From NCBI GenBank assembly GCA_016932435.1, contig JAFGCW010000089.1, forward strand, positions 77,235 through 141,234: 64,000 nucleotides of DNA. Direction: 5' to 3'. Numbering within the stretch: the first letter of the stretch is position 1; the number at the start of each line of letters is the position of its first letter. The DNA is from Dehalococcoidales bacterium (GTDB lineage: Bacteria > Chloroflexota > Dehalococcoidia > Dehalococcoidales > UBA2162). The translations under genes were made by a program, and so were the position numbers. Shown piece by piece: positions 1 through 64,000 of the stretch. The notes beneath the pieces are model-generated. The model was given only the letters and a program-made list of their open reading frames with translations, made no database searches and was not told where the DNA came from.

Positions 1-1
1 C

Positions 2-439
2 CTTACTGGTTCGGCTACCTTGGTAAATGATGTCGCCAATGCTGTTAACAGTGTGTTAAGCGCTGAACAATACGCATATGGCGTGCATCTCGTAGCCAGT
101 CCCGGGTATGAATCCTGGGTAAGCTTTGATCCGGTATTAATTGAGGAAATGGAAAGATGTGTAGATGATGAAGAGATTGATGTTACCATTACGGTACCTG
201 TAGATACTCTACCTGGTGTTTATCAGTTCACGATCAGCGTTGTTGATGAAGACGATGTCAGTTACGGAGATCAACAGGTAACCATAATAGTCCCTGGTGA
301 TGAACCACCTCCTGTGGAAGTCGGTGGTACCGTTCAACCTACCAATAAATGGGTATTATTGACACCATGGCTTATTCTGGGTATACTGTTAGCCGCACTG
401 GGCACTGTCATAATATGGCGTCGTAAAGCTCAGAGTTAA
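2..439 (+). CDS. C-terminal part of an anchored surface protein (cut by window start)
   Basis: The frame is open from base 2, so the start lies outside the window. About 145 residues are visible. They look like an extracellular beta-sandwich segment ending in a Pro-rich linker (EPPPVEVGG), one hydrophobic helix (LLTPWLILGILLAALGTVII) and a short basic tail (WRRKAQS). This is the layout of a secreted protein held in the membrane by its C-terminus with the bulk outside. The last 40 or so residues are almost the same as those of the von Willebrand A protein that follows, so the two are probably tandem paralogues. The function of the lost N-terminal part cannot be read here; a second vWA protein is the simplest guess. 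It ends just before a strong hairpin terminator. Confidence 0.75.
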   Translation, partial: LTGSATLVNDVANAVNSVLSAEQYAYGVHLVASPGYESWVSFDPVLIEEMERCVDDEEIDVTITVPVDTLPGVYQFTISVVDEDDVSYGDQQVTIIVPGDEPPPVEVGGTVQPTNKWVLLTPWLILGILLAALGTVIIWRRKAQS

Positions 440-470
440 CATCGGCAAAAAACAAAATCAAGGTACTTTA

Positions 471-504
471 ACGGGAATCCCTCATTCGTGGGATTCCCGT
501 TTTT
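471..504 (+). terminator. Rho-independent terminator after the first surface-protein gene
   Basis: A perfect 11-bp stem (ACGGGAATCCC with GGGATTCCCGT, 8-nt loop) is followed directly by a run of T. It lies about 30 bases after the stop codon. A closely related hairpin follows the next paralogue at 1923-1952. Confidence 0.88.
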
Positions 505-687
505 AGTGGCTGTAGTATTTATCACCCGAGAATAGCACTGTTATTCAAAATCTTAAAAAAAATCGAACGAGGTGTAGACCGTTTTTCCTTAAATAATCAA
601 TCGAAAGATGGTTGTGGAGGATCTCATGTGGTGCTAATCTACGCTATACGATGTGGTATTGCGTTCAATTATCGAAAGGAGGTAATT

Positions 688-1887
688 GTGAAGAAAAGAA
701 TACTGACAATTGTTCTTACGTTGGTATTGCTGGTTGGCATTATAGCTACGCCAGCTACAGCAGGCGCAAATGGTGCCCCCGACGTACTGATGGGTTTTTG
801 TCTTGACTCATCAGGTAGTATTTCAAGTAGTGAATGGACTCTGATAAAAACCGGACTTGGCAATGTTATCGGTGATCCAACAATTGTACCGCAAGACGGT
901 TCGGTTGAGATTTGTATTGTCAAGTTCTCACAGACTGCTCAGGAGGTACTGGTACCAACAGTCGTTACCGATGTAACTATTGGTGGTATATTAAGTACTA
1001 TCTCAGGTATGACACAAATGGGTAGTACCACAGCCATGGGGGCGGGTATTTTACAGACCTTGACAACCATGCAGAAGTCGGCTAACTTCAACAATCCGGA
1101 TGTCTGGAAGGTCATCAATCTGGCAACAGACGGTGCCCCCAATGTTTTTCCAGGCGGTTATACTGGTAAAACATATGCCGAATATGCAGTTAATATGACC
1201 GTAGCTGCCGGTGTTGATGAATTTGATATTGAAGGTATTGGCGACGGCGCTGATAATACCTGGATGGCTGAGAAACTTGCGTATCCTGACGGTACCGGAC
1301 CGGGTATAGCACCTATTATCGTTAGCATTCCGCCTGATTCTTATCCTCCGCGACCGCCCTCACCTAGCTTCACGGGTTTTGTGCGTGCATGCGCAGCTTT
1401 TGAGGATTATGAAGAAGCTGTAGCTCAGAAATTAGTTCTGATACTCAAGGGCTTACTTTCTCTGGATCCACCTTACGACACAAATGATCTCGGAGATCAG
1501 CATTGTGTTACCGCCACCTTGGTGAATGGAAATTTAGCTCCAATTCCAGGTGCAACGATTGATTTTGAGGTAACCGGAGTTAATCCTACGACCGGATCTG
1601 CCGTAACCGATGAAAATGGCAAAGCACAGTTCTGCTATACAGGAAACAATCCCGGTCTGGATACTATCGTCGCTACATGGGATGATACTGCGCAGACAGG
1701 GCAATTACTAGAATCGGAACCTGTTGAAAAGTTATGGATCGACGAACCACCTCCTCCACCTGTGGAAGTTGGTGGTACGATTCAACCTGTAAACAAGTTC
1801 ATGCTGTTGACACCGTGGATAGCACTGGGTATACTATTAGCCGCATTTGGTACTATTATCATACGGCGTCGTATAACTCAGAGTTAA
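688..1887 (+). CDS. Secreted, membrane-anchored von Willebrand factor A protein
   Basis: 399 residues. The GTG start at 688 is chosen over an in-frame upstream codon because AAGGAGGT sits 5 bases before it and it opens directly into a signal peptide (VKKRIL then a hydrophobic stretch, cleavage near ATAGA, residue 26). A vWA domain follows, with the metal-binding MIDAS motif D40-S-S-G-S at its first strand. Then comes an Ig-like (Big-type) domain at roughly residues 265-355, a Pro-rich linker, one transmembrane helix and a basic tail. vWA domains of this kind bind protein ligands through a divalent metal on the cell surface. The C-terminal anchor closely matches that of the preceding partial gene. 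No LPXTG motif is present, so retention is probably by the helix itself. The ligand is unknown. Confidence 0.85.
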   Translation: MKKRILTIVLTLVLLVGIIATPATAGANGAPDVLMGFCLDSSGSISSSEWTLIKTGLGNVIGDPTIVPQDGSVEICIVKFSQTAQEVLVPTVVTDVTIGGILSTISGMTQMGSTTAMGAGILQTLTTMQKSANFNNPDVWKVINLATDGAPNVFPGGYTGKTYAEYAVNMTVAAGVDEFDIEGIGDGADNTWMAEKLAYPDGTGPGIAPIIVSIPPDSYPPRPPSPSFTGFVRACAAFEDYEEAVAQKLVLILKGLLSLDPPYDTNDLGDQHCVTATLVNGNLAPIPGATIDFEVTGVNPTTGSAVTDENGKAQFCYTGNNPGLDTIVATWDDTAQTGQLLESEPVEKLWIDEPPPPPVEVGGTIQPVNKFMLLTPWIALGILLAAFGTIIIRRRITQS

Positions 1888-1891
1888 CACA

Positions 1892-2728
1892 TTGGCGAAA
1901 AGAAAAAGAACTAAAAACTTAAAAGGGAATCCCTTGAAAAAGGGATTCCCTTGGTATTTCTGGGCTGTAGGTATAGCAGTTGTCTGTGTAGTTGTCGGTT
2001 TGATTATAATTCTTAATCCTTTCACTCCTAAAAGTGTTATCCAAACCGATGATCTGAAATGTGCCATAGTAGACCATCTCTATGACCTGCAGCCGAACGA
2101 TGGGTTCATCGATCATGTGACACAAGAAGTTGAAAAAGTCGGCTTTACCGTCGATGTCTACCGGGGAGACGAGATTACCGTCGATTTTTACCGCCATCTT
2201 CCAAGTCACGGCTATAAGCTGATATTGTTCAGAGTTCATGGTGGACTGCTGGAGAATGAAACTGGTATGGGAGATAAAATCTGGCTTTTCACTAACGAGT
2301 CATATTCCCGGATGCGCTACTATATGATGCAGTTACGAGACCAGGTTTCAGGGGGAGCTATAAGTCTGGATGGCGAACAGGTGTTTGCTGTCAGTTCGAA
2401 ATTCGTAACCGATTGCATGCGATATAATTTTGACAATACGGTTATCATCAACATGGGGTGCGCCGCCTTTTACAACGATGATCTGGCGGAAGCTTTTACG
2501 GGAAGAGGTGCGTCCGCTTACCTGGGATGGGATGTGAGTGTAGGATTGTCTTACGTTGAAAAAGCGACGATGACACTGGTTGAAAAACTCTGTACCGAAG
2601 AAATGCCGATAGAACAGGCAGTAACCTCAACGATGGAGGAAATAGGTCCCGATCCTAATAATAACGCTTTCCTTAAATATTACTCCCCGGAAAACGCTGA
2701 TAAAACGTTAAAGCAAATAGTTGAATGA
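1892..2728 (+). CDS. Membrane-anchored protein with caspase/gingipain-like (clan CD) His-Cys pattern
   Basis: 278 residues with a TTG start 4 bases after the vWA stop; this start is needed to include the transmembrane helix (residues 22-41). The rest should face outside. I do not recognise a named family, but the layout resembles clan CD cysteine peptidases and CHAT domains: a strand ending in His116-Gly-Gly, then a second strand ending in Gly-Cys190 (NMGCAAF), followed by an AF.GRGASAYLGW segment typical of those folds after the Cys. The catalytic assignment is inference. A basic N-terminus (MAKRKRTK) precedes the helix. The first codons run through a terminator-like hairpin (1923-1952). Tight coupling to the vWA gene suggests joint function at the cell surface. 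Confidence 0.6.
   Translation: MAKRKRTKNLKGNPLKKGFPWYFWAVGIAVVCVVVGLIIILNPFTPKSVIQTDDLKCAIVDHLYDLQPNDGFIDHVTQEVEKVGFTVDVYRGDEITVDFYRHLPSHGYKLILFRVHGGLLENETGMGDKIWLFTNESYSRMRYYMMQLRDQVSGGAISLDGEQVFAVSSKFVTDCMRYNFDNTVIINMGCAAFYNDDLAEAFTGRGASAYLGWDVSVGLSYVEKATMTLVEKLCTEEMPIEQAVTSTMEEIGPDPNNNAFLKYYSPENADKTLKQIVE
1923..1952 (+). repeat. Terminator-like hairpin inside the start of a gene
   Basis: An 11-bp perfect stem (AAGGGAATCCC with GGGATTCCCTT, 8-base loop) lies at the same distance from the vWA stop codon as the terminator at 471-504 does from the first paralogue. It has no T-run after it. It encodes about residues 11-20 of the downstream protein. It is probably the duplicated copy of the upstream terminator that has been absorbed into a reading frame, or a partial attenuator between the two genes. 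Confidence 0.7.
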
Positions 2729-2784
2729 TATTTAGAGTAACTGTTTGTTAATAGGATTAAGCTAGCCTCAGATCGTGCCTGAAA

Positions 2785-2861
2785 TGGCGTCCCTGGAGGG
2801 ATTCGAACCCACGACCCGCTGCTTAGAAGGCAGCCGCTCTATCCGACTGAGCTACAGGGAC
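2785..2861 (-). tRNA. tRNA-Arg (anticodon TCT)
   Basis: Read on the minus strand it folds as a cloverleaf: 7-bp acceptor GTCCCTG/CAGGGAC, D-stem GCTC/GAGC, anticodon stem GCTGC/GCAGC with loop CTTCTAA (anticodon TCT), T-loop TTCGAAT and an encoded CCA end. The T-stem has one mismatch. It reads AGA codons and stands alone between two protein genes. Confidence 0.95.
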
Positions 2862-3008
2862 ACGCAACCTTACGCATAAATTCTACGATAAATTTATCAA
2901 TCAAGCAAGCTGGAAACCGACTGGTGTTGAACCTCTCTTACAGAATGAAATGTTTCTCCACAACCTGCTATAATCGTAATAGGCAAATTGCTATAGGAGG
3001 AAGGAAAT

Positions 3009-4166
3009 ATGGCGTTCAATATCAATCACATGACTCCTGTTCTATTCGGTGAAGATACTTCTCTTCAGACCGGTGAAAGGCTGAAGACACTGGGCTGCAA
3101 GAAAGTACTGGCTGTCTATGACAAGGGAGTCAAACAAGCAGGTATCACAGACAAGATCATAGAGAGTATCAAGGAGCAGGAAATTGAGGTAGTTGTTTTC
3201 GATGGCGTTAAGGCCGATCCGCCGGATACGATGATCGATGAAGGCGCGGAAGTCGGGAGAAAAGCCAAAGTGGATGGAGTGGTCGGCATCGGTGGCGGCA
3301 GTACAATGGATACCGCAAAGGCGATTAACTTGTTGCTCAATAATCCCGGTAAGGTACAGGACTACATGGGTACCGGTAAAGAGTTGAAGCCGGGTAAAAA
3401 CCTTATTCTGCTGCCTACTACCTCAGGCACCGGCAGCGAGGTAACCATGTTCGCCGTTATCACCGATACGGCCGACGAAAATAAGAAAAAGGGTATGGCG
3501 GGGCCGCTGGTCAGGGCTAACCTGGCGATAGTCGATCCCATGCTGACAGTAGGAATGCCTCCTTCGATTACCGCAGATACGGGGATGGATGCTTATGCGC
3601 ACGCCGTCGAGGCGATCATGGGTAACAATCGGAATCCGATGTCTGACCTTCTTGGAGAACAGGCGATATCACTAGTAATAAAATACCTGCCGAAGGCTGT
3701 AAAGAACGGCAAGAACATGGAAGCGAGGACACAAATGAGTTACGCCGCCATGCTGGCCGGGTATTCATTCAATGATTCGCTGACTCACATGGGCCACTCG
3801 CTGGGACATACTCTCGGATCGATATTCCACATACCCCACGGAAATGCGTGCGGCGTAGCGATGCCGGAGATAATTGAATACCTTGCCGAGGATGTACCAG
3901 GACCGATACGACTTATCGGGAAGTCGATGGGTCTTAAGATCAAGGCTGCTGCTTCACCTAAAGAAGTTGCCGCCCAGGTTGCCGAAGCACTGGCTGCCTT
4001 CAATAAGGAGATCGGTCAGAAAACATTGAAAGAACTGGGTGTCAAGGAATCGGAACTGGAGAAGGTTGCACAAGCGGCTTTCGACCAGGGTATGTGGAGG
4101 TTGAGCCCCAGGGAGACATCGGCCGAAGATATGCTGAGTATTCTCAAAGGAGCTTACAACAGGTAA
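3009..4166 (+). CDS. Iron-containing (group III) alcohol dehydrogenase
   Basis: 385 residues, the usual family length, with a good ribosome site (AGGAGG) 8 bases before ATG and a TATAAT-like -10 box at 2969-2974. It should catalyse NAD(P)-linked oxidation or reduction between an alcohol and an aldehyde. The nucleotide-binding motif GGGSTMDTAKA and the metal ligands are visible: Asp and His in DTGMDAYAHAVEA, and two His in the stretch HSLGHTLGSIFHIPHG. These match the Asp-His-His-His set of lactaldehyde reductase and butanol dehydrogenases. The gene is single and followed by a hairpin terminator, so its substrate cannot be inferred from neighbours. Confidence 0.93.
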   Translation: MAFNINHMTPVLFGEDTSLQTGERLKTLGCKKVLAVYDKGVKQAGITDKIIESIKEQEIEVVVFDGVKADPPDTMIDEGAEVGRKAKVDGVVGIGGGSTMDTAKAINLLLNNPGKVQDYMGTGKELKPGKNLILLPTTSGTGSEVTMFAVITDTADENKKKGMAGPLVRANLAIVDPMLTVGMPPSITADTGMDAYAHAVEAIMGNNRNPMSDLLGEQAISLVIKYLPKAVKNGKNMEARTQMSYAAMLAGYSFNDSLTHMGHSLGHTLGSIFHIPHGNACGVAMPEIIEYLAEDVPGPIRLIGKSMGLKIKAAASPKEVAAQVAEALAAFNKEIGQKTLKELGVKESELEKVAQAAFDQGMWRLSPRETSAEDMLSILKGAYNR

Positions 4167-4194
4167 ATCCGTATGAAGAGAGTGTAGAGAAAAT

Positions 4195-4225
4195 GTGGCA
4201 TCCGCCTTGGCGGATGCCACTTCCT
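4195..4225 (+). terminator. Hairpin terminator after the alcohol dehydrogenase gene
   Basis: Near-perfect palindrome GTGGCATCCGCC TT GGCGGATGCCAC (4195-4220), followed by a short T-rich stretch (TTCCTT). Confidence 0.7.
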
Positions 4226-4285
4226 TAATCACAGTAGTAAAATTGATTACTATGGAGTCCACAACGATGACAGGAATAACGAGTA

Positions 4286-5089
4286 ATGACTGATAATAGT
4301 GAACCGCTGTTTAACGCCGGAGCAGCTATCTATGACAGTTTTACCTTTTTACGCGGACCGGCCGAATTGACAGCCGAGAAAGCGAATATTTTACCGGGAC
4401 AGACAGTCCTGGATATAGCCTGTGGTTCGGGCTGGGCAACAATGGTGGCGGCACGGTTAGTCGGTGAAAACGGGCATGTTACCGGTATCGATATTGCCGA
4501 TAAACTCCTTGAAGTTGCCAGGCAGAAGTCAGCTTCTTCCGGATTAGTAAATATCGATTACCGTGAAGGTGATATTCAAAATCTGGATTTTGATGACAGC
4601 AGTTTTGATGTTGTTCTCTGTGCTTCATCCTTGTTTCTTTTCAATGATATGCGTAAAGCATTGAATGAAAGTTACCGTGTTTTGAAAACCGGCGGAACGA
4701 TGATATTTTCAACGTTCGGCACAGAGGTTTTTCAACCTGTAATGGAGCTAATTATAGATCACGCAAGAAAACTAGGGAAAGGTCCTTTACCTGAATCGGC
4801 AATATCTGTTACGGATTCTCCTGAAAAATGTCATGCGATATTCAGTAGCGCCGGTTTTGAAAACGTAGCAATCACGGAAGAATATCTTGGACTTTCATTT
4901 GCTGATAAAGAAGAATGCTGGCGGCAGATATCAGCTTCGCTTATCGTGAGACCGAGATTGAGTGCTCTTACTCCTGATGACCGTAAAATACTTAAGGAAG
5001 AAATACTCACGGAACTCGAAAAACTCGATAGCTCCCGAGGCATTCTGGTTGATGTTCCGGTTATCTTATGTGCGGTCAGGAAACTTTGA
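4286..5089 (+). CDS. Class I SAM-dependent methyltransferase
   Basis: 267 residues. The glycine-rich SAM loop VLDIACGSGWAT (motif I, about residues 36-47) and the acidic end of the second strand (VTGIDIAD) are clear, followed by a Methyltransf_11/UbiE-like core with the motif IV region SFDVVLCASSLF. It transfers a methyl group from SAM to an unknown small molecule in the cytoplasm. The C-terminal 100 residues are a substrate-specific cap I do not recognise. It precedes the UroD-like gene by 80 bases in the same direction. The start ATG has only a weak ribosome site (GGAATAACGAG), but no other start fits the N-terminus better. Confidence 0.85.
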   Translation: MTDNSEPLFNAGAAIYDSFTFLRGPAELTAEKANILPGQTVLDIACGSGWATMVAARLVGENGHVTGIDIADKLLEVARQKSASSGLVNIDYREGDIQNLDFDDSSFDVVLCASSLFLFNDMRKALNESYRVLKTGGTMIFSTFGTEVFQPVMELIIDHARKLGKGPLPESAISVTDSPEKCHAIFSSAGFENVAITEEYLGLSFADKEECWRQISASLIVRPRLSALTPDDRKILKEEILTELEKLDSSRGILVDVPVILCAVRKL

Positions 5090-5169
5090 CTTCATAATCA
5101 AATATACCTAGAATAAATCAGAATCATTTTTATCTCTAAATATCCCGGGCAACGGAGGAGGATCAGATT

Positions 5170-6501
5170 ATGGACGGGGAAAATAAGACACTTACATCAG
5201 CCGAAAAACGAGAAAAGCGTTTTGAAGCCTGGCTGACACCACCGGATATCGAGTTCGACAGCTCCGAAGCGGAGAAAATGTACCACGAAAGACTCAAGAG
5301 GATAACAGACGCGTACAGGATGAAAATACCTGACAGAGTACCCGTCTCTTTGCCGGTTGGTAATTACCCGGCATATTATTCCGGGGTGAGTCTTAAGTCC
5401 GTCATGTATGACTACGATGAAATGTACAGGGCGTGGAATAAATATCTCCAGGATTTCGAAATGGACTCATACACGGCTCCCGGGATGGTTTTACCCGGAA
5501 AAGTATATGATCTGCTGGATTATAAAGGATATAAGTGGCCGGGGCATGGATTGCCGGATCATGCTACCGGACACCAGTATGCCGAAGGTGAATACATGAT
5601 GGCGGATGAATACGACCTGCTGATCAGGAATCCGTCCGATTTCTGGATGAGGACTTATCTGCCAAGAGTACTCGGAGTACTCGAACCTTTAAAAACATTG
5701 CAGTCTTTAACCGATATCTGGGAAATGCCCAGTACATACTTTATGCCGTTCATGGCACCCGAGATGAAACAAACATTACAGTCGCTGATGGATATCGGCG
5801 ATGAACTGGCGAAATGGTCGGCTGTGGTCGGCAGGTGTACCATGGAGGCAATGAAAGCAGGGGTACCGACGGCGATGAGGGGCGGCCTGGCTAAAGCTCC
5901 GTTCGATACTATCGGCGATACACTGAGGGGGACGCGTGGTGTAATGATGGATATGCTAAAGCAGCCGGATAAGCTGCTCGAAGCTATCGATGTCATTACG
6001 GAACTCACTATAAGTTCTACCATTGAATCAATTAACGCAACCGACAGCATTATGGCATTTTTCGTACTTCACAAAGGCGCAGATGGATTCCTGTCACCGT
6101 CTCAGTTCGATAAATTCTACTGGCCGTCATTCAGGAAATTCATGGTGGCGTTGATCGATGAAGGAATTATACCGGTACTCTTTGCTGAAGGCAGCTATAA
6201 TACCCGCATCGAGCATTTTACAGAATTCAATAAGGGAGAAGTCGCCTGGTTGTTCGACCAGACCGACATGATTCGGGCTAAGAAAATACTGGGTGATACA
6301 TGCTGTATCTCGGGAAATGTTCCTACATCGTTACTGACTACCGGCACCGTTGAACAGACGAAGGAGTATTGCCGCAAACTGATAGAAGCCTGTGCTCCGG
6401 GGGGTGGTTTCATACTTGCCGGTGGGGCGAATATAGATACCGGCAAGGCAGAAAACCTGAGAGCGATGATGGAAGCCGCAAAAGAGTACGGAGTCTATTA
6501 A
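5170..6501 (+). CDS. Uroporphyrinogen-decarboxylase-fold methyltransferase-like protein
   Basis: 443 residues with ribosome site GGAGGAGG before ATG. The protein matches the UroD-superfamily barrel typical of corrinoid-linked methyltransferases (MtaA/CmuA/MtbA relatives) in layout: an N-terminal extension rich in charged residues, then the barrel containing the segments MRGGLAKAPFDTIGDTLRGT and HKGADGFLSP, and a C-terminal G.FILAGGANID segment near residue 420. True HemE is about 350 residues, so this longer form is more likely a methyl-group transferase or demethylase component than a haem enzyme. Substrate unknown. Neighbouring genes (a SAM methyltransferase before, a SnoaL-like protein after) do not settle it. 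Confidence 0.75.
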   Translation: MDGENKTLTSAEKREKRFEAWLTPPDIEFDSSEAEKMYHERLKRITDAYRMKIPDRVPVSLPVGNYPAYYSGVSLKSVMYDYDEMYRAWNKYLQDFEMDSYTAPGMVLPGKVYDLLDYKGYKWPGHGLPDHATGHQYAEGEYMMADEYDLLIRNPSDFWMRTYLPRVLGVLEPLKTLQSLTDIWEMPSTYFMPFMAPEMKQTLQSLMDIGDELAKWSAVVGRCTMEAMKAGVPTAMRGGLAKAPFDTIGDTLRGTRGVMMDMLKQPDKLLEAIDVITELTISSTIESINATDSIMAFFVLHKGADGFLSPSQFDKFYWPSFRKFMVALIDEGIIPVLFAEGSYNTRIEHFTEFNKGEVAWLFDQTDMIRAKKILGDTCCISGNVPTSLLTTGTVEQTKEYCRKLIEACAPGGGFILAGGANIDTGKAENLRAMMEAAKEYGVY

Positions 6502-6645
6502 TCTGGATAAATTATTGACATAATATTTTTGGATAGTAGTTGAACGATCCTTACTGAAAGGAATCTTATAAGAGAAAGGGATTGGATAATTACTGAACGG
6601 GGTTATTCGTGCTATATGTGAAAACATAGATAATAAGGAGAAGAC

Positions 6646-7074
6646 ATGTCACTCGAAGAGAATAAACAACTGGTAGCCGATTTCTTTAATGCCATGAAAG
6701 TAGCGGATATAGAGACGCTGGATAAAATAACCACCGATGATTTTGCGTTCAAACCAATGATAGGAGAAGGTGGTCTTAAAAAAGAAGCGATGTTGAAAAT
6801 GATTGGCGGTGTCCTTGACGCTTTTTCAGACCACACCAATCGAATCGACGATATCGTTGCCGAAGGCGACAAGGTTTCGGTAAGAATGACCGTTACCGGT
6901 GTGCATACCGGACAGTGGGGGAAGTACCCTCCTACGGGAAAATCATTCAAAATTGCGGAATGTTTTTTCCTGCGTATCGAGGACGGTAAAATTGCCGAGT
7001 ATATGGGCATAAAGGATGCGCTGGGCCAGCTTCAACAGCTTGGAATTCTTCCGCCTAATGACGAGATAGGGTAA
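6646..7074 (+). CDS. SnoaL-like (NTF2-fold) small protein
   Basis: 142 residues with ribosome site AAGGAG before ATG. It has the pattern of the SnoaL/ester-cyclase branch of the NTF2-like cone fold: an N-terminal helix (ENKQLVADFFNAMKVADIETL), a strand pair, the GVHTGQW..YPPTGK turn and the closing strands CFFLRIEDGKIAEYMGIKD. Members act as cyclases, isomerases or binding proteins for small hydrophobic molecules. Catalytic residues cannot be assigned from sequence alone. It follows the UroD-like gene by 144 bases and may share its regulation. Confidence 0.75.
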   Translation: MSLEENKQLVADFFNAMKVADIETLDKITTDDFAFKPMIGEGGLKKEAMLKMIGGVLDAFSDHTNRIDDIVAEGDKVSVRMTVTGVHTGQWGKYPPTGKSFKIAECFFLRIEDGKIAEYMGIKDALGQLQQLGILPPNDEIG

Positions 7075-7144
7075 GAATACAGGACAGGTAAAATCCTGCA
7101 TATTTAGTAACACCACATTCCCAGGATGGCAAGAACGCACAGAG

Positions 7145-7633
7145 CTACTCCAGTAACAAAAACGCCATCCATCCAAGGTGGGTCAGGCAGGTGACGATTA
7201 CACCGGCGATAAGGACACCGAGAAAGATAGATAACATTGCTCGTTTAAAACTCATTCCGAGGAGTACGGCGGCGATAGAACCTGTCCAGGCACCGGTAAT
7301 CGGCAGGGGGATGGCGACAAACAGTACCAGACCGACCCGTTCGTATTTTTCTATCATCTCACCACGCCGCCTGGTATAAGCAAAAAGCCATTTGAAAAAT
7401 CGATCGAATAAGCGAAATCTGCTTAGTATGCGTGTTATGGTATTGAGCAACAGCAGGATAAAAGGCACCGGCAGCAAGTTGCCTATCACAGCAATAATAT
7501 AGGCGTAGTACCAGGGGAAGTCGAATTCCAGCATGGCAAGAGGAATAGCTCCTCTTAACTCGGATATCGGAGAAGCAGCGAGACCGAGTACTTTCAGGAT
7601 TTCGGAGATCTCAAGCCCGAGGATTTCTTCCAA
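7145..7633 (-). CDS. Small multi-drug export protein family membrane protein (COG2426 type)
   Basis: 162 residues. The TTG start at 7633 has GGAGTAA about 8 bases upstream and yields the family N-terminus. The segment SPISELRGAIPLAMLEFDFP matches the opening loop of the Sm_multidrug_ex family, followed by about four transmembrane helices with a basic cytoplasmic loop (FKWLFAYTRRRGEMIEKYERVG) and the re-entrant-like GAWTGSIAAVLLGM segment, as in SNARE-associated/DedA-like proteins. The family name comes from one report; the actual substrate is unknown. It stands alone, convergent with the SnoaL-like gene. Confidence 0.8.
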   Translation of the reverse strand: MEEILGLEISEILKVLGLAASPISELRGAIPLAMLEFDFPWYYAYIIAVIGNLLPVPFILLLLNTITRILSRFRLFDRFFKWLFAYTRRRGEMIEKYERVGLVLFVAIPLPITGAWTGSIAAVLLGMSFKRAMLSIFLGVLIAGVIVTCLTHLGWMAFLLLE

Positions 7634-7916
7634 ATATATATTACTCCTTACTGTTTACGAGTCAAACTCCGGTATCAAGGTAACTTTCATTGAAGTGTAA
7701 CAAATGAGTATTAGAGCGTCAACGTAATTGCTGTTTTTTGCGTACTCATTTAGCTTGACTTCTATACCGTTTCACCTTTAGACTGTAGCCCGTAGAAAGG
7801 AAATCTCGTTATCAGGCTGACCGGTCGATTCCAGATGAAAGAACCGGTTCAGCATTGGATTTGGTAATCCGTAGTGCACCTCATCATGAAGAAATTGAAA
7901 TAGGAGACTGTAAAGA

Positions 7917-8957
7917 ATGAAAGAAGAGTATAGAGAATTTGATGCGATGGTGAGAAACAGGCTGGAACAGCATTTCAATGCCCCGGCTCAACCCAGGACC
8001 ACGATGATGGATAAAAAAGTGGCGATCGAGGCGGCGATACCCGGCTGGCAGCCAATCTCATGGTATGAGGATCGAGGTGTGACCGGTCTCCCACCGGTAA
8101 CTTTCGAAGACCAGGCCAACGCGATTGTAGAGTGTGTTAAAGCCGGCGCTTCGATCATTCATACGCATCCCCGTGATCCTGAAACCGGTATGACGGCTCC
8201 GATGCATCCGATAGGATCTCCCGAATCGCGTCATGCGTATTGCCTGATGGAGGTGATGGATCGTGCCTATAAAGAAATCGACTTCGTCTGTGCCCACCAT
8301 ACCTGGTGGAGTAAACCTGATAAAGGCGCCCAGGCTGATTTCATCAGTCAGACGAAACTTCTTCTTGAGTTAGGAAAAGCCAAGGGACTGGGGAACTGGT
8401 ATGTTCAGTCCGTGCTGATTATGACTGAAGGAAATTACGACGTTGGACACGCCATATTCGATGTTGAAAGCATGCAGGAAGGCGTCAAGTGGATGGAAGC
8501 CAATGGTGTCAAACCTCTTGTTGAAGTTGAGTGCTTCGCTATACCGAGGGTGAAACAGCATCTTATTGATACCGGTTTGCTTAAAGCGCCGTTCTGGGCA
8601 GTGATACAGGAAGGGAAACACAGCGACGACAGGGCTTTCGGAGGAGATCCCTGGACTCAACTGGAGATCATAACCAGTCTTGGCCTGGCAAGGCAGGCTC
8701 TGGGAGAAGATACGTTCCTTGGTATTGCCCCAGCCGGGCGTAACTGGCTAACAATGGCTACTATGGCGCTATTGGGTGGCGCTGAGATGATAAGAGTCGG
8801 CATCGAAGACCAGTTCTATCTATATCCGCACAAGGATGATATCTCACAGAGGGCTTCAGACACGACAAAAATGGTTGCTGACCTGGCCAGAGCCCTGGGA
8901 AGAGAAATAGCCACGACAGAAGATGTTAGAAACCGTGTTGGTATTAAACTCACGTAG
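7917..8957 (+). CDS. BKACE family (DUF849) beta-keto acid cleavage enzyme
   Basis: 346 residues with ribosome site AGGAGA before ATG. The family condenses a beta-keto acid with acetyl-CoA to give acetoacetate and a new acyl-CoA; the type enzyme acts on 3-keto-5-aminohexanoate in lysine fermentation. Visible marks are the zinc-binding IIHTHPRDPETG motif (about residues 79-90) and the C-terminal LLGGAEMIRVGIEDQFY segment, where the classic family has GG..RVG.ED. The N-terminus replaces the usual TG(G) loop with AAIPGWQPISWYEDRG, which suggests an altered substrate pocket, so the substrate should not be assumed to be the lysine intermediate. A possible promoter lies at 7754-7783 (TTGACT, 18 bases, TAGACT). 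Confidence 0.88.
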   Translation: MKEEYREFDAMVRNRLEQHFNAPAQPRTTMMDKKVAIEAAIPGWQPISWYEDRGVTGLPPVTFEDQANAIVECVKAGASIIHTHPRDPETGMTAPMHPIGSPESRHAYCLMEVMDRAYKEIDFVCAHHTWWSKPDKGAQADFISQTKLLLELGKAKGLGNWYVQSVLIMTEGNYDVGHAIFDVESMQEGVKWMEANGVKPLVEVECFAIPRVKQHLIDTGLLKAPFWAVIQEGKHSDDRAFGGDPWTQLEIITSLGLARQALGEDTFLGIAPAGRNWLTMATMALLGGAEMIRVGIEDQFYLYPHKDDISQRASDTTKMVADLARALGREIATTEDVRNRVGIKLT

Positions 8958-8971
8958 TAAAGATAGTTATA

Positions 8972-8998
8972 TAGCCCTGGGCAGGTTTACCAGGGCTA
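8972..8998 (+). terminator. Hairpin after the BKACE gene
   Basis: Perfect 9-bp stem TAGCCCTGG/CCAGGGCTA with a 9-base loop, 15 bases after the stop. The following bases are A-rich rather than T-rich, so it may act as a transcript end or stabiliser. Confidence 0.55.
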
Positions 8999-9082
8999 AA
9001 CTTAATGCCTAAGTCTCTACGTGTCAGTACTCTCTTTTCCTGCCATTCATGCTTATTGTGATAGATTCAGATATCCAGGTGA

Positions 9083-9112
9083 TTGACATTGACTCTCTCA
9101 GATTGATACTAT
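9083..9112 (+). promoter_or_regulatory. Sigma-70-type promoter for the dxs operon
   Basis: TTGACA (9083-9088), 18-base spacer, TACTAT (9107-9112). Transcription would start near 9119, leaving a leader of about 25 bases before the dxs ATG. Confidence 0.7.
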
Positions 9113-9143
9113 AAACCTGAATTCAAATCAAAATAGCATAATA

Positions 9144-11036
9144 ATGTCACGATTATTGGATAGTATAAACAGCCCTTCGGACCTTAAGGACTTATCACAC
9201 TCTGAAGTTGAGCAGTTGGCCGCTGAAATCAGGGATGAACTCGTTTCTACCGTTTCCGTGACCGGAGGGCACCTTGCATCAAATCTTGGAGCTATTGAAC
9301 TTACCCTTGCACTGCACCGCATCTTCGATATGCCACGAGACAAGGTTGTATGGGATGTCGGTCACCAGGCTTATACTCATAAATTATTAACAGGAAGAAG
9401 AGAGCGTTTTAAGACATTACGCCAATACGAAGGCTTGTCCGGATTTACCAGCCGTGACGAGAGCGAATATGATGCATTTGGAGCCGGTCATGCGAGTACT
9501 TCGGTGTCGGCTGCGCTGGGAATGGCCGTTGCCCGTGATCTTGCGGGTGACGACTATAGAGTGATTGCTGTTATCGGTGACGGAGCTATTACCGGCGGCA
9601 TGGCCCTTGAGGCGTTGAACCAAGCCGGACATCTCAGTTCCAATATTACCGTGATATTGAATGATAATGGCATGTCTATCGCACCAACTGTTGGCGCTCT
9701 ATCCAAACTGATGGGTAAGGTTCGTTTCGATCATCGGTTTCATGAAGCAAGAGAAAGAAGCTGGCGAATCCTCAGGCATTTGCCGTTCAGTAATAAGCTG
9801 AAAAGTGCGAGTGAACAGGTAGAGAGTGGAGTAAAAGGTCTTGTTATGCCTACCATGCTCTGGGAGGAGCTTGGATTTACCTATATGGGACCGGTTGACG
9901 GGCATGACATCCGAAAGTTAGAAGAGGCTTTTGCGCAGGCCAGGAATTTCAGGAAAAAACCTGCCCTGGTGCATGTTGTCACTACCAAGGGTAAGGGATA
10001 TCAGCCTGCTGAAGGTGATGCAGTTTACTTTCATGGAGTATCAGGTCAAAACGGCGAAGCCTGTGATATTCCGTCATACAGCGAGGTATTCGCCCGGACG
10101 ATTCTGGATGTTGCAAGGGAAGACTCCCGCCTGGTGGTTATTACCCCGGCTATGCCCGAGGGGAACTGCCTTCATATCGTCCAGGCTGAATTTCCGGAAA
10201 GAGTATTTGACGTTGGTATCTGCGAGCAGCATGCGGTAACGTTCGCTGCCGGATTGGCCACTCAGAAATACACTCCTGTGGTCGCTATATACTCCACCTT
10301 TTTACAACGTGCATTCGATCAGATAATACATGATGTATGCCTCCAGGAACTGCCTATGGTGTTCGCTATAGACCGGGGAGGTATAGTCGGCGACGACGGT
10401 AAGACCCACCAGGGAACCCTGGATCTGTCATACCTTACTCTAATACCCAACCTGATCATCTCATCACCCAAGGATGAAAATGAACTCCGGCACCTGCTTT
10501 ACACGGCAATCAGGTGTGGAAAACCAATGGCAGTACGCTATCCCCGCGGTACCGGTTTAGGTGTAAGTATGAATGATGATCTTCATGTCATACCAATCGG
10601 AAAAGCCGAGGTGTTGCGTGAAGGCAGTGATGTTGCCATCCTGGCTATAGGAGTTACGGTACAGGCGGCGATGGATGCGGCGGAAAATCTATCCGAACGG
10701 GGAATAGAAGCTACCGTGGTTAATTCCAGATTTGCAAAACCCCTGGACTCCGAACTCATAATGGATTTAGCGGGAAGAATCAAGCGGATTATTACGGTGG
10801 AAGAAAATACCGTCAAGGGCGGTTTTGGTAACTGCATACTTGACCTGCTTCAGGAAGAAAACGTATACGATGTCCAGGTAAAGTGCATCGGTGTACCTGA
10901 CAAGTTTATAGAACAGGGTACGCAGCAGATCATACGGAAAAAATACGGACTCGATGCTGCCGGCATCGAAACGACAGTCCTTAACCTGGTTGGATATTCC
11001 GAACCTGTTTCTTCATTACCCGAAGTGAGAAAATGA
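9144..11036 (+). CDS. dxs: 1-deoxy-D-xylulose-5-phosphate synthase
   Basis: 630 residues, the usual length. It joins pyruvate and glyceraldehyde 3-phosphate, with thiamine diphosphate, to make DXP, the first step of the MEP isoprenoid route. The N-terminal half carries the thiamine-diphosphate motif GDGAITGGMALEALNQAG (about residues 150-167), and the middle pyrimidine-binding domain has the EQHAVTFAAGLA segment with its catalytic Glu. The C-terminal transketolase domain is complete. There is no clear ribosome site before ATG and the leader is short. First gene of a run that continues with pgk (overlap ATGA), apgM and tpiA; the triose-phosphate genes share its substrate glyceraldehyde 3-phosphate. 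Confidence 0.97.
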   Translation: MSRLLDSINSPSDLKDLSHSEVEQLAAEIRDELVSTVSVTGGHLASNLGAIELTLALHRIFDMPRDKVVWDVGHQAYTHKLLTGRRERFKTLRQYEGLSGFTSRDESEYDAFGAGHASTSVSAALGMAVARDLAGDDYRVIAVIGDGAITGGMALEALNQAGHLSSNITVILNDNGMSIAPTVGALSKLMGKVRFDHRFHEARERSWRILRHLPFSNKLKSASEQVESGVKGLVMPTMLWEELGFTYMGPVDGHDIRKLEEAFAQARNFRKKPALVHVVTTKGKGYQPAEGDAVYFHGVSGQNGEACDIPSYSEVFARTILDVAREDSRLVVITPAMPEGNCLHIVQAEFPERVFDVGICEQHAVTFAAGLATQKYTPVVAIYSTFLQRAFDQIIHDVCLQELPMVFAIDRGGIVGDDGKTHQGTLDLSYLTLIPNLIISSPKDENELRHLLYTAIRCGKPMAVRYPRGTGLGVSMNDDLHVIPIGKAEVLREGSDVAILAIGVTVQAAMDAAENLSERGIEATVVNSRFAKPLDSELIMDLAGRIKRIITVEENTVKGGFGNCILDLLQEENVYDVQVKCIGVPDKFIEQGTQQIIRKKYGLDAAGIETTVLNLVGYSEPVSSLPEVRK

Positions 11037-12220
11037 ACAAGCAGACTGTCAGGGATATCGATGTCTCGGGTAAGAAAGTCCTTGTCAGGGTAGATTTCAA
11101 TGTAAATCTGGATGAAAGGACCGGAGAAATAACCGATGACAGCCGTATTCGGGCAGCTCTTCCCACGATCGATTATCTTATCGAGAAAAAAGCCAAAATC
11201 ATCCTGTGCTCACATTTAGGCCGACCTGACGGGAAGGTTGTCGAGAGTCTACGACTAAAACCGGTTGCCGAACGACTCTCCGAACTTTTGGGAAAACCGG
11301 TAATCTCAACACTCGATTGCATTGGCCCGGAAGCGGAAATTGAAGCTGACGGTTTAGTTAACGGTGAACTGTTGCTCCTCGAAAATCTGCGATTTCACCC
11401 TGAGGAAGAGGAGAATGATCCGGTTTTTTCTGCCTCGCTGGCAAAGCTGGCGGATATCTATGTCGATGATGCCTTCGGTACTGCCCATCGCGCCCATGCA
11501 TCTACTGAGGGTGTAACCAAATTCCTTCCCGCTGTCGCCGGCTTGCTGATGGAAAAGGAACTTGAGTACCTTGGCGGTATCCTGAAGAATCCCGCTCAGC
11601 CATTTGGCGGACTGGTTGGAGGAGCCAAGGTAAGTGACAAAGTCGCCATGCTTGAAAATATCATGAATAAAGTGGAGTTTATCCTGGTTGGCGGAGGGAT
11701 GGCGGCAACCTTTCTTAAGGCAAAATCATTTGAAGTCGGCCTTTCGCTGGTAGAAGAAGACAGGATAGAAACGGCCCGGAGTTTATTAGACCAGGCTGAG
11801 AAAGTCGGTATTCGCCTGTTGCTGCCGACGGATGTAATGGTGACTGAAGAAATAAAGGCGGGATCATCCAGAGAGATCGTGCCGGTTGATAAAATATCCC
11901 CCGAAAAGAGAATCGTTGATATCGGGCATAGAACGATAGAACTTTTTTCAAGCGAACTGAAGCGTGCCGGTACAGTCTTCTGGAATGGACCGATGGGTAT
12001 AAACGAGATACCGGATTTTGCCGCCGGTACCCACGCGATGGCTCTATTGTTATCGAGCCTCGATGCTGATACTATTATCGGTGGAGGGTCAACATCCGAC
12101 GTAGTGATTAATATGGGATTGGCGGACAAAATGACCTTCATATCTACGGGAGGTGGCGCTTCGTTGAGATTCCTTGGCGGTAAAAAGCTTCCCGGTGTAG
12201 AAGCACTGCTTGATAAATAG
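11033..12220 (+). CDS. pgk: Phosphoglycerate kinase
   Basis: 395 residues, standard length. It interconverts 1,3-bisphosphoglycerate + ADP and 3-phosphoglycerate + ATP. Signatures seen: the N-terminal KKVLVRVDFNVNLD motif, SHLGRPDGK, the hinge region VGGAKVSDKVAMLENIM, the nucleotide-site VGGGMAATF, WNGPMGINE, and GGGSTSDVVI near the C-terminus. Its ATG overlaps the dxs stop (ATGA), which indicates translational coupling. Confidence 0.98.
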   Translation: MNKQTVRDIDVSGKKVLVRVDFNVNLDERTGEITDDSRIRAALPTIDYLIEKKAKIILCSHLGRPDGKVVESLRLKPVAERLSELLGKPVISTLDCIGPEAEIEADGLVNGELLLLENLRFHPEEEENDPVFSASLAKLADIYVDDAFGTAHRAHASTEGVTKFLPAVAGLLMEKELEYLGGILKNPAQPFGGLVGGAKVSDKVAMLENIMNKVEFILVGGGMAATFLKAKSFEVGLSLVEEDRIETARSLLDQAEKVGIRLLLPTDVMVTEEIKAGSSREIVPVDKISPEKRIVDIGHRTIELFSSELKRAGTVFWNGPMGINEIPDFAAGTHAMALLLSSLDADTIIGGGSTSDVVINMGLADKMTFISTGGGASLRFLGGKKLPGVEALLDK

Positions 12221-12239
12221 GGGTGATACGGCAATTCGG

Positions 12240-13445
12240 ATGGATAACCAGGAAATTATAAAAACTCTCTCACAATCGACGCCTTCTAAGATTGTCTTTC
12301 TCGTACTTGATGGTCTTGGAGGTCTGCCGCTACCGGAGACCGGTAAAACTGAACTGGAGACAGCGAATACGCCGAACCTTGACAGGCTAGCGGCAGAGGG
12401 AGTTTGTGGTCTCAGTGATCCCGTTGCTCCCGGTATAACTCCAGGCAGTGCTCCCGGACACCTGGGATTATTCGGATATGATCCTGTCAAGTACGAAATA
12501 GGCAGAGGAGTGCTTGAAGCGACCGGTATCGATTTTGTAGTACAACCGGGTGACGTGGCAGCACGGGGAAATTTCTGTACGGTGGATAATAACGGACTGG
12601 TAACCGATCGCCGGGCAGGAAGAATATCCGACGAGAAATGCGCTGACTTATGCCAGATCCTGGATGGACAGAGTATAGACGGTATTGAAGTAATAGTTCG
12701 ACCGGTCAAAGGACACCGGTTTATCGCGGTATTCAGGGGAGAAGGTCTTTCTCCGGAAGTCAGTGACTCGGATCCCCAACAGACAGGATTACCTCCATTG
12801 GATATTTACGCTGATAATATTGAAGCGGTAAAGATGGCAAACATAGCTATCAGTTTTATCTCTGCGGCGAGAGAACTTCTGGCTGAACAAAATCCGGCGA
12901 ACATGGTGTTATTACGAGGTTTTTCCGGAGAACCCGGTTTCCCATCGATGAAAGAAATCTATAAGCTCAATCCGGCAGCCGTTGCCGGATATCCTATGTA
13001 TCGGGGTCTGGCGCGGCTTGTAGGTATGGACACACTCGACACTGGACCTGGTATAGGCGATGTTTTCGCCACGGTTAAAGAATATTACGAAAACTATGAT
13101 TTCTTTTTCCTGCATTACAAACCTACTGACGCGGCAGGAGAGGACGGTGACTTCGATAGAAAAGTGAAAGCTATCGAGGAAGTCGATTCAGCCCTTCCTG
13201 ACCTGTTAACTCTCAAGCCCGATGTCCTGGTGGTAACCGGTGACCATTCAACACCGGCAGTACTGAAAGGGCATAGCTGGCACCCGGTACCGATCCTTCT
13301 CAGTTCTAAATTCTGCCGTACCGATGATGCGGATGATTTCTCAGAAACATCATGCGTGAAAGGCGGACTCGGCAGGATACACGCTGTCGATATAATACCC
13401 CTCGCAATGGCTAATGCTCTCAAGCTGAAAAAATTCGGAGCATAA
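12240..13445 (+). CDS. apgM: Archaeal-type cofactor-independent phosphoglycerate mutase
   Basis: 401 residues from the ATG at 12240; a TTG 30 bases upstream overlaps pgk and adds ten unlikely residues. GGGTGA precedes the chosen start by 13 bases. The enzyme interconverts 3- and 2-phosphoglycerate. It belongs to the alkaline-phosphatase superfamily, as shown by the metal site VLDGLGGLP at the N-terminus, the nucleophile region TPGSAPGHLGLFGYDP with its Ser near residue 65, and VVTGDHSTPAVLKGHSWHPVP near the C-terminus. This is the aPGAM branch common in archaea and found in some Chloroflexota, different from the usual bacterial GpmI (about 510 residues). Placed between pgk and tpiA in a glycolytic cluster. 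Confidence 0.95.
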   Translation: MDNQEIIKTLSQSTPSKIVFLVLDGLGGLPLPETGKTELETANTPNLDRLAAEGVCGLSDPVAPGITPGSAPGHLGLFGYDPVKYEIGRGVLEATGIDFVVQPGDVAARGNFCTVDNNGLVTDRRAGRISDEKCADLCQILDGQSIDGIEVIVRPVKGHRFIAVFRGEGLSPEVSDSDPQQTGLPPLDIYADNIEAVKMANIAISFISAARELLAEQNPANMVLLRGFSGEPGFPSMKEIYKLNPAAVAGYPMYRGLARLVGMDTLDTGPGIGDVFATVKEYYENYDFFFLHYKPTDAAGEDGDFDRKVKAIEEVDSALPDLLTLKPDVLVVTGDHSTPAVLKGHSWHPVPILLSSKFCRTDDADDFSETSCVKGGLGRIHAVDIIPLAMANALKLKKFGA

Positions 13446-13467
13446 GAAATCGTCTGGAGATACCTCA

Positions 13468-14541
13468 ATGAAGCTTGTTAATGAAGATGAACATGGTTCT
13501 TATCATGGAGTAACTCCGGAATTTCTCCAGGAATTTGAAACGATTGAAAGCAATCCGCATTTCGACGTATACGATTCACTCGATAGCGGCAGGCGGTTTA
13601 TCGCAGTGAAATCATCCCGGATTCCTGATGATGAGAACCCGGTTGAAGGCAGATTCGGGATAGACTTTAACCGGGCTAAGCCTACTCTTCAGGAAGCTGT
13701 TGAGTATGCTGAAGGCCTTCCGGACAGTTACCTGTGGCAGGATGATATCGCCTTTGCTGCTGCCGGAGTTCGCGAATATGAAATAAAATCCTCGATATGG
13801 GATAGTTTTTATTCCTATATTTGGGATACTATTCCTCAGACTGTCTGGGTCGCTCCGCATTCGGGAAATACTTATAAACCACCTCATGATTACCTGTCAG
13901 ACCCCAAGATAATGATAGATACCTTTTCCGCCGGAATTTCGGCTCTTTGTGCTTTCAGAGATACCGATGAGGTGATAAACAGGAATCTGGTCGTTGTCCA
14001 TAGCACAGGGCAGCTAGGGGCGGTCTTGAATCTCGGTGATTTCGGAGTGCTGGAGCAGGAAAAAATGGATATTGCGGCGAATAAAGTAATACCCGAATAT
14101 CGAGAAAGAGTCCATGCTATTGCCGGGGAATTCAAGCAGGATTATTCAGAAAAAACCTTTAAATTCCTTAACAGAATATTAAAGGCAAGAGGTACTCTGG
14201 ATCCGTTCGAACTTGAAGGTATTTCCCGGGATGACAGTTTCCTCATCAGAATTTATGCCAGGTGTCTTGAATTGTATGGACAGAAAATAAGTGAATACTC
14301 TCTGGAAGGTTTTTCCAGAGCTCTGGAGAACCTGGGTGAAGCCGAGGTTCCCGTTATCCTCAATAATTTCATATATCCGGGTAGAAACGCGGGTAGACTT
14401 ATCAAACTTTCTGACAAAATAAGAGAAGGTGAGATGAATTCGGCAGTCCAAGTAGAAGGAGCCAGGGTTTATATGGCAAACGATCCGCAACTCGTTGCAG
14501 ATATACTTTTAGATGTGAAGAGGGAACTTTTCGATAACTAA
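13468..14541 (+). CDS. Uncharacterised protein in the glycolytic operon
   Basis: 357 residues, soluble, not recognised. The start ATG has TCTGGAGA 10 bases before it. The central stretch VAPHSGNTYKPPHDYLSDPKI followed by an Asp-rich region faintly recalls the His-Ser-Gly start of N-formylglutamate amidohydrolases, but the rest does not fit well enough to assign that family. There are Trp- and Tyr-rich segments around residues 110-140 (SIWDSFYSYIWDTIPQTVWV) and a helical C-terminal half. It sits 22 bases after apgM and 35 before tpiA, so it is transcribed with them. Its role may be in phosphorylated-sugar metabolism, which is only an inference from position. Confidence 0.7.
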   Translation: MKLVNEDEHGSYHGVTPEFLQEFETIESNPHFDVYDSLDSGRRFIAVKSSRIPDDENPVEGRFGIDFNRAKPTLQEAVEYAEGLPDSYLWQDDIAFAAAGVREYEIKSSIWDSFYSYIWDTIPQTVWVAPHSGNTYKPPHDYLSDPKIMIDTFSAGISALCAFRDTDEVINRNLVVVHSTGQLGAVLNLGDFGVLEQEKMDIAANKVIPEYRERVHAIAGEFKQDYSEKTFKFLNRILKARGTLDPFELEGISRDDSFLIRIYARCLELYGQKISEYSLEGFSRALENLGEAEVPVILNNFIYPGRNAGRLIKLSDKIREGEMNSAVQVEGARVYMANDPQLVADILLDVKRELFDN

Positions 14542-14576
14542 TTGATATGTGATAATAGATACCGGAGGAAAGTTAA

Positions 14577-15332
14577 ATGCGCATACCTTTAATTGCAGGA
14601 AACTGGAAAATGAATACGACCGTTGATGAAGCGGTTCGCCTTGTAAAAGAGATGCTGCCTGGCATGGATGCTATCGGTAACATAGAGAAACTGGTCTGTC
14701 CTCCGTTTATTTCGCTGACTTCTGTGAGGGAGGTATTGAAAGGCAGTTCGGTAAAACTGGGTGCTCAGAACCTTCATTATATGGAAAAAGGTGCCTATAC
14801 CGGAGAAATCTCACCCCTGATGCTTTCGGGAATCTGCGAATACGTGATAATCGGCCACTCGGAAAGGCGGCAATACTTCGGTGATACGAACGAGGTGGTG
14901 AACAAGAAGATTCAGGCTGCTCTTGATGCCGGACTGAAGCCCATCCTCTGTGTCGGTGAGAGTCTTGAAGAAAATGAAGCAGGAAAGACCGAGGAAGTAG
15001 TTACCGGACAACTCAGGCAATCTCTTGCTGAGATAGACTATCCGGGCAGCTTCGTTATCGCTTATGAGCCGGTATGGGCCATCGGAACAGGAAGAGCAGC
15101 GACCGGTACACAGGCAAATGACACGATAAGCCTGGTGCGTCGCACCGTCACTGATCTGTGGAGTGCCGAAGAAGGCGACGAAGTTCGGATTCTTTATGGC
15201 GGCAGCGTTACCGCTGCCAACACGACTGAATTCCTGAGTCAGCCCGATATCGATGGCGCTCTGGTTGGCGGCGCTTCCCTGAAACCGGATGAGTTTGTCA
15301 GTATAGTGAGACAGACAGCCGATCTACAATAA
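14577..15332 (+). CDS. tpiA: Triose-phosphate isomerase
   Basis: 251 residues with ribosome site GGAGGAAAG before ATG. It interconverts dihydroxyacetone phosphate and glyceraldehyde 3-phosphate. Signatures: AGNWKMN (substrate Asn and Lys at residues 9-13), the catalytic His in VIIGHSERRQYF, the catalytic Glu in AYEPVWAIGTG, and the phosphate-binding LYGGSVTAAN and ALVGGASLK loops. With pgk and apgM it completes a lower-glycolysis cluster behind dxs. Confidence 0.98.
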   Translation: MRIPLIAGNWKMNTTVDEAVRLVKEMLPGMDAIGNIEKLVCPPFISLTSVREVLKGSSVKLGAQNLHYMEKGAYTGEISPLMLSGICEYVIIGHSERRQYFGDTNEVVNKKIQAALDAGLKPILCVGESLEENEAGKTEEVVTGQLRQSLAEIDYPGSFVIAYEPVWAIGTGRAATGTQANDTISLVRRTVTDLWSAEEGDEVRILYGGSVTAANTTEFLSQPDIDGALVGGASLKPDEFVSIVRQTADLQ

Positions 15333-15388
15333 TGAACTGATAATGTTACCTCTCCTTGCGAAAAAGGGGAATGCAAGGAAAATAAAAT

Positions 15389-15407
15389 CCCCCTTTACAA
15401 AAGGGGG
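15389..15407 (+). terminator. GC-rich hairpin between tpiA and miaA
   Basis: Stem CCCCCTTT/AAAAGGGGG region (8 pairs, 3-base loop), preceded by a second pairing CCTTGC/GCAAGG around 15353-15379. No T-run follows on the plus strand, so it may weaken rather than end transcription into miaA. Confidence 0.45.
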
Positions 15408-15445
15408 ACATTAATACCTCAGGTTAAACATATTGGTAAATAATC

Positions 15446-16381
15446 ATGACAGGTGTACTTAAAAGTAATCCTCTTGTGGCTGTGGTAGGTCCTACCGCTA
15501 CCGGTAAGAGCGACCTGGCAATTTACCTCGCGCGGGAATTCGACGGTGAGGTGATAAACGCCGACAGCCGACAGGTATACCGGTACATGGATATAGGCAC
15601 GGCGAAACTCAGCCGGGAAGAACTGGCTCTCATTCCCCACTATCTAATTGACATAATGAATCCTGACGAGGATTTCAGTCTGGCTCAGTATAAGGAAATT
15701 GCAACCGGGGAAATTGCTGATATCCATAAGCGCGGGAAATTGCCGATCCTGGCAGGTGGAAGCGGACAGTATGTCTGGGCACTGCTTGAAGGCTGGGATA
15801 TACCGAAGGTAGAACCTGATCTTGAACTAAGGCAAAGACTGGAAGAGAAGGCCGCAGAAGGAAAGGCGGACGAGTTATATCATGAACTTGAGGAAATCGA
15901 CCCGGAAGCAGCCAGGACGATCGATCCGAGAAATATACGCCGTGTGATCAGGGCACTCGAAGTTACCTTGCAGACCGGTAAACCTTTTACACAACTGAGA
16001 ACTAAACAAACTCCCCCTTATGATACTCTTATCATAGGACTCACTACTGAGAGAAAAGAATTATACCGGCGCATAGATCTGCGAGTCGACTCCATGATAG
16101 AAAACGGTCTGGTTGATGAAGTTAAAAACCTTATGGAAATGGGATATGGGGTAGATGTTCCAACGATGTCCAGCATCGGGTATAAGCAGATAATGATGTT
16201 CCTGGATGGTGAAATCTCACTGGAATCAGCCGTTCACCAGATGAAAACAGAAACGCACCGGCTGGTAAGAAGACAGTATAACTGGTTCAGTTTATCTGAT
16301 GAGAGAATAAAGTGGCTGGATATCCAGGATGATTTCAAAGAAGAAGCAAGGGAGTTGGTAGCGGAATTTATCTCAAGCTAG
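15446..16381 (+). CDS. miaA: tRNA dimethylallyltransferase
   Basis: 311 residues, usual length. It adds the dimethylallyl group to A37 of tRNAs that read UNN codons. The P-loop GPTATGKSD (residues 15-23), the conserved DSRQVYRYMDIGTAK segment, the AGGSGQYVWALLEG region and RLVRRQ.NWF near the C-terminus are all present. Its substrate dimethylallyl diphosphate is a product of the MEP route begun by dxs, which heads the same run of genes. The start ATG has only a weak ribosome site. Confidence 0.97.
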   Translation: MTGVLKSNPLVAVVGPTATGKSDLAIYLAREFDGEVINADSRQVYRYMDIGTAKLSREELALIPHYLIDIMNPDEDFSLAQYKEIATGEIADIHKRGKLPILAGGSGQYVWALLEGWDIPKVEPDLELRQRLEEKAAEGKADELYHELEEIDPEAARTIDPRNIRRVIRALEVTLQTGKPFTQLRTKQTPPYDTLIIGLTTERKELYRRIDLRVDSMIENGLVDEVKNLMEMGYGVDVPTMSSIGYKQIMMFLDGEISLESAVHQMKTETHRLVRRQYNWFSLSDERIKWLDIQDDFKEEARELVAEFISS

Positions 16382-16422
16382 TATCATATCTCGGACCTAC
16401 CTTGAATAATCTACTCATTTTT

Positions 16423-16617
16423 TGACAAGCTCAGGATGAGCGGTTGCAAGAGGCTACGGATGATTGGGATTATAAGGTTCAGGATGAGTGGTTGTGTATC
16501 CGCTCGTGGTGAGTTTATCGAACCATGAGCCAGTCCGGCAGGATTCACTCATCCTACGTCAAGATCATTCTACGATAGGCTCACGATGAGCGGTTGTATG
16601 AGGTTCAGGATGATCGA
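16423..16617. repeat. Cluster of short dispersed-repeat units
   Basis: The 240-base gap between miaA and the convergent HPS-RraA gene holds at least four degraded copies of one unit: TTGACAAGCTCAGGATGAGCGGTTG (about 16422-16446), TTCAGGATGAGTGGTTG (16478-16494), an inverted copy CCGCTCGTGGTGAGTTTATCGAACC (about 16500-16524), and GGCTCACGATGAGCGGTTG (16578-16596) followed by another partial AGGTTCAGGATGA. Units of this TGAGC-TTGTCGAA type occur as dispersed intergenic repeats in several bacterial genomes. They can fold with each other and may act as transcript ends. Confidence 0.7.
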
Positions 16618-16623
16618 TAATAT

Positions 16624-17994
16624 CTATTTCTTTACGTCCCACTTCGACAGGTATTGTGTCTGTCCGAGAGTCGAACCTCTCTGGATCTCTTCGCGAATAC
16701 GGTTTTCTTTTTCCAGGACATCGATAGCCCGGTTAGCCATCTCCATTGCTGAATCTTTCGGAACAACCACAATCCCGCTTTCGTCGCCGATTATCCAGTC
16801 TCCCGGTTCAACTTTCCTGCCGCATACCTCGATAGCGGCATTGATTTCGCCGAAACCTTTCGGTTCGCCGGCTGTCGGTGTGAAATGACGGGCGAATAGC
16901 GGGAATTTCAGTTTTCTAATATCATCGATGTCACGTACGGCACCATCTATCACCACGCCTACTACTCCGACAGTTTTACAGCTGTTGGTAGCCAGTTCTC
17001 CCCAGACCGCGATCTCTCCCTGGCAGGCATCGATGACCAGGACATCACCTGCCTTCGCGTGGTCGATAGCCTGGACAGGAGCACTCCAGTCGCCGTTATA
17101 GGTTCTGACGGTAACCGCCGGTCCGGCGAATTTCAGTTCGCCCGGTTTTCCTTCCCAGACCGGTTTGAGTCCTCTCAACTCTCCTGTCCGGTGCATCGCA
17201 TCACTGATATTAGAGGAACTCACTTTCATAAATGCTTCGGCGAGGTGCTCTTTGTCGTACTTCAGAAACTCTTTCGTCTCTATCGGTTTTCCTGATTTCA
17301 ATGATTGTACGATTTTCCGTGCCGATTCTTCGGGACTTTTCGCTTTATAGAGAGAACCACCAGCGATAATAATATCGGCACCGGCTTCATAAGCCTGAAC
17401 CGCAGTCTCGCTGTTAATTCCTCCTGCTGCCGAGATCTGAGCTTTTCCCGATATAGCTTTCGCTATCTCCTTCACCAGATCGATAGGTTTTACACCGAGT
17501 ACCTGTTGATCGAGTCCGACATGGATGTTGATAATATCTATACCCATTTCCTCGAGTTCAACAGCACGCTTGGCAGGATCTTTGACGGATATAAGGTCTG
17601 CCGCAATTTTTACACTGTATTTCTTCCCGGCAAGTATCGCTTCGGAAATGCACGAATCAGGTGCTGTTCCGAGAATAAAGACCACGTTGGCACCGGCTTT
17701 CGCGGCAATCTCTACTTCGGTAGAACCGGCATCCATCACTTTCATGTCGGCGCAGATGGTATGTCCCGGGAAAGCGGCACGAAGCTCACGAACGGCATTC
17801 ATTCCTTCAGATTTAATAAGCGGAGTTCCGGCTTCGATCCATGCCTTCGAAATATCACCATCGGTTTCAGCAAGTATGCCTTTTACTGCTTCCTGGGCAA
17901 TCTTTACTGCCCTGGGGAGATCGATAAGGTCGAGGGCGATCTGAATGGGAGGGAGTTTGTTCTGAGAAGGTGTGTTGACCTGTGTTTTCGTCAT
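16624..17994 (-). CDS. Fusion of hexulose-6-phosphate synthase and RraA-like domain
   Basis: 456 residues with ribosome site AGGAGG before ATG. Residues 15-230 are an orotidine-decarboxylase-superfamily barrel of the hexulose-phosphate-synthase type: the motif ADMKVMDAG carries the D83-x-K85-x2-D88 catalytic set, and EAGTPLIKSEG and AAGGINSETAVQAYEAGADIIIAGGSLY match the phosphate-binding ends. Residues 245-430 are an RraA/demethylmenaquinone-methyltransferase-like domain (GVVIDGAVRDIDDI, DESGIVVVP). HPS links formaldehyde and ribulose 5-phosphate, or works in reverse to supply ribulose 5-phosphate; the same fusion is known in methanogenic archaea. RraA-fold proteins can also be aldolases of 4-hydroxy-4-methyl-2-oxoglutarate type. 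No separate hexulose-phosphate isomerase gene is seen here. Confidence 0.88.
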   Translation of the reverse strand: MTKTQVNTPSQNKLPPIQIALDLIDLPRAVKIAQEAVKGILAETDGDISKAWIEAGTPLIKSEGMNAVRELRAAFPGHTICADMKVMDAGSTEVEIAAKAGANVVFILGTAPDSCISEAILAGKKYSVKIAADLISVKDPAKRAVELEEMGIDIINIHVGLDQQVLGVKPIDLVKEIAKAISGKAQISAAGGINSETAVQAYEAGADIIIAGGSLYKAKSPEESARKIVQSLKSGKPIETKEFLKYDKEHLAEAFMKVSSSNISDAMHRTGELRGLKPVWEGKPGELKFAGPAVTVRTYNGDWSAPVQAIDHAKAGDVLVIDACQGEIAVWGELATNSCKTVGVVGVVIDGAVRDIDDIRKLKFPLFARHFTPTAGEPKGFGEINAAIEVCGRKVEPGDWIIGDESGIVVVPKDSAMEMANRAIDVLEKENRIREEIQRGSTLGQTQYLSKWDVKK

Positions 17995-18027
17995 ATAGAT
18001 AAACCTCCTGTCGGCTTTTCCAGGTGT

Positions 18028-18858
18028 TTATTCAAGCACTATATTATCTATCAGCCTTGGTTTACCGATTTTTACTGCCAGTGATACCAGTACCGGTCTT
18101 GTAATCTCTTCCACTTCACCCAGCGTTTCATTATCGGCAACACTGATGTAATCTATGTTCGCCGCCGGCTGCTGCCGTATCAAAGCTGTCATTTCACGCC
18201 TGATTTTCGTGGAGTCTCTTTCGCCTTCTGAGTATAGTTTCTCAGCCAGTTTAAGGGACTGGTAGAGAACGGTCGCCGCTTTACGCTCATCCGGTTTCAG
18301 ATAGGAGTTCCTGCTGCTCATTGCCAGGCCATCCGGTTCACGAATTGTAGGACACGCAATCACTTCAAGGTTCATATCCAGGTCTTTTACCATCTTCTTA
18401 ATCACGGCAAGCTGCTGGGCGTCCTTCTGTCCGAAGTATGACCTGGTCGGACGAATAATGTTGAACAGTTTGGCGACAATGGTGGTTACACCACGGAAGT
18501 GGGTAGGGCGCGACGCGCCTTCCAGTTTATCGGTCAATCCTTCTACATCAATCCAGCTATTGTATCCGGCTGGATACAGGTCGTCAGCGGAAGGCATAAA
18601 GACGATGTTGGTATACGGTTCAAGCAGTTTCAGGTCACGTTCCGTATCGCGCGGATAATTTTCGAAATCTTCATTGGGACCGAACTGTGAGGGATTAACA
18701 AAGATACTGGCAGCAACCGTTTTATTTTCCTCTCTCGACCTTTTTACCAGGGAAATATGTCCTTCATGAAGGTATCCCATTGTGGGAACGAAACCAAGCG
18801 GTTCATCCAGGCTGTTCCGTTCTGCTTTCATGGCTGATATTGTGTCGATTATCTTCAT
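18028..18858 (-). CDS. panC: Pantothenate synthetase
   Basis: 276 residues, normal length. It joins pantoate and beta-alanine using ATP, the last step of pantothenate synthesis. Signatures: FVPTMGYLHEGHISLV with the HxGH nucleotidyl-transfer motif (about residues 24-39), FVNPSQFGPNEDF, GQKDAQQ and AMSSRNSYL (KMSKS-like loop). Last gene of the reverse pantothenate cluster; a hairpin separates it from panB. Confidence 0.97.
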   Translation of the reverse strand: MKIIDTISAMKAERNSLDEPLGFVPTMGYLHEGHISLVKRSREENKTVAASIFVNPSQFGPNEDFENYPRDTERDLKLLEPYTNIVFMPSADDLYPAGYNSWIDVEGLTDKLEGASRPTHFRGVTTIVAKLFNIIRPTRSYFGQKDAQQLAVIKKMVKDLDMNLEVIACPTIREPDGLAMSSRNSYLKPDERKAATVLYQSLKLAEKLYSEGERDSTKIRREMTALIRQQPAANIDYISVADNETLGEVEEITRPVLVSLAVKIGKPRLIDNIVLE

Positions 18859-18896
18859 TTATCACTCCCCGCCTGTGATAATCCCGGTGAATATAA

Positions 18897-18915
18897 AGAG
18901 GGGCTTAGCCCCTCT
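18897..18915 (-). terminator. Hairpin between panB and panC
   Basis: Perfect stem AGAGGGGC/GCCCCTCT with a short loop, followed on the minus strand by TTTATA. It could cut part of the transcription before panC or stabilise the upstream mRNA. Confidence 0.55.
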
Positions 18916-18945
18916 GTTTATCGATCTGTAAATAAGGTTTGTTGT

Positions 18946-19785
18946 TTACTTATATTCTTTCTCAAGTTTGGAAATCACGTCTTTGTCGATAATATAACTG
19001 TTTGCATTGGTAGGGAATTCGCCTGCTTTTACATCGTCATGATATTCGGCTACCGCTTTTCTCATGATATCGGCGATCTGCGCGTACTGTTTGGCGTGTT
19101 TCGGTACAAATTCTGTATAGGAACCGAATGTGTCGTTAATAACCTGCACTTGCCCATCACAGTCGGGTCCGGCGCCGATTCCGATAGTAGGAATATTGAG
19201 TTTCTGCGTGATGAGGGCTGCCAGCTTGTATGGGACAGCTTCGAGTACGACGGCGAATGCTCCTGCCTGTTCCAGGGCAATTGCGTCTTCGATAATTCCT
19301 CTTGCCGACTCGATAGATTTACCCTGTGCCTTGTGTCCGCCAAGCTGGTTGATAGACTGTGGCGTAAGACCGATATGTCCCATCACGGGAATACCGCAGT
19401 TGATTACCTGTCTCACTTTCTCGGCGACGGTTACGCCACCTTCGAGTTTGATTGCCTGTGCTCCGGCTTCCTGTATGAACCTGCCGGCGTTTCGGAGGCA
19501 GTCTTCGGTACTGACGTGGTAGGTCATAAATGGCATATCGCCCACTATCAGGGCATTTTCGGTACCCCTTACCACCGCTTTCGTGTGGTGCAGCATTATA
19601 TCCATTGTAACGGGTATCGACGTATCGAATCCCAGGACCACCATTCCAAGGCTGTCGCCGACAAGGATCAGGGGAACACCTGCTTCATCGACAATTTTAG
19701 CGGTTGTATAATCGTAAGCGGTGAGCATGGATATCTTCTCACCGCTCTGTTTCATCTCTTTTATCTGGTTAATGGAAACACGCAT
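18946..19785 (-). CDS. panB: 3-methyl-2-oxobutanoate hydroxymethyltransferase
   Basis: 279 residues. It moves a hydroxymethyl group from methylene-tetrahydrofolate to 2-oxoisovalerate, giving ketopantoate. Typical marks: MLTAYDYTTAKIVDEAG, LVGDSLGMVVLG (metal-binding Asp), VVGDMPFMTY-like segment (IVGDMPFMTY), KLEGG, and GHIGLTPQS. Lies 10 bases after panD. The start has a ribosome site (GGAGAAGC) in the gap. Confidence 0.97.
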   Translation of the reverse strand: MRVSINQIKEMKQSGEKISMLTAYDYTTAKIVDEAGVPLILVGDSLGMVVLGFDTSIPVTMDIMLHHTKAVVRGTENALIVGDMPFMTYHVSTEDCLRNAGRFIQEAGAQAIKLEGGVTVAEKVRQVINCGIPVMGHIGLTPQSINQLGGHKAQGKSIESARGIIEDAIALEQAGAFAVVLEAVPYKLAALITQKLNIPTIGIGAGPDCDGQVQVINDTFGSYTEFVPKHAKQYAQIADIMRKAVAEYHDDVKAGEFPTNANSYIIDKDVISKLEKEYK

Positions 19786-19795
19786 TTCGCTTCTC

Positions 19796-20167
19796 CTACC
19801 GGATAGCAGCTTCTATAGGTCCTTTTATAGAGGTAATATCATTATTTCTATCTACGTGGACGAGTTTCGGAGTATAAGTCCGGGCTTCTTCCTCTTCCAT
19901 CTGCTGGTAAGTCAGGATAATGACCATATCACCTTTGATAGCCAGCCTGGCGGCTGCGCCGTTAAGGCAAATTTCACCTTTATCGCCCTCGATAGCATAG
20001 GTCTCGAAACGGGCTCCGTTATTCAGATTAAGGACGTGTACGTGCTCGAAGGGAAGTATATCGGCTGCCTCCATGAGCTTAGTATCTATGGTGATACTTC
20101 CTTCATAATCGATATCTGCACCAGTAACAGTAGCACGGTGGATCTTGCTTTTCAGCATGTTTCTCAT
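19796..20167 (-). CDS. panD: Aspartate 1-decarboxylase (pyruvoyl-dependent)
   Basis: 123 residues from the ATG at 20167, which has GGGAG 8 bases before it; the TTG one codon upstream is less likely. The enzyme makes beta-alanine from aspartate. The precursor cleaves itself at Gly23-Ser24 (YEGSITID), which yields the pyruvoyl group; other family marks are [12 protein letters not shown] at the N-terminus and [19 protein letters not shown]. It sits between the DUF2520 gene and panB. Confidence 0.97.
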
Positions 20168-20181
20168 CAAGATTTCTCCCT

Positions 20182-21060
20182 TTATATGCTTATTAACAGG
20201 TTAGGTTGTTTTAGAATTCCCATCATATCTTCTGCCTGTTTTTCGGTAATTTTACCCTTCGCTAGGGCGATGGTTACCGTCTGGCGACCGAGTTCGAGAT
20301 AGGTTGGAAGCACGTCAGGTGCTGATCTTTCCAGGGCTTCGATATGTTTCCTGATGGTACCGGTATCACCTCGTGCAATTGGTCCGGTAAGACAGTCCGG
20401 GATACCGACTGTTTCAATATTGTGGAAAGTTCCCTGGATAAGGGGAAGGAGAGCCTGAGTGGCTTGCTGAGTGGGAATGTCGAAGGTTTTCCAGAGGTCC
20501 GTTGCCTGTTTGATCAGGGTTACCAGGTAGTTACAGGCCATGACGGCTGCAGCATGGTAGACTACCTTATCGCTTGCTTCAAGTTGTATGTATCTTCCTT
20601 CAAGCGCGGTAGCCATTTTCTTTAACTCGGTCAGCAGAGGTTCTTCCGCTTCTATTGCGAAGGTAGAACCGGGGATGTTTTCCACTGCCTGTTTGACACT
20701 GGCGAATGTCTGTAAAGGATGAAATGCGCCTGTCAAAGTACCTGACTGTTTTGCCGGGTCGAGAACTTCGGTTGAATCAGCCCCGCTGCAGTGTACTACA
20801 CTCTTACCGGGCTGCCAGTCGATCTCCGATACAACGGTACCGATTGCGCCGTCAGGCGTGGTGATGAAGGTTATATCCACGCTGTCCGCAACAGCCTGGC
20901 TGCTCTCCATAACTCTGCATCCGGGGATTTCCAAGGCCAGTTTTTCAGCAGATTCTCTGCTTCGGCTGTATACGGCGGTCACCCTGTAGCCGTGGTTGTG
21001 CAAACCGATGGCCAGGGCTGTTCCTACTGTTCCGGCTCCGATAAATCCTGCTTCAGTCAT
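20182..21060 (-). CDS. Rossmann/DUF2520 oxidoreductase, probable ketopantoate reductase substitute
   Basis: 292 residues. The N-terminus is a nucleotide-binding Rossmann fold ([20 protein letters not shown], residues 5-24) with a following SRSRESA segment that suits NADPH, then the DUF2520 helical domain ([28 protein letters not shown]). The window's panB, panC and panD leave one step open, reduction of ketopantoate, and no panE-type gene is present. A protein of this kind (PanG) does this reduction in Francisella, as I recall. As the first gene of the operon behind the promoter and leader, it is the natural candidate. The same family also includes uncharacterised dehydrogenases, so the assignment rests largely on position. 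Confidence 0.75.
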
Positions 21061-21230
21061 TTTATTTGTACCTCAAAATGGTAATAAAAAAACCTTCCCG
21101 GACAAGCCGAGGAAGGCAATCTTTCCAAGTATACTATTCTTGCCGTCTCGGTCAGGTCCGATCCAAGCGACTTAAATTGTAAAAAGTTCTTTTATCCGGG
21201 AAATCACCGCCGGAATGGTCGGTGCTCCCC
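21061..21230 (-). ncRNA. Structured leader of the pantothenate operon with attenuator (riboswitch candidate)
   Basis: About 170 bases of 5' leader between the mapped promoter and the first operon gene. A hairpin at 21205-21224 pairs CACCG/CGGTG and then CC/GG, with one bulged A at 21219. A second hairpin at 21148-21161 pairs TCGG/CCGA around ACCTGA. GGCAA (about 21143) can pair with TTGCC just upstream of, and overlapping, the terminator stem, which gives a plausible antiterminator. The Weinberg pan RNA motif, reported upstream of pantothenate genes, is described as stems with conserved bulged A residues; this leader may be one, but I could not run a covariance search. Confidence 0.55.
21086..21116 (-). 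terminator. Leader terminator (attenuator) of the pantothenate operon
   Basis: Minus-strand stem CCTTCC/GGAAGG with an inner GG/CC pair, followed by seven T. It lies 26 bases before the first operon start codon, so read-through must be controlled for the operon to be expressed. Confidence 0.85.
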
Positions 21231-21236
21231 ACTGCT

Positions 21237-21265
21237 AATATATCAATAGACTGCATTTTTGTCAA
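21237..21265 (-). promoter_or_regulatory. Strong promoter of the pantothenate operon
   Basis: On the minus strand: TTGACA (21265-21260), exactly 17 bases, TATATT (21242-21237). The start of transcription would be near 21230. Confidence 0.82.
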
Positions 21266-21306
21266 TAGGTAACAAGGGTTTTTCCTGTGTTCAGGAAAGT
21301 ATATGA

Positions 21307-22851
21307 TTACTCGTTAATCATTGACCATGGTACTATCTCGTCCCGGGGTATTTCCCTCAGATAATAGCGCTCCTCGAGCCCTTTTCGAACCAGTGCTTTC
21401 TTCCATCCAGAGAGAGTTAAGTTTTCTATATCAACGAGTACTTCTGCCAGTCTTGTGTCTCCTCGGGCGAGGACACCCTGTACTCTACTCCATGCCGGGC
21501 TGTCCGCTTTGATACTAATCCCTTTTGGCGTAAGCTGCTTTTTAAGGTTGGCTACTCGATTGTTGAGGACATCGACTTCCCCCATCGGCTGGTGCTGGAA
21601 TGGAGTGCCGGCTTTCGGCACGAAAGGTGAGATGCTGAGTGTGATGCGGCAGCCGGGAGAAATATTCTCCAGAATTTGCCTGCATTTTAAGGTAAGTTTG
21701 ACAATTGCTTCTACGTCTTCATCTGTTTCAGTCGGCAGGCCTATCATGAAATACAGTTTGAATTGCCTGATGCCGTATTCTGCTACTTTTCGCATCGCCC
21801 GTATAATATCTTCCTCATCAATGCCTTTTTTTATCAGGCTGCGGAGTCTTTGAGAACCGGCTTCCGGGGCGAGGGCTATCATCCTGGCTTTCCCCTTTAC
21901 CAGTTCTGCTACCGCGGATTCCGGCAGTGGTTTTATCCGCAGAGAACTAACGGAAATTTCTGCATCGTACTGACGCAGTCCCGAAAGTATCTCCTCGAAC
22001 TGTGGGTGTTCGGAGACAGCCGGTCCTACAAGACCGATCCTGTTCCGGTATTGTAAACCTTCCCCGGCCTGTTCCAGGATGCTGTTTACCGAACGGTATC
22101 TCATCGGACTGAAAATGGTGCTGACCATACAAAATTGACAGCTGTGACCGCAGCCACGCTCGGCTTCTATCAGGTAAAGGTTACCAAGCTCGGTATTCGG
22201 TGTCAGAACAGCGGTATGTGACTGAAAACTGTCAAGGTTGGTTAACCACTGACGTTTTACTGGCATATCTTGAGTTTCCTGTGGAACATAGATTCCCGGT
22301 AATTTCCCGAGAGATTTCAGAAGCGTATCCCGATTCTCTCCGACACCTTCCTGCAGCACCGGAAGCATATTCGGGAGTATGGCTTCTGCTTCACCGATAC
22401 ACAGGCAGTCGAAAAAAGGTTCCAGGGGCATCGGATTAGCTGTAATACAGGGACCGCCGGCTATTACCAGCGGGTGGCTTTCATCTCTATCTGTAGCGTA
22501 AAGCGGTAAACCGCTTGATTTCAGTATTTTTACCACGTTAAAGTAGTCGAGTTCGTAGGTAACGGAAAAAGCAATAACAGAAAAGTCAGAGAGAGGTCGT
22601 TCCGATTCCAAGCTGAGTGGAGATGCAAAATTGCCTTTGGAAGGCTGTTCAAGGAATATTCTCTCACAGACGACGTTATCATAATCGTTTAAAAGTTTAT
22701 AGATGGTATGGATTCCCAGGTTGGACATCCCGATGTAATAGGAATTCGGGTAGACCAGTGCAACCGGCAGCCTGCCGCCCCAGTCCTTTGTTACCGTCCC
22801 CGTTTCTCGCGAAAGTCTATATCTGGCATCCTGCGGGGTGTTTTTACTCAT
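21307..22851 (-). CDS. B12-binding-fold radical SAM protein (BchE-like, TIGR03960 type)
   Basis: 514 residues. A 4Fe-4S/SAM motif of the radical SAM type is visible as GCGHSCQFC (C-x3-C-x2-C, about residue 233), after an N-terminal domain of the cobalamin-binding shape (VALVYPNSYYIGMSNLGIHT). The later segments MIALAPEAGSQRLR and QFKLYFMIGLPTETDEDV are the usual barrel strands. Members often occur beside a DUF2344 gene and rRNA or ribosome-related genes, but no such partner is here; its reaction is unknown. The start ATG is 34 bases after the R3H ATPase stop, so it ends the pdxS operon. Confidence 0.85.
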   Translation of the reverse strand: MSKNTPQDARYRLSRETGTVTKDWGGRLPVALVYPNSYYIGMSNLGIHTIYKLLNDYDNVVCERIFLEQPSKGNFASPLSLESERPLSDFSVIAFSVTYELDYFNVVKILKSSGLPLYATDRDESHPLVIAGGPCITANPMPLEPFFDCLCIGEAEAILPNMLPVLQEGVGENRDTLLKSLGKLPGIYVPQETQDMPVKRQWLTNLDSFQSHTAVLTPNTELGNLYLIEAERGCGHSCQFCMVSTIFSPMRYRSVNSILEQAGEGLQYRNRIGLVGPAVSEHPQFEEILSGLRQYDAEISVSSLRIKPLPESAVAELVKGKARMIALAPEAGSQRLRSLIKKGIDEEDIIRAMRKVAEYGIRQFKLYFMIGLPTETDEDVEAIVKLTLKCRQILENISPGCRITLSISPFVPKAGTPFQHQPMGEVDVLNNRVANLKKQLTPKGISIKADSPAWSRVQGVLARGDTRLAEVLVDIENLTLSGWKKALVRKGLEERYYLREIPRDEIVPWSMINE

Positions 22852-22884
22852 AGACAGTATTATAGACTTTTATACGTAAAAACC

Positions 22885-24414
22885 CTAGTCCTTATAAAAT
22901 CGCACCCTTCTCTGGGGATCTTTTCCGGCGCTTCTGGAGTTTAATTCATTACGTTCCGCGATGAGGTGCTGGAGACGGCGGATATAGGCTCCCTGCGGAC
23001 TCAGTTCAATCTCCTCCTCACCGTTTTTCAACATATTAACAGCATCATGGGCTTCTCTAAGGGCTGAGGTTAGAGAGTCTGTTCTCTCGAAATTCTCGGA
23101 ATTTCTGCTTCCCGGTGTAATGGTGTGCAGGAACTGCCTTATCTGTGACGGTGTGTTGCTCCTCAGGACATATATCGGGAGGTTGGTAATCTCCGCATCC
23201 TTCACTTTCTGAGGTTTCCGCCTGTAGTACCGTTTCGAGGTTACGAACAGGTCGGCGTTCTTAATATTCTCAACAATCTCCACATTTGCCAGCATATCTT
23301 TTGCCGTCTGTTCGAATCTGCCCCGGTTAACTCCGAACAGGTAGAGCCGGTGAAGTTTCCCTTCTCTTATCTGAGGTTGACTGTGGGTGGTCTTTGCCGG
23401 TGTTTCTACAGGAGTCGATTTTTCTATTACTACCTTTCCTTCTTCGTCGAGCCACCGTACCTCTGTCGTGATGGCTTGCCCTCGTAGCGTAGCATCTACC
23501 GCCTCAGCGACATCCGGGTGAATTGCTACTCTATCCCTATCCAGTATCTCGACCATAATATCGAATGTCGGTGGAGATGTGCGTTCGAGTATGGATTTCT
23601 GAGTCCCGCGTCTCTTGGCTTCTTCATCTCCCAGAGTCACACTCTGTATACCCCCGATAAGGTCGGAGAGTGTCGGATTCAATATCAGGTTCTCAAGAGT
23701 ATTTCCATGGGCGGTTCCAACCAGTTGAACACCGCGTTCGGCAATAGTACGGGCTGCCAGGGCTTCCAGTTCGGTGCCCATCTCATCGATGACGATTACT
23801 TCCGGCATGTGGTTTTCAACGGCTTCTATCATCACGGCGTGCTGGTTGACCGGCGACGTTACCTGCATACGCCGGGCATGTCCAATCGCCGGGTGCGGAA
23901 TATCACCGTCTCCGGCGATCTCATTGGAGGTATCTACGATGATCACCCGTTTCTTGAAATCATCGGCAAGGACCCGGGCTATCTCGCGAAGCATGGTCGT
24001 CTTGCCCACACCGGGTCTGCCCAGCAGCATAACACTCTTTCCCGAAGTGATCAGATCTTCGATTACCTTTATGGTGCCGGTAACTGCCCTGCCGACGCGG
24101 CAGGTAAGTCCCACGATGCGTCCCTGCCGGTTACGGATTGCCGATATACGGTGAAGGGTACGTTCGATACCGGCGCGGTTATCATCACCGAAGGTGCCGA
24201 CTCGCGATGATACATACTCGATATCTTCCTCGCTTACTTCCGTGGGATAAAGTACTATCTCTCTATCCGGAAAACGCGCTTCCGCAGGGCGTCCCAGGTC
24301 GAGTACTACCTCGATAAGTTCGTGGACATCACTTTGCTGCACCAAAGGCGTCTGTATATGCGGTGGAAATATGTTCAACAGCGCATCCAGATCATCGGTT
24401 ATTACCTTTTGCAC
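22885..24414 (-). CDS. R3H-domain AAA ATPase (Ycf45/SpoIIIAA-like)
   Basis: 509 residues from the GTG at 24414, which has GGGAGG 5 bases before it; a TTG 18 bases upstream is possible but less well placed. The AAA-type ATPase core has Walker [11 protein letters not shown] (about residues 143-152) and Walker [11 protein letters not shown]. The stretch [12 protein letters not shown] and [12 protein letters not shown] match the SpoIIIAA/Ycf45 group (COG3854), and the C-terminal region ([24 protein letters not shown]) fits an R3H single-stranded nucleic-acid-binding domain. It is likely to act on RNA or single-stranded DNA. Part of the pdxS operon. Confidence 0.85.
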
Positions 24415-24454
24415 CGGTTCCTCCCGCTGCAACCGGATATTCTTTCTCCCGGTC

Positions 24455-26050
24455 TCAGCTTTGTGTTACTCTGTCTCTTAATATCCGTCTCAGGATTTTA
24501 CCGACCTGTGTTTTCGGTATCTCGTCAATAAATTCTACCATCCTGATTCTCTTATAAGGAGATAGTCTTTCTTTACAGAATTCTATCAATTCATCCTCTG
24601 AGCAGACGTTGCCGTCTTTAGGTACGATAAACGCTTTAGGCAATTCACCGGCTAGTTCATCCGGTACGCCGACCACGGCGCATTCTCTGACTGCAGGATG
24701 CTCGTAGAGAGTGGCTTCAACCTCTGCCGGTGCGATTGTATACCCCTTGTACTTAATTATCTCCTTTTTACGGTCTACTATATAAAAGTAGCCCTCTTCA
24801 TCCATCCTGGCAAGGTCTCCGGTGTGAAGCCAGCCTTCCCTGAGCGTAACAACATTTTCTTCCGGCCTGTTCAGATAACCTTTCATCACCTGGGGTCCTT
24901 TTAATACCAGTTCGCCGATCTCTCCCGGCGGCAGTTCACTGGTGCCGGTCTCTTCATCCATGATACGGGCGTCCGTATCCATAATCGGGATTCCTATCGT
25001 ACCGGGCTTTATCCTGTCGGGTGGTGAGGTATGGGTCTCCGGTGATGCCTCGCTCAATCCGTAGGCAAGTATCATCTTGATACCGGTCTCATTTTCCCAC
25101 TTTTCCTTGATTTCAGGTGGGATCGGCATTGCCCCGGCTTTCACATATCTCAGGCTGGAAAGATCGTATTTTCCCATTGAGGGGCTGTTGATAAGCATCG
25201 TATAGAGCGATGCTGCGCCGTGCAGGAGTGTTACCTTATCTTTTTCTACCGTTTCGAGCAGTGTATCCGCGTCATAACGCGGCATGGTGACTACTTTTGC
25301 TCCGGCGTAGATCGGCGAGTTTACGCAGGTACAGGCGCCCCAGCTGTGGTAGAACGGCAACAGTCCTACTATCACATCATTCTCGGTCCAGCTCAGGAAA
25401 GTGGCGTTCTGAATCGCGTTGGCTACCAGATTGTAGTGGGTTAACATGGCACCTTTCGGGAAGCCTGTCGTACCTCCGGTATATTCGATTGCCGCTACAT
25501 CTTCCTTTGGGTCTATATTGATCTCCGGCGCTGTCGGTGGATATTCATCGAAGATGGAGTTAAACGATATCGTTCCCGGGATATCTTCATCGTCTGTCCG
25601 TATGACCGCTTTCAGTCCTATTTCTTCCCTGATTTCTTCAACTACCGGATAGGTTTCCTTATTGCAGATTACAATAGTAGCGCCGGAGTCGGTCACCACA
25701 TGCCTCAGTTCATCTTTTTTATAGGTAGGATTAACCGGAGCAACAGAGCCGCCTGCTTTGAGTATTCCGTAGTAGCCGATTACGTACTCAATTCCGTTCG
25801 GCAGGAATACGATACCTCTGCTCCCGTGTTTCAAACCGAATCCTGCCAGAGCCGCAGCAAGACGATTAGTTCGGTCGTCCAACTCGCTGAAAGTAACTGA
25901 ATCCTTACCGGAACAAAAGGCCGGTCTATCAGGATATCGTGCTGCGCTATTAGTCAGGAACTTGGAAAGCGGTATTTCAGGATAATCGATATGCCGGGGT
26001 ATGCCCTCCGGCCAGTATTTGAACCATGGTCTGTCATTCGGGATATTCAA
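24455..26050 (-). CDS. Acyl-CoA synthetase (AMP-binding)
   Basis: 531 residues from the TTG at 26050, which has AAGGAGT about 10 bases before it. It activates a fatty or aromatic acid with ATP and CoA through an acyl-adenylate. Motif A3 [16 protein letters not shown] (about residues 192-207), [11 protein letters not shown] (motif A5 type) and the hinge [30 protein letters not shown] followed by [11 protein letters not shown] with the catalytic Lys are complete. Length and motif form fit a medium/long-chain fatty acid or 4-coumarate-type ligase; the substrate is not deducible. Confidence 0.93.
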
Positions 26051-26082
26051 TGGGTACTTACTCCTTTCCGGTACGGGTTTTG

Positions 26083-26610
26083 TCAGTTCACACTCTCCTT
26101 GAGCTCATCCATAGTGAACAGCGGGTGCAGTGTTAATCCGGCTTTTTCCAGATTTTCACGGCCTTTTATATCCCGTTCGATGACGCACAGAACATTCTCA
26201 ACGATCGCTCCGAATCCTCTCAGGTCGCTGGTACTTAACACTACCTGGCCGCCGGTAGTAATTACATCTTCGATCACACAGAGTTTTTTACCATCAATGT
26301 CTATACCTTCAGCCAGCTTGCAGGTGCCATATTCCTTTGCCGTTTTCCTGACAAAAACAGCAGGTATGCTCGTTTTTAGCGAGAGAGCTGTAGCGATAGG
26401 TATTCCGCCCATCTCAAGCCCTGCCAGGATTTCGGTACCTTCCGGCACCAGGTTTGCCATCTCCGATGCGATGTCAGCCAGTAGTGCCGGCTCCGATTCG
26501 AACAGGTACTTATCGAAATATTCGCCTGAAACCTGTCCGGAACGCAGTGTGAAGCTGCCGGTTAGGTGGGATATAGTATAGATTCTCGCTGCCAGTTCTT
26601 TTCTATCCAT
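26083..26610 (-). CDS. pyrE: Orotate phosphoribosyltransferase
   Basis: 175 residues. It forms orotidine 5'-phosphate from orotate and PRPP in pyrimidine synthesis. The PRPP-binding motif VIEDVITTGGQ (about residues 110-120) and the SGQVSGEYFDKYLFES opening are characteristic, as is FVRKTAKEYG. The length is a little short of the usual 180-210 residues. It begins 6 bases after pdxT. Confidence 0.93.
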   Translation of the reverse strand: MDRKELAARIYTISHLTGSFTLRSGQVSGEYFDKYLFESEPALLADIASEMANLVPEGTEILAGLEMGGIPIATALSLKTSIPAVFVRKTAKEYGTCKLAEGIDIDGKKLCVIEDVITTGGQVVLSTSDLRGFGAIVENVLCVIERDIKGRENLEKAGLTLHPLFTMDELKESVN

Positions 26611-26616
26611 TTACTC

Positions 26617-27195
26617 TCACTTTTCTCCTGAAATCATATCAAGGAAGTACCGGTGAAATCTCAGATCGTCGGTTAATTCCGGGTGAAATGCGGAGACGAG
26701 GAATTTACCTTGCCTTGCCGCGACCGCCGTGCCATCATCCAGCCTGGCGAGGACTTCGGTAGTGCCATTGACGCTTTCAATCAGCGGAGCCCGTATGAAC
26801 ACAGCATGAAACGGTTCATTCCCAAGAACGGGTATATCGAGATCAGTTTCGAAGCTCTCGTTCTGCCTTCCGAAAGCATTACGTCTGACGGATATATCCA
26901 TCAGACCGAGAGCTTCTACTGTAGAGTCGGGAATCTCCTTTGCCAGAAGAATCATTCCGGCGCACGTACCGAAAATCGGTTTGCCTTCCTCAGCAAGCTG
27001 TTTTATCCCTGATACCAGGTCATAGTCTTTTATCAGCTTGCTGATGGTGGTGCTTTCCCCGCCGGGAATTATTAACCCGTCCAGTCCTGCCAGTTGTCGG
27101 GGCAGACGGACGGGTAATGTTTCTACTCCCAGTTTCTTCAGTACCGCTATGTGTTCGGCAAAGGCTCCCTGCGATGCAAGGACACCTGTTTTCAT
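26617..27195 (-). CDS. pdxT: Glutaminase subunit of pyridoxal 5'-phosphate synthase
   Basis: 192 residues. It releases ammonia from glutamine for PdxS. Marks of the class I amidotransferase family: the LASQGAFAEHIAVLKKLG opening, IIPGGESTTISKL, the catalytic Cys in GTCAGMILLA (about residue 79), and the closing SAFHPELTDD with the catalytic His and Glu. It starts 23 bases after pdxS, its usual partner. Confidence 0.97.
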   Translation of the reverse strand: MKTGVLASQGAFAEHIAVLKKLGVETLPVRLPRQLAGLDGLIIPGGESTTISKLIKDYDLVSGIKQLAEEGKPIFGTCAGMILLAKEIPDSTVEALGLMDISVRRNAFGRQNESFETDLDIPVLGNEPFHAVFIRAPLIESVNGTTEVLARLDDGTAVAARQGKFLVSAFHPELTDDLRFHRYFLDMISGEK

Positions 27196-27218
27196 ACCTT
27201 ATTCCTCTGCTTTTTCCG

Positions 27219-28100
27219 CTACCATCCCCTGGATGCCAGCAGTTCATCTTCCGGTATCTGTTTTATCTCCAGTCCCGGCATTGCTTCGCCGAGGTCCTTC
27301 GATACCTTCGCGATTATTTCCGGGTCTTCGTAATGAGTGGTCGCTTCGACAATTGCCTTGGCCCTGACCTCGGGGTTGGTGGACTTGAATATTCCCGATC
27401 CTACGAAAACTCCTTCGGCGCCAAGCTGCATCATCAAAGCGGCGTCGGCTGGAGTGGCAATGCCACCCGCGGCGAAATTAACGACCGGCAGTTTACCCGT
27501 CTTGTGTACTTCCTCTACCAGTTCGAAAGGTGCACCCATATCCTTGGCTATCTTCATCAGCTCTTCCTGCGGGGCGTTGACCAGACTGCGGATGCCGTCC
27601 ATTACTGTCCGCATATGCCTGACCGCTTCTACGATATTTCCCGTTCCTGCTTCGCCTTTTGTTCGTATCATCGCCGCGCCTTCACCGATACGGCGGAGTG
27701 CTTCTCCCAGGTCTCGACAGCCGCAAACGAAGGGCGTTTTAAAGTCATGCTTCCAGACGTGGTAGCTTTCATCGGCTGGTGTTAACACCTCGGATTCGTC
27801 GATGTAGTCGACTCCCATTGCCTGGAGTGCCTGCGCTTCAACGAAATGACCGATACGGCATTTCGCCATTACCGGGATGGTGACTGTCTTCATGATATTC
27901 TCGATTATAGTCGGGTCTGCCATTCGGGCGACTCCGCCGGCAGCCCTGATATCAGCCGGTACTCTCTCCAGTGCCATCACGGCGCATGCCCCGGCGTCTT
28001 CGGCAATCCTGGCGTGTTCCGGGGTGACCACGTCCATTATCACGCCGCCTTTTAGCATCTGGGCGAGTCCGGTTTTAACTTTCCACGTTCCGGTTTCCAT
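27219..28100 (-). CDS. pdxS: Pyridoxal 5'-phosphate synthase, PdxS subunit
   Basis: 293 residues, standard length. It makes pyridoxal 5'-phosphate from ribose 5-phosphate, glyceraldehyde 3-phosphate and ammonia, the DXP-independent route. Marks: [20 protein letters not shown] with the catalytic region, [24 protein letters not shown] with the second catalytic Lys nearby, and [22 protein letters not shown]. First gene of the operon behind a good promoter at 28145-28173. Confidence 0.98.
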
Positions 28101-28144
28101 TTTGTCCTCTTTTCACTGGTGAATTTAGTTGTGTTTCCTAGTAA

Positions 28145-28173
28145 ATTCTACTACTGTTCTGTTCCTTTATCAA
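28145..28173 (-). promoter_or_regulatory. Promoter of the pdxS operon
   Basis: On the minus strand: TTGATA (28173-28168), 17 bases, TAGAAT (28150-28145), about 45 bases before the pdxS ATG. Confidence 0.65.
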
Positions 28174-28433
28174 GCAAATGACTTCTGCTGCAAGGAAAGC
28201 CATGCGAAGTTAGAATAGATTCCCGCCTTCCCGACATATCAGGATGGGAATGAATCACTATACCACCACTCCTTACTTGATACGGAATGTAGGAAATCTA
28301 CAAGCTGGGAAGACCTGCGGTGAATATGAATATTGAAATAGACTCTATATACTGATAAGGACAAGTGAATAGTAAGAGTCTGTACGGAGTCGATAAATAA
28401 CAAGCAATAGCAATGTTTAAACCGAATGATATT
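28174..28433. repeat. Intergenic gap with a degraded palindromic repeat
   Basis: Apart from the pdxS promoter, this gap holds one notable element at 28219-28251: ATTCCC at one end and GGGAAT at the other around CCGCCTTCCCGACATATCAGGAT. It looks like an eroded copy of the widespread ATTCCCGC...GCGGGAAT intergenic palindrome. Nothing coding was seen. Confidence 0.4.
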
Positions 28434-29225
28434 TTACTTCATTTCGATTGCCCCGAGTACCATTTCGAACAACTCATCTGGACGATTTGTTGTACCTTGA
28501 GCTCCTCTTTTCTGCGTCTCTCTGATATTTTCTGGTGAACGGCTGCCTGCGTAAATCAGGAACGGAGTGTGGTCACCATTGCTTCGCAATGCTTCTAAAA
28601 GAGTATAACCAGCCTGTTGATCTGGTGGTCGACCCATATCGGAAATAATAGCATCGAATTTTTCGTACTTAAGTTTGTTTAATGCGTCTTCAGTCGACGT
28701 TGAAGTAATACATTGTATACCGAAAGCTTCGATAGCTTGACGTTCAAACGTATTGTTATCCGGACGGTCATCCACCCAGAGTATTTTCTTTTGTATAGTA
28801 TCCTGTCTGATTCGCGGTGAAGTCACACGGACTATATTTTCGGCTGCTTCTTTCGTTACTCGCTCAATATCTTCTTCAGATACACTCTTGCCTGCCCATT
28901 TGGCGGTTGCTGCTCCGAGAGAAATTGCGGCTTGATAGGACTTCTTTGAAGCCTGTATAAATGATTCATCTTCTCGATAGTCTGTAGGAGCATATAATTT
29001 GGTGTGGTGGCGGCTTACAAGCCAGCCGAATACACCAAGGACTAAACATGGGAAAACAGCCAGAAACCAGATGATAATCAGTCTCTCTTGAGAGGTGAGT
29101 TTATCGCTAAAGCCTACCACCAAAGATGCAAACCCGTAAATCAGTACGATGAAAAGGGCAATGATGCCCAGAGGGTTTCTAGCTAGTCCTTTAGCCGTGC
29201 TACCGAATGCTGTCAGCGATGGCAC
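28434..29225 (-). CDS. Membrane-tethered receiver-domain protein
   Basis: 263 residues from a GTG start with AAGGAGAA before it. Two transmembrane helices (about residues 19-38 and 48-69) are followed by a linker with likely coiled helices and a C-terminal receiver domain (residues 147-263). The acidic pair D152-D153, the phospho-acceptor D196 (DAIISDMGRP) and S228 are in place, but the conserved switch Lys is Arg248 (TNRPDEL). There is no output or kinase domain, so the receiver may signal at the membrane or sense a protein partner. Receivers anchored by two helices are rare; I know no characterised match. It stands alone next to rsmG. Confidence 0.75.
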   Translation of the reverse strand: MPSLTAFGSTAKGLARNPLGIIALFIVLIYGFASLVVGFSDKLTSQERLIIIWFLAVFPCLVLGVFGWLVSRHHTKLYAPTDYREDESFIQASKKSYQAAISLGAATAKWAGKSVSEEDIERVTKEAAENIVRVTSPRIRQDTIQKKILWVDDRPDNNTFERQAIEAFGIQCITSTSTEDALNKLKYEKFDAIISDMGRPPDQQAGYTLLEALRSNGDHTPFLIYAGSRSPENIRETQKRGAQGTTNRPDELFEMVLGAIEMK

Positions 29226-29310
29226 TTTTTCTCCTTATTGCACCAATCAGTCTACACAATCTCATCAGTGTAATACCGAAATAAGCGAAAGTCAATAGTA
29301 TAGTAAAGGT

Positions 29311-30030
29311 TCACATTATCGGTCTCTTCTCAGGAATGCCTGGACGGCGAGGGTATTTGTCAGGTGTCGGGGATACCTTATCGATTATCACGAGGTAGCG
29401 GTCGTCGATCAGTTCATCGAGTTCTACCAGTCTCACCTCGCGCAGGTTGCCGCCGAGAGTATCTATCGCCTTTAATGCTTTCTCTACCTCCTTGCGGACA
29501 TCACCTTTCTTGGGTGCTATTACAATACCTCCGGTTAGGCAGAATGGCAATGTCAATTCTACAAGGGTAGCCAGCGAAGCTACAGCTCTCGATATTACGA
29601 TTTTGAAGCCTGCCCGGTATTCGGTCATTTGAGCGACTTCTTCGGCGCGTCCGGTGACGACTTCCACATTTTCCAGACTGAGAACATTGACTATGTAGTT
29701 CAGAAACTCGGTCTTTTTGCCTGTGGCTTCTATCAAGGTTAGCTTAATATCAGGAATCGCTATTTTCAGTGGTATTCCCGGCATTCCGGCGCCGGTGCCT
29801 ACGTCGAGTATCTTCAGGTTTTCACAGGATTGAGATTTTTTAAGTACGGAATATATAGTGAGTGAATCCAGAAAATGCCTTGTCTGTACTTCTTCGTAGT
29901 CGGTTATCGCCGTAAGGTTGACGTGCTGGTTCCAGTCAAGCATTTCACGGCAGTACACCTCGAACTGCCGGACCTGTTCCATGTTTAGTGGCAATCCCAG
30001 TTTTTCGGCTCCTGTGATCAGCCTTTCCAT
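29311..30030 (-). CDS. rsmG: 16S rRNA (guanine527-N7)-methyltransferase
   Basis: 239 residues. It methylates G527 in the 530 loop of 16S rRNA. The SAM site ILDVGTGAGMPGIPLKIA (about residues 75-92), the following LIEATGKKTEFLNYI, the VVTGRAEEVA segment and FKIVISRAVASLATLVEL match the GidB family, including the RHFLDSL opening motif. No mnmG partner is nearby. Confidence 0.95.
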   Translation of the reverse strand: MERLITGAEKLGLPLNMEQVRQFEVYCREMLDWNQHVNLTAITDYEEVQTRHFLDSLTIYSVLKKSQSCENLKILDVGTGAGMPGIPLKIAIPDIKLTLIEATGKKTEFLNYIVNVLSLENVEVVTGRAEEVAQMTEYRAGFKIVISRAVASLATLVELTLPFCLTGGIVIAPKKGDVRKEVEKALKAIDTLGGNLREVRLVELDELIDDRYLVIIDKVSPTPDKYPRRPGIPEKRPIM

Positions 30031-30610
30031 GTCTTTTCTTCCGTGTTTCCAATTTTCAACAATACTGTATCAAAATCTCCAACATCATATAGTTTTTATC
30101 CTAGTTGTGGTCCTTGAATAAAGCAATAACTCCTTGATGTTTCAGTAATTTACGATTATTATATGGAATTTTTGTTTATTGTATACATAAGTCCGGTATT
30201 AATTAGCCTTTTGGTTAGCCCTCTATCAATATCACATTATGGTAAAATTATTTCTTGTCAGGGTTAAATTTATGATATGTCCATGATTAGTGATTATATC
30301 ATTTGTAATGATAATTTTGGTGATAATTGCGTTTATATCTACTGAAAAAACTTCTCATCGATTTCAGACTTAACTGAGCTGTAGAGGATCTTTATGATCT
30401 GTCTAGAGATTAATCGGTTTAGTTGATAACCGGGATGATTTGCAGGATTGTTACCAGTAATTATCAAATTAGATAACTTAAAACAGGACGATTAGAGGAT
30501 AAGGAAAGTCATTTGTTAATACTGCAGTCTGAACTTAATCTGACAGGCTTATTTGATAAGGTGCACATTAAGCTGACGTTAACGCAAGTAGCCGGAGGTA
30601 TTTAACTGGT
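30031..30610. other. AT-rich divergent intergenic region (580 bases)
   Basis: Between rsmG (reverse) and pilB (forward), so it should hold promoters for both, but no clean -35/-10 pair stood out. Just before pilB the RNA could fold: CTTAAT (30534-30539) with ATTAAG (30567-30572) around an inner CTTAT/ATAAG hairpin, then AACGCAAG..GCCGG and the ribosome site GGAGG. No open frame of interest was seen. Confidence 0.5.
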
Positions 30611-32137
30611 ATGGCTGATACCGCTCTTAATACAGAGAAAATCGAACTCAAGCGAGATGCGATCTCACGTGAAGTGCTAAATTTAGTACCAGAGACTATC
30701 GCGAGAACGTATAATGTTATCCCTCTGGAGGTGAAAGGAAACGCTCTAAAGATAGCGATGGCAAATATTACCGATATCCACGCTCTGGAAGCCGTGGAAA
30801 GTCGGACGAAAATGCGTGTTGAGACTGTTGCAGCCACTCCGGATGATGTGCTGGCAGCCATAGATTTTCATTATCAAACCTCATACGGAGAACTTGAAAA
30901 ACACCTTTCTCTCCTTTCTTCATCTAACGGTGAAACCACTATTGAAGCTATTATGCCGGACACGACCGTTGATGCTCCGATAGCCAAGGCACTTACCCTG
31001 ATCATCGATGAAGCTATCAAAGCACATGCTTCCGATATTCATATTCAACCTGAAGAAGATAATTTGAGGATACGATATCGCATTGACGGAACACTCCACG
31101 AAAGACATATCCTGCCTTTGCAAATTGCGGTTCCCCTGATTTCCCGTATCAAAATACTGGCAAAAATGAACATAGCTGATCACCATCGTCCGCAGGATGG
31201 ACAACTTTCAGTCAAACCAAAAGACCGTCCGGCAATAGATATCCGTGTCGGTACTATCCCAAACGTACATGGCGAAATGGCTGCTCTCCGCCTTCTTGAT
31301 AAATCTAAAGCGGTAATGAAGCTACCACAACTGGGATTCCTTCGACAGAGTTTCGAAAGATTCGAGGAAATGCTAAAGGTTCCTTATGGGATGATACTGG
31401 TTACAGGACCTACAGGAGCAGGGAAAACAACCACACTTTATGCATCCCTCAACACCCTTGACCGTACAGGAAGGAATATTCTGACTGTCGAAGATCCCGT
31501 TGAGTACAGATTTAAGAACATAAATCAGATTCAGGTAAATCCACGTGCAGGACTTACTTTTGCATCAGGTCTGAGATCCATACTCCGGCTTGATCCTGAC
31601 ATTATCTTGGTAGGAGAAATACGTGATGCAGAAACTGCAAATATTGCTGTACAATCAGCCCTCACTGGACACCTGGTTCTTTCATCAATTCATGCCAATG
31701 ATGCCGTTGGTGTAATTTCACGTCTTCTTGATCTGGATATCGAACCGTTCCTTATTGCATCCGCACTTATCGGCGTTGTAGCTCAAAGGATGGGGAGACG
31801 GGTATGTCCAAATTGCTCTGAAATGATTGAGGTCCCGGTAATTGAACAACATGCCTATACCAAAGAAACCGGCGAAGAAAAAACACACTTTTTAACCGGG
31901 AAAGGATGTAAATCCTGTACTAATACCGGATTCCAGGGAAGAATAGGATTTTTTGAGATAATGAACATAAGTGATCGCATCAGGACGATGATACTCGAGG
32001 GCGCTAATGCCGATCAAATACGGCGTAGTGCGATACAGGAAGGAATGGTTCCACTGATTAAGGATGGAATGATGAAGGTAAAACATAATATCACCACTCC
32101 AGCCGAAGTACTGCGTAACGCGTATGTTAGCGATTAG
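30611..32137 (+). CDS. pilB: Type IV pilus extension ATPase
   Basis: 508 residues. It is the cytoplasmic hexameric ATPase that powers pilus or pseudopilus assembly (PilB/GspE family). An N-terminal MshEN-type domain (residues about 20-115) precedes the motor. The motor has Walker A GPTGAGKTTT (266-275), the Asp box TVEDPVEY, Walker B LDPDIILVGEIRDAETA, the His-box segment TGHLVLSSIHANDA, and a zinc tetracysteine (CPNC ... CKSC). Length is slightly below the usual 560 residues because the N-terminus is short. Opens the pilus operon after ribosome site GGAGG. Confidence 0.94.
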   Translation: MADTALNTEKIELKRDAISREVLNLVPETIARTYNVIPLEVKGNALKIAMANITDIHALEAVESRTKMRVETVAATPDDVLAAIDFHYQTSYGELEKHLSLLSSSNGETTIEAIMPDTTVDAPIAKALTLIIDEAIKAHASDIHIQPEEDNLRIRYRIDGTLHERHILPLQIAVPLISRIKILAKMNIADHHRPQDGQLSVKPKDRPAIDIRVGTIPNVHGEMAALRLLDKSKAVMKLPQLGFLRQSFERFEEMLKVPYGMILVTGPTGAGKTTTLYASLNTLDRTGRNILTVEDPVEYRFKNINQIQVNPRAGLTFASGLRSILRLDPDIILVGEIRDAETANIAVQSALTGHLVLSSIHANDAVGVISRLLDLDIEPFLIASALIGVVAQRMGRRVCPNCSEMIEVPVIEQHAYTKETGEEKTHFLTGKGCKSCTNTGFQGRIGFFEIMNISDRIRTMILEGANADQIRRSAIQEGMVPLIKDGMMKVKHNITTPAEVLRNAYVSD

Positions 32138-32181
32138 GAAGTAAGAAGTTATTCTGTGCAATAAATCAGAGGAAGTAAAAA

Positions 32182-33390
32182 ATGATTTATCAATATGTAG
32201 CTTATAATACAAAAGGTGAAGTGGTCAAAGGTAAGTTAACGGCTGATGGGGATGCTGCCGCCAATGACCTGCTTGAATATGCCGGTTATAATGCGATTAC
32301 GCTTAAACAATATACTCCGTTTTTCACTTCAGATTTTCTTACCAACCAGTTTTCTCAAGTCAAACCGTCAGATGTCATACTATTATTCAGGCAACTTGCC
32401 ATGCTTCTCGAGTCAGGCACTGATATAGCAGCCTCCCTGGATCTGCTGCAGCAACAGGTGGACAGCTCCAGATTAAAGAAAGTACTGGCTCAAATAGTAA
32501 GTGACGTTCGTGAGGGTGGTCAACTTTCGGAAGGTCTTGAAAAACATCCCAAAATATTCCCGGATGTTTACTGTAAAATGATAAGCGTCGGTGAACAGAG
32601 TGGTGATCTTGAAACTGTCTTAAGGCAAGTAGCAGACTATATGGAAAAATCGATAGCGACTGCCAAGCAGACAAAAGGAGCTCTAATGATGCCGTGTATT
32701 ACCGGTACAATCGCGATTATTGTTATTCTCCTTATGATTATGTTTATCTTACCTTCTTTCAGTAAAATGTTCGACTCAATGGGTGTCGCGCTTCCCGGTG
32801 CAGCTCAATTCCTGATTGATCTGGGTGAAGTATTTAAGGAGAACGCCTTATTGATAATAGCAGGTATATTGATTGCTATTATTGCTGTCGTAGCCTACGT
32901 AAAAACTCCGCGTGGCAGGTATAATTTCGATAAACTGGTATTAAAGATTCCTGTCGTAGGACGTATCAAGCACCTGAGTGAACTTGCGCGTTTTTGCAGG
33001 AGTATGTCGTTACTGTTTAACTCCGGATTACCACTTCCCGAGATCATGATGCTGGCTTCCAGGAGTAGTGGAAATAAAGTGATATCTGAGGCTCTTGAGG
33101 AAGTTCACGATGATATGGTAAAGGGCGAAGGAGTTTCAGGTCCAATGGCTAAAAACAAGCTGTTTTTACCGATGCTGGTACAAATGACCAAGGTTGGAGA
33201 AGAATCGGGAAGCCTTGATAAAACTCTTGTAGCGGTGGCTAACAGTTTTGAAACCGAAGCAGAAGATAAGATGAAATCCGCGATAGGTCTAATTCAACCG
33301 GCAATGACGGCGGCTATCGGTGGTGTTGTGGGTCTGGTAGCCGTGACTCTGATGTCAGCAATGACTAAGATGTATGAGGGATTCGGTTAA
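32182..33390 (+). CDS. pilC: Type IV pilus inner-membrane platform protein
   Basis: 402 residues with two repeated T2SF domains, each ending in hydrophobic helices (about residues 170-195, 225-245 and 375-395). It forms the membrane platform turned by PilB/PilT. Family marks are FRQLAMLLESGTDIAASLDLL and its second copy FCRSMSLLFNSGLPLPEIMMLA, plus two GE.SG..D motifs (VGEQSGDLETVLRQ and VGEESGSLDKTL). 44 bases after pilB, with ribosome site GAGGAAG. Confidence 0.94.
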   Translation: MIYQYVAYNTKGEVVKGKLTADGDAAANDLLEYAGYNAITLKQYTPFFTSDFLTNQFSQVKPSDVILLFRQLAMLLESGTDIAASLDLLQQQVDSSRLKKVLAQIVSDVREGGQLSEGLEKHPKIFPDVYCKMISVGEQSGDLETVLRQVADYMEKSIATAKQTKGALMMPCITGTIAIIVILLMIMFILPSFSKMFDSMGVALPGAAQFLIDLGEVFKENALLIIAGILIAIIAVVAYVKTPRGRYNFDKLVLKIPVVGRIKHLSELARFCRSMSLLFNSGLPLPEIMMLASRSSGNKVISEALEEVHDDMVKGEGVSGPMAKNKLFLPMLVQMTKVGEESGSLDKTLVAVANSFETEAEDKMKSAIGLIQPAMTAAIGGVVGLVAVTLMSAMTKMYEGFG

Positions 33391-33434
33391 GTTAGGTCAA
33401 GGGCTAGACAGGTGTGTCATACAGGAGTATTCTA

Positions 33435-33512
33435 ATAGCAAATAATCAATTGGGAATGACACTTATCGCAACAATTGTAGCAACTGTTATTCTTTGGCGG
33501 CATTATAGTTAA
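33435..33512 (+). pseudogene. Remnant of a prepilin-like gene start
   Basis: A good ribosome site (AGGAG, 33423-33427) stands 7 bases before an ATA codon that opens the reading MANNQLGMTLIATIVATVILWRHYS if ATA were ATG; a stop follows after 25 codons. The segment NQLG followed by MTLIATIVATVILW has the shape of a type IV prepilin: short leader ending in Gly, then a hydrophobic helix, though the usual Glu at position 5 is Ala and no globular domain follows. It lies between pilC and pilO-like, where pilin genes often are. The open frame can also be read from a GTG at 33414 (32 residues), so a tiny expressed peptide is not excluded. Confidence 0.4.
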
Positions 33513-33575
33513 TATCGGGTATATAATGTAATAATAGATACTCGAATAATTAAAAAAAGTAGCTTGAGGGAACAA

Positions 33576-34130
33576 TTGAAAATAAGTAAAAAGGTATTGA
33601 TATATATCGGCATAGGCACCTATGTTATCGCGGCGGTGACTGTCGGCTATATACTGTTCGGAAAACTTGACGAACAGGGTAAGATCGATGATGAGTTGAC
33701 AACAGCCAATGCTAATCTCGAGAGAACAGACATCAACAGGTTGTCCACTCAGGCGAGTGAACTCGAAGACCAGCTTGATCAGATTACCTCACAAACTGAT
33801 ACCATGAAGAATATGATGTCACAGGAGATTGCCAACGTTGCCGCCAGTACCCTAGTGTTCGATGTTGCAGGAAAGAACTATGTTGAAGTAATAGATCTCA
33901 ACTCACTGAGTGCATTTTCAGAAATGCTGGAAGACATACCATGTACCGTTGTACCACTGGAAGCAATAATAGAAGGTAATGTCGAAGATATTGTCAGTTT
34001 CGTAACACAATTGAATACTACTCTCACCACAGGAGTGGTAAAGTCTATAGATCTGACTATTCCGGAAGTAAGTACCGGAGTTAAACCGACGGCAACCATT
34101 TCGTTGCTGATTTATAATTATCAGGAATAG
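33576..34130 (+). CDS. PilO-like pilus alignment protein
   Basis: 184 residues from the TTG at 33576, with GAGGGA 5 bases before it; a TTG four codons upstream is possible. One N-terminal transmembrane helix (VLIYIGIGTYVIAAVTVGYIL), then a coiled-coil stretch (residues about 40-75, ELEDQLDQITSQTDTMKN) and a small C-terminal alpha/beta domain. This is the PilO architecture, a partner of PilN in linking the cytoplasmic PilM ring to the pilus machine. Sequence identity to known PilO could not be checked; the call rests on layout and position before the PilMN gene. Confidence 0.7.
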   Translation: MKISKKVLIYIGIGTYVIAAVTVGYILFGKLDEQGKIDDELTTANANLERTDINRLSTQASELEDQLDQITSQTDTMKNMMSQEIANVAASTLVFDVAGKNYVEVIDLNSLSAFSEMLEDIPCTVVPLEAIIEGNVEDIVSFVTQLNTTLTTGVVKSIDLTIPEVSTGVKPTATISLLIYNYQE

Positions 34131-34135
34131 GAATA

Positions 34136-35854
34136 ATGGCCAACCAAATTGTTACAATATACGTATCTGATACCATTCTACGAACGATGGTAAGTGACGG
34201 CAAGCAGATTCAGGAATGGGCTGAAATGCAGCTTGAGTCGGGACTTATCGAGAATAACTCCATCATCGAAGAAGAAGCCGTATCTGAAAAGCTCACACAG
34301 CTACTTGGGATACAATCGGTAAAGGCAAGGAAAGTTTTCCTCGGTATCAATGGAGTCAGATGTCTAACACGGCCAGTGCTACTTCCAAAACTCCCTCAGG
34401 AAATACTGGACGAAGCCGTCAGGCGTGAAGCAGCAAGATTGCTTCCGATTCCTCTTGATGAACTTTACCTGTCGTGGCAGCAGATACCCGGTCCTGAAGA
34501 TAAAACGCATGTGTTCCTTACCGCTATCCCAAGAGGTATTGTGGATCCGCTAATGAAGGTGATGGATAAGACCGATCTGAATCCTGTGTTCATGGATATT
34601 AAACCTCTTCTTCTTTCCAGAATGACTCAAGAAGAAACTACAATTATAATCGATGTTCAAGGAGCGGATTTCGATATCGTCGTAATGATGTATGGAATAC
34701 CACAGCCGATACGATCGATTCCTTTTCCCGGTGAGGACATGTCCTGGCAGGAGAAGCTTCCAGTAATTAAAGATGAATTGGATAGAACCATTACTTTCTA
34801 TAATACTAACAACCCGGAAACCGCAATTGAAAACACTGTCCCTGTATATTTATCCGGACAACTCGGTGACGAATCTGAATTTAGCCGTAGGCTGTCAGAA
34901 GAAACACAGCGTAAGGTCGTACTGATTCCCTCACCGATTGAAACTCCTGAAGGTTTCGACTCATCCGTATATATGGCTAACATCAGCCTGCTTCAGCAGG
35001 CAATATCTTCAAGTAAAAATGAAGGTAATTCCTCAGTGAATCTGAATAACCTTCCAGAGGTTTACAGACCACAACAAATCTCCACCTCCAATATTTTGAA
35101 AATGATGGGCGTTGGTTTTGCTTTAATTATCATCGCAGCAATGATTATACTGATTCAGAGTACGTCTGCCGGGATTAAAGATAAACAGGAAACCTTATCA
35201 TCCGTTAAAGAGAGTCTTCAAACGAATCAGTTGGAAGCTACAAAGTTCGACTCTCAGATAAATACGCTTAATACGAAGATTGAAGGTCTTCAATCAATAC
35301 AGCAGGATTTTACGGCGGCACTTGGTTCAATAGAACTACAGAGTATAGGGCTGAATCGCGATATTGAAGTAACAATGGATACTACGCCAAGCAGCGTAAT
35401 ATTGACCAGTGTAGTACATAATGAAGGAATACTCACTATATCCGGTATCGCGCCTGGTGAAAAAACAGTCCTATCATATATTCTGGCTCTGGAGAGTACG
35501 GGAAGATTTGCAGGTAAAATCAAGGCGGATACGGAAATTCTGGAAGATGGATCAATGTCTTTCACTCTGGTTGGCAGCGTAATGATTGAGAGTGAATGGG
35601 TGAGTAGTATGGAAGTAATACTCGGTAATCTTCCAAGTGAAATAATACTTTCCTCTGTCAGTACCGATATCGGGACACTTACTCTGGATGGAATCGCACC
35701 TGATGAAGAAATACTCCTGGTTTATTTAAATAAGCTTGATAGTAGCGGTAAGTTCGGTGAGATAACGATATCGAATATCACCAAGCTGGAAACTGGCGAA
35801 AGAGACTTCTCAATCGTTATCAAAATCGGTGAAACCGTGACCGCGGGAGACTAA
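34136..35854 (+). CDS. PilM-PilN fusion pilus protein
   Basis: 572 residues. Residues 1-300 resemble PilM, the actin-like cytoplasmic ring protein: KVFLGINGVRCLTRPVLLPKLPQEILDEAVRREAARLLPIPLDELYLSWQ is split here by its own pattern into the EAVRREA..LPIPLDE segment typical of PilM, and IIIDVQGADFDIVVM fits a phosphate-binding strand. A transmembrane helix (322-342) is followed by a coiled coil (350-395) as in PilN, then two similar C-terminal domains (about 400-480 and 485-570) that share the pattern SSVILTSV..EGILTISGIAP.E / SEIILSSV..IGTLTLDGIAPDE. Normally PilM and PilN are separate genes. The fused protein would tie the ring to the membrane permanently. Confidence 0.78.
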   Translation: MANQIVTIYVSDTILRTMVSDGKQIQEWAEMQLESGLIENNSIIEEEAVSEKLTQLLGIQSVKARKVFLGINGVRCLTRPVLLPKLPQEILDEAVRREAARLLPIPLDELYLSWQQIPGPEDKTHVFLTAIPRGIVDPLMKVMDKTDLNPVFMDIKPLLLSRMTQEETTIIIDVQGADFDIVVMMYGIPQPIRSIPFPGEDMSWQEKLPVIKDELDRTITFYNTNNPETAIENTVPVYLSGQLGDESEFSRRLSEETQRKVVLIPSPIETPEGFDSSVYMANISLLQQAISSSKNEGNSSVNLNNLPEVYRPQQISTSNILKMMGVGFALIIIAAMIILIQSTSAGIKDKQETLSSVKESLQTNQLEATKFDSQINTLNTKIEGLQSIQQDFTAALGSIELQSIGLNRDIEVTMDTTPSSVILTSVVHNEGILTISGIAPGEKTVLSYILALESTGRFAGKIKADTEILEDGSMSFTLVGSVMIESEWVSSMEVILGNLPSEIILSSVSTDIGTLTLDGIAPDEEILLVYLNKLDSSGKFGEITISNITKLETGERDFSIVIKIGETVTAGD

Positions 35855-35858
35855 ATAA

Positions 35859-36929
35859 ATGGATATTCTGGATATGGTCCGTCTGGCAGCGGAGAAAGGC
35901 GCCTCTGATATACATTTAGTTGCCGAGGAGCCTTTACTACTGAGGATCAATGGATTAATGGAAGCGGTGGACTCAATACCACCTCTTACAGCTGAAGAAA
36001 TAGATAACTGCTTAAATCAGGTCGCCACTGCTGAGCAAAGATCTGCTTTCGACCGAGATTTAGAGCTTGATATTGGTTTTGGAGTACGCGGCGTTGGAAG
36101 AATTAGGTGTAATGCAGCTAAGCAGCGTGCTTCGACCAGTCTGGTTATGCGATTACTACCATCATCAATACCTTCCATTGAAGAGTTAGGACTGCCTGAA
36201 ATCTGTAAACACCTGGTAACACGACCCCGTGGGATGGTGATTATTAGCGGACCTACCGGCAGCGGTAAATCCATGACCCTTAGTTCAATGATAAATTTCC
36301 TAAATAGTAACCATAGCCGTAGAGTGGTAACAATTGAGGATCCGATAGAGTTCGTATATAAAAATGAAAAATGCACTATCACTCAAAGGGAATTAGGGAG
36401 CGATACAAAATCGTTTGCCGAAGCGCTTCGCCATGTATTAAGGCAGGATCCGGATGTTATCCTTGTCGGTGAAATGAGAGATGAGGAGACCGCCGCTGCA
36501 GCACTCACTATTGCTGAAACCGGACACTTGATTCTTACTACTGGCCACGCTCCAAGTGCTTCTCAAGCTATCGAACGTGTTATCGATATGTTTCCTCCTT
36601 ATGAGCGACCAAACGTTCAATCACGACTGGCATCTCTTATTAACGGTATCTTGTGCCAGGCACTTATTCCCACTGCTGACGGCAGTGGCAGGGTACCGGC
36701 AGTCGAGATTATGCTAGCAAACGCCGCGATAAGAAGTAATATTAGAGACGGTAAAGTATACCAATTACCCAATACGATACTCACCAATGCTCGCCAGGGT
36801 ATGATTCTCTTAGACCATGCCTTGGTAAATCTGTATAAAAATGGTACCATCACCCGTGAATCAGTGCTTGCCTTCTGTAATGACCAGGATGAAATACAAA
36901 AGAGCATTGGTACCGGGAGTTTTGTCTAG
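35859..36929 (+). CDS. pilT: Twitching-motility ATPase PilT
   Basis: 356 residues, the usual PilT length. It retracts pili by removing pilin subunits. Marks: the opening ASDIHLVAEEPLLLRINGLM, Walker A GPTGSGKSMT (131-140), Asp box TIEDPIEFVY, Walker B LRQDPDVILVGEMRDEETAA, and the His-box TGHLILTTGHA. The C-terminal AIRSNIRDGKVYQLPN segment corresponds to the AIRNLIRE motif of PilT, needed for retraction. It starts 4 bases after the PilMN gene, so the machine can both extend and retract. Confidence 0.94.
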   Translation: MDILDMVRLAAEKGASDIHLVAEEPLLLRINGLMEAVDSIPPLTAEEIDNCLNQVATAEQRSAFDRDLELDIGFGVRGVGRIRCNAAKQRASTSLVMRLLPSSIPSIEELGLPEICKHLVTRPRGMVIISGPTGSGKSMTLSSMINFLNSNHSRRVVTIEDPIEFVYKNEKCTITQRELGSDTKSFAEALRHVLRQDPDVILVGEMRDEETAAAALTIAETGHLILTTGHAPSASQAIERVIDMFPPYERPNVQSRLASLINGILCQALIPTADGSGRVPAVEIMLANAAIRSNIRDGKVYQLPNTILTNARQGMILLDHALVNLYKNGTITRESVLAFCNDQDEIQKSIGTGSFV

Positions 36930-37006
36930 TAAGTATTTCATGAGAGGGTAATCGTACTGCTTTTTTCAAAACCTACCAAGTGGTCGAGTAAGACTGTACA
37001 GTTTAA

Positions 37007-38515
37007 ATGAATGCCGAGAAAACATCGGAAATTACTCTTGATATTATAAATCTCTTTGGTCTTAACGAACAGGTTAAGGCTTTTGTGTCTCTGGTTATGG
37101 AACTCCTGGAGAGCGGGAGTTCCTGTTTGCTAATGCTCGATAGTACCGGTGAACAGTATAGTGTTGTTTCGCGTAATTCCACGGCAGGAAACAGCAGGCA
37201 AGCTAATTTAGTTATTTCCATACGGAATCCTGCGATTGAGCAGTTAACTAAAACAGGGAAAGTCATATTTCGGGATGATCCTGCGGCTGAACCGATTATG
37301 AAGGGACTGCTTTCAGAGGAAAACGGAGACGTAGACTTCGAAGGAATCGATATCATACTACCATTAATAAGCGGTGACCGGTTAATAGGCATCCTTTTCA
37401 TTGTGGGGAGAGATTCAGGTAACTATACATTCGAAGAATTAAGTATACTGAATGATATTGCGATCCGACTCGCTCCCGGAATAGAAAAGGAGTATTTACG
37501 TGAACAACTCAGCGAGCGTAATAGGGAATTATCCGTTCTGAACAGATGTAGTGCGATAATATCTTCGAACCTCTATATCAGCGATGTATTCCAGTCTTTT
37601 ATTTTTACTCTAAAAGAAATGTTAGAAATAGAATGGGCTTCTTTAGCATTGATAGAAGAGCAGAATCTTTGTTTTTTCGCCCTATACTCAGAGATTGGTT
37701 CGAACTGGGAGGTTGGAGACAGAATACCGGTCAAAGGAACAGCAACCGAATGGGTAACGACGTCGAGACTCCCCATGGTCGAATCCGACCTCAAGAAAGA
37801 CTGCCTTTTTGTCACCGATGTTTACCACCGAAAACAAGGGATACAGTCAATTGCCTGTGCTCCTTTAATGGTGCTTAATGAGATAGCCATCGGTAGTCTT
37901 ATTGTCGGAGTGAGTAAACCGAATGCTTACAATTCCAGGCAGTTAGAATTTCTCGGAGAACTGGCTGTACAAATATCCGGACCTATCCAGAACTCTCTAA
38001 TGTTTGAGAAAGTATTGAAGAAGTCTCGCTATGATGAACTGACTGGTCTTTTTAACAGGCGTACGATGGATGAACAAATAGTTACTGAGGTAAGTCGTCA
38101 TTCCCGATATGGCGGGGTGTTTTCTTTGATCCTGATAGATCTTGATTCGATGAAACAGATAAATGATCAGTATGGTCATCTCATAGGAGACGGACTTCTG
38201 TCCAGCACAGGGAATATATTGAAAGAATTCATCCGGAGTGCAGATCAAGCTTTCAGATATGGCGGCGATGAGTTTGCTGTGTTATTACCTAACACAGAAG
38301 CCAGCGGGGCTGTTGTCGTTGCCGAACGTTTAAGAGAAATAATCGGTACAAAATTAATCATAGACGATATGACCATAACTGCCAGCTTTGGATTGGCAAG
38401 CTGGCCGGAAAATGGTCCTGAAGCCCACGATATCGTGGCTGCGGCTGATACTGCGCTTTATAAAGCCAAAAACGAAGGCGGTAACAGGAGTTATTACGAG
38501 ACATCTGTAAGCTGA
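37007..38515 (+). CDS. Diguanylate cyclase with two GAF-like domains
   Basis: 502 residues, cytoplasmic. Two GAF-like sensory domains (about 10-165 and 180-335) are joined by a helix that should form a coiled coil (ERNRELSVLNRCSAI). The GGDEF domain follows from about residue 345: RYGGDEFAVLLPN with GGDEF at 419-423, so it should be active in making cyclic di-GMP, and the inhibitory I-site RSAD (410-413) lies exactly five residues before it. The ligands of the GAF domains are unknown. It stands 77 bases after pilT in the same direction, suggesting control of pilus function by cyclic di-GMP. Confidence 0.93.
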   Translation: MNAEKTSEITLDIINLFGLNEQVKAFVSLVMELLESGSSCLLMLDSTGEQYSVVSRNSTAGNSRQANLVISIRNPAIEQLTKTGKVIFRDDPAAEPIMKGLLSEENGDVDFEGIDIILPLISGDRLIGILFIVGRDSGNYTFEELSILNDIAIRLAPGIEKEYLREQLSERNRELSVLNRCSAIISSNLYISDVFQSFIFTLKEMLEIEWASLALIEEQNLCFFALYSEIGSNWEVGDRIPVKGTATEWVTTSRLPMVESDLKKDCLFVTDVYHRKQGIQSIACAPLMVLNEIAIGSLIVGVSKPNAYNSRQLEFLGELAVQISGPIQNSLMFEKVLKKSRYDELTGLFNRRTMDEQIVTEVSRHSRYGGVFSLILIDLDSMKQINDQYGHLIGDGLLSSTGNILKEFIRSADQAFRYGGDEFAVLLPNTEASGAVVVAERLREIIGTKLIIDDMTITASFGLASWPENGPEAHDIVAAADTALYKAKNEGGNRSYYETSVS

Positions 38516-38568
38516 ATGGTAGTATCTCAAAATAACCATAACAGACATACCATCAAACCGATTTTTAC

Positions 38569-38597
38569 TTGAAAATCACTCCAGTTTTTTATAAAAT
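38569..38597 (+). promoter_or_regulatory. Promoter candidate of the phosphate-transport genes
   Basis: TTGAAA (38569-38574), 17 bases, TAAAAT (38592-38597), about 50 bases before the transporter start. Confidence 0.55.
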
Positions 38598-38646
38598 AAC
38601 TTCCGGATGCGTACAGTAAAAAGACCGTTTACAGGAGAAAGTCCGG

Positions 38647-39783
38647 TTGGCAGATAAGCTGAGACTTTCCACAGTTCTTAAAATTCTTCTTGTATTCGCT
38701 TTACTTTACATATTTCTAATCGGTATAAAATTTACGGGTATTTCGTTCAAGCTGTTCGGTAAGGATTTTGCCGAACAGCTTATTAGTTTATACTCCAATC
38801 CCTTCGCTGGTTTATTTACCGGGATACTTGTCACCAGTATTATCCAGAGTTCTTCGACCACAACTTCATTAATAGTGGGGCTTGCCGGTAGTGGCATTAT
38901 ATCCATAGAAGCTGCAATCCCGATGATTATGGGAGCGAACATGGGCACAACGATAACAAATGTCCTTGTTTCTCTCACCTTTATTACAAGAAAGGAAGAC
39001 TTCAGGAGGGCATTTACCGCTGCCACTATGCATGATTTCTTTAATGTATTTACAATCGTGGTATTCCTTCCTCTAGAACTTGCTTTCCACATAATAGAAA
39101 AGTCGGCGGTGTTCCTTACAGATATTTTTCAAAATGTCGGTGGTGTTACCTTTACAAGCCCATTGAAGGTAATCATCGATCCGGTGACAAAAGGATTTCA
39201 GCATTTTCTGTCCGATACTCTTGGAGCTTCGGATATTGTCGTTGGCGTTGTTCTGCTGGTACTTGCAGTTGTACTGGTAGTTCTTTCTTTGATATACCTG
39301 GTAAAAATTATGCGTTCCCTGGTTATTAATACCACGGAACAGGTAATCGACAGGTATATATTCAGGAATACTTTTACTGCATTTATACTTGGGATGCTAT
39401 TAACAGCCGTGGTTCAGAGCAGTTCGGTTACTACCTCGATGATAGTTCCCCTGGTGGCTGCTGGTTTCCTCGGGCTTAATCGCGCCTATCCATATACACT
39501 CGGAGCGAATATCGGAACAACGATAACGGCCATACTCGCTTCACTGGCTGTAATTAGCTCCGATGATGGCGGTGTGGGAAACACAACGGGGTTAACTGTT
39601 GCTTTTTGTCACCTTATGTTCAATATTTATGGTACAATCATATTTTTACCGTTACGGAAATTACCTATATATTGCGCAACAAAGCTTGGAAACCTGGCTG
39701 CAGAGTCGAAAAAATGGGCATTTATCTTTGTAGTTGGTATATTTTTTCTTCTACCGTTGCTGATATTATTCATCACTCGGTAG
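38647..39783 (+). CDS. Na+/phosphate cotransporter family protein (NptA-like)
   Basis: 378 residues from a TTG start with AGGAG 9 bases before it. It is a membrane protein with two inverted Na/Pi-cotransporter repeats, each carrying the family's QSSS motif (SIIQSSSTTTSLIVGLAGSG and AVVQSSSVTTSMIVPLVAAG), and the paired GANMGTT / GANIGTT loops that follow them. It should move inorganic phosphate with sodium. The C-terminal PhoU domain often found in this family is missing here and is encoded by the separate next gene, 34 bases downstream. Confidence 0.9.
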   Translation: MADKLRLSTVLKILLVFALLYIFLIGIKFTGISFKLFGKDFAEQLISLYSNPFAGLFTGILVTSIIQSSSTTTSLIVGLAGSGIISIEAAIPMIMGANMGTTITNVLVSLTFITRKEDFRRAFTAATMHDFFNVFTIVVFLPLELAFHIIEKSAVFLTDIFQNVGGVTFTSPLKVIIDPVTKGFQHFLSDTLGASDIVVGVVLLVLAVVLVVLSLIYLVKIMRSLVINTTEQVIDRYIFRNTFTAFILGMLLTAVVQSSSVTTSMIVPLVAAGFLGLNRAYPYTLGANIGTTITAILASLAVISSDDGGVGNTTGLTVAFCHLMFNIYGTIIFLPLRKLPIYCATKLGNLAAESKKWAFIFVVGIFFLLPLLILFITR

Positions 39784-39817
39784 GAAATGACGATACATAC
39801 CGTGAGGTGCTGAACAG

Positions 39818-40489
39818 ATGACTAGTGAAATTGTAAATATGCTGAGAGGTTCAAATCTTGTAAAAAAAGCGATTACCTTGTTTATTAAAATGATAAATGG
39901 AGATGAGTACCTGTATAACGAATCGTGGAGAGTTATAACCACAGAAGATACGATAGATCGAATTCCTCAGTCTTTTTACGATAAAGACATCGAGGTGAAC
40001 AACCAGGAAAAAGAGATTCGCAGACTCCTGTTCGAACACCTGTCAATTCGCCCCGGACATGATACCTCCGGCTGCCTGGCTCTCATGAGCTTAATCAAAG
40101 ATGCAGAAAGAATAGGAGACTATTCCAAGAATATATTTGAAGCCGGTATCCTCCATGGAGGTAATATCAGGGATATAAAGTTTTACGAAAGGATGATACC
40201 GACTCAAAAAACGATCTCGGATAGTTTTCCTGTCCTGGCGAAGGCATTTAAGAATTCCGATATTAAACTTGCAGAGGAGATTTTGAAAAACTATACGCCT
40301 ATTAAACGTGATTGCGATAAGATACTCAATGAGCTCTTTGAGCAGGAAGTATCGCCTAATGAGGCTGTCGTGACAGCTATGCTGTCACGTTATTTCAAGC
40401 GAATAAACTCTCATGTCAGCAACATCGCTTCCGGAATCGTCTATCCGTTGAATGAGATCGACTTTGTAAGGGGAGATATCCTGGAGTAG
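39818..40489 (+). CDS. PhoU-domain protein
   Basis: 223 residues, all-helical. Segments EIRRLLFEHLSI and ALMSLIKDAERIGDYSKNIFEAGI carry the PhoU metal-binding E/D-x3-D pattern (ERIGD) at about residue 105. PhoU proteins regulate phosphate uptake. Its place right after the transporter suggests that it is the split-off regulatory half of the NptA-PhoU fusion seen in other species. Confidence 0.85.
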   Translation: MTSEIVNMLRGSNLVKKAITLFIKMINGDEYLYNESWRVITTEDTIDRIPQSFYDKDIEVNNQEKEIRRLLFEHLSIRPGHDTSGCLALMSLIKDAERIGDYSKNIFEAGILHGGNIRDIKFYERMIPTQKTISDSFPVLAKAFKNSDIKLAEEILKNYTPIKRDCDKILNELFEQEVSPNEAVVTAMLSRYFKRINSHVSNIASGIVYPLNEIDFVRGDILE

Positions 40490-40583
40490 AGTGGTTTACC
40501 ACAATCACTAAAGTCTAGATGTATTTGGGAGTTACGGCTTACAAGTGTTACACTATCATTAAATAATAACGGATGGTAAACAC

Positions 40584-41786
40584 TTGAAAGCTGAAATTAT
40601 ATCAATAGGTACAGAGATCCTTCTTGGCGAGATTACCGATACAAACGCCGCATATATCGCAGGCCGGCTGCCATTCCTGGGTATAGACCTGTTCTGGATA
40701 TCGCAGGTCGGAGACAATAAAGCCCGTATTATTGAAATTCTTGAACGTGCCTGGAACCGTTCCGACATTATTTTTATCACCGGTGGACTCGGTCCTACGG
40801 CAGATGACGTTACCCGTGAATCCATTGCCGAGATGCTGGGCGAGGAGATGGAAATAAATCCCGACCTGGAAAAGACACTGCGTGATAGATTCGGTCGCTA
40901 TGGTTTCGATATGCCATTAAGTAATCTCAAGCAGGCAACTATTATTCCGTCAGCTCAATCTATCCCTAATCCTGCCGGTACCGCTCCGGGCTGGTGGATA
41001 GAAAAAGACAATCGCACTCTTATCACTATGCCCGGTCCTCCTCGGGAACTGAATGTCGTATGGCAGGAAACCGTTCAACCCAGGCTGGAAGAACAGGCTG
41101 AGTCAGTGCTTGTTACCAGGACGTTTAAGACGTTCGGTTATTCGGAAGGCGGTGCCGGAGAAATGGTTGCCGATATGCTTGCCGCTTCCAATCCAACCCT
41201 GGGAATTTATGCTAAGCCCGATGGTATTCACTTACGGCTGGCAGCAAAAGCTAATTCTTTTGAAGAGGCTGAGAAGATGCTTGCCGAAAGCGATAAACGC
41301 ATCAGGGAAATTATGGAAGGCCATATCTGGGGAACGGATAACGATACTCTTGAGATTCTCGTAGGTAATCTATTAACTGAAAAGGGATTGACTCTTGCCG
41401 TGATGGAGGATTCCCACGGTGGTACTCTTACTTCTACCTTCAATGATATTCCGGAAAGCGGTAAGTTTTTCAAAGGGGGGCTGCTTGCCGGAACTGATTT
41501 GTCGATGACCGCTTTCGGCGTAAATCTCGATACTGTAAATAATGGCACCGGAGAAGAACTGGTGTGCGCAATGGCCGAATCAGCCAGGAATATCCTGGAA
41601 GCCGATATCGGAATCGGTACTGCCGGAACTGACGAGGTAACAAAGGATAATCCAATGGGCACAACCTATATCGGAATCGCAGATTCTTCAGGTAGCAGGG
41701 CTGTAAGCAGACCTCGAAGGCGGCAATATGTAACCGCCACCATTCTTTTTGAACTTCGTGAGTCACTTCTTAATAAATCAGGCTAG
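40584..41786 (+). CDS. cinA: CinA-family protein with altered deamidase domain
   Basis: 400 residues. The N-terminal molybdopterin-binding-like (COG1058) domain is normal: IISIGTEILLGEITDTNAAYIA and FITGGLGPTADDVTRE. It is an ADP-ribose/NMN-type pyrophosphatase in characterised members. The C-terminal domain, which removes the amide from nicotinamide mononucleotide in PncC, is recognisable by length and by KDNPMGTTYIGIA, but its active-site motif is changed: the usual AESCTGG is MEDSHGG (274-280), and the downstream YSN..K segment reads AGTDLSM. It is therefore probably not active as a deamidase. The gene is single between the phosphate genes and a site-2 protease. Confidence 0.88.
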   Translation: MKAEIISIGTEILLGEITDTNAAYIAGRLPFLGIDLFWISQVGDNKARIIEILERAWNRSDIIFITGGLGPTADDVTRESIAEMLGEEMEINPDLEKTLRDRFGRYGFDMPLSNLKQATIIPSAQSIPNPAGTAPGWWIEKDNRTLITMPGPPRELNVVWQETVQPRLEEQAESVLVTRTFKTFGYSEGGAGEMVADMLAASNPTLGIYAKPDGIHLRLAAKANSFEEAEKMLAESDKRIREIMEGHIWGTDNDTLEILVGNLLTEKGLTLAVMEDSHGGTLTSTFNDIPESGKFFKGGLLAGTDLSMTAFGVNLDTVNNGTGEELVCAMAESARNILEADIGIGTAGTDEVTKDNPMGTTYIGIADSSGSRAVSRPRRRQYVTATILFELRESLLNKSG

Positions 41787-41796
41787 ATAATCTGCT

Positions 41797-42582
41797 ATGA
41801 ACAGGACATTCTATATCGGCAGACTCTTCGGAATCGAATTCAGGCTTCACTTTACCTGGTTTATTATATTTTTCCTGGTAACATTGCTGCTCGTAGAACC
41901 GAACTACGATCGCTGGTTTTACTGGCTGCTCGGGATAGGTACCAGCCTGTTGTTTTTCGCGTCTGTGCTTGCTCATGAACTTGCCCATAGCCTGGTCGGA
42001 CGGGCTAACGGCATTCCGATATCGAATATCACCCTGTTTATTTTCGGTGGCGTAGCCGTAATGAAACACGAAGCCGGGAAACCGGGTGCTGAATTCAGAA
42101 TGGCTATTGCCGGACCACTCTGCAGCCTAGTTATCGGCGGCATCTTCGGCCTGTTACTGTTGATCCCGGGAGTGAATGGTCCGGTGGCAATGATGATCAC
42201 CTGGCTGGCAATAATGAACGGAATCCTGGCAGTGTTCAATCTTATTCCCGGTTTTCCGCTGGATGGCGGACGTGTTTTACGGTCGGCAATATGGAGAGCT
42301 ACCGGAAGCTACCTCGTTGCTAGCCGGATTGCCACCTGGATAGGGCAGGGATTTGGGTACCTGCTGATTTTTGCCGGTATTTTAATTATAATAATACGTC
42401 CGTTTGACATGACCTGGTTCGACGGACTATGGATTGCATTCATCGGCTGGTTCCTGTCAAGCAGCGCTTCGGCCAGCTATCGTCAGATTATTAGACAGGA
42501 AACTCCCAGACCTTCAAATGATATAGAGTTACCTTCTGACGACTATACGGTACTGCCCCATGAAGGTGAGAAAAAAGACTGA
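41797..42582 (+). CDS. Site-2 protease family (M50) membrane metalloprotease
   Basis: 261 residues, about six transmembrane helices. Zinc-site motif HELAH (about residues 65-69) in helix 2 and the second metal-ligand motif NLIPGFPLDGGR (about 148-159) are complete. It cuts membrane proteins within the bilayer. This is the small SpoIVFB-like form without the CBS tail that many relatives have. Overlaps the next gene by one base (TGATG). Confidence 0.93.
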   Translation: MNRTFYIGRLFGIEFRLHFTWFIIFFLVTLLLVEPNYDRWFYWLLGIGTSLLFFASVLAHELAHSLVGRANGIPISNITLFIFGGVAVMKHEAGKPGAEFRMAIAGPLCSLVIGGIFGLLLLIPGVNGPVAMMITWLAIMNGILAVFNLIPGFPLDGGRVLRSAIWRATGSYLVASRIATWIGQGFGYLLIFAGILIIIIRPFDMTWFDGLWIAFIGWFLSSSASASYRQIIRQETPRPSNDIELPSDDYTVLPHEGEKKD

Positions 42583-43166
42583 TGCTGCTTTTCGGACATG
42601 TCGGCATCACTGCGGGGGCAGCCAGGCTAACTGATGTTGCATTTCTTCCTGAAGTATTACAACAAAACAGGTCAGGATTCAGATACCGAATAGCGTCCGT
42701 GTTACGTTATTTCAGAGACGCATCCGGAAACCTGGATTACCGGATGATCATTGTTGGTTCCATGCTTCCGGATATCATTGACAAGCCACTTTTCCTTCTT
42801 TTCAGCGAAAGTGGGTTATTTACCGGTCGCAGTCATGCCCATACATTGATTTTTGCGGCGTTATTACTTTCTGCGGGAATACTAAGCAGGAAGTCATGGT
42901 TGCTTACTCTTGCCCTGGCGAATTTTACCCACCTCATTCTGGACTCGCTCTGGGAAAATCCGGAAATACTGTTATGGCCATTTCTGGGAGGGTTTGAACC
43001 GTACGAAGCCGAAGGATGGTTCTCTGATATATGGTATAACCTGACACATTTACCTGAGATATATATTCCGGAAATCATCGGGCTGATAGTAACTGGTTTC
43101 CTGGCGTATAAAATAGTAAAGATCATGGGAATAAACAGGTTTATCAGGCAGGGTGTCATAGGTTAG
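42582..43166 (+). CDS. YdjM-type membrane-bound metal-dependent hydrolase family protein
   Basis: 194 residues with several transmembrane helices. The opening LFGHVGITAG, the middle SMLPDIIDKPLF, GRSHAHTLIF and FTHLILDSLWENPE segments give the scattered His/Asp set of this family (YdjM/DUF457 group). No enzymatic activity is established for it. Coupled to the site-2 protease by an overlapping stop/start. Confidence 0.75.
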   Translation: MLLFGHVGITAGAARLTDVAFLPEVLQQNRSGFRYRIASVLRYFRDASGNLDYRMIIVGSMLPDIIDKPLFLLFSESGLFTGRSHAHTLIFAALLLSAGILSRKSWLLTLALANFTHLILDSLWENPEILLWPFLGGFEPYEAEGWFSDIWYNLTHLPEIYIPEIIGLIVTGFLAYKIVKIMGINRFIRQGVIG

Positions 43167-43193
43167 AACAATGTAATTAACAGGAGATGTTGA

Positions 43194-44375
43194 TTGTACG
43201 ATGTTGCGGTAATAGGTGCCGGTCCGGCAGGTGGCAGGATAGCCTGCAGAATGGCTGATTATGGCTATCGTGTGGTTGTTATTGAAAAGAAAGAATACCT
43301 GGGTGAACCTGTATGCTGTACCGGAATTGTCAGCAGCGAATGCGTGGCAGACTTTGCCATACCGGAAACAGTTATTTACAGAGAAGCAAACAGCGCCACC
43401 GTATATTCACCTTCAGGGAAAAAACTCCATGTAGAAAGGAAGAAACTTCAGGCATATATCGTCGATCGTGCGGCTTTGAACGTTTTACTCTCTGAACGGG
43501 CAATGGAACAAGGGGCTGAATATATTCTTGGCAGTCGCGTTTCCGGAATAATGAGGAAACCGGATAGGGTAATTATCGAAACGGGTCATGAGAGATCGAA
43601 GAATATATTGGAGTCGCGCGTTGTGGTAATCGCTTCCGGATTCGGTTCAGACCTTCCCGAACAGGTAGGCTTTAAACCAGTTAATGATTTCGCGATGGGA
43701 GTACAGGCGGAAGTAGAAACTGATGGAGTAGAAGAAGTCGAAGTCTTTACCGGTCAACGTATCGCGCCGGGCTTTTTCGCCTGGCTGGTACCCACCGTAC
43801 CAGGACGAGGTCTGGCCGGGCTAGTCGCCAGGAATCGAACCGGGTATTACATGGAGAATTTTTTAACAATGCTGGCTGAACAGAGAAAAATTATTGCAGG
43901 CAGTTATGAAAAACGTTTTGAGGGGCTCGCCTTGAACATGCTGACCAGGACAAGTTCGGAACGTGCACTTGTCGTGGGAAGTGCTGCAGGCCAGGTAAAA
44001 CCTGCTACCGGTGGGGGAGTATATTACGGCATGATATGTGCCGATATTGCCGCTGACAATTTGCATCGGGTACTGGAAAGTGATAACCTGACTGCTGGGA
44101 GTCTGGTATCATATGACAGACAGTGGAAGAAGGTATTGGGACGCGAGATAAGATTAGGCCACTGGGGCCGAAATTTATTTGAACGACTGAGTGATAACCG
44201 GATTGACAAGATATTTGACATAATAACATCCAGCGGCACCGATAAAGCACTGCTCGAAAACGATGATATCAAATTTGACTCGCACGGTTCGGTAATACTT
44301 AATCTGATAGGACATGAAGCTTTAACGAGGTCTTTCAGAGCCGTTAAGCTGCCTTTCCCGTCGAGTAAGAAATGA
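43194..44375 (+). CDS. Geranylgeranyl-reductase family FAD oxidoreductase
   Basis: 393 residues from a TTG start with AGGAGA upstream. The N-terminal FAD-binding motif VIGAGPAGGRIACRMADYG (residues 5-23), followed by VVVIEKKEYLGEPVCCTGIV, and the second nucleotide site RALVVGSAAGQVKPATGGGVYYGM (about 263-286) are typical of the geranylgeranyl/digeranylgeranylglycerophospholipid reductase group. It should reduce isoprenoid double bonds or a similar substrate using a flavin. With the dxs gene in the window, a role in isoprenoid lipid or quinone saturation is possible but unproven. Confidence 0.86.
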   Translation: MYDVAVIGAGPAGGRIACRMADYGYRVVVIEKKEYLGEPVCCTGIVSSECVADFAIPETVIYREANSATVYSPSGKKLHVERKKLQAYIVDRAALNVLLSERAMEQGAEYILGSRVSGIMRKPDRVIIETGHERSKNILESRVVVIASGFGSDLPEQVGFKPVNDFAMGVQAEVETDGVEEVEVFTGQRIAPGFFAWLVPTVPGRGLAGLVARNRTGYYMENFLTMLAEQRKIIAGSYEKRFEGLALNMLTRTSSERALVVGSAAGQVKPATGGGVYYGMICADIAADNLHRVLESDNLTAGSLVSYDRQWKKVLGREIRLGHWGRNLFERLSDNRIDKIFDIITSSGTDKALLENDDIKFDSHGSVILNLIGHEALTRSFRAVKLPFPSSKK

Positions 44376-44402
44376 CAGATAAATTATCCCGGAGGTATTT
44401 AA

Positions 44403-45203
44403 ATGAGTGACCCGAATCCTAATCTTGGCGAAGCTGCCAGTATATATTTAGCCAGTATTTCTGTAGAGAAACGAACCGTAAGTCAGCAGGAAATATACAG
44501 GTTTAATCGATGGTTTGGGCGGGATCGGCTTTTTAACAACATTAGACCTTCGGAAATTGACAACTATGCCGAGCAGGCGTCACGAAGTGATGCCGGACAT
44601 GCTGACAAACTGGCTCTGGTCAGGGCTTTTCTCAGCTATGCCACGAAAAAGGGATGGAGTGAGATCAACCTGGGATCTCACCTGAAAGCTAAAAAAGGAA
44701 AGACGCGATCAACTCCAACAGGTAGAAAAGAGAATATTGAACCTATATCCGTAACAAAGGTAGGATATGAAAAACTCCAGGCTGAATTATCATCATTAAA
44801 AGACCAGCGTCAGGAAGCAATCGAGGAGATGACGAAAGCAGCGGCGGACAAGGACTTCCGGGAAAATGCTCCGCTTCATGCCGCCAGGGAAAAACGCGGG
44901 ATGATCGAAGGGCGTATTATTGAAATTGAAGCGACTCTCAACGCTGCGGAGATAGTCGATGAAAAAAGTCAGTCATCAGTGGGAGTTGGTATAGGTAAAA
45001 CCTTCGTACTTGCAGACCCCGAAAAAGCGATTGAGATGCGTTATACACTTGTCGGTCCCAGGGAAGCGGATCCTGCAAACAACAGGATATCCAGCGTGTC
45101 GCCTATAGGTAAAGCCGTTCTGGGTAAGCAGAAAGGCGATATGGTAGAAATAAATGCTCCGTCTGGAAAAATAAGATATCAGCTTAAGGAAATAGAAGGG
45201 TAG
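44403..45203 (+). CDS. GreA-type elongation factor with recombinase-like N-terminal domain
   Basis: 266 residues with ribosome site CCGGAGG before ATG. Residues 112-266 are GreA/GreB: the antiparallel coiled coil with acidic tip KDFRENAPLHAA (Asp151 and Glu154 conserved, as in DLSENAEYHAA of GreA), and the C-terminal FKBP-like part (SPIGKAVLGKQKGDMVEI). This part rescues stalled RNA polymerase by stimulating transcript cleavage. Residues 8-90 resemble the SAM-like core-binding domain of tyrosine recombinases (RFNRWFGRDRLFNNIRPSEIDNYAEQ, ALVRAFLSYATKKGW). There is no recombinase catalytic domain. The head would add DNA binding or protein contacts. Confidence 0.88.
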   Translation: MSDPNPNLGEAASIYLASISVEKRTVSQQEIYRFNRWFGRDRLFNNIRPSEIDNYAEQASRSDAGHADKLALVRAFLSYATKKGWSEINLGSHLKAKKGKTRSTPTGRKENIEPISVTKVGYEKLQAELSSLKDQRQEAIEEMTKAAADKDFRENAPLHAAREKRGMIEGRIIEIEATLNAAEIVDEKSQSSVGVGIGKTFVLADPEKAIEMRYTLVGPREADPANNRISSVSPIGKAVLGKQKGDMVEINAPSGKIRYQLKEIEG

Positions 45204-45231
45204 TCACTGCTATTTCCAAAATGTACAGAAC

Positions 45232-46149
45232 TTACTTGACTTCAAGCATTCTGTCTACCGCGTTCTTGGCTTTTATCCTGATTTCTTCCGGGATTATAAT
45301 CCGGTTCTCCATATTCTCCAGCGACCATAATACGGTTTCGAGAGTAATCAGTTTCATCCGCGGACAGATAGCCTGTTCGGTTGCCGGAATAAACTCTTTA
45401 TTCGGATTTTCTTTGCGAAGGCGGTGCAGTAATCCCATCTCGGTACCCACGATGATCTCGGTAGCATCCGTTTCCCGTGCATAGCGTGCCATCTGGCCTG
45501 TACTGAGAATAGCATCGGCCAGAGCTCTCGTCTCAACCTTACACTCGGGATGAACGATTACTACCGCTTTCGGGTGTTCCTCTTTTCTTTTTAGTATATC
45601 GGCCGGAAGAATCCTGGCGTGAGTAGGGCAGTAACCCGGCCAGAGGATTAGTTCTTTTCCGGTTTGTTCGGCGGCGTAACTTCCCAGGTACTGATCCGGG
45701 ACGAAGATAATCTCTTCAGTGTCTTTTAATGTTTCAACTATCTTGACAGCATTGGCTGAAGTGCAGCAGATATCGGATTCGGCTTTCACTTCTGCGGTGG
45801 AATTTACATAGCAGACAACCTTTGCTTTCGGATGCTGCTTCTTGAGTTCTCTGAGTTGTTCGCCCGTAATCATATCTGCCATCGGACAGCCCGAATGTAG
45901 ATCGGGAAGCAGGACTATCCTATGCGGATTGAGGATGGCGGCAGTCTCTGCCATAAAATGGACTCCGCAGAACACTATCACCTCGGCATCGCTGGTCGCT
46001 GCTTTCCTGCTGAGTTCCAGTGAATCACCGGCGAAATCCGCTATGTCCTGTACTTCACCAAGCTGATAATTGTGAACAAGGAAAAGAGCGTTTTTGTCCT
46101 TTTTGAGAGTCATTATCTTTTCAATAATCGCTGTATTGCCGGTATCCAT
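45232..46149 (-). CDS. nadA: Quinolinate synthase
   Basis: 305 residues. It condenses iminoaspartate and dihydroxyacetone phosphate to quinolinate for NAD synthesis. The three cysteines of its 4Fe-4S cluster appear in VVCYVNS, GYCPTH and AICPRMK, and VFCGVHFMAETA and the HPEC motif are typical. The start ATG overlaps the fdhD stop by one base. nadB and nadC are not in the window. Confidence 0.95.
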   Translation of the reverse strand: MDTGNTAIIEKIMTLKKDKNALFLVHNYQLGEVQDIADFAGDSLELSRKAATSDAEVIVFCGVHFMAETAAILNPHRIVLLPDLHSGCPMADMITGEQLRELKKQHPKAKVVCYVNSTAEVKAESDICCTSANAVKIVETLKDTEEIIFVPDQYLGSYAAEQTGKELILWPGYCPTHARILPADILKRKEEHPKAVVIVHPECKVETRALADAILSTGQMARYARETDATEIIVGTEMGLLHRLRKENPNKEFIPATEQAICPRMKLITLETVLWSLENMENRIIIPEEIRIKAKNAVDRMLEVK

Positions 46150-46934
46150 TAGTCGGTTATCCTCCAGTCGTTTGTGTAAGCGTTTACCCTCTTCCCCCGG
46201 GCAAATCCAAGCAGGGTTATACCCATTTCGTTGGCAAGCCTGACTCCCAGGTTAGTTGGAGCCGACTTGGATATAATTATCGGGATATTCCTTCTTGAAA
46301 CCTTGAGCAGTATTTCAGAAGACACTCTCCCGCTGGTAACAACGATTCGATCTTCGGTGGAAATATCCTTCATCATGCATTCCCCGAATATCTTGTCGAT
46401 AGCATTGTGCCTGCCGATGTCCTCCATGAAAATGAGTATATTTTTTGCATCGCAGAGGGCAGCGCTATGGACACCGCCCGTCTCCCTGAAGACTTCCGAT
46501 TTCTGCTGAAATTCCTTCATCAAGGTTAGCACTTCTCCGGTGGATATTTTCGTATCGGATTTTATCTGCTCCCGGTTTTCAGCATCCGCAGCATGGTAGA
46601 ATGAAGCTCCTCTCCCACAACCGGAGGTTATCATTCTCTTGAACAGGAACTCATTATCAAAATCCTTTTCTTCTTTCGTGTTTACCCTGACGATACCATG
46701 ATTTTCATCAACCAGTACATTTTTTATCTCATCCCTGCTTTCAATCAAACCTTCTGAAAACAGAAATCCAACCGCCATGTAGTCAAGATTCTTTGGCGAG
46801 CATAACATCGTTACCAGCTCTTCGTTGTTCAGGATTATCGTAATCGGAAATTCCCTGACAACGATGTCTTCTATACTTTCTCTGCCTTCTTCCGTAAGTC
46901 GCAGGACACTGATTTTCTCAATCTCCGAGTCCAT
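46149..46934 (-). CDS. fdhD: Formate dehydrogenase accessory sulfurtransferase FdhD
   Basis: 261 residues. FdhD passes sulfur from IscS to the molybdenum/tungsten cofactor of formate dehydrogenase. FLFSEGLIES, FRETGGVHSAAL and MEDIGRHNAIDKIFG are family marks. The sulfur-carrying CxxC loop is reduced to one Cys: C106-G-R-G instead of CGxCG. A single Cys is enough in some relatives. Together with the Sec-containing selD this implies a formate dehydrogenase, often a selenoprotein, elsewhere in the genome. Confidence 0.93.
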   Translation of the reverse strand: MDSEIEKISVLRLTEEGRESIEDIVVREFPITIILNNEELVTMLCSPKNLDYMAVGFLFSEGLIESRDEIKNVLVDENHGIVRVNTKEEKDFDNEFLFKRMITSGCGRGASFYHAADAENREQIKSDTKISTGEVLTLMKEFQQKSEVFRETGGVHSAALCDAKNILIFMEDIGRHNAIDKIFGECMMKDISTEDRIVVTSGRVSSEILLKVSRRNIPIIISKSAPTNLGVRLANEMGITLLGFARGKRVNAYTNDWRITD

Positions 46935-47369
46935 TTATATGACCTTTATCGCATCTCCGCTCTTTACCGTCCCGCCGCGTACTACCCTGGTAAAAACGCC
47001 TTCTTCAGGCATTATACATTGACCGACGGCACGATAGATAGCGCACTTCGTGTGGCATTCCTTACCGATCTGGGTTATCTCAAGTCTGACTTCATTTCCT
47101 ATCGAAATCTCCGTGCCTACAGGAAGAGAAACCAGGTTTAATCCTTCCGTGGTAAGGTTTTCAGCGAAATCACCAGGGCCTACATTCAGTCCCAGTTCTC
47201 TCATTTTTTCGATACTCTCTTTTGCCATCAGACTTACCTGACGGTGGCTTTTTGAGTCAGCATGGGCGTCATCATCCATACCGTAGTCCTGAAGGAAGTA
47301 ACCTTCCTTTACATCATCTTTCCTGGTGCCCTTTTTCCTGCTTTTACACACCGCTAATATCCTGGCCAT
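46935..47369 (-). CDS. MOSC-domain protein
   Basis: 144 residues, a stand-alone MOSC domain. Marks: DAHADSKSHRQVSLM, GPGDFAENLTTEGLNLVSLPVGTEISIG, and the single conserved Cys in GKECHTKCAIYRAVGQCIMPEEGVF (pattern of KxCH). MOSC domains carry sulfur or oxyanions for molybdenum enzymes. It lies directly between fdhD and mnmA with no spacing to mnmA, which fits a shared sulfur-transfer task. Confidence 0.9.
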   Translation of the reverse strand: MARILAVCKSRKKGTRKDDVKEGYFLQDYGMDDDAHADSKSHRQVSLMAKESIEKMRELGLNVGPGDFAENLTTEGLNLVSLPVGTEISIGNEVRLEITQIGKECHTKCAIYRAVGQCIMPEEGVFTRVVRGGTVKSGDAIKVI

Positions 47370-48455
47370 TTATTCTCCATCACTCCTCTCTATTATTCCC
47401 CCTCCCAGAACAATGTCATCGTTATAGAATACCGCCGCCTGACCCGGCGTAATTGCCATCTGATTTTCCTTGAATTTCACTTTTATTCTTTCATTGTCAA
47501 CAGGTATTATGGTTGCTTCTGCTTCTTCGTGTGAATATCTTATTTTAGCCCTGACTTCCATCTTGGTTCTGGGTTTTTCTATGCTTATCCAGTTCAGGTT
47601 ATTAGCGGTAAGTTCGTCGCCATAGATATCTTCTCTGCTGCCCACTGTTATGTTATTATTCTTTGGATCAATATCGGTCACATATAAAGGATCATTACCG
47701 GATATTCCCAGCCCTTTTCGCTGTCCTATGGTAAAATTCGCGATCCCCCTGTGTTCACCAAGGATTTCTCCCTGTGTATTCTTGATTAAGCCGACCTGAG
47801 CATCGCTGATAAGCGACCTGTAACCGGCAGCGACGAAGTTCTGACTTTCCGGCTTTTCATCTATTCCGAGTCTGAATTTACGGGCCAGCTCTCTTACTTC
47901 CTGCTTGGTATATTCGCCGACCGGAAAGAGAGTATGACTGAGTTGGTTTTGTGAAAGGAATGCCAGAAAATATGACTGGTCCTTTGCTGTGTCCCTAGCT
48001 TTTTTTAACAGATAGCAGCCCGAGATTTCATTATAATCGATTCTGCTGTAATGACCTGTGGCGAAGTAATCGAACTCGATACCTGCATCTCCGGCTTTAT
48101 CTGTTAATGCCTGGAATTTTATACATCGATTACACATCAGGCAGGGATTCGGTGTTCTGCCTGACAGGTACTCGTCAGTGAAGTAATTCAGTACTTTTTC
48201 CCTGAATTTATTTGTTAAATCGATCACGTGAAAAGGGATCCCGAGAATGGCCGCTACCTTGCGCGCGTTTTCAATGTGTAGCGTTTCATCGGGACTATAG
48301 CAGGCATGACGTGTATGTAAACATGGCACTTCTTCGCCGTCCCATATCTTCATCATTATACCGGTAACACGGTATCCTTTACCTTTAAGAAGGGCGGCTG
48401 CAACCGAGGAGTCGACTCCTCCACTCATTGCTACTGCAATACGTTTACTGTTCAT
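47370..48455 (-). CDS. mnmA: tRNA 2-thiouridylase with unusual cysteine set
   Basis: 361 residues. It thiolates U34 of Lys, Glu and Gln tRNAs. The PP-loop SGGVDSS (11-17) and the family's TPNPC..CN..IKF region are clear. The latter reads C105-x2-C108-x2-C111, an extra pair compared with the single Cys of Escherichia coli MnmA. The second catalytic Cys, normally in SQEICFV, is missing: the sequence runs PESQNFVAAGY. This pattern suggests a cluster-bearing (4Fe-4S) form of thiolase rather than the persulfide disulfide form. The MOSC and fdhD genes are co-transcribed. Confidence 0.9.
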   Translation of the reverse strand: MNSKRIAVAMSGGVDSSVAAALLKGKGYRVTGIMMKIWDGEEVPCLHTRHACYSPDETLHIENARKVAAILGIPFHVIDLTNKFREKVLNYFTDEYLSGRTPNPCLMCNRCIKFQALTDKAGDAGIEFDYFATGHYSRIDYNEISGCYLLKKARDTAKDQSYFLAFLSQNQLSHTLFPVGEYTKQEVRELARKFRLGIDEKPESQNFVAAGYRSLISDAQVGLIKNTQGEILGEHRGIANFTIGQRKGLGISGNDPLYVTDIDPKNNNITVGSREDIYGDELTANNLNWISIEKPRTKMEVRAKIRYSHEEAEATIIPVDNERIKVKFKENQMAITPGQAAVFYNDDIVLGGGIIERSDGE

Positions 48456-48576
48456 TATTTCCTGTTGTGTTTTCGTGACTCAAAATTACACAGCTATCTA
48501 CTATTAGAATAACACACAGGGAGGTGAATTTCTATAGTTGACTATTATGGTCAACTATTTAAGTGATACATGTATA

Positions 48577-49752
48577 TTAGGATTTCCTGACCATTCCATA
48601 TATGATTGCTACTATCGGCACCATTACTGATATTCCTGCCGCAGTAAAGAAAGTGGCATTGATACCGCCGTAAACATAGGCTATTCCTATAACCGGCGGT
48701 CCGAGTGTCTGACCAAGTCTCAGCATCATGTTGTTCAGTGACATAAAAGCCCCGCGGTATTCTATCGGAGCGAGTTCGGCTACAGATGTCTGTATGCTGG
48801 GCAGAGTAGCGCCATTGGCGATACCACTGAAAATTGCCGGTATCAAGAGCAGCCATAGGTTGGAGAAAACAGGAACGATGAGCATTGATATTGCATATAC
48901 TGTAAAGGATATCTTAATGATCGACGGAAGAGAAAATCGCCTGTTTATCTTGCCGAGTTGCGATGCTGTGGCCGCATTACTCAGGGAAGCCACTGACATG
49001 ATGATACCGATAGTGAGAGAAGATGCGTTGAATTTTTCCCCCATCAAGATAGTGAAATAAGTAAGATACGCTCCATAAAGGATGACGAACGAGAGCATGC
49101 CGGCAGAAAAGAGCCCGACTATTTTCATACTTTTCAGATGGTCCCATGCGCCGCTCAGGTATTCTTTTATAGACTCGTCACTGCGGGGCTCCGGATTTTT
49201 CAGCATCAGCAGAGCGAGTATCCCTATAGGCAGGGCTAACGCTGAAAGAAGAAAGGGATAATGCCAACCCAGAAGAGCCATCGCGCCGCCAATGGAAGGA
49301 TATAATGCTACCCCTATACTCAACACGCTGGCGTTCAGTCCCATGGCTTCAACTCTATGCTTGCCGTCGTACAGGTCGCCGATGATAGTGCTGTTTATAG
49401 ACCCGAGGGCTGCCGCACCGATTCCCTGGATTGCTCTCATCCATAGCAGAAGCTCAAAGTCCTTTACGAAGGTACAGGCAGTTCCGGCAATAGCGAACAG
49501 GAAAAGCGAAGGTATCAGTATCTTCTTTCTGCCATATCTGTCAGCCATAACTCCGACTACCGGGGTTAATAATGCCCCAGGCAAAGTGAAGAAGGTGATA
49601 AGCAGGCCGACCTGGTTCGGGGTAATGCCTAATTCACGCTGAATTTTTGGAAACGCAGGCGTAATGCTGGCGACACCGAGGACTGCCATCAGTGTTACTC
49701 CGAAAATTATAAGCAGGTTTGTATCTTTCCAGAGAATTTTCTTGGTTTCCAT
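48577..49752 (-). CDS. MFS transporter (drug:H+ antiporter type)
   Basis: 391 residues with 12 predicted transmembrane segments. The MFS signature GVMADRYGRKKILIPSL lies between helices 2 and 3 (about residues 66-82) and a central cytoplasmic loop follows near residue 190. Antiporter-like motif C (PSIGGAMALLGW) suggests efflux. Substrate unknown. It is separated from mnmA by 121 bases and from selD by a terminator. Confidence 0.9.
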   Translation of the reverse strand: METKKILWKDTNLLIIFGVTLMAVLGVASITPAFPKIQRELGITPNQVGLLITFFTLPGALLTPVVGVMADRYGRKKILIPSLFLFAIAGTACTFVKDFELLLWMRAIQGIGAAALGSINSTIIGDLYDGKHRVEAMGLNASVLSIGVALYPSIGGAMALLGWHYPFLLSALALPIGILALLMLKNPEPRSDESIKEYLSGAWDHLKSMKIVGLFSAGMLSFVILYGAYLTYFTILMGEKFNASSLTIGIIMSVASLSNAATASQLGKINRRFSLPSIIKISFTVYAISMLIVPVFSNLWLLLIPAIFSGIANGATLPSIQTSVAELAPIEYRGAFMSLNNMMLRLGQTLGPPVIGIAYVYGGINATFFTAAGISVMVPIVAIIYGMVRKS

Positions 49753-49771
49753 GCAAAACCTGTATATTTGA

Positions 49772-49802
49772 AAAATTATACGGTCGGCAAGTACCGACCG
49801 TA
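49772..49802 (-). terminator. Rho-independent terminator of selD
   Basis: Minus-strand stem TACGGTCGG/CCGACCGTA (49802-49779) with a 6-base loop, followed by TAATTTTT. Confidence 0.8.
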
Positions 49803-49836
49803 CAGTATTTTATGCGACCTACTCACTGCAAACAGG

Positions 49837-50889
49837 TTAGATTACTGTGATTTTACCGTTCGATTCACCGGTCACTTCTCCGATGAGTGTAGCGTCTTCC
49901 ACCCCGGCATTTTTCATCTTTTTCATTAGTTCGCCGGCTGTTCCTGCTTCTACTATGATTAACAGTCCGCCGGAAGTCTGGGGATCATAAAGAACGTCCT
50001 GTATATTCAGCGGTACCGAATCGGCAATCTCCACCCAGGGCGCGTAGAATTCACGGTTACGGTGAAGTCCGGCAGGGCACATTCCCTGGGATGCCAGGTC
50101 AGTCGCGTCAGGGAACAGGGGAACTGCTGAAGAATCGATTTCCATGCTTATTCCGCTGTTCTTGACAAGCTGGACGGCATGGCCGAGGAAACCGAATCCG
50201 GTGATATCGGTGCAGGCGTGCAGACCTCCTGATTGTTGAGCCAGTTCGGAGGCTGTATTGTTTAAAGCCGCCATGCTGGTGGTAACTATATTGATAGTCT
50301 CTTCATCTGCCATTTCGGCTTTGGCGGCAGTGTTGATGATTCCGGTTCCTAACGGCTTGGTCAGTATTACCTTGTCTCCTTTAATCCCGCCGGAATTGGT
50401 AATCATTTTATCGGGATGAACGACGCCGGTTACGGAAAGACCGTACTTGAGTTCGCTATCATCGATGCTGTGTCCGCCGACCAGCGTGACATTTGCCTCC
50501 CTCATCTTGTCGATACCGCCAAGAAGAATTTCCTTGAGAATCGACAGGTCCATAGTAGCGATGGGGAAGCAAACTATATTCATCGCTGTCAGCGGTTTAC
50601 CTCCCATCGTGTAGACATCGCTCAGCGCGTTGGCGACCGCGATCTGGCCGAACATATAGGGATCATCGACGATAGGTGTGAAGAAATCGATGGTCTGGAT
50701 TATAGCCAGATCATTTGTCAGCTTGTATACGCCGGCGTCATCGAGTGACTCCATGCCGCGGATGACATTCGGATCGGTCAGCAGCGGCAGGTCGCACAGT
50801 ACTTTATCCAGGTCGCCCGGACCTATCTTGGAAGCTCAGCCTGCTCCTTTGACACTCTCGGTCAACCTCGGATTTTTCTTCTCCGCCAT
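49837..50889 (-). CDS. selD: Selenide, water dikinase containing selenocysteine
   Basis: 350 residues with Sec. It makes selenophosphate from selenide and ATP, the selenium donor for Sec-tRNA. Read from the ATG at 50889 (GGAGG 5 bases before it) the frame gives MAEKKNPRLTESVKGAG-U-ASKIGPGDLD, with in-frame TGA at 50838-50836 as residue 18. This is the catalytic position that is Cys in Escherichia coli SelD (GAGCGCK). The rest is standard: DFFTPIVDDPYMFGQIAVANALSDVYTMGG, LVGGHSIDDSELKYG, and the C-terminal DPQTSGGLL. An automatic call that stops at UGA would lose the first 45 residues. SelD selenoproteins need SelA/B/C, which lie elsewhere. Confidence 0.96.
50808..50838 (-). promoter_or_regulatory. 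Bacterial SECIS element for the selD UGA
   Basis: Directly 3' of the UGA the mRNA can form a stem AGGTC/GACCT (50824-50820 with 50814-50810) with loop CGGGC. Two more pairs (CC/GG) below a bulge extend it. Its 11-base distance from the UGA and its small loop with G fit the SelB-binding bacterial SECIS. Confidence 0.75.
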
Positions 50890-51057
50890 CCATTCCTCCG
50901 TGAATATATAGGTCTCCTTGAGCGTATTGTATCACCGGGTAAAAATGAAAGCAAAAAACACGTATAAAGAATATTGCTGTGATCATTCATCGGAAGGTAT
51001 TTAGTGTCCTTGTTACCATTCGTTCCGTTGTGGTATTGTTTTCGAGAGGAACATGAA

Positions 51058-51489
51058 ATGAAGATTTTGTCTATTCGAGATAATCCCAGCTATACCGATG
51101 AAGCAATTACGTATTTTCAGAAACATTGGGCTAACGAAGCTACTATGATGGTTTATTATGATTGCATCTGCAATTGTCTTGATGCGAAAGCGCCTTTACC
51201 CCAATGGTATTTACTGGTAGACGATGAGAAAATCATTAGCTGCGCTGGTCTGATTACTAATGATTTTATTAGCAGGATGGATTTATATCCATGGGTTTGC
51301 GCACTCTTTATTGAAGAAGCATATAGAGGAAAGAATTACGGTTCTCTTCTACTGGAAAATGCAAAACAGGATACAGTAAATATGGGATTTGATAACCTCT
51401 ACCTTTCGACTGATCATATCGGCTATTATGAGAAATACGGATTTACATATATTGGTCAGGGCTATCACCCGTGGGGTGCAAATTCTTGA
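51058..51489 (+). CDS. GNAT-family N-acetyltransferase
   Basis: 143 residues from the ATG at 51058 (GAGAGGA before it); an in-frame upstream start would add 18 unlikely residues. The acetyl-CoA-binding motif A reads LFIEEAYRGKNYGSLLLENAKQ (R/Q-x2-G-x-G/A type), and the C-terminal DHIGYYEKYGFTYIGQGYH is the typical closing motif. It transfers an acetyl group to an unknown amine. Stands alone. Confidence 0.87.
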   Translation: MKILSIRDNPSYTDEAITYFQKHWANEATMMVYYDCICNCLDAKAPLPQWYLLVDDEKIISCAGLITNDFISRMDLYPWVCALFIEEAYRGKNYGSLLLENAKQDTVNMGFDNLYLSTDHIGYYEKYGFTYIGQGYHPWGANS

Positions 51490-51587
51490 ATATATTGTGC
51501 AAATTTGAAATAATCTTATTCTTTCTTGCTTTATAAAGATTATCTGTCATATAACAGTATAATCTGGTAGGAAAGGCTGGTGCTCAG

Positions 51588-52532
51588 ATGAAATGTATAC
51601 TTGTTTACTACACCATGACGGGGAATACCAAAAAGATAGCGGAAGCGATTCACAGAGGTATGAGTGAGTCCGGGGATCAATGCGATATCATCAGACTTCA
51701 GGAAGCATATATGAAAGACCTTTCCGAATATGATTTGATCGGACTCGGCAGTCCCATTATCAATCAGAAAGAACTTCCCAGTGTGACCAATTTTATCGAA
51801 GGAATGGAAGGAGTGGACGGCAAACACGCGTTCGCCTTCAATACGCACGGTGCCTCTCCATGCCGCTATTTAGCAAGAGTGGTGCCAGGGATGGAGCAGC
51901 GTGGTCTGACGGTAATCGGATGGGAGGACTGGTTCTGCAGCGCCTATTATCCTGTCATTCCCAAACCGTATATTACCGATGGACATCCCGATGAGACTGA
52001 TATCAAGGAAGCAGAGGAATTCGGTAAAGAAATGGTAGAACGCAGCCGCAGGATATATGCCGGTGAGACCGGACTCATTCCTGAATTCCCAAGGGGTAAG
52101 AAATATGACCAGCGATATAATCCGCCTGAATTATGGCCTAAGCGGCTTCCGGAAATATTTGCCGAATATGGCAAGGTGATGGCAGAAGCTGAATTCAATA
52201 TCAATAAAGAGAAATGCACCTACCCGAAATGCACTCACTGCATCGATAACTGTCCGGTGCACAATATCGGTATCTCGGATAGTGGTCCCGTCTTTCATAA
52301 CAGTTGCGCCATGTGTTTCCTCTGCGAGCAGACGTGTCCGAATGGTGCAATAGAAATCGACTGGAATGCGTTTCAGAAACCTCATGACAAGCTGGTTGAG
52401 AACTGGCTTTCAAAAATCGTGGATTACCTGGAAGCAAAAGGACACTTCAGGAGATTGGTACCCACTGAAGAAATCGGCTGGGATACTCCATTCTGGAAAA
52501 CAAAGAACCCACCCCGGTTCAAAATCCAGTAA
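51588..52532 (+). CDS. EFR1-type flavodoxin-ferredoxin protein
   Basis: 314 residues. An N-terminal flavodoxin-like domain (YTMTGNTKKIAEAI, FMN phosphate loop, residues 9-22; GSPIINQKE loop) is followed by a C-terminal two-cluster ferredoxin: C-x5-C-x2-C-x3-CP (CTYPKCTHCIDNCP) and C-x2-C-x2-C-x3-CP (CAMCFLCEQTCP). It can pass electrons between a flavin and 4Fe-4S clusters, in the cytoplasm of anaerobes. Redox partner unknown. A TATAAT box lies at 51558-51563. Confidence 0.87.
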   Translation: MKCILVYYTMTGNTKKIAEAIHRGMSESGDQCDIIRLQEAYMKDLSEYDLIGLGSPIINQKELPSVTNFIEGMEGVDGKHAFAFNTHGASPCRYLARVVPGMEQRGLTVIGWEDWFCSAYYPVIPKPYITDGHPDETDIKEAEEFGKEMVERSRRIYAGETGLIPEFPRGKKYDQRYNPPELWPKRLPEIFAEYGKVMAEAEFNINKEKCTYPKCTHCIDNCPVHNIGISDSGPVFHNSCAMCFLCEQTCPNGAIEIDWNAFQKPHDKLVENWLSKIVDYLEAKGHFRRLVPTEEIGWDTPFWKTKNPPRFKIQ

Positions 52533-52720
52533 AACGACACTGGTTTGTCGCTCTTTGTTAATGGTTTTCTTCCGGTTTCGAAATTAGCTTCTAAATAGCA
52601 AAATATTATCTGCCTGGTCTTAACAACACTTAATTGAGTATAATATTCCTGAAAGTTGAAGCTGGACGAATAGGAGATCACATTCGTCTTATATGTAGCG
52701 TAGTTTAGTTTAATATTGAA

Positions 52721-53782
52721 ATGAAACAGAAAGTGGACCAGGTTCGAATATTTATAACAGACTCCGAAGCCGTTTACCGGAAAGGCATAGGCTGGGCGCT
52801 GTCTGAAATAGATGATTTTGAAGTTATTGGTGAAGCGACCACAAATATTGAAACTCTTGAAAAACTATTTAAGACACCGACCGATTTACTTATTCTGAAT
52901 ACCAATCATAGTAAACCTTCCGGGATTGATGTTACCAGATATATCTCGCACAAATTACCTGACGTAAAAGTGATTCTGATGATGGACGAGTATCGTACCG
53001 AGTATGTAGTAGGAGCATTGAAGAGTGGGGCTAAGGCATGTTTTGGAAAATCTATACACCTTGACAGTTTAATACAAACCATCAATCGGGTTATACACGA
53101 TGAATTACCTATCAGTCATTTTTTACTCAGACCTGATGTTGCTGATTTCATCATAAAAGAATACGAAGTATCAAACAAACTAACTGAAGAGACTGATAGA
53201 GCCCATATCAGGCTGGTGAAATCGGAACAAATGATCCTGGATAAGATCTCAGAAAATATCCCGCTGGCTGACCTTATTTCCAGTCTTGGTATATCGAGAG
53301 AAATATTAGTCGAGTATCTTGATGAAATAGTAGAGAAACTGGTGAAAACAGAATATTTTAATGAAACACCGGAGCAGAGATATATCAGTCATATTATTTC
53401 CAGAAATATTGGTGAAACTCCTGGTGAACAATATGAGAAATCGGGTGATCAAAGCTATGATTTTCATACGGAAGGGATTGAACCGAGTATACCCGAAAAT
53501 TCACCCCCGGATATAGGTTTACGGCTTAATAGAGAAGAAAAAGAAATCTATCAACAATCTACTGGAATCAATGAGCCTGTTAAAGATATATCAGAAATCA
53601 TTGAACTGGCAAGAAAGGCGGGACGGCTTTCAAGTATTCATGTATTCAACCAACATATTATGGCTATAACAGAAGGATTGATGACAGAAATCGACCGCAG
53701 GCGGCGGATCTTACGCAGGATTAAGAAGGCGATAGAGTTCGAGCTTGAATTTGCGAAAGACTCGGATATCACCCGGAACTAA
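52721..53782 (+). CDS. Pseudo-receiver regulatory protein
   Basis: 353 residues. Residues 8-120 fold like a response-regulator receiver of the NarL group (VRIFITDSEAVYRKGIGWAL, Lys110 in CFGKSI), but the phospho-acceptor is Asn60 (LLILNTN) and the switch Ser/Thr is missing (ILMMDEY), so phosphorylation is not expected. A middle helical segment with DKISENIPLADLISSLGISREILVEYLDEIVEKL (about 185-215) could be a winged-helix or HTH DNA-binding part. The last 120 residues are charged, end in a helix and are of no known family. It may act as a constitutive or ligand-driven regulator. No kinase is nearby. Confidence 0.72.
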   Translation: MKQKVDQVRIFITDSEAVYRKGIGWALSEIDDFEVIGEATTNIETLEKLFKTPTDLLILNTNHSKPSGIDVTRYISHKLPDVKVILMMDEYRTEYVVGALKSGAKACFGKSIHLDSLIQTINRVIHDELPISHFLLRPDVADFIIKEYEVSNKLTEETDRAHIRLVKSEQMILDKISENIPLADLISSLGISREILVEYLDEIVEKLVKTEYFNETPEQRYISHIISRNIGETPGEQYEKSGDQSYDFHTEGIEPSIPENSPPDIGLRLNREEKEIYQQSTGINEPVKDISEIIELARKAGRLSSIHVFNQHIMAITEGLMTEIDRRRRILRRIKKAIEFELEFAKDSDITRN

Positions 53783-54043
53783 AAACACTGTAAAAAAATC
53801 CTGAAAATATCTGGTTACATTGGTTTATCTCAAATAAACTTAACCTGCTCAATTATATCTCTCTTTGGTAACAGTCTTGATCAACAAGATGATGTCAGAA
53901 AAGACACAGGATCATCCCGGTGCTTTCTTTGAGGATACTACTCAAATCAAAAATGGATTCCATTGATCTATCTATTCTATCGGCCCCCTCTCGATACCAG
54001 TATCGTGGTAAGTACTTTGGCGGATGCAGGACTATTATCGTCT
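53783..54043. other. Convergent intergenic gap
   Basis: No coding frame seen. A 14-base palindrome CGATACCAGTATCG (53992-54005) is the only clear structure. It could be a binding site or part of a transcript end shared by the two convergent genes. Confidence 0.4.
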
Positions 54044-56284
54044 CTAGTCTATTCCCCTTGTCATTCTTCTTTTACCCGTAATCATGCCCATCCAGAAGAT
54101 TAGTAGTGCACCCACCGTCGCGCCCAGACCGATCAGAGTGTATTTTAACCATTCTGCCATAAAACTCACATAGAATGAGTCAGGAGTTGACCACTGACCC
54201 TCGTTTGAAGCAAGGTCTATAGCTTTTACCCTCCAGTAATATGGTAACTCTTTACTCGTTGCCTTTAACTTCTCCGGCTTCGAGACAATGTACTGCGTGG
54301 TGGCTAAATCCTCTTTTTCCATTACTATGGTATTGAAGCTAGCATCGTTTGCAATTTGAAGGTGATACGATAAGCCGCTGGGGTCATTTACTCCTTGCCA
54401 GGTAAAAGTAGGACGCGCATTCTCTCTTTTAAGTGAAGCGGGTGTTAGTACTAATGGTGCTGGCGGTGGGGTTGACTCCATAGAAAATGTAGTCTGCAGT
54501 GAAGCTGCTTTATCGTTTACAAACACTGTATGGTAACCATGAACACTTGCCGGTACAAGGAAGGTTGTTGAAAATGAACCTTCAGCACTGGCTGCCACAG
54601 TAGCAACGGTAATATCATCATACTTGATGGTCACCAGACCATTATAGCCGCCGCCTTTTACAGCAATAGCACTGCCAACATATCCACTGGTCGGGCTGAT
54701 ATCGAAGCTGGTGATAACTTCAAAGGCCGAGGAAGCCATATTAGTACCATCGCTGGCATTAAAGTTGTAACTTCCTACATTTAATTGGGGTACATAAAAC
54801 ATCTCGCTAAAGCTCCCATCGGCATCGGTAGCCGTGGAACCTACCTGCGTTGTGCCCAATCGAAAATTCATGATATTCCCGGCATCAAATCCTGTGCCTG
54901 TGACGGTAATCTGATCGCCCATCTTCCCGCGTTTTTGATTTAGAGTAATGCTGGGTTGGATTATCAGGTTAATTGTTAGCATAAAGACTCCATCATTTGC
55001 AGATATTGTGTGAGTCCCTCCGGTGCTTGGGGCAATGTTAAATGTGGTTGAAAAGCTACCGTTTATATTGGTTTGAGTCGTTGCGACAATTGTATTATCG
55101 AAATATATATATATGGTGTGATTATTTCGATACCCGGAACCGCTGATATGTACAGCTGTACCAACCTTACCGGCATTTGGCGTTATGACTATATTACTGG
55201 CTACTGTGAAAGTGGCGCTGATTGTCCTGATACCATCGTTAGCGGTTACCACGTGTTGCCCTCCAGTAGCTTGCGGAACATCAAATACAGTAGAAAAACT
55301 TCCAAAGGCATCAGTACTAACCTGTCTGATTTCTGAAGTATCGAAAGTAAGAGTTATTTGTCTGTTAGCATTAAATCCCGAACCGTCAACTGTAACTGGT
55401 ATATCTACCTTTCCATTTGCTGGTGTCAGTCGTATAGTGGCAGTCAGTTTAAAAGAAGAACTTGTCGAACCTGTACTGTCATTGGCGGACACCTGCACGG
55501 TGCGAGTGGGACCGGCAGGAACCGTAAACTTAGCGCTAAAGCTACCAACACTACTTGTTGTTATTGCGGAAGGGATGGTAGTTACGTTAATTCCGTCATA
55601 GTATATTCGTACTATACGGCTTGCATTGAATCCTGTGCCACTAACTGTCACAATTGTGCCAACATTCCCAGAGCTTGGTGCTAAAGTCATGGATCGTATA
55701 ATTGCTAATTCTGCTACCTTCGTGTTTGTGCCATCTGTAGCGGTAATCGTGTGGATGCCCGTGGGTGCTTCCGGTGTAGAGAAGGATGTTGAGAATCTGC
55801 CAGCATTGTTGGTACTCGTTGTAGTAATCTGAGAATTGTCAAACCTGATCGTAACTGTACGATTGGATCTGAATCCCGTACCGGTGACGGTCACCTGATT
55901 ACCGACAATAACCGAAGAAACATTGAGGTCGATTGCTGAAATTACCCCAAAAGCAATCGCAGCATAAGCCGTACTGGTCTGTACTCTGATAGTATAAGTT
56001 CCTGCGGGTACAGATGGGACGCTAAAAGAACTCAATATATTACCACTGGAAGACACAGTTCCTGAGTCTACAGGAACCTGATAGGAAGTTCCGTAAGCAA
56101 AATATGTAGTAAAAGCTGCATTTGCCGTGAAACCACTTCCTGTAACAGACACTGTTGTTCCTACAGGTCCACTGGATGGGGATACTGCTGTTGTTTGCGC
56201 CAGGACAGGGGAGGGTGCAGATAGTACAAGCATCACAGATAATGCTATGCATAGAAAAAGTAAATGCATCAATCTTTTTTTCAT
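54044..56284 (-). CDS. Large IPT/TIG-repeat surface protein with C-terminal anchor
   Basis: 746 residues from the ATG at 56284 (AGGTGAGGTG before it); starts further upstream add residues before the signal peptide. Signal peptide MKKRLMHLLFLCIALSVMLVL then SAPSPVLA. Seven to eight repeats of about 80 residues follow, each opening with P..G..G..V.V.G.GF.....(I)..DN..I and closing with GSFST.F.VP....G.H.I.A.DG: Ig-like IPT/TIG domains. A fibronectin-III-like domain (about 610-710, FTWQGVNDPSGLSYHLQIA) ends before a transmembrane helix and a basic tail (GKRRMTRG). It is a long, extended cell-surface protein; adhesion or binding to polymers is likely. The anchor is different from that of the vWA proteins. 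Confidence 0.85.
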   Translation of the reverse strand: MKKRLMHLLFLCIALSVMLVLSAPSPVLAQTTAVSPSSGPVGTTVSVTGSGFTANAAFTTYFAYGTSYQVPVDSGTVSSSGNILSSFSVPSVPAGTYTIRVQTSTAYAAIAFGVISAIDLNVSSVIVGNQVTVTGTGFRSNRTVTIRFDNSQITTTSTNNAGRFSTSFSTPEAPTGIHTITATDGTNTKVAELAIIRSMTLAPSSGNVGTIVTVSGTGFNASRIVRIYYDGINVTTIPSAITTSSVGSFSAKFTVPAGPTRTVQVSANDSTGSTSSSFKLTATIRLTPANGKVDIPVTVDGSGFNANRQITLTFDTSEIRQVSTDAFGSFSTVFDVPQATGGQHVVTANDGIRTISATFTVASNIVITPNAGKVGTAVHISGSGYRNNHTIYIYFDNTIVATTQTNINGSFSTTFNIAPSTGGTHTISANDGVFMLTINLIIQPSITLNQKRGKMGDQITVTGTGFDAGNIMNFRLGTTQVGSTATDADGSFSEMFYVPQLNVGSYNFNASDGTNMASSAFEVITSFDISPTSGYVGSAIAVKGGGYNGLVTIKYDDITVATVAASAEGSFSTTFLVPASVHGYHTVFVNDKAASLQTTFSMESTPPPAPLVLTPASLKRENARPTFTWQGVNDPSGLSYHLQIANDASFNTIVMEKEDLATTQYIVSKPEKLKATSKELPYYWRVKAIDLASNEGQWSTPDSFYVSFMAEWLKYTLIGLGATVGALLIFWMGMITGKRRMTRGID

Positions 56285-56308
56285 TGTTAACACCTCACCT
56301 GTAACCAT

Positions 56309-56483
56309 TTAACTTGATTTGACTACAAATGAAAGTACGACTGTCCATTCGTCTTTTTCTCCGCCTTCCCATAGTCGGCTGTATTCGAGTATGAGAGTGG
56401 TAGCACCCCTGCTACTGGAAATAAAACTCTATACCTCTTTTTCTGAAACACCAACGACTCCGAAAGCTTTAAAAGAGACAGGA
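56309..56483 (-). other. Gap with a possible coding remnant
   Basis: In one minus-strand frame the gap reads NPVSFKAFGVVGVSEKEV, one stop, then SFISSSRGATTLILEYSRL, WEGGEKDEWTVVLSFVVKSS and a stop. No start codon fits. It looks like a small piece of a lost gene. A perfect hairpin GTAGCA-CCCC-TGCTAC (56400-56415) lies inside it. Confidence 0.35.
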
Positions 56484-58412
56484 TTACGGCTTGCATAGAT
56501 GCAATACTTTCAGAATGTCATCAATTTCCACTGTGGCTACTCCGACTACGCTGTCACCGCCACCGTAATAGACATAGAGTTTATTGTCTATGATTACATT
56601 ACCACATGGGAACACGACATTTGGTATCTGCCCTTCTTTTTCATAGGGTGCTTCCGGCTCGAAAATCGGGAAGTAGGTACGTGATATGACTTTTACCGGA
56701 TTTTTCAGGTCCAGAAGCAGAGCTCCGACACGATAAACCTTATCTTCGGAAACACCGTGATAAAGCATTATCCAGCCTTGACTAGTTTTAACAGGTGGAG
56801 CTGCCGCCCCTACTTTGATGCTATCCCACCAGCCCTTCCTCGGAGCTATCCAGTGGTGTTCATTAAGCCAGAAATTACCTGTTAGACTTCTGTCCAGATT
56901 GGTACAGTAATCATAGTCGATGTCATTTCCCAGCCTGTGAACGCAGATATGCTGATTGTTAAATTTTTCAGGAAATACGAAGGCATCTTTATTGTCGTAC
57001 TGAGGGGGTGTAATCAAAATAGGTTTCGACCAGTTCCACCGCTGATTAAGGAAATCCCGGGTGCTGATAAAGGTCGTAGCAACCCTGGGAGGATTTTTAC
57101 CGTCATAAGCGGTGTATAACATGTAGATCCTGTTTTCGATCACTGTAAGTCTTGGGTCCTCGCATCCGGAGTTGCCGCCGGGTATCAATTTTTGCTCGAA
57201 TGTTTCACGGGGAGTATAAACCGGTTCTGTTGACCGGTAATCGATGGTTGTACCATCAGGGCTAGTAGCATAGCCGAAGGTCGATGTATTATCCTCGGAC
57301 ATCGCACGGTAAATAATGTGAACTTTTTTATTAAGATATAGCGCGGCGGGATTAAAGGTAGCTTTACTCTCCCAGGAATGCTCTTTCACCGGCATGATTA
57401 CAGGATTTTCCTCTGCTCGATTCAACTTTAAGAGTGGCTTTTTATTAAGCATTACTCCTGATAGGGTGGATAGTCTGGTCGATGCAACACAACAGGTAGT
57501 ATCCGCCGCGCCATAATAAATATGAAGTCGTTTTCCTTTTACCAGCCCTCCGGAAGGAAACACAATATTCGGTACCAGCCCTATCGTTTCATAATATTCT
57601 TCCGGAATGAATACCGGTGCTTCTGTTTTGCCCAGTATCAGAAATGGATTTTCAAGATCGAGAAGAGCTGCTTCTATCCCGAAAAGTCTTTCTTTTGATC
57701 TTGAGAAATAGTTACTGATATAGGAATATACCAGCAACCACCCGTCTTTCGTTCTCAAGGGAGGAGCGCCGACTTCTATGTGGTCTTCAGGACTACGCCG
57801 TAAGGGTAATGAATATTCCTGATAACTCCTGTACCAATCCGACCAGTAGTGTTCCGACCAGATATCTTCTATCTGATTGAAACTTGCAAGGCAAATACTT
57901 GCCGGTGGTTTATCGGTATTTACGGTGAGAATCGCATATATTTTACCGTTTGTTTTATAAGGAAATAATGCCATTGCTTTAGCATTAAAGGGGGTAACCA
58001 GGTGTTTTTCCCTGATTCTGTGGAGATTCGGTGATATAGCCAGCCCGACCTTGATGCCGTCAGCGGCAGGAGGCCAGCTCGAAAGAGCAGTGTAAAATAT
58101 GTAGTACTTGTTATTAAACCTGGTTACCCGGGGATCTTCACAGCCGAAACGTTCCCATGAAAATTCGGGAGTGATAAACCGTCTTCTTTTGGAAAAATGC
58201 AGGCCGTCCTCACTACGTGCAATTCCTATACTGGAGACAGGCAGTGTCGTTCCTGCAAGGACACTGTAATAGGGTAATGATAAAGCCCTGTAAAGGAGAG
58301 AGATACCGTCTTTATTCCTCACCGGACACCCGTTAAAAACAGCCCGGGATTCCCACAGGTGGTTACTCTTCGGTTTTAAAATAGGATTATCTTCGTATCT
58401 TTTTATTAACAT
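56484..58412 (-). CDS. Double-domain GH130 glycoside phosphorylase
   Basis: 642 residues: two complete GH130 five-bladed propellers in tandem (about 1-315 and 325-642). Each opens with the NP(I/V)..P....WES.A.FN motif and each holds the GCEDPR motif whose Asp is the catalytic acid of the family (GCEDPRVTRF and GCEDPRLTVI). GH130 enzymes break beta-mannosides with phosphate, giving mannose 1-phosphate, or hydrolyse them. No signal peptide, so cytoplasmic. Double GH130 proteins are rare. The start overlaps the preceding GH130 gene by 26 bases, so translation is coupled. Confidence 0.9.
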   Translation of the reverse strand: MLIKRYEDNPILKPKSNHLWESRAVFNGCPVRNKDGISLLYRALSLPYYSVLAGTTLPVSSIGIARSEDGLHFSKRRRFITPEFSWERFGCEDPRVTRFNNKYYIFYTALSSWPPAADGIKVGLAISPNLHRIREKHLVTPFNAKAMALFPYKTNGKIYAILTVNTDKPPASICLASFNQIEDIWSEHYWSDWYRSYQEYSLPLRRSPEDHIEVGAPPLRTKDGWLLVYSYISNYFSRSKERLFGIEAALLDLENPFLILGKTEAPVFIPEEYYETIGLVPNIVFPSGGLVKGKRLHIYYGAADTTCCVASTRLSTLSGVMLNKKPLLKLNRAEENPVIMPVKEHSWESKATFNPAALYLNKKVHIIYRAMSEDNTSTFGYATSPDGTTIDYRSTEPVYTPRETFEQKLIPGGNSGCEDPRLTVIENRIYMLYTAYDGKNPPRVATTFISTRDFLNQRWNWSKPILITPPQYDNKDAFVFPEKFNNQHICVHRLGNDIDYDYCTNLDRSLTGNFWLNEHHWIAPRKGWWDSIKVGAAAPPVKTSQGWIMLYHGVSEDKVYRVGALLLDLKNPVKVISRTYFPIFEPEAPYEKEGQIPNVVFPCGNVIIDNKLYVYYGGGDSVVGVATVEIDDILKVLHLCKP

Positions 58413-59454
58413 TTTCCCAACTTCCCGTAATGTTCTGGCGACGGTTTATCGTTATAACCTGTTTCGGATATTTTCTGGTTTCTCCATGCAACAGGTCTTC
58501 GACCATTTCATCCAGTTCGCAACTGGCTACACAAACATAACTGTCCGAAGCCCCATAATATGCCATCAGTTTTCCGTTCCTGATTGCAACTCCTGTAAGG
58601 TATACCACTCCCGGCTTAAAGCCGTTTTCTTCATAAACTGCAGATGGCTCAAGTACCGGATAGGTGGAACGACATACGATATGACTCGGATTTTCCAGGT
58701 CCAGTAACATAGCACCAATCTTGTATTTCCCAAATTCGTGTTTAGTCATAGCGTGGTAAAAAAGAAGCCATCCTTTTTCGGTTTTTACAGGTGGCGCACC
58801 GGCTCCTCGTATCACAAAATCCCATGAAGAACCATTACTTATCGTGGATGATTTAATGTAGCTGTTTAAATAATTCCCCGGCTTTACATCCAGGCTTTCA
58901 TAATAGCTGATCATTAATTCCGGATTCAAACTGTGTAGAATTGCGTAGTTGCCGTTTATCTTTTCCGGGAAAATTACCCAGTTTTTATGAACCTGCTCCG
59001 GAGGTGAAATAAACACCGGTCTCGCCCATTGCCAGTCTTTCTTTAAGAAATCTTTGATTTCAATCGAGGTAAGTGCCATACGCAGACCGGCATCGCATGC
59101 GGTATAAGTGAGATATAAAACGTCTTCGTTATCTACCCGGACAATCCTGGGATCCTCAGCACCGCCAAAACTACCTCCGGATAAATAAGAGTACATACTA
59201 TACGTACCGGATGTAACCGGATGCTGATATACCGGATAATCCAGTCTCTCATCTATCGCGAAATCTTCCTTTGAAGCAGCATATCCTATACGGGAGATTC
59301 CATCATCACCTATAGCCCGGTAGAGAATATGGATCGTATCTTCAAGGAGAATAACACCCGGATTGAATGTCTGGCGGGACTCCCATGAATGACCATGTTC
59401 AGGCTTGATAATAGGATTACTTTCAAATCTCTTCAAATATGTGGAGGGCATCAT
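58387..59454 (-). CDS. GH130 family glycoside phosphorylase
   Basis: 355 residues, single domain. Start ATG with GGAGGTGA before it. Marks: NPIIKPEHGHSWESRQTFNPG at the N-terminus, GAEDPRIVRVDN with the catalytic Asp, GAGAPPVKTEKGWLLFYHAMT, and YPVLEPSAVYE-type blade closing. With the coupled double-domain gene it gives three GH130 modules, probably for different linkages or positions of one manno-oligosaccharide or mannose-containing glycan. A promoter lies at 59491-59519. Confidence 0.93.
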   Translation of the reverse strand: MMPSTYLKRFESNPIIKPEHGHSWESRQTFNPGVILLEDTIHILYRAIGDDGISRIGYAASKEDFAIDERLDYPVYQHPVTSGTYSMYSYLSGGSFGGAEDPRIVRVDNEDVLYLTYTACDAGLRMALTSIEIKDFLKKDWQWARPVFISPPEQVHKNWVIFPEKINGNYAILHSLNPELMISYYESLDVKPGNYLNSYIKSSTISNGSSWDFVIRGAGAPPVKTEKGWLLFYHAMTKHEFGKYKIGAMLLDLENPSHIVCRSTYPVLEPSAVYEENGFKPGVVYLTGVAIRNGKLMAYYGASDSYVCVASCELDEMVEDLLHGETRKYPKQVITINRRQNITGSWENVNKKIRR

Positions 59455-59490
59455 GACATCACCTCCTGAACTATTGGAAGAGTGCGAAAT

Positions 59491-59519
59491 ACCTTACCTC
59501 TTTATCTAATATTTGTCAA
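59491..59519 (-). promoter_or_regulatory. Promoter of the GH130 genes
   Basis: Minus strand: TTGACA (59519-59514), 17 bases, TAAGGT (59496-59491). The -10 box is weaker than consensus. Confidence 0.55.
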
Positions 59520-59880
59520 GGAAGTTATTTTCTACTGGCGTGTAGAAGTATTACCGGGATTTTTCCAATTTCATATATCATAAGCGATTATATTTAATTA
59601 TAGTCTATTAAGTTCACTTAGACAAACTTTGTATATTGATAATATTGTAATTAACATCAAGGTGCGAATTCCTGATATTACGCCTAAGGATACATTAGTT
59701 TTGTTGATATATAAGGTATTTCGATACACGGTACTGTTGGTATTTATATAAAATTGGTGAAATCGATAAGAATATATGATAGAATCGTTTTTACTAAAGC
59801 CTTAGAAAGTCAACTGGAACGAATACTACTATCACCAGATTTATCAAGTAATGTAAAAATCTCTATTATTGGGAGTAGTC
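59520..59880. other. AT-rich divergent intergenic region
   Basis: Separates the reverse GH130 genes from the forward dehydratase genes. It is rich in A and T with many short direct and inverted pieces but no clear coding frame, RNA or -35/-10 pair on the plus strand. Confidence 0.45.
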
Positions 59881-61026
59881 ATGGAAGCTATACAAAACCT
59901 GCTACCTCATTTCAAAAACAGTCTTATTGATTTTCAAGAGATGAAAAACAAGGGGAGGAAAGTAATCGGTTATGTCCCGAACGGGTATATACCGGAAGAA
60001 TTGCTGCACGCCTGCGGACTAGTACCTTTAGCTCTATCACGGGGCGGGGACCCGGACCCGGTAGCAGCTTCTACTTCATACCTGGCGAGATTCCTCGACC
60101 CGTTTTGCAGAGCACAGATAGGCTATAGAGTCTTGAATGAAGAACCTCTCTACCAGATGCCGGATTTGCTCATCGTGCCGATTACGGATAACCATGTGAG
60201 GGCAATAGCCGACTCATGGGACTTCTACACCGATGTAGAGGTATACCGACTCGGTGTTCCCCATGTAAAAGCCGCACACGGGTTTGAGTATTACCTTGAA
60301 GGCTTGCGAGCGTTTAAAGAATATCTTGAACAATACACCGGCATAGAAATAACGGAATCAGCGCTCAAAGAGGAAATTCATATCGCTAATCAGATACGGA
60401 ATCTCCTCCTGGAGATAAGCTTGATGAGGAGAGCCGACCCGCCGCCTATCAGCGGTAAAGAGTTTATCGAGCTAAACCATAGCTCTTTTTACACCGACAG
60501 GCATCTAATGCTGGATAATTTGAAATCAGTTAAAAACCGCCTGCAGGTTTCCGAATCCTCCGGTACCGCGCAACCTCGCGTATTACTGGCAGGCTCCACG
60601 ATGGCGTTAGGAGATTTCAAAGTAGTGGACCTGCTGGAGGCAGAAGGAGCATCGGTGGTCATAGAAGAATTCTCAGAAGGGCTGAGAAACTACCGGCAAC
60701 AAACAACCGTCGGAGACGATATAATAAAATCCCTGGCTGACAGCTACTTTGCCAATAGAATTCCCGATGCCTTTTTCAGGGGAGCGGCAAAGGAGAGGAT
60801 TGGTTTCTTAACGAATCTTGTCAGCGATTATAAAGCAGATGCTGTTGTCTGGTATACGTTGATGTACCGCGAATCGTATGATGTCGAAGGGTACATACTG
60901 CAAAGGAACCTGGAGAAACAGGGTATCCCGATGTTGAGCCTTTCTTCTGATTATGATGACGCAGAGACAGGCAGCTTCAAGACACGAATCGAGACTTTCG
61001 TCAATATGATTCGAAAGGAGCATTAA
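59881..61026 (+). CDS. 2-hydroxyacyl-CoA dehydratase (HgdB/FldB-type) subunit 1
   Basis: 381 residues from the ATG at 59881 (GGGAG 5 bases before it); a TTG 12 bases upstream is less likely. It is one of two iron-sulfur subunits that remove water from 2-hydroxyacyl-CoA or reduce an aromatic acyl-CoA. Marks: VIGYVPNGYIPEELLHACGLVPLAL, with the first cluster Cys, DPFCRAQIGY, and AVVWYTLMYRESYDVEGYILQ near the end. The substrate cannot be read from sequence. The next two genes supply the second subunit and the activase. Confidence 0.87.
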   Translation: MEAIQNLLPHFKNSLIDFQEMKNKGRKVIGYVPNGYIPEELLHACGLVPLALSRGGDPDPVAASTSYLARFLDPFCRAQIGYRVLNEEPLYQMPDLLIVPITDNHVRAIADSWDFYTDVEVYRLGVPHVKAAHGFEYYLEGLRAFKEYLEQYTGIEITESALKEEIHIANQIRNLLLEISLMRRADPPPISGKEFIELNHSSFYTDRHLMLDNLKSVKNRLQVSESSGTAQPRVLLAGSTMALGDFKVVDLLEAEGASVVIEEFSEGLRNYRQQTTVGDDIIKSLADSYFANRIPDAFFRGAAKERIGFLTNLVSDYKADAVVWYTLMYRESYDVEGYILQRNLEKQGIPMLSLSSDYDDAETGSFKTRIETFVNMIRKEH

Positions 61027-61027
61027 T

Positions 61028-62422
61028 ATGGATTCCGAATTTTTTGATTTATTCGGCTTTGAGCCCGAAGATATCAAGAAGGAGTTACCAAGGATAGAGA
61101 AAGCGTTCGACATCGTAGGGATAAGAGATGAGGACACAGAGAGAGCTAAAGCGAAGATAAATAAATATTTCGACGTAGAACTGCTCGGTATGAGGAAGGT
61201 TATGGGGCTGTGGTTAAAAGAGATGGTCGATATGGTGCTGGCAAAAGAAGAAGGTAAAAAGGTAATTTACGTCAGCTATCCACCTATTCCTCAAATAGTA
61301 GCAGCACTGGCTTTGACCTCAGATGATGTTTACTGCGCCTCTCCGGATATCGTCTTGAGCAATACACTGAACCTGATGTTCGATATGATTAATCCTGTCC
61401 TGGAGACAGCGGAACAAAACGGGCTGGCACCCGGCACGGCATTTTGTTCATATTTACAGACACGCCTGGGGGCAATTGTAAAAGGGATAATTCCTAAACC
61501 GGACCTGCTTATCCCTTCCTGTTTTTTATGCGATTTAACACCGGCGTGTGATCAGCTTCTGGGCGAACTCTACGATATCCCGGTAGCATACATCGATAAC
61601 CTGATAGATGAGAAAGGCGAGGGATGGCCCCAGGAGATAAATCCCCGGAAGATAAAATACTTCTCCACACAGATGAGAGAGGCAATGGATATTTACTGCA
61701 AGGTTACCGGCCGCCAGCTGCCCGGGAGTGAAGTTACCGATGCCGTGAATTTTGCCGAAAGAACTTATGTATATGCTGGTGAAATACACCAGATGCGCAT
61801 GTCCGATCCTTTGCCTTTAGGCGAGAATGACTTTTTTCTCGCTCTCTCAATGGGCACCATGGCGAGAGGTATTAATGAAGGACCGGAGGCACTCAGCGCC
61901 CTTGTGGATGGATTAAGAAGCAGGGTTGCCGCCGGAAAAGGCGTGACAGAAAAAGGAGCACCGCGCGTGATGTTCTCAATGATACCTCACGATCCTTCTA
62001 TTTTAGCTACGATTAATGAATTAGGACTGGCGATAGGTCCTACCTCCGGAGGAGGAAGAAGGATGGAAAGACCTGAACATCCGCCGAATATGGAAATCTG
62101 GGAAGATATTGCTCTCTCACATATGCGGAGCAGAGGAGCCAATTACTCCAGCCTGGCTTATATAAATCAATTAAAAGAGTCGGTTAGAGACTCAAATGTA
62201 GAGGGCATAATACTCTGGCGTCACTACTCCTGCCGCCAGTACAGTATATTCCCCATCAAGGCGAAAGAGGTTATCGAAGAGGAACTCGGTGTCCCGGTGT
62301 TACTTTTAGAAGGAGACTATTGTGACTTTAGAAGTTACACTTCTCAGCAGATGAGAACCAGGCTGGAAACATTTGCCGAGATGGTCAAGAATAACAAATC
62401 AGCGAGAGAAAGGACAAAATAG
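61028..62422 (+). CDS. 2-hydroxyacyl-CoA dehydratase-type subunit 2
   Basis: 464 residues. Start ATG has AAGGAG 7 bases before it and overlaps nothing; it follows subunit 1 by one base. The cluster Cys motif region is PSCFLCDLTPACDQLLGELYDIP (about residues 163-185) and the C-terminus WRHYSCRQYSIFPIKAKEVIEEELGVPVLLLEGDYCDFRSY matches the D-component family closing motif (EGD..D). It is longer than the classic HgdA/B subunits (about 380-420). With subunit 1 it forms the dehydratase; it may bind the flavin or the second 4Fe-4S cluster. Confidence 0.85.
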   Translation: MDSEFFDLFGFEPEDIKKELPRIEKAFDIVGIRDEDTERAKAKINKYFDVELLGMRKVMGLWLKEMVDMVLAKEEGKKVIYVSYPPIPQIVAALALTSDDVYCASPDIVLSNTLNLMFDMINPVLETAEQNGLAPGTAFCSYLQTRLGAIVKGIIPKPDLLIPSCFLCDLTPACDQLLGELYDIPVAYIDNLIDEKGEGWPQEINPRKIKYFSTQMREAMDIYCKVTGRQLPGSEVTDAVNFAERTYVYAGEIHQMRMSDPLPLGENDFFLALSMGTMARGINEGPEALSALVDGLRSRVAAGKGVTEKGAPRVMFSMIPHDPSILATINELGLAIGPTSGGGRRMERPEHPPNMEIWEDIALSHMRSRGANYSSLAYINQLKESVRDSNVEGIILWRHYSCRQYSIFPIKAKEVIEEELGVPVLLLEGDYCDFRSYTSQQMRTRLETFAEMVKNNKSARERTK

Positions 62423-62424
62423 AA

Positions 62425-63207
62425 ATGCCAGTTGCAGGGATAGACATCGGCGCCGGTACGGCCAAGATTGTTATTCTCGAAGATAATAACATCATTACAA
62501 GTGCGGTAGTTCCGGTGGGCGGCAATGTCACTAAGGCACTCGAAGAAGTGACTGATATAGCATTAGATGGCACGGGATTATCCGTTGGTGAATTGGAGTA
62601 TGTAGTTTCTACCGGATACGGTCGTGATGCAGCCTCGTTCGCCAATTATTCGACAACTGAAATTATATGTCACGCCAGCGGGATCCATTTCTTAATGCCA
62701 CATATTAATACTATTATCGACATTGGTGCTCAGGACAGCAAGGTGATAAGGATCAATGGTGAAGGTAAAGTAGTAAACTTCGTAATGAATGATAAGTGCG
62801 CGGCGGGAACAGGCAGATTCCTCGAGGTTATGGCAAATGTCCTCGGCTTGGAACTCGGCGAGATGGGCCCTGCAGCGTTAACCAGTAATAATCCCTGTAC
62901 CATCAGCAGTACCTGTACGGTTTTTGCAGAAACTGAAGTGATATCACTCCGTGCCCGGGGAGAAGCGGTAGAAGACTTAATCGCCGGTATTCACAGGGCT
63001 ATGGCGAGTAGGATTCTGATAATGTCTTCAGGCATACGGCTCGATCAGGAAACTGCTTTTACCGGAGGAGTAGCTAAGAATATCGGAGTTCAAAAGGTAC
63101 TCGAGGAACTGGGCGACATTAAATGTATTATTCCGGTAGAGCCGCAGGAAACTGGAGCGTTAGGCGCTGCCCTGATCGCACAGACCAGATTGATGGAAAC
63201 CCGCTAG
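62425..63207 (+). CDS. Acyl-CoA dehydratase activase (HgdC/BadF type)
   Basis: 260 residues, the usual length. A homodimeric ATPase with one bridging 4Fe-4S cluster that injects an electron into the dehydratase at the cost of ATP. The ASKHA phosphate loops AGIDIGAGTAKIVI and IDIGAQDSKVI, the cluster cysteines in DKCAAGTGRFLEV and STCTVFAE, and the adenosine-site GGVAKNIGV are all present. It follows the second subunit by two bases, so the three genes form one unit. Confidence 0.95.
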   Translation: MPVAGIDIGAGTAKIVILEDNNIITSAVVPVGGNVTKALEEVTDIALDGTGLSVGELEYVVSTGYGRDAASFANYSTTEIICHASGIHFLMPHINTIIDIGAQDSKVIRINGEGKVVNFVMNDKCAAGTGRFLEVMANVLGLELGEMGPAALTSNNPCTISSTCTVFAETEVISLRARGEAVEDLIAGIHRAMASRILIMSSGIRLDQETAFTGGVAKNIGVQKVLEELGDIKCIIPVEPQETGALGAALIAQTRLMETR

Positions 63208-63302
63208 AAACACTTTGTATTGCAGGACAACGCTACGGTCTCAAGGCTTAAGATCAGGTAAATCGAATATTATTTGCCTTCACGTTTGTATTGGTAGTCA
63301 TT

Positions 63303-63338
63303 ACATCTAATCAGTCATCGGGATGTCTGATTAGATGT
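63303..63338. terminator. Long hairpin after the activase gene
   Basis: Perfect 12-base inverted repeat ACATCTAATCAG / CTGATTAGATGT around a 12-base loop. There is no T-run, but its place about 95 bases after the last dehydratase gene fits a transcript end shared by both strands. Confidence 0.5.
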
Positions 63339-63466
63339 ATATAAGATTGGCCAAGCGGGGAAGAGTGTGTTAGTGTTTTGCCCCGGTGAATTAACATCGG
63401 GATGGTTTTCATGCCATTTGTAGAGCTATCTGATATCGTTTAGTTATATAACTGTGTAATACAAAC

Positions 63467-63915
63467 CTAGTTTTCGGAAGAAAGAGGTTTTTCTCTAGTC
63501 ACTTGGACTTGGGTAATTCTTAAACCTTGCATTTCTGTTATTTTAATTAGTAGATTTTTAAACTCTAATTTCTCATTCAACACAGGTATATGTTTTAGAA
63601 TACTAAGGCAAAAACCAGCTATAGTATCATAATCTTCACTTTCAGGTAATTCCAATCCCATTTCGTCATTAATATCTCCTATACGCATGTTGCCATCAAT
63701 TAGAAATATATCGCCATCGAGAATCTCAAAAGATTTCTCAAAGGCTGTATATTCATCACCTGTTTCACCAACGATTTCCTCTATAAGATCGGTAAGACTG
63801 ATAATACCGTCAGTTCCACCGTACTCATCTACCACTATTGCCATCTGGTTATTGGAATATTTCATTTCGTTTAATAGTTGGTTTACATGTTTGTTTTCGG
63901 GAGTGAAGTAGGCTT
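63467..63915 (-). pseudogene. 5'-truncated CorC/HlyC-type (CBS-domain) gene
   Basis: The frame from 63865 (ATG) gives 132 residues that match the end of a CorC/HlyC hemolysin-family protein: the last part of a CBS domain (MAIVVDEYGGTDGIISLTDLIEEIVGE) and the C-terminal transporter-associated CorC_HlyC domain. Homology continues upstream without a start (AYFTPENKHVNQLLNE) until about 63915, then breaks, and a stop (TAA) follows. The DUF21 membrane domain and first CBS domain are therefore missing. The break lies beside an inverted repeat at 63931-63980. The gene is probably dead, or a short cytoplasmic remnant is made. Confidence 0.75.
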
Positions 63916-63930
63916 GTTTTTTGCAAGTGG

Positions 63931-63980
63931 AAATTCCCCATTATTGCAAAATATTTTCCCCAGGCGCCGGTGGGGAATTT
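63931..63980. repeat. Inverted repeat at the truncated-gene junction
   Basis: AAATTCCCCA (63931-63940) and TGGGGAATTT (63971-63980) are exact inverted arms with a 30-base loop. They lie right where CorC homology stops. This could be the end of a mobile element or a terminator. The rest of the element, if any, is outside the window. Confidence 0.5.
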
Positions 63981-64000
63981 TATATATACATAACGTTCGC

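Follow-up and report, generated by a model that had tools for sequence, protein, structure and literature searches.

The 64-kb stretch of DNA analyzed here (64,000 nucleotides from a Dehalococcoidales bacterium, hereafter the window) carries a selD gene with an in-frame TGA at codon 18, where aligned SelD proteins have Cys. The reading we favour, at a probability of about 96%, is that the gene encodes a functional SelD with selenocysteine (Sec) as the nucleophile at residue 18. According to the proposed mechanism, SelB and Sec-tRNA(Sec) would insert Sec18 at the UGA, with a small hairpin located 20 nt after it as the signal; Sec18 would then act as the catalytic nucleophile of an enzyme making selenophosphate from selenide and ATP, which would feed SelA for the production of Sec, to be used in SelD itself as well as in other selenoproteins. 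Among these, formate dehydrogenase would be the chief target, a role that fits the neighbouring fdhD gene. Sec insertion and the enzymatic activity of SelD are predictions from sequence. The elements of the gene, including a comparison with the closest relative, Dehalococcoidia bacterium W403, are the following.

50895..50899, minus strand: GGAGG, Shine-Dalgarno-like, 5 nt before the selD ATG; GGAGG also precedes the W403 start
49837..50889, minus strand: selD, selenide, water dikinase (selenophosphate synthetase), 350 residues, presumed Sec18
50836..50838, minus strand: in-frame TGA, codon 18, presumed selenocysteine codon at the catalytic position (Cys in the aligned 3u0o and 2yye)
50806..50822, minus strand: probable bSECIS-type hairpin, stem 50822-50816 / 50812-50806 (7 bp), loop CGA 50815-50813

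Reading frame and family of the selD product

The frame runs from the ATG at 50889-50887 to the TAA at 49839-49837 and contains only one in-frame TGA, which is codon 18 (50838-50836). The read-through product scores 379.3 bits against TIGR00476 (cut-off 125), with residues 8-315 aligned to profile positions 1-308, thus from the first position of the model, and 331.9 bits against NF002098 (cut-off 299). Scores above the curated cut-offs, together with the AIRS (PF00586) and AIRS_C (PF02769) domains, place it in the SelD family. It aligns with 3u0o over residues 6-346 (248 bits) and with 2yye over residues 9-329 (245 bits); the former is presumably the Escherichia coli SelD, and the latter, like 2zod and 2zau, that of Aquifex aeolicus. 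In both alignments residue 18 faces a Cys and K21 faces a Lys, and we take Cys or Sec at residue 18 and the conserved Lys at 21 to be the catalytic residues of SelD. Thus, the uninterrupted SelD frame from the ATG at 50889 through the TGA, described in an earlier sequence-only reading of this DNA, was confirmed, and so was its placing of the TGA at the catalytic Cys of other SelDs; the comparison of the 350-residue product with Cys- and Sec-type proteins, which it had proposed, gives Cys in 3u0o and 2yye and TGA in the best 80 of 510 loci described below.

The same reading had anticipated that ordinary annotation would miss the first 45 residues; indeed, ORF calling with table 11 returns only 49837..50754, a product of 305 aa starting at 50754. 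Nearly all of the closest protein records seem to share this defect: among the 120 best homologs of 7999 scored proteins, 116 start after residue 18 (55 of the 120 at the match of residue 22 and 26 at the match of residue 46), and the other four have Cys at the site. P0002, a shortened "selenide, water dikinase" from a Dehalococcoidales bacterium, is an example; such records belong to the same family and are up to 91% identical to the window SelD, but, unlike it, they begin past residue 18. The missing N-termini presumably result, in most cases, from UGA taken as a stop; a few shortened records may be contig-end fragments. Separately, three full-length Cys-type homologs (P0040, P0043 and P0064) carry DNAGV in place of the DDAGV of the window SelD, at what is presumably a metal/ATP-binding position, and are possibly a diverged SelD-like branch.

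The 305-residue ORF could also be the real protein, with the upstream frame as a remnant or a leader, and the 26 homologs starting at the match of residue 46 agree with such a product, which is also a frequent automatic call. However, the match to the SelD model begins within the upstream part, at profile position 1; this part also carries the catalytic residue, and its ATG is preceded by GGAGG; moreover, codons 1-17 differ from those of W403 by six synonymous and no replacement changes. A protein starting at 50754 is consequently very improbable, and the 350-residue SelD is retained. The shortened gene model is thereby corrected and the lineage is marked as a probable selenium user; where selenium use is inferred from shortened records, the enzyme is seen without its nucleophile.

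Conservation of the TGA and the downstream hairpin

A scan for encoding stretches, with one genome per species, found 510 loci, of which the best 80 were kept (L001-L080). The codon aligned to residue 18 is TGA in all 80; residue 18 lay outside the patterns used for the scan and was Cys in the query, so the choice of loci was not biased toward TGA. The closest relative among these best 80 of 510 loci is the W403 MAG (L001), with 82% nucleotide identity over 11.1 kb; it is a separate public assembly and has TGA at codon 18 like the window. Beyond the first 17 codons, the two genes differ by 2 synonymous and 1 replacement changes in codons 19-45, and by 86 synonymous and 29 replacement changes in codons 46-350. 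The part of the gene that bears the hairpin shows little synonymous change (Fisher p about 0.01), as expected of a coding stretch that may double as an RNA signal; stretches near the start are sometimes conserved for other reasons.

The in-frame UGA therefore stands where homologs have either Cys or UGA, as in UGA-encoded selenoproteins. A sequencing or assembly error, by which a real Cys codon had been misread as TGA, would agree with the Cys found in the four homologs covering the site and in the 8 of 150 listed SelDs of the class that have no internal stop, all with Cys there; it is contradicted by the TGA of W403 and of 80 out of the best 80 loci, and by the hairpin signal downstream, so that its probability is extremely low. 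More generally, either an error or a pseudogene is very unlikely in view of the alignments, since W403 keeps the TGA and has no replacement changes in codons 1-17.

A hairpin at the right distance after the TGA, another claim of the earlier reading, was found, although it is modest. Its loop lies 20 nt after the UGA and has G in second position; the hairpin alone has an energy of -8.0 kcal/mol. The limits given for bSECIS elements in PMC13188914 are a loop of 3-9 nt with G in one of its first two positions, an upper stem of 4-16 bp, a distance of 16-37 nt from the UGA and an energy of -7.5 kcal/mol or lower; the window hairpin falls within all of them, marginally as regards energy. When the window selD was recoded synonymously 2000 times, 2.5% of the versions fell within the same limits; for the W403 gene the figure is 7% of 100. 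With a strict test requiring an uninterrupted stem, 57 of the best 80 of 510 loci pass and 23 fail, versus 7.3 passes expected from synonymous recoding; of 2073 control codon positions elsewhere in these genes, 2.9% pass. The passes are 13/30 in L001-L030 (1.9 expected by recoding) and 44/50 in L031-L080 (5.3 expected); in the latter set 37/50 loci are Bacillales by title, so these passes are not independent. Conversely, the 57-nt fold of the region is as stable as its shuffles (z = -0.12), and the 45-nt minimum fold prefers a pairing other than the hairpin.

Pairing was evaluated on 31 sequences, namely the window and all of L001-L030, and this is the count relied on. In register, 87.1% of pair cells are standard, a value reached by 18/500 shuffles, and at most 54.8% are when the register is slid. 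Cells changed on both sides are 6 versus 1.8 in shuffled alignments (1/500 shuffles reach 6), and the covariation score is 0.200 (reached by 9/500); the pairs with two-sided change are 2, a number equalled by 217/500 shuffles. A first count took the window together with a hand-picked set of 26 of the 80 loci (L001-L030, leaving out L011, L024, L025, L029 and L030 and adding L048); it had given 91.0% paired cells and a covariation score reached by 1/500 shuffles, thus looking better than the full set. Over the 31 sequences, covariation gives the hairpin moderate support, and a bSECIS-type hairpin after the selD UGA is probable.

Elsewhere in the window, UGA behaves as an ordinary stop codon. 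Among 51 genes chosen from the ORF list, TAA ends 24, TAG 17 and TGA 10, indicating that UGA is not generally reassigned. A search for frames continuing through a TGA (at least 150 codons in all and at least 15 on each side) gave 36 candidates, of which only selD is convincing by eye; the others were rejected, again by eye, as antisense or chance frames, or as short tails past ordinary stops. A genome-wide reassignment of UGA, for instance to Trp or Gly, by which position 18 would not be Sec, found no supporting point; it is opposed by these stop codon and read-through data and by the presence of tRNA-Sec(tca), selA and selB in W403, and its probability is practically nil. The initial proposal that UGA is read as Sec is instead supported by the conservation of the TGA, by purifying selection on the codons before it, by the statistics of the hairpin, and by the presence in W403 of the Sec machinery and of a TGA-containing formate dehydrogenase.

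Selenium machinery and gene neighbourhood

No tRNA-Sec was found in the 64-kb window, and the SelA and SelB of W403 gave no match to it better than E = 0.4; thus, the Sec machinery is not seen beside selD. Six genomes of relatives were searched: W403 and those of L005, L007, L009, L028 and L026. All six have selA and selB above cut-off (569 and 337 bits, respectively, in W403), and all six a SelD above cut-off with one internal TGA; in W403 there is one SelD above cut-off. Since the tRNA-Sec model responds to other tRNAs as well, giving a signal in 14/14 control genomes and a score above cut-off in 5, ARAGORN was run on the best match in each genome. It identified a tRNA-SeC with anticodon tca in 4/6 genomes (W403 and those of L005, L007 and L028), and in the remaining two it read the best match as a tRNA-Ser or a tRNA-Trp. 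From these relatives we infer that selA, selB and selC are present in the window's own genome.

Formate dehydrogenase alpha subunits with one in-frame TGA were found above cut-off in 4/6 of these genomes. The one frame read, an FdhA-family frame in W403 (895 bits, one in-frame TGA), has the TGA in the context VDHCARL*HSPTVAG, which we take to be the known Sec position of formate dehydrogenase. In the window itself, selD is followed by these genes:

48577..49752, minus strand: MFS transporter, downstream of selD (PF07690); same place in W403
47370..48455, minus strand: mnmA, tRNA 2-thiouridylase (NF001138, 400 bits, cut-off 284); near selD in L001 and L005 too
46935..47369, minus strand: MOSC-domain protein (PF03473; partial match to NF011069, below cut-off)
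46149..46934, minus strand: fdhD, formate dehydrogenase accessory sulfurtransferase (TIGR00129, 227 bits, cut-off 141)
45232..46149, minus strand: nadA, quinolinate synthase (NF006878, 434 bits, cut-off 294)

The order selD, MFS, mnmA, MOSC, fdhD, nadA is the same in W403. The fdhD gene, which had been placed about 3 kb from selD, lies 2.9 kb from the selD stop. Twenty window proteins were scanned against NCBIfam, and ten of those also against Pfam. Upstream of selD, on the opposite strand, lies a GNAT acetyltransferase gene (51004-51489) that is missing from the W403 locus, being outside both aligned blocks. The three genes of a cluster at 59869-63207 encode an anaerobic reductase of the double-cubane-cluster type (212 bits against NF040772, less than the cut-off of 350), a second protein and, as judged by eye, an ATP-dependent-activator-like protein. 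A comparison of the query with a plasmid collection gave 15 records, covering at most 17% of it, and was uninformative.

Selenophosphate can also have other destinations. The mnmA product makes the 2-thiouridine substrate for selenouridine, and the position of mnmA near selD would agree with a SelD serving mainly MnmH-dependent tRNA selenouridine; similarly, YqeB, a marker of the Se-cofactor hydroxylase trait, is above cut-off in the genome of L005 (1/6) and partial, below cut-off, in that of L028. In either case Sec would be used only for SelD itself. However, MnmH is above cut-off in none of the six genomes and has no match whatever in W403, where YqeB is also unmatched and FdhA contains a TGA; a SelD devoted to these other uses is thus improbable. 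The MnmH result is in line with PMC1794560 and PMC5322559, according to which Chloroflexi lack this selenouridine modification trait. Considering the Sec machinery and FdhA of the relatives, the lack of any MnmH above cut-off and the rarity of YqeB, Sec incorporation is likely the use of selenophosphate here.

Comparison with known selenocysteine-containing SelD proteins

In a survey of 294 genomes drawn from the class of W403, SelD was above cut-off in 208 and SelA in 196. Among the 150 SelD rows listed, counted by eye, 142 have an in-frame TGA anywhere in the frame (one of them also a TAA) and 8 have none; the codon at residue 18 is TGA in 32/32 of the listed rows read there. Sec-type SelD is common in the class, and the window selD adds a host lineage to a known arrangement.

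Some genomes of the class have more than one copy. Two of them, G271 (L161, L162) and G099 (L163, L164), have a Cys-type SelD together with a TGA-containing one, and the Cys copy could bootstrap the Sec copy, if it is not a contamination of the draft genome; G013 has two different copies (L171, L172), both with TGA at residue 18. Of 12 class SelDs examined, 9 have an extra Cys at the third position ahead of the catalytic residue (SCAG* or SCAGC), three of them with TGA (L162, L164, L171) and six with Cys (L165-L170); the CxxU/CxxC-like motif thus formed is absent from the window SelD. As a tentative and rather doubtful generalization, SelD in the class could be a selenoprotein by default, needing its own product, with few genomes holding both TGA and Cys copies. 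If so, the window lineage would be a fully self-dependent case, considering the one SelD above cut-off in W403, and the two-copy genomes G099 and G271 would offer a natural experiment on the bootstrapping of Sec-type SelD.

In the literature, Sec-type SelD is a long-known and widespread selenoprotein family, and SelD and FdhA are described as the most widespread bacterial selenoproteins (PMC1794560). Sec-type formate dehydrogenases have been reported in Chloroflexi (PMC4959059, PMC5736913), and one Dehalococcoidales single-cell genome is described as having no sign of Sec use (PMC4959059). A search of titles and abstract beginnings in the open-licence literature found no paper on Sec-type SelD in Dehalococcoidia, a result that does not in itself show absence. 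With respect to the known Sec-containing SelDs, that of the window belongs to the same family, has the UGA at the same position and is endowed with a probable bSECIS-type hairpin after it; it differs only in its host lineage, within Dehalococcoidia near W403, and in the neighbourhood selD-MFS-mnmA-MOSC-fdhD-nadA.
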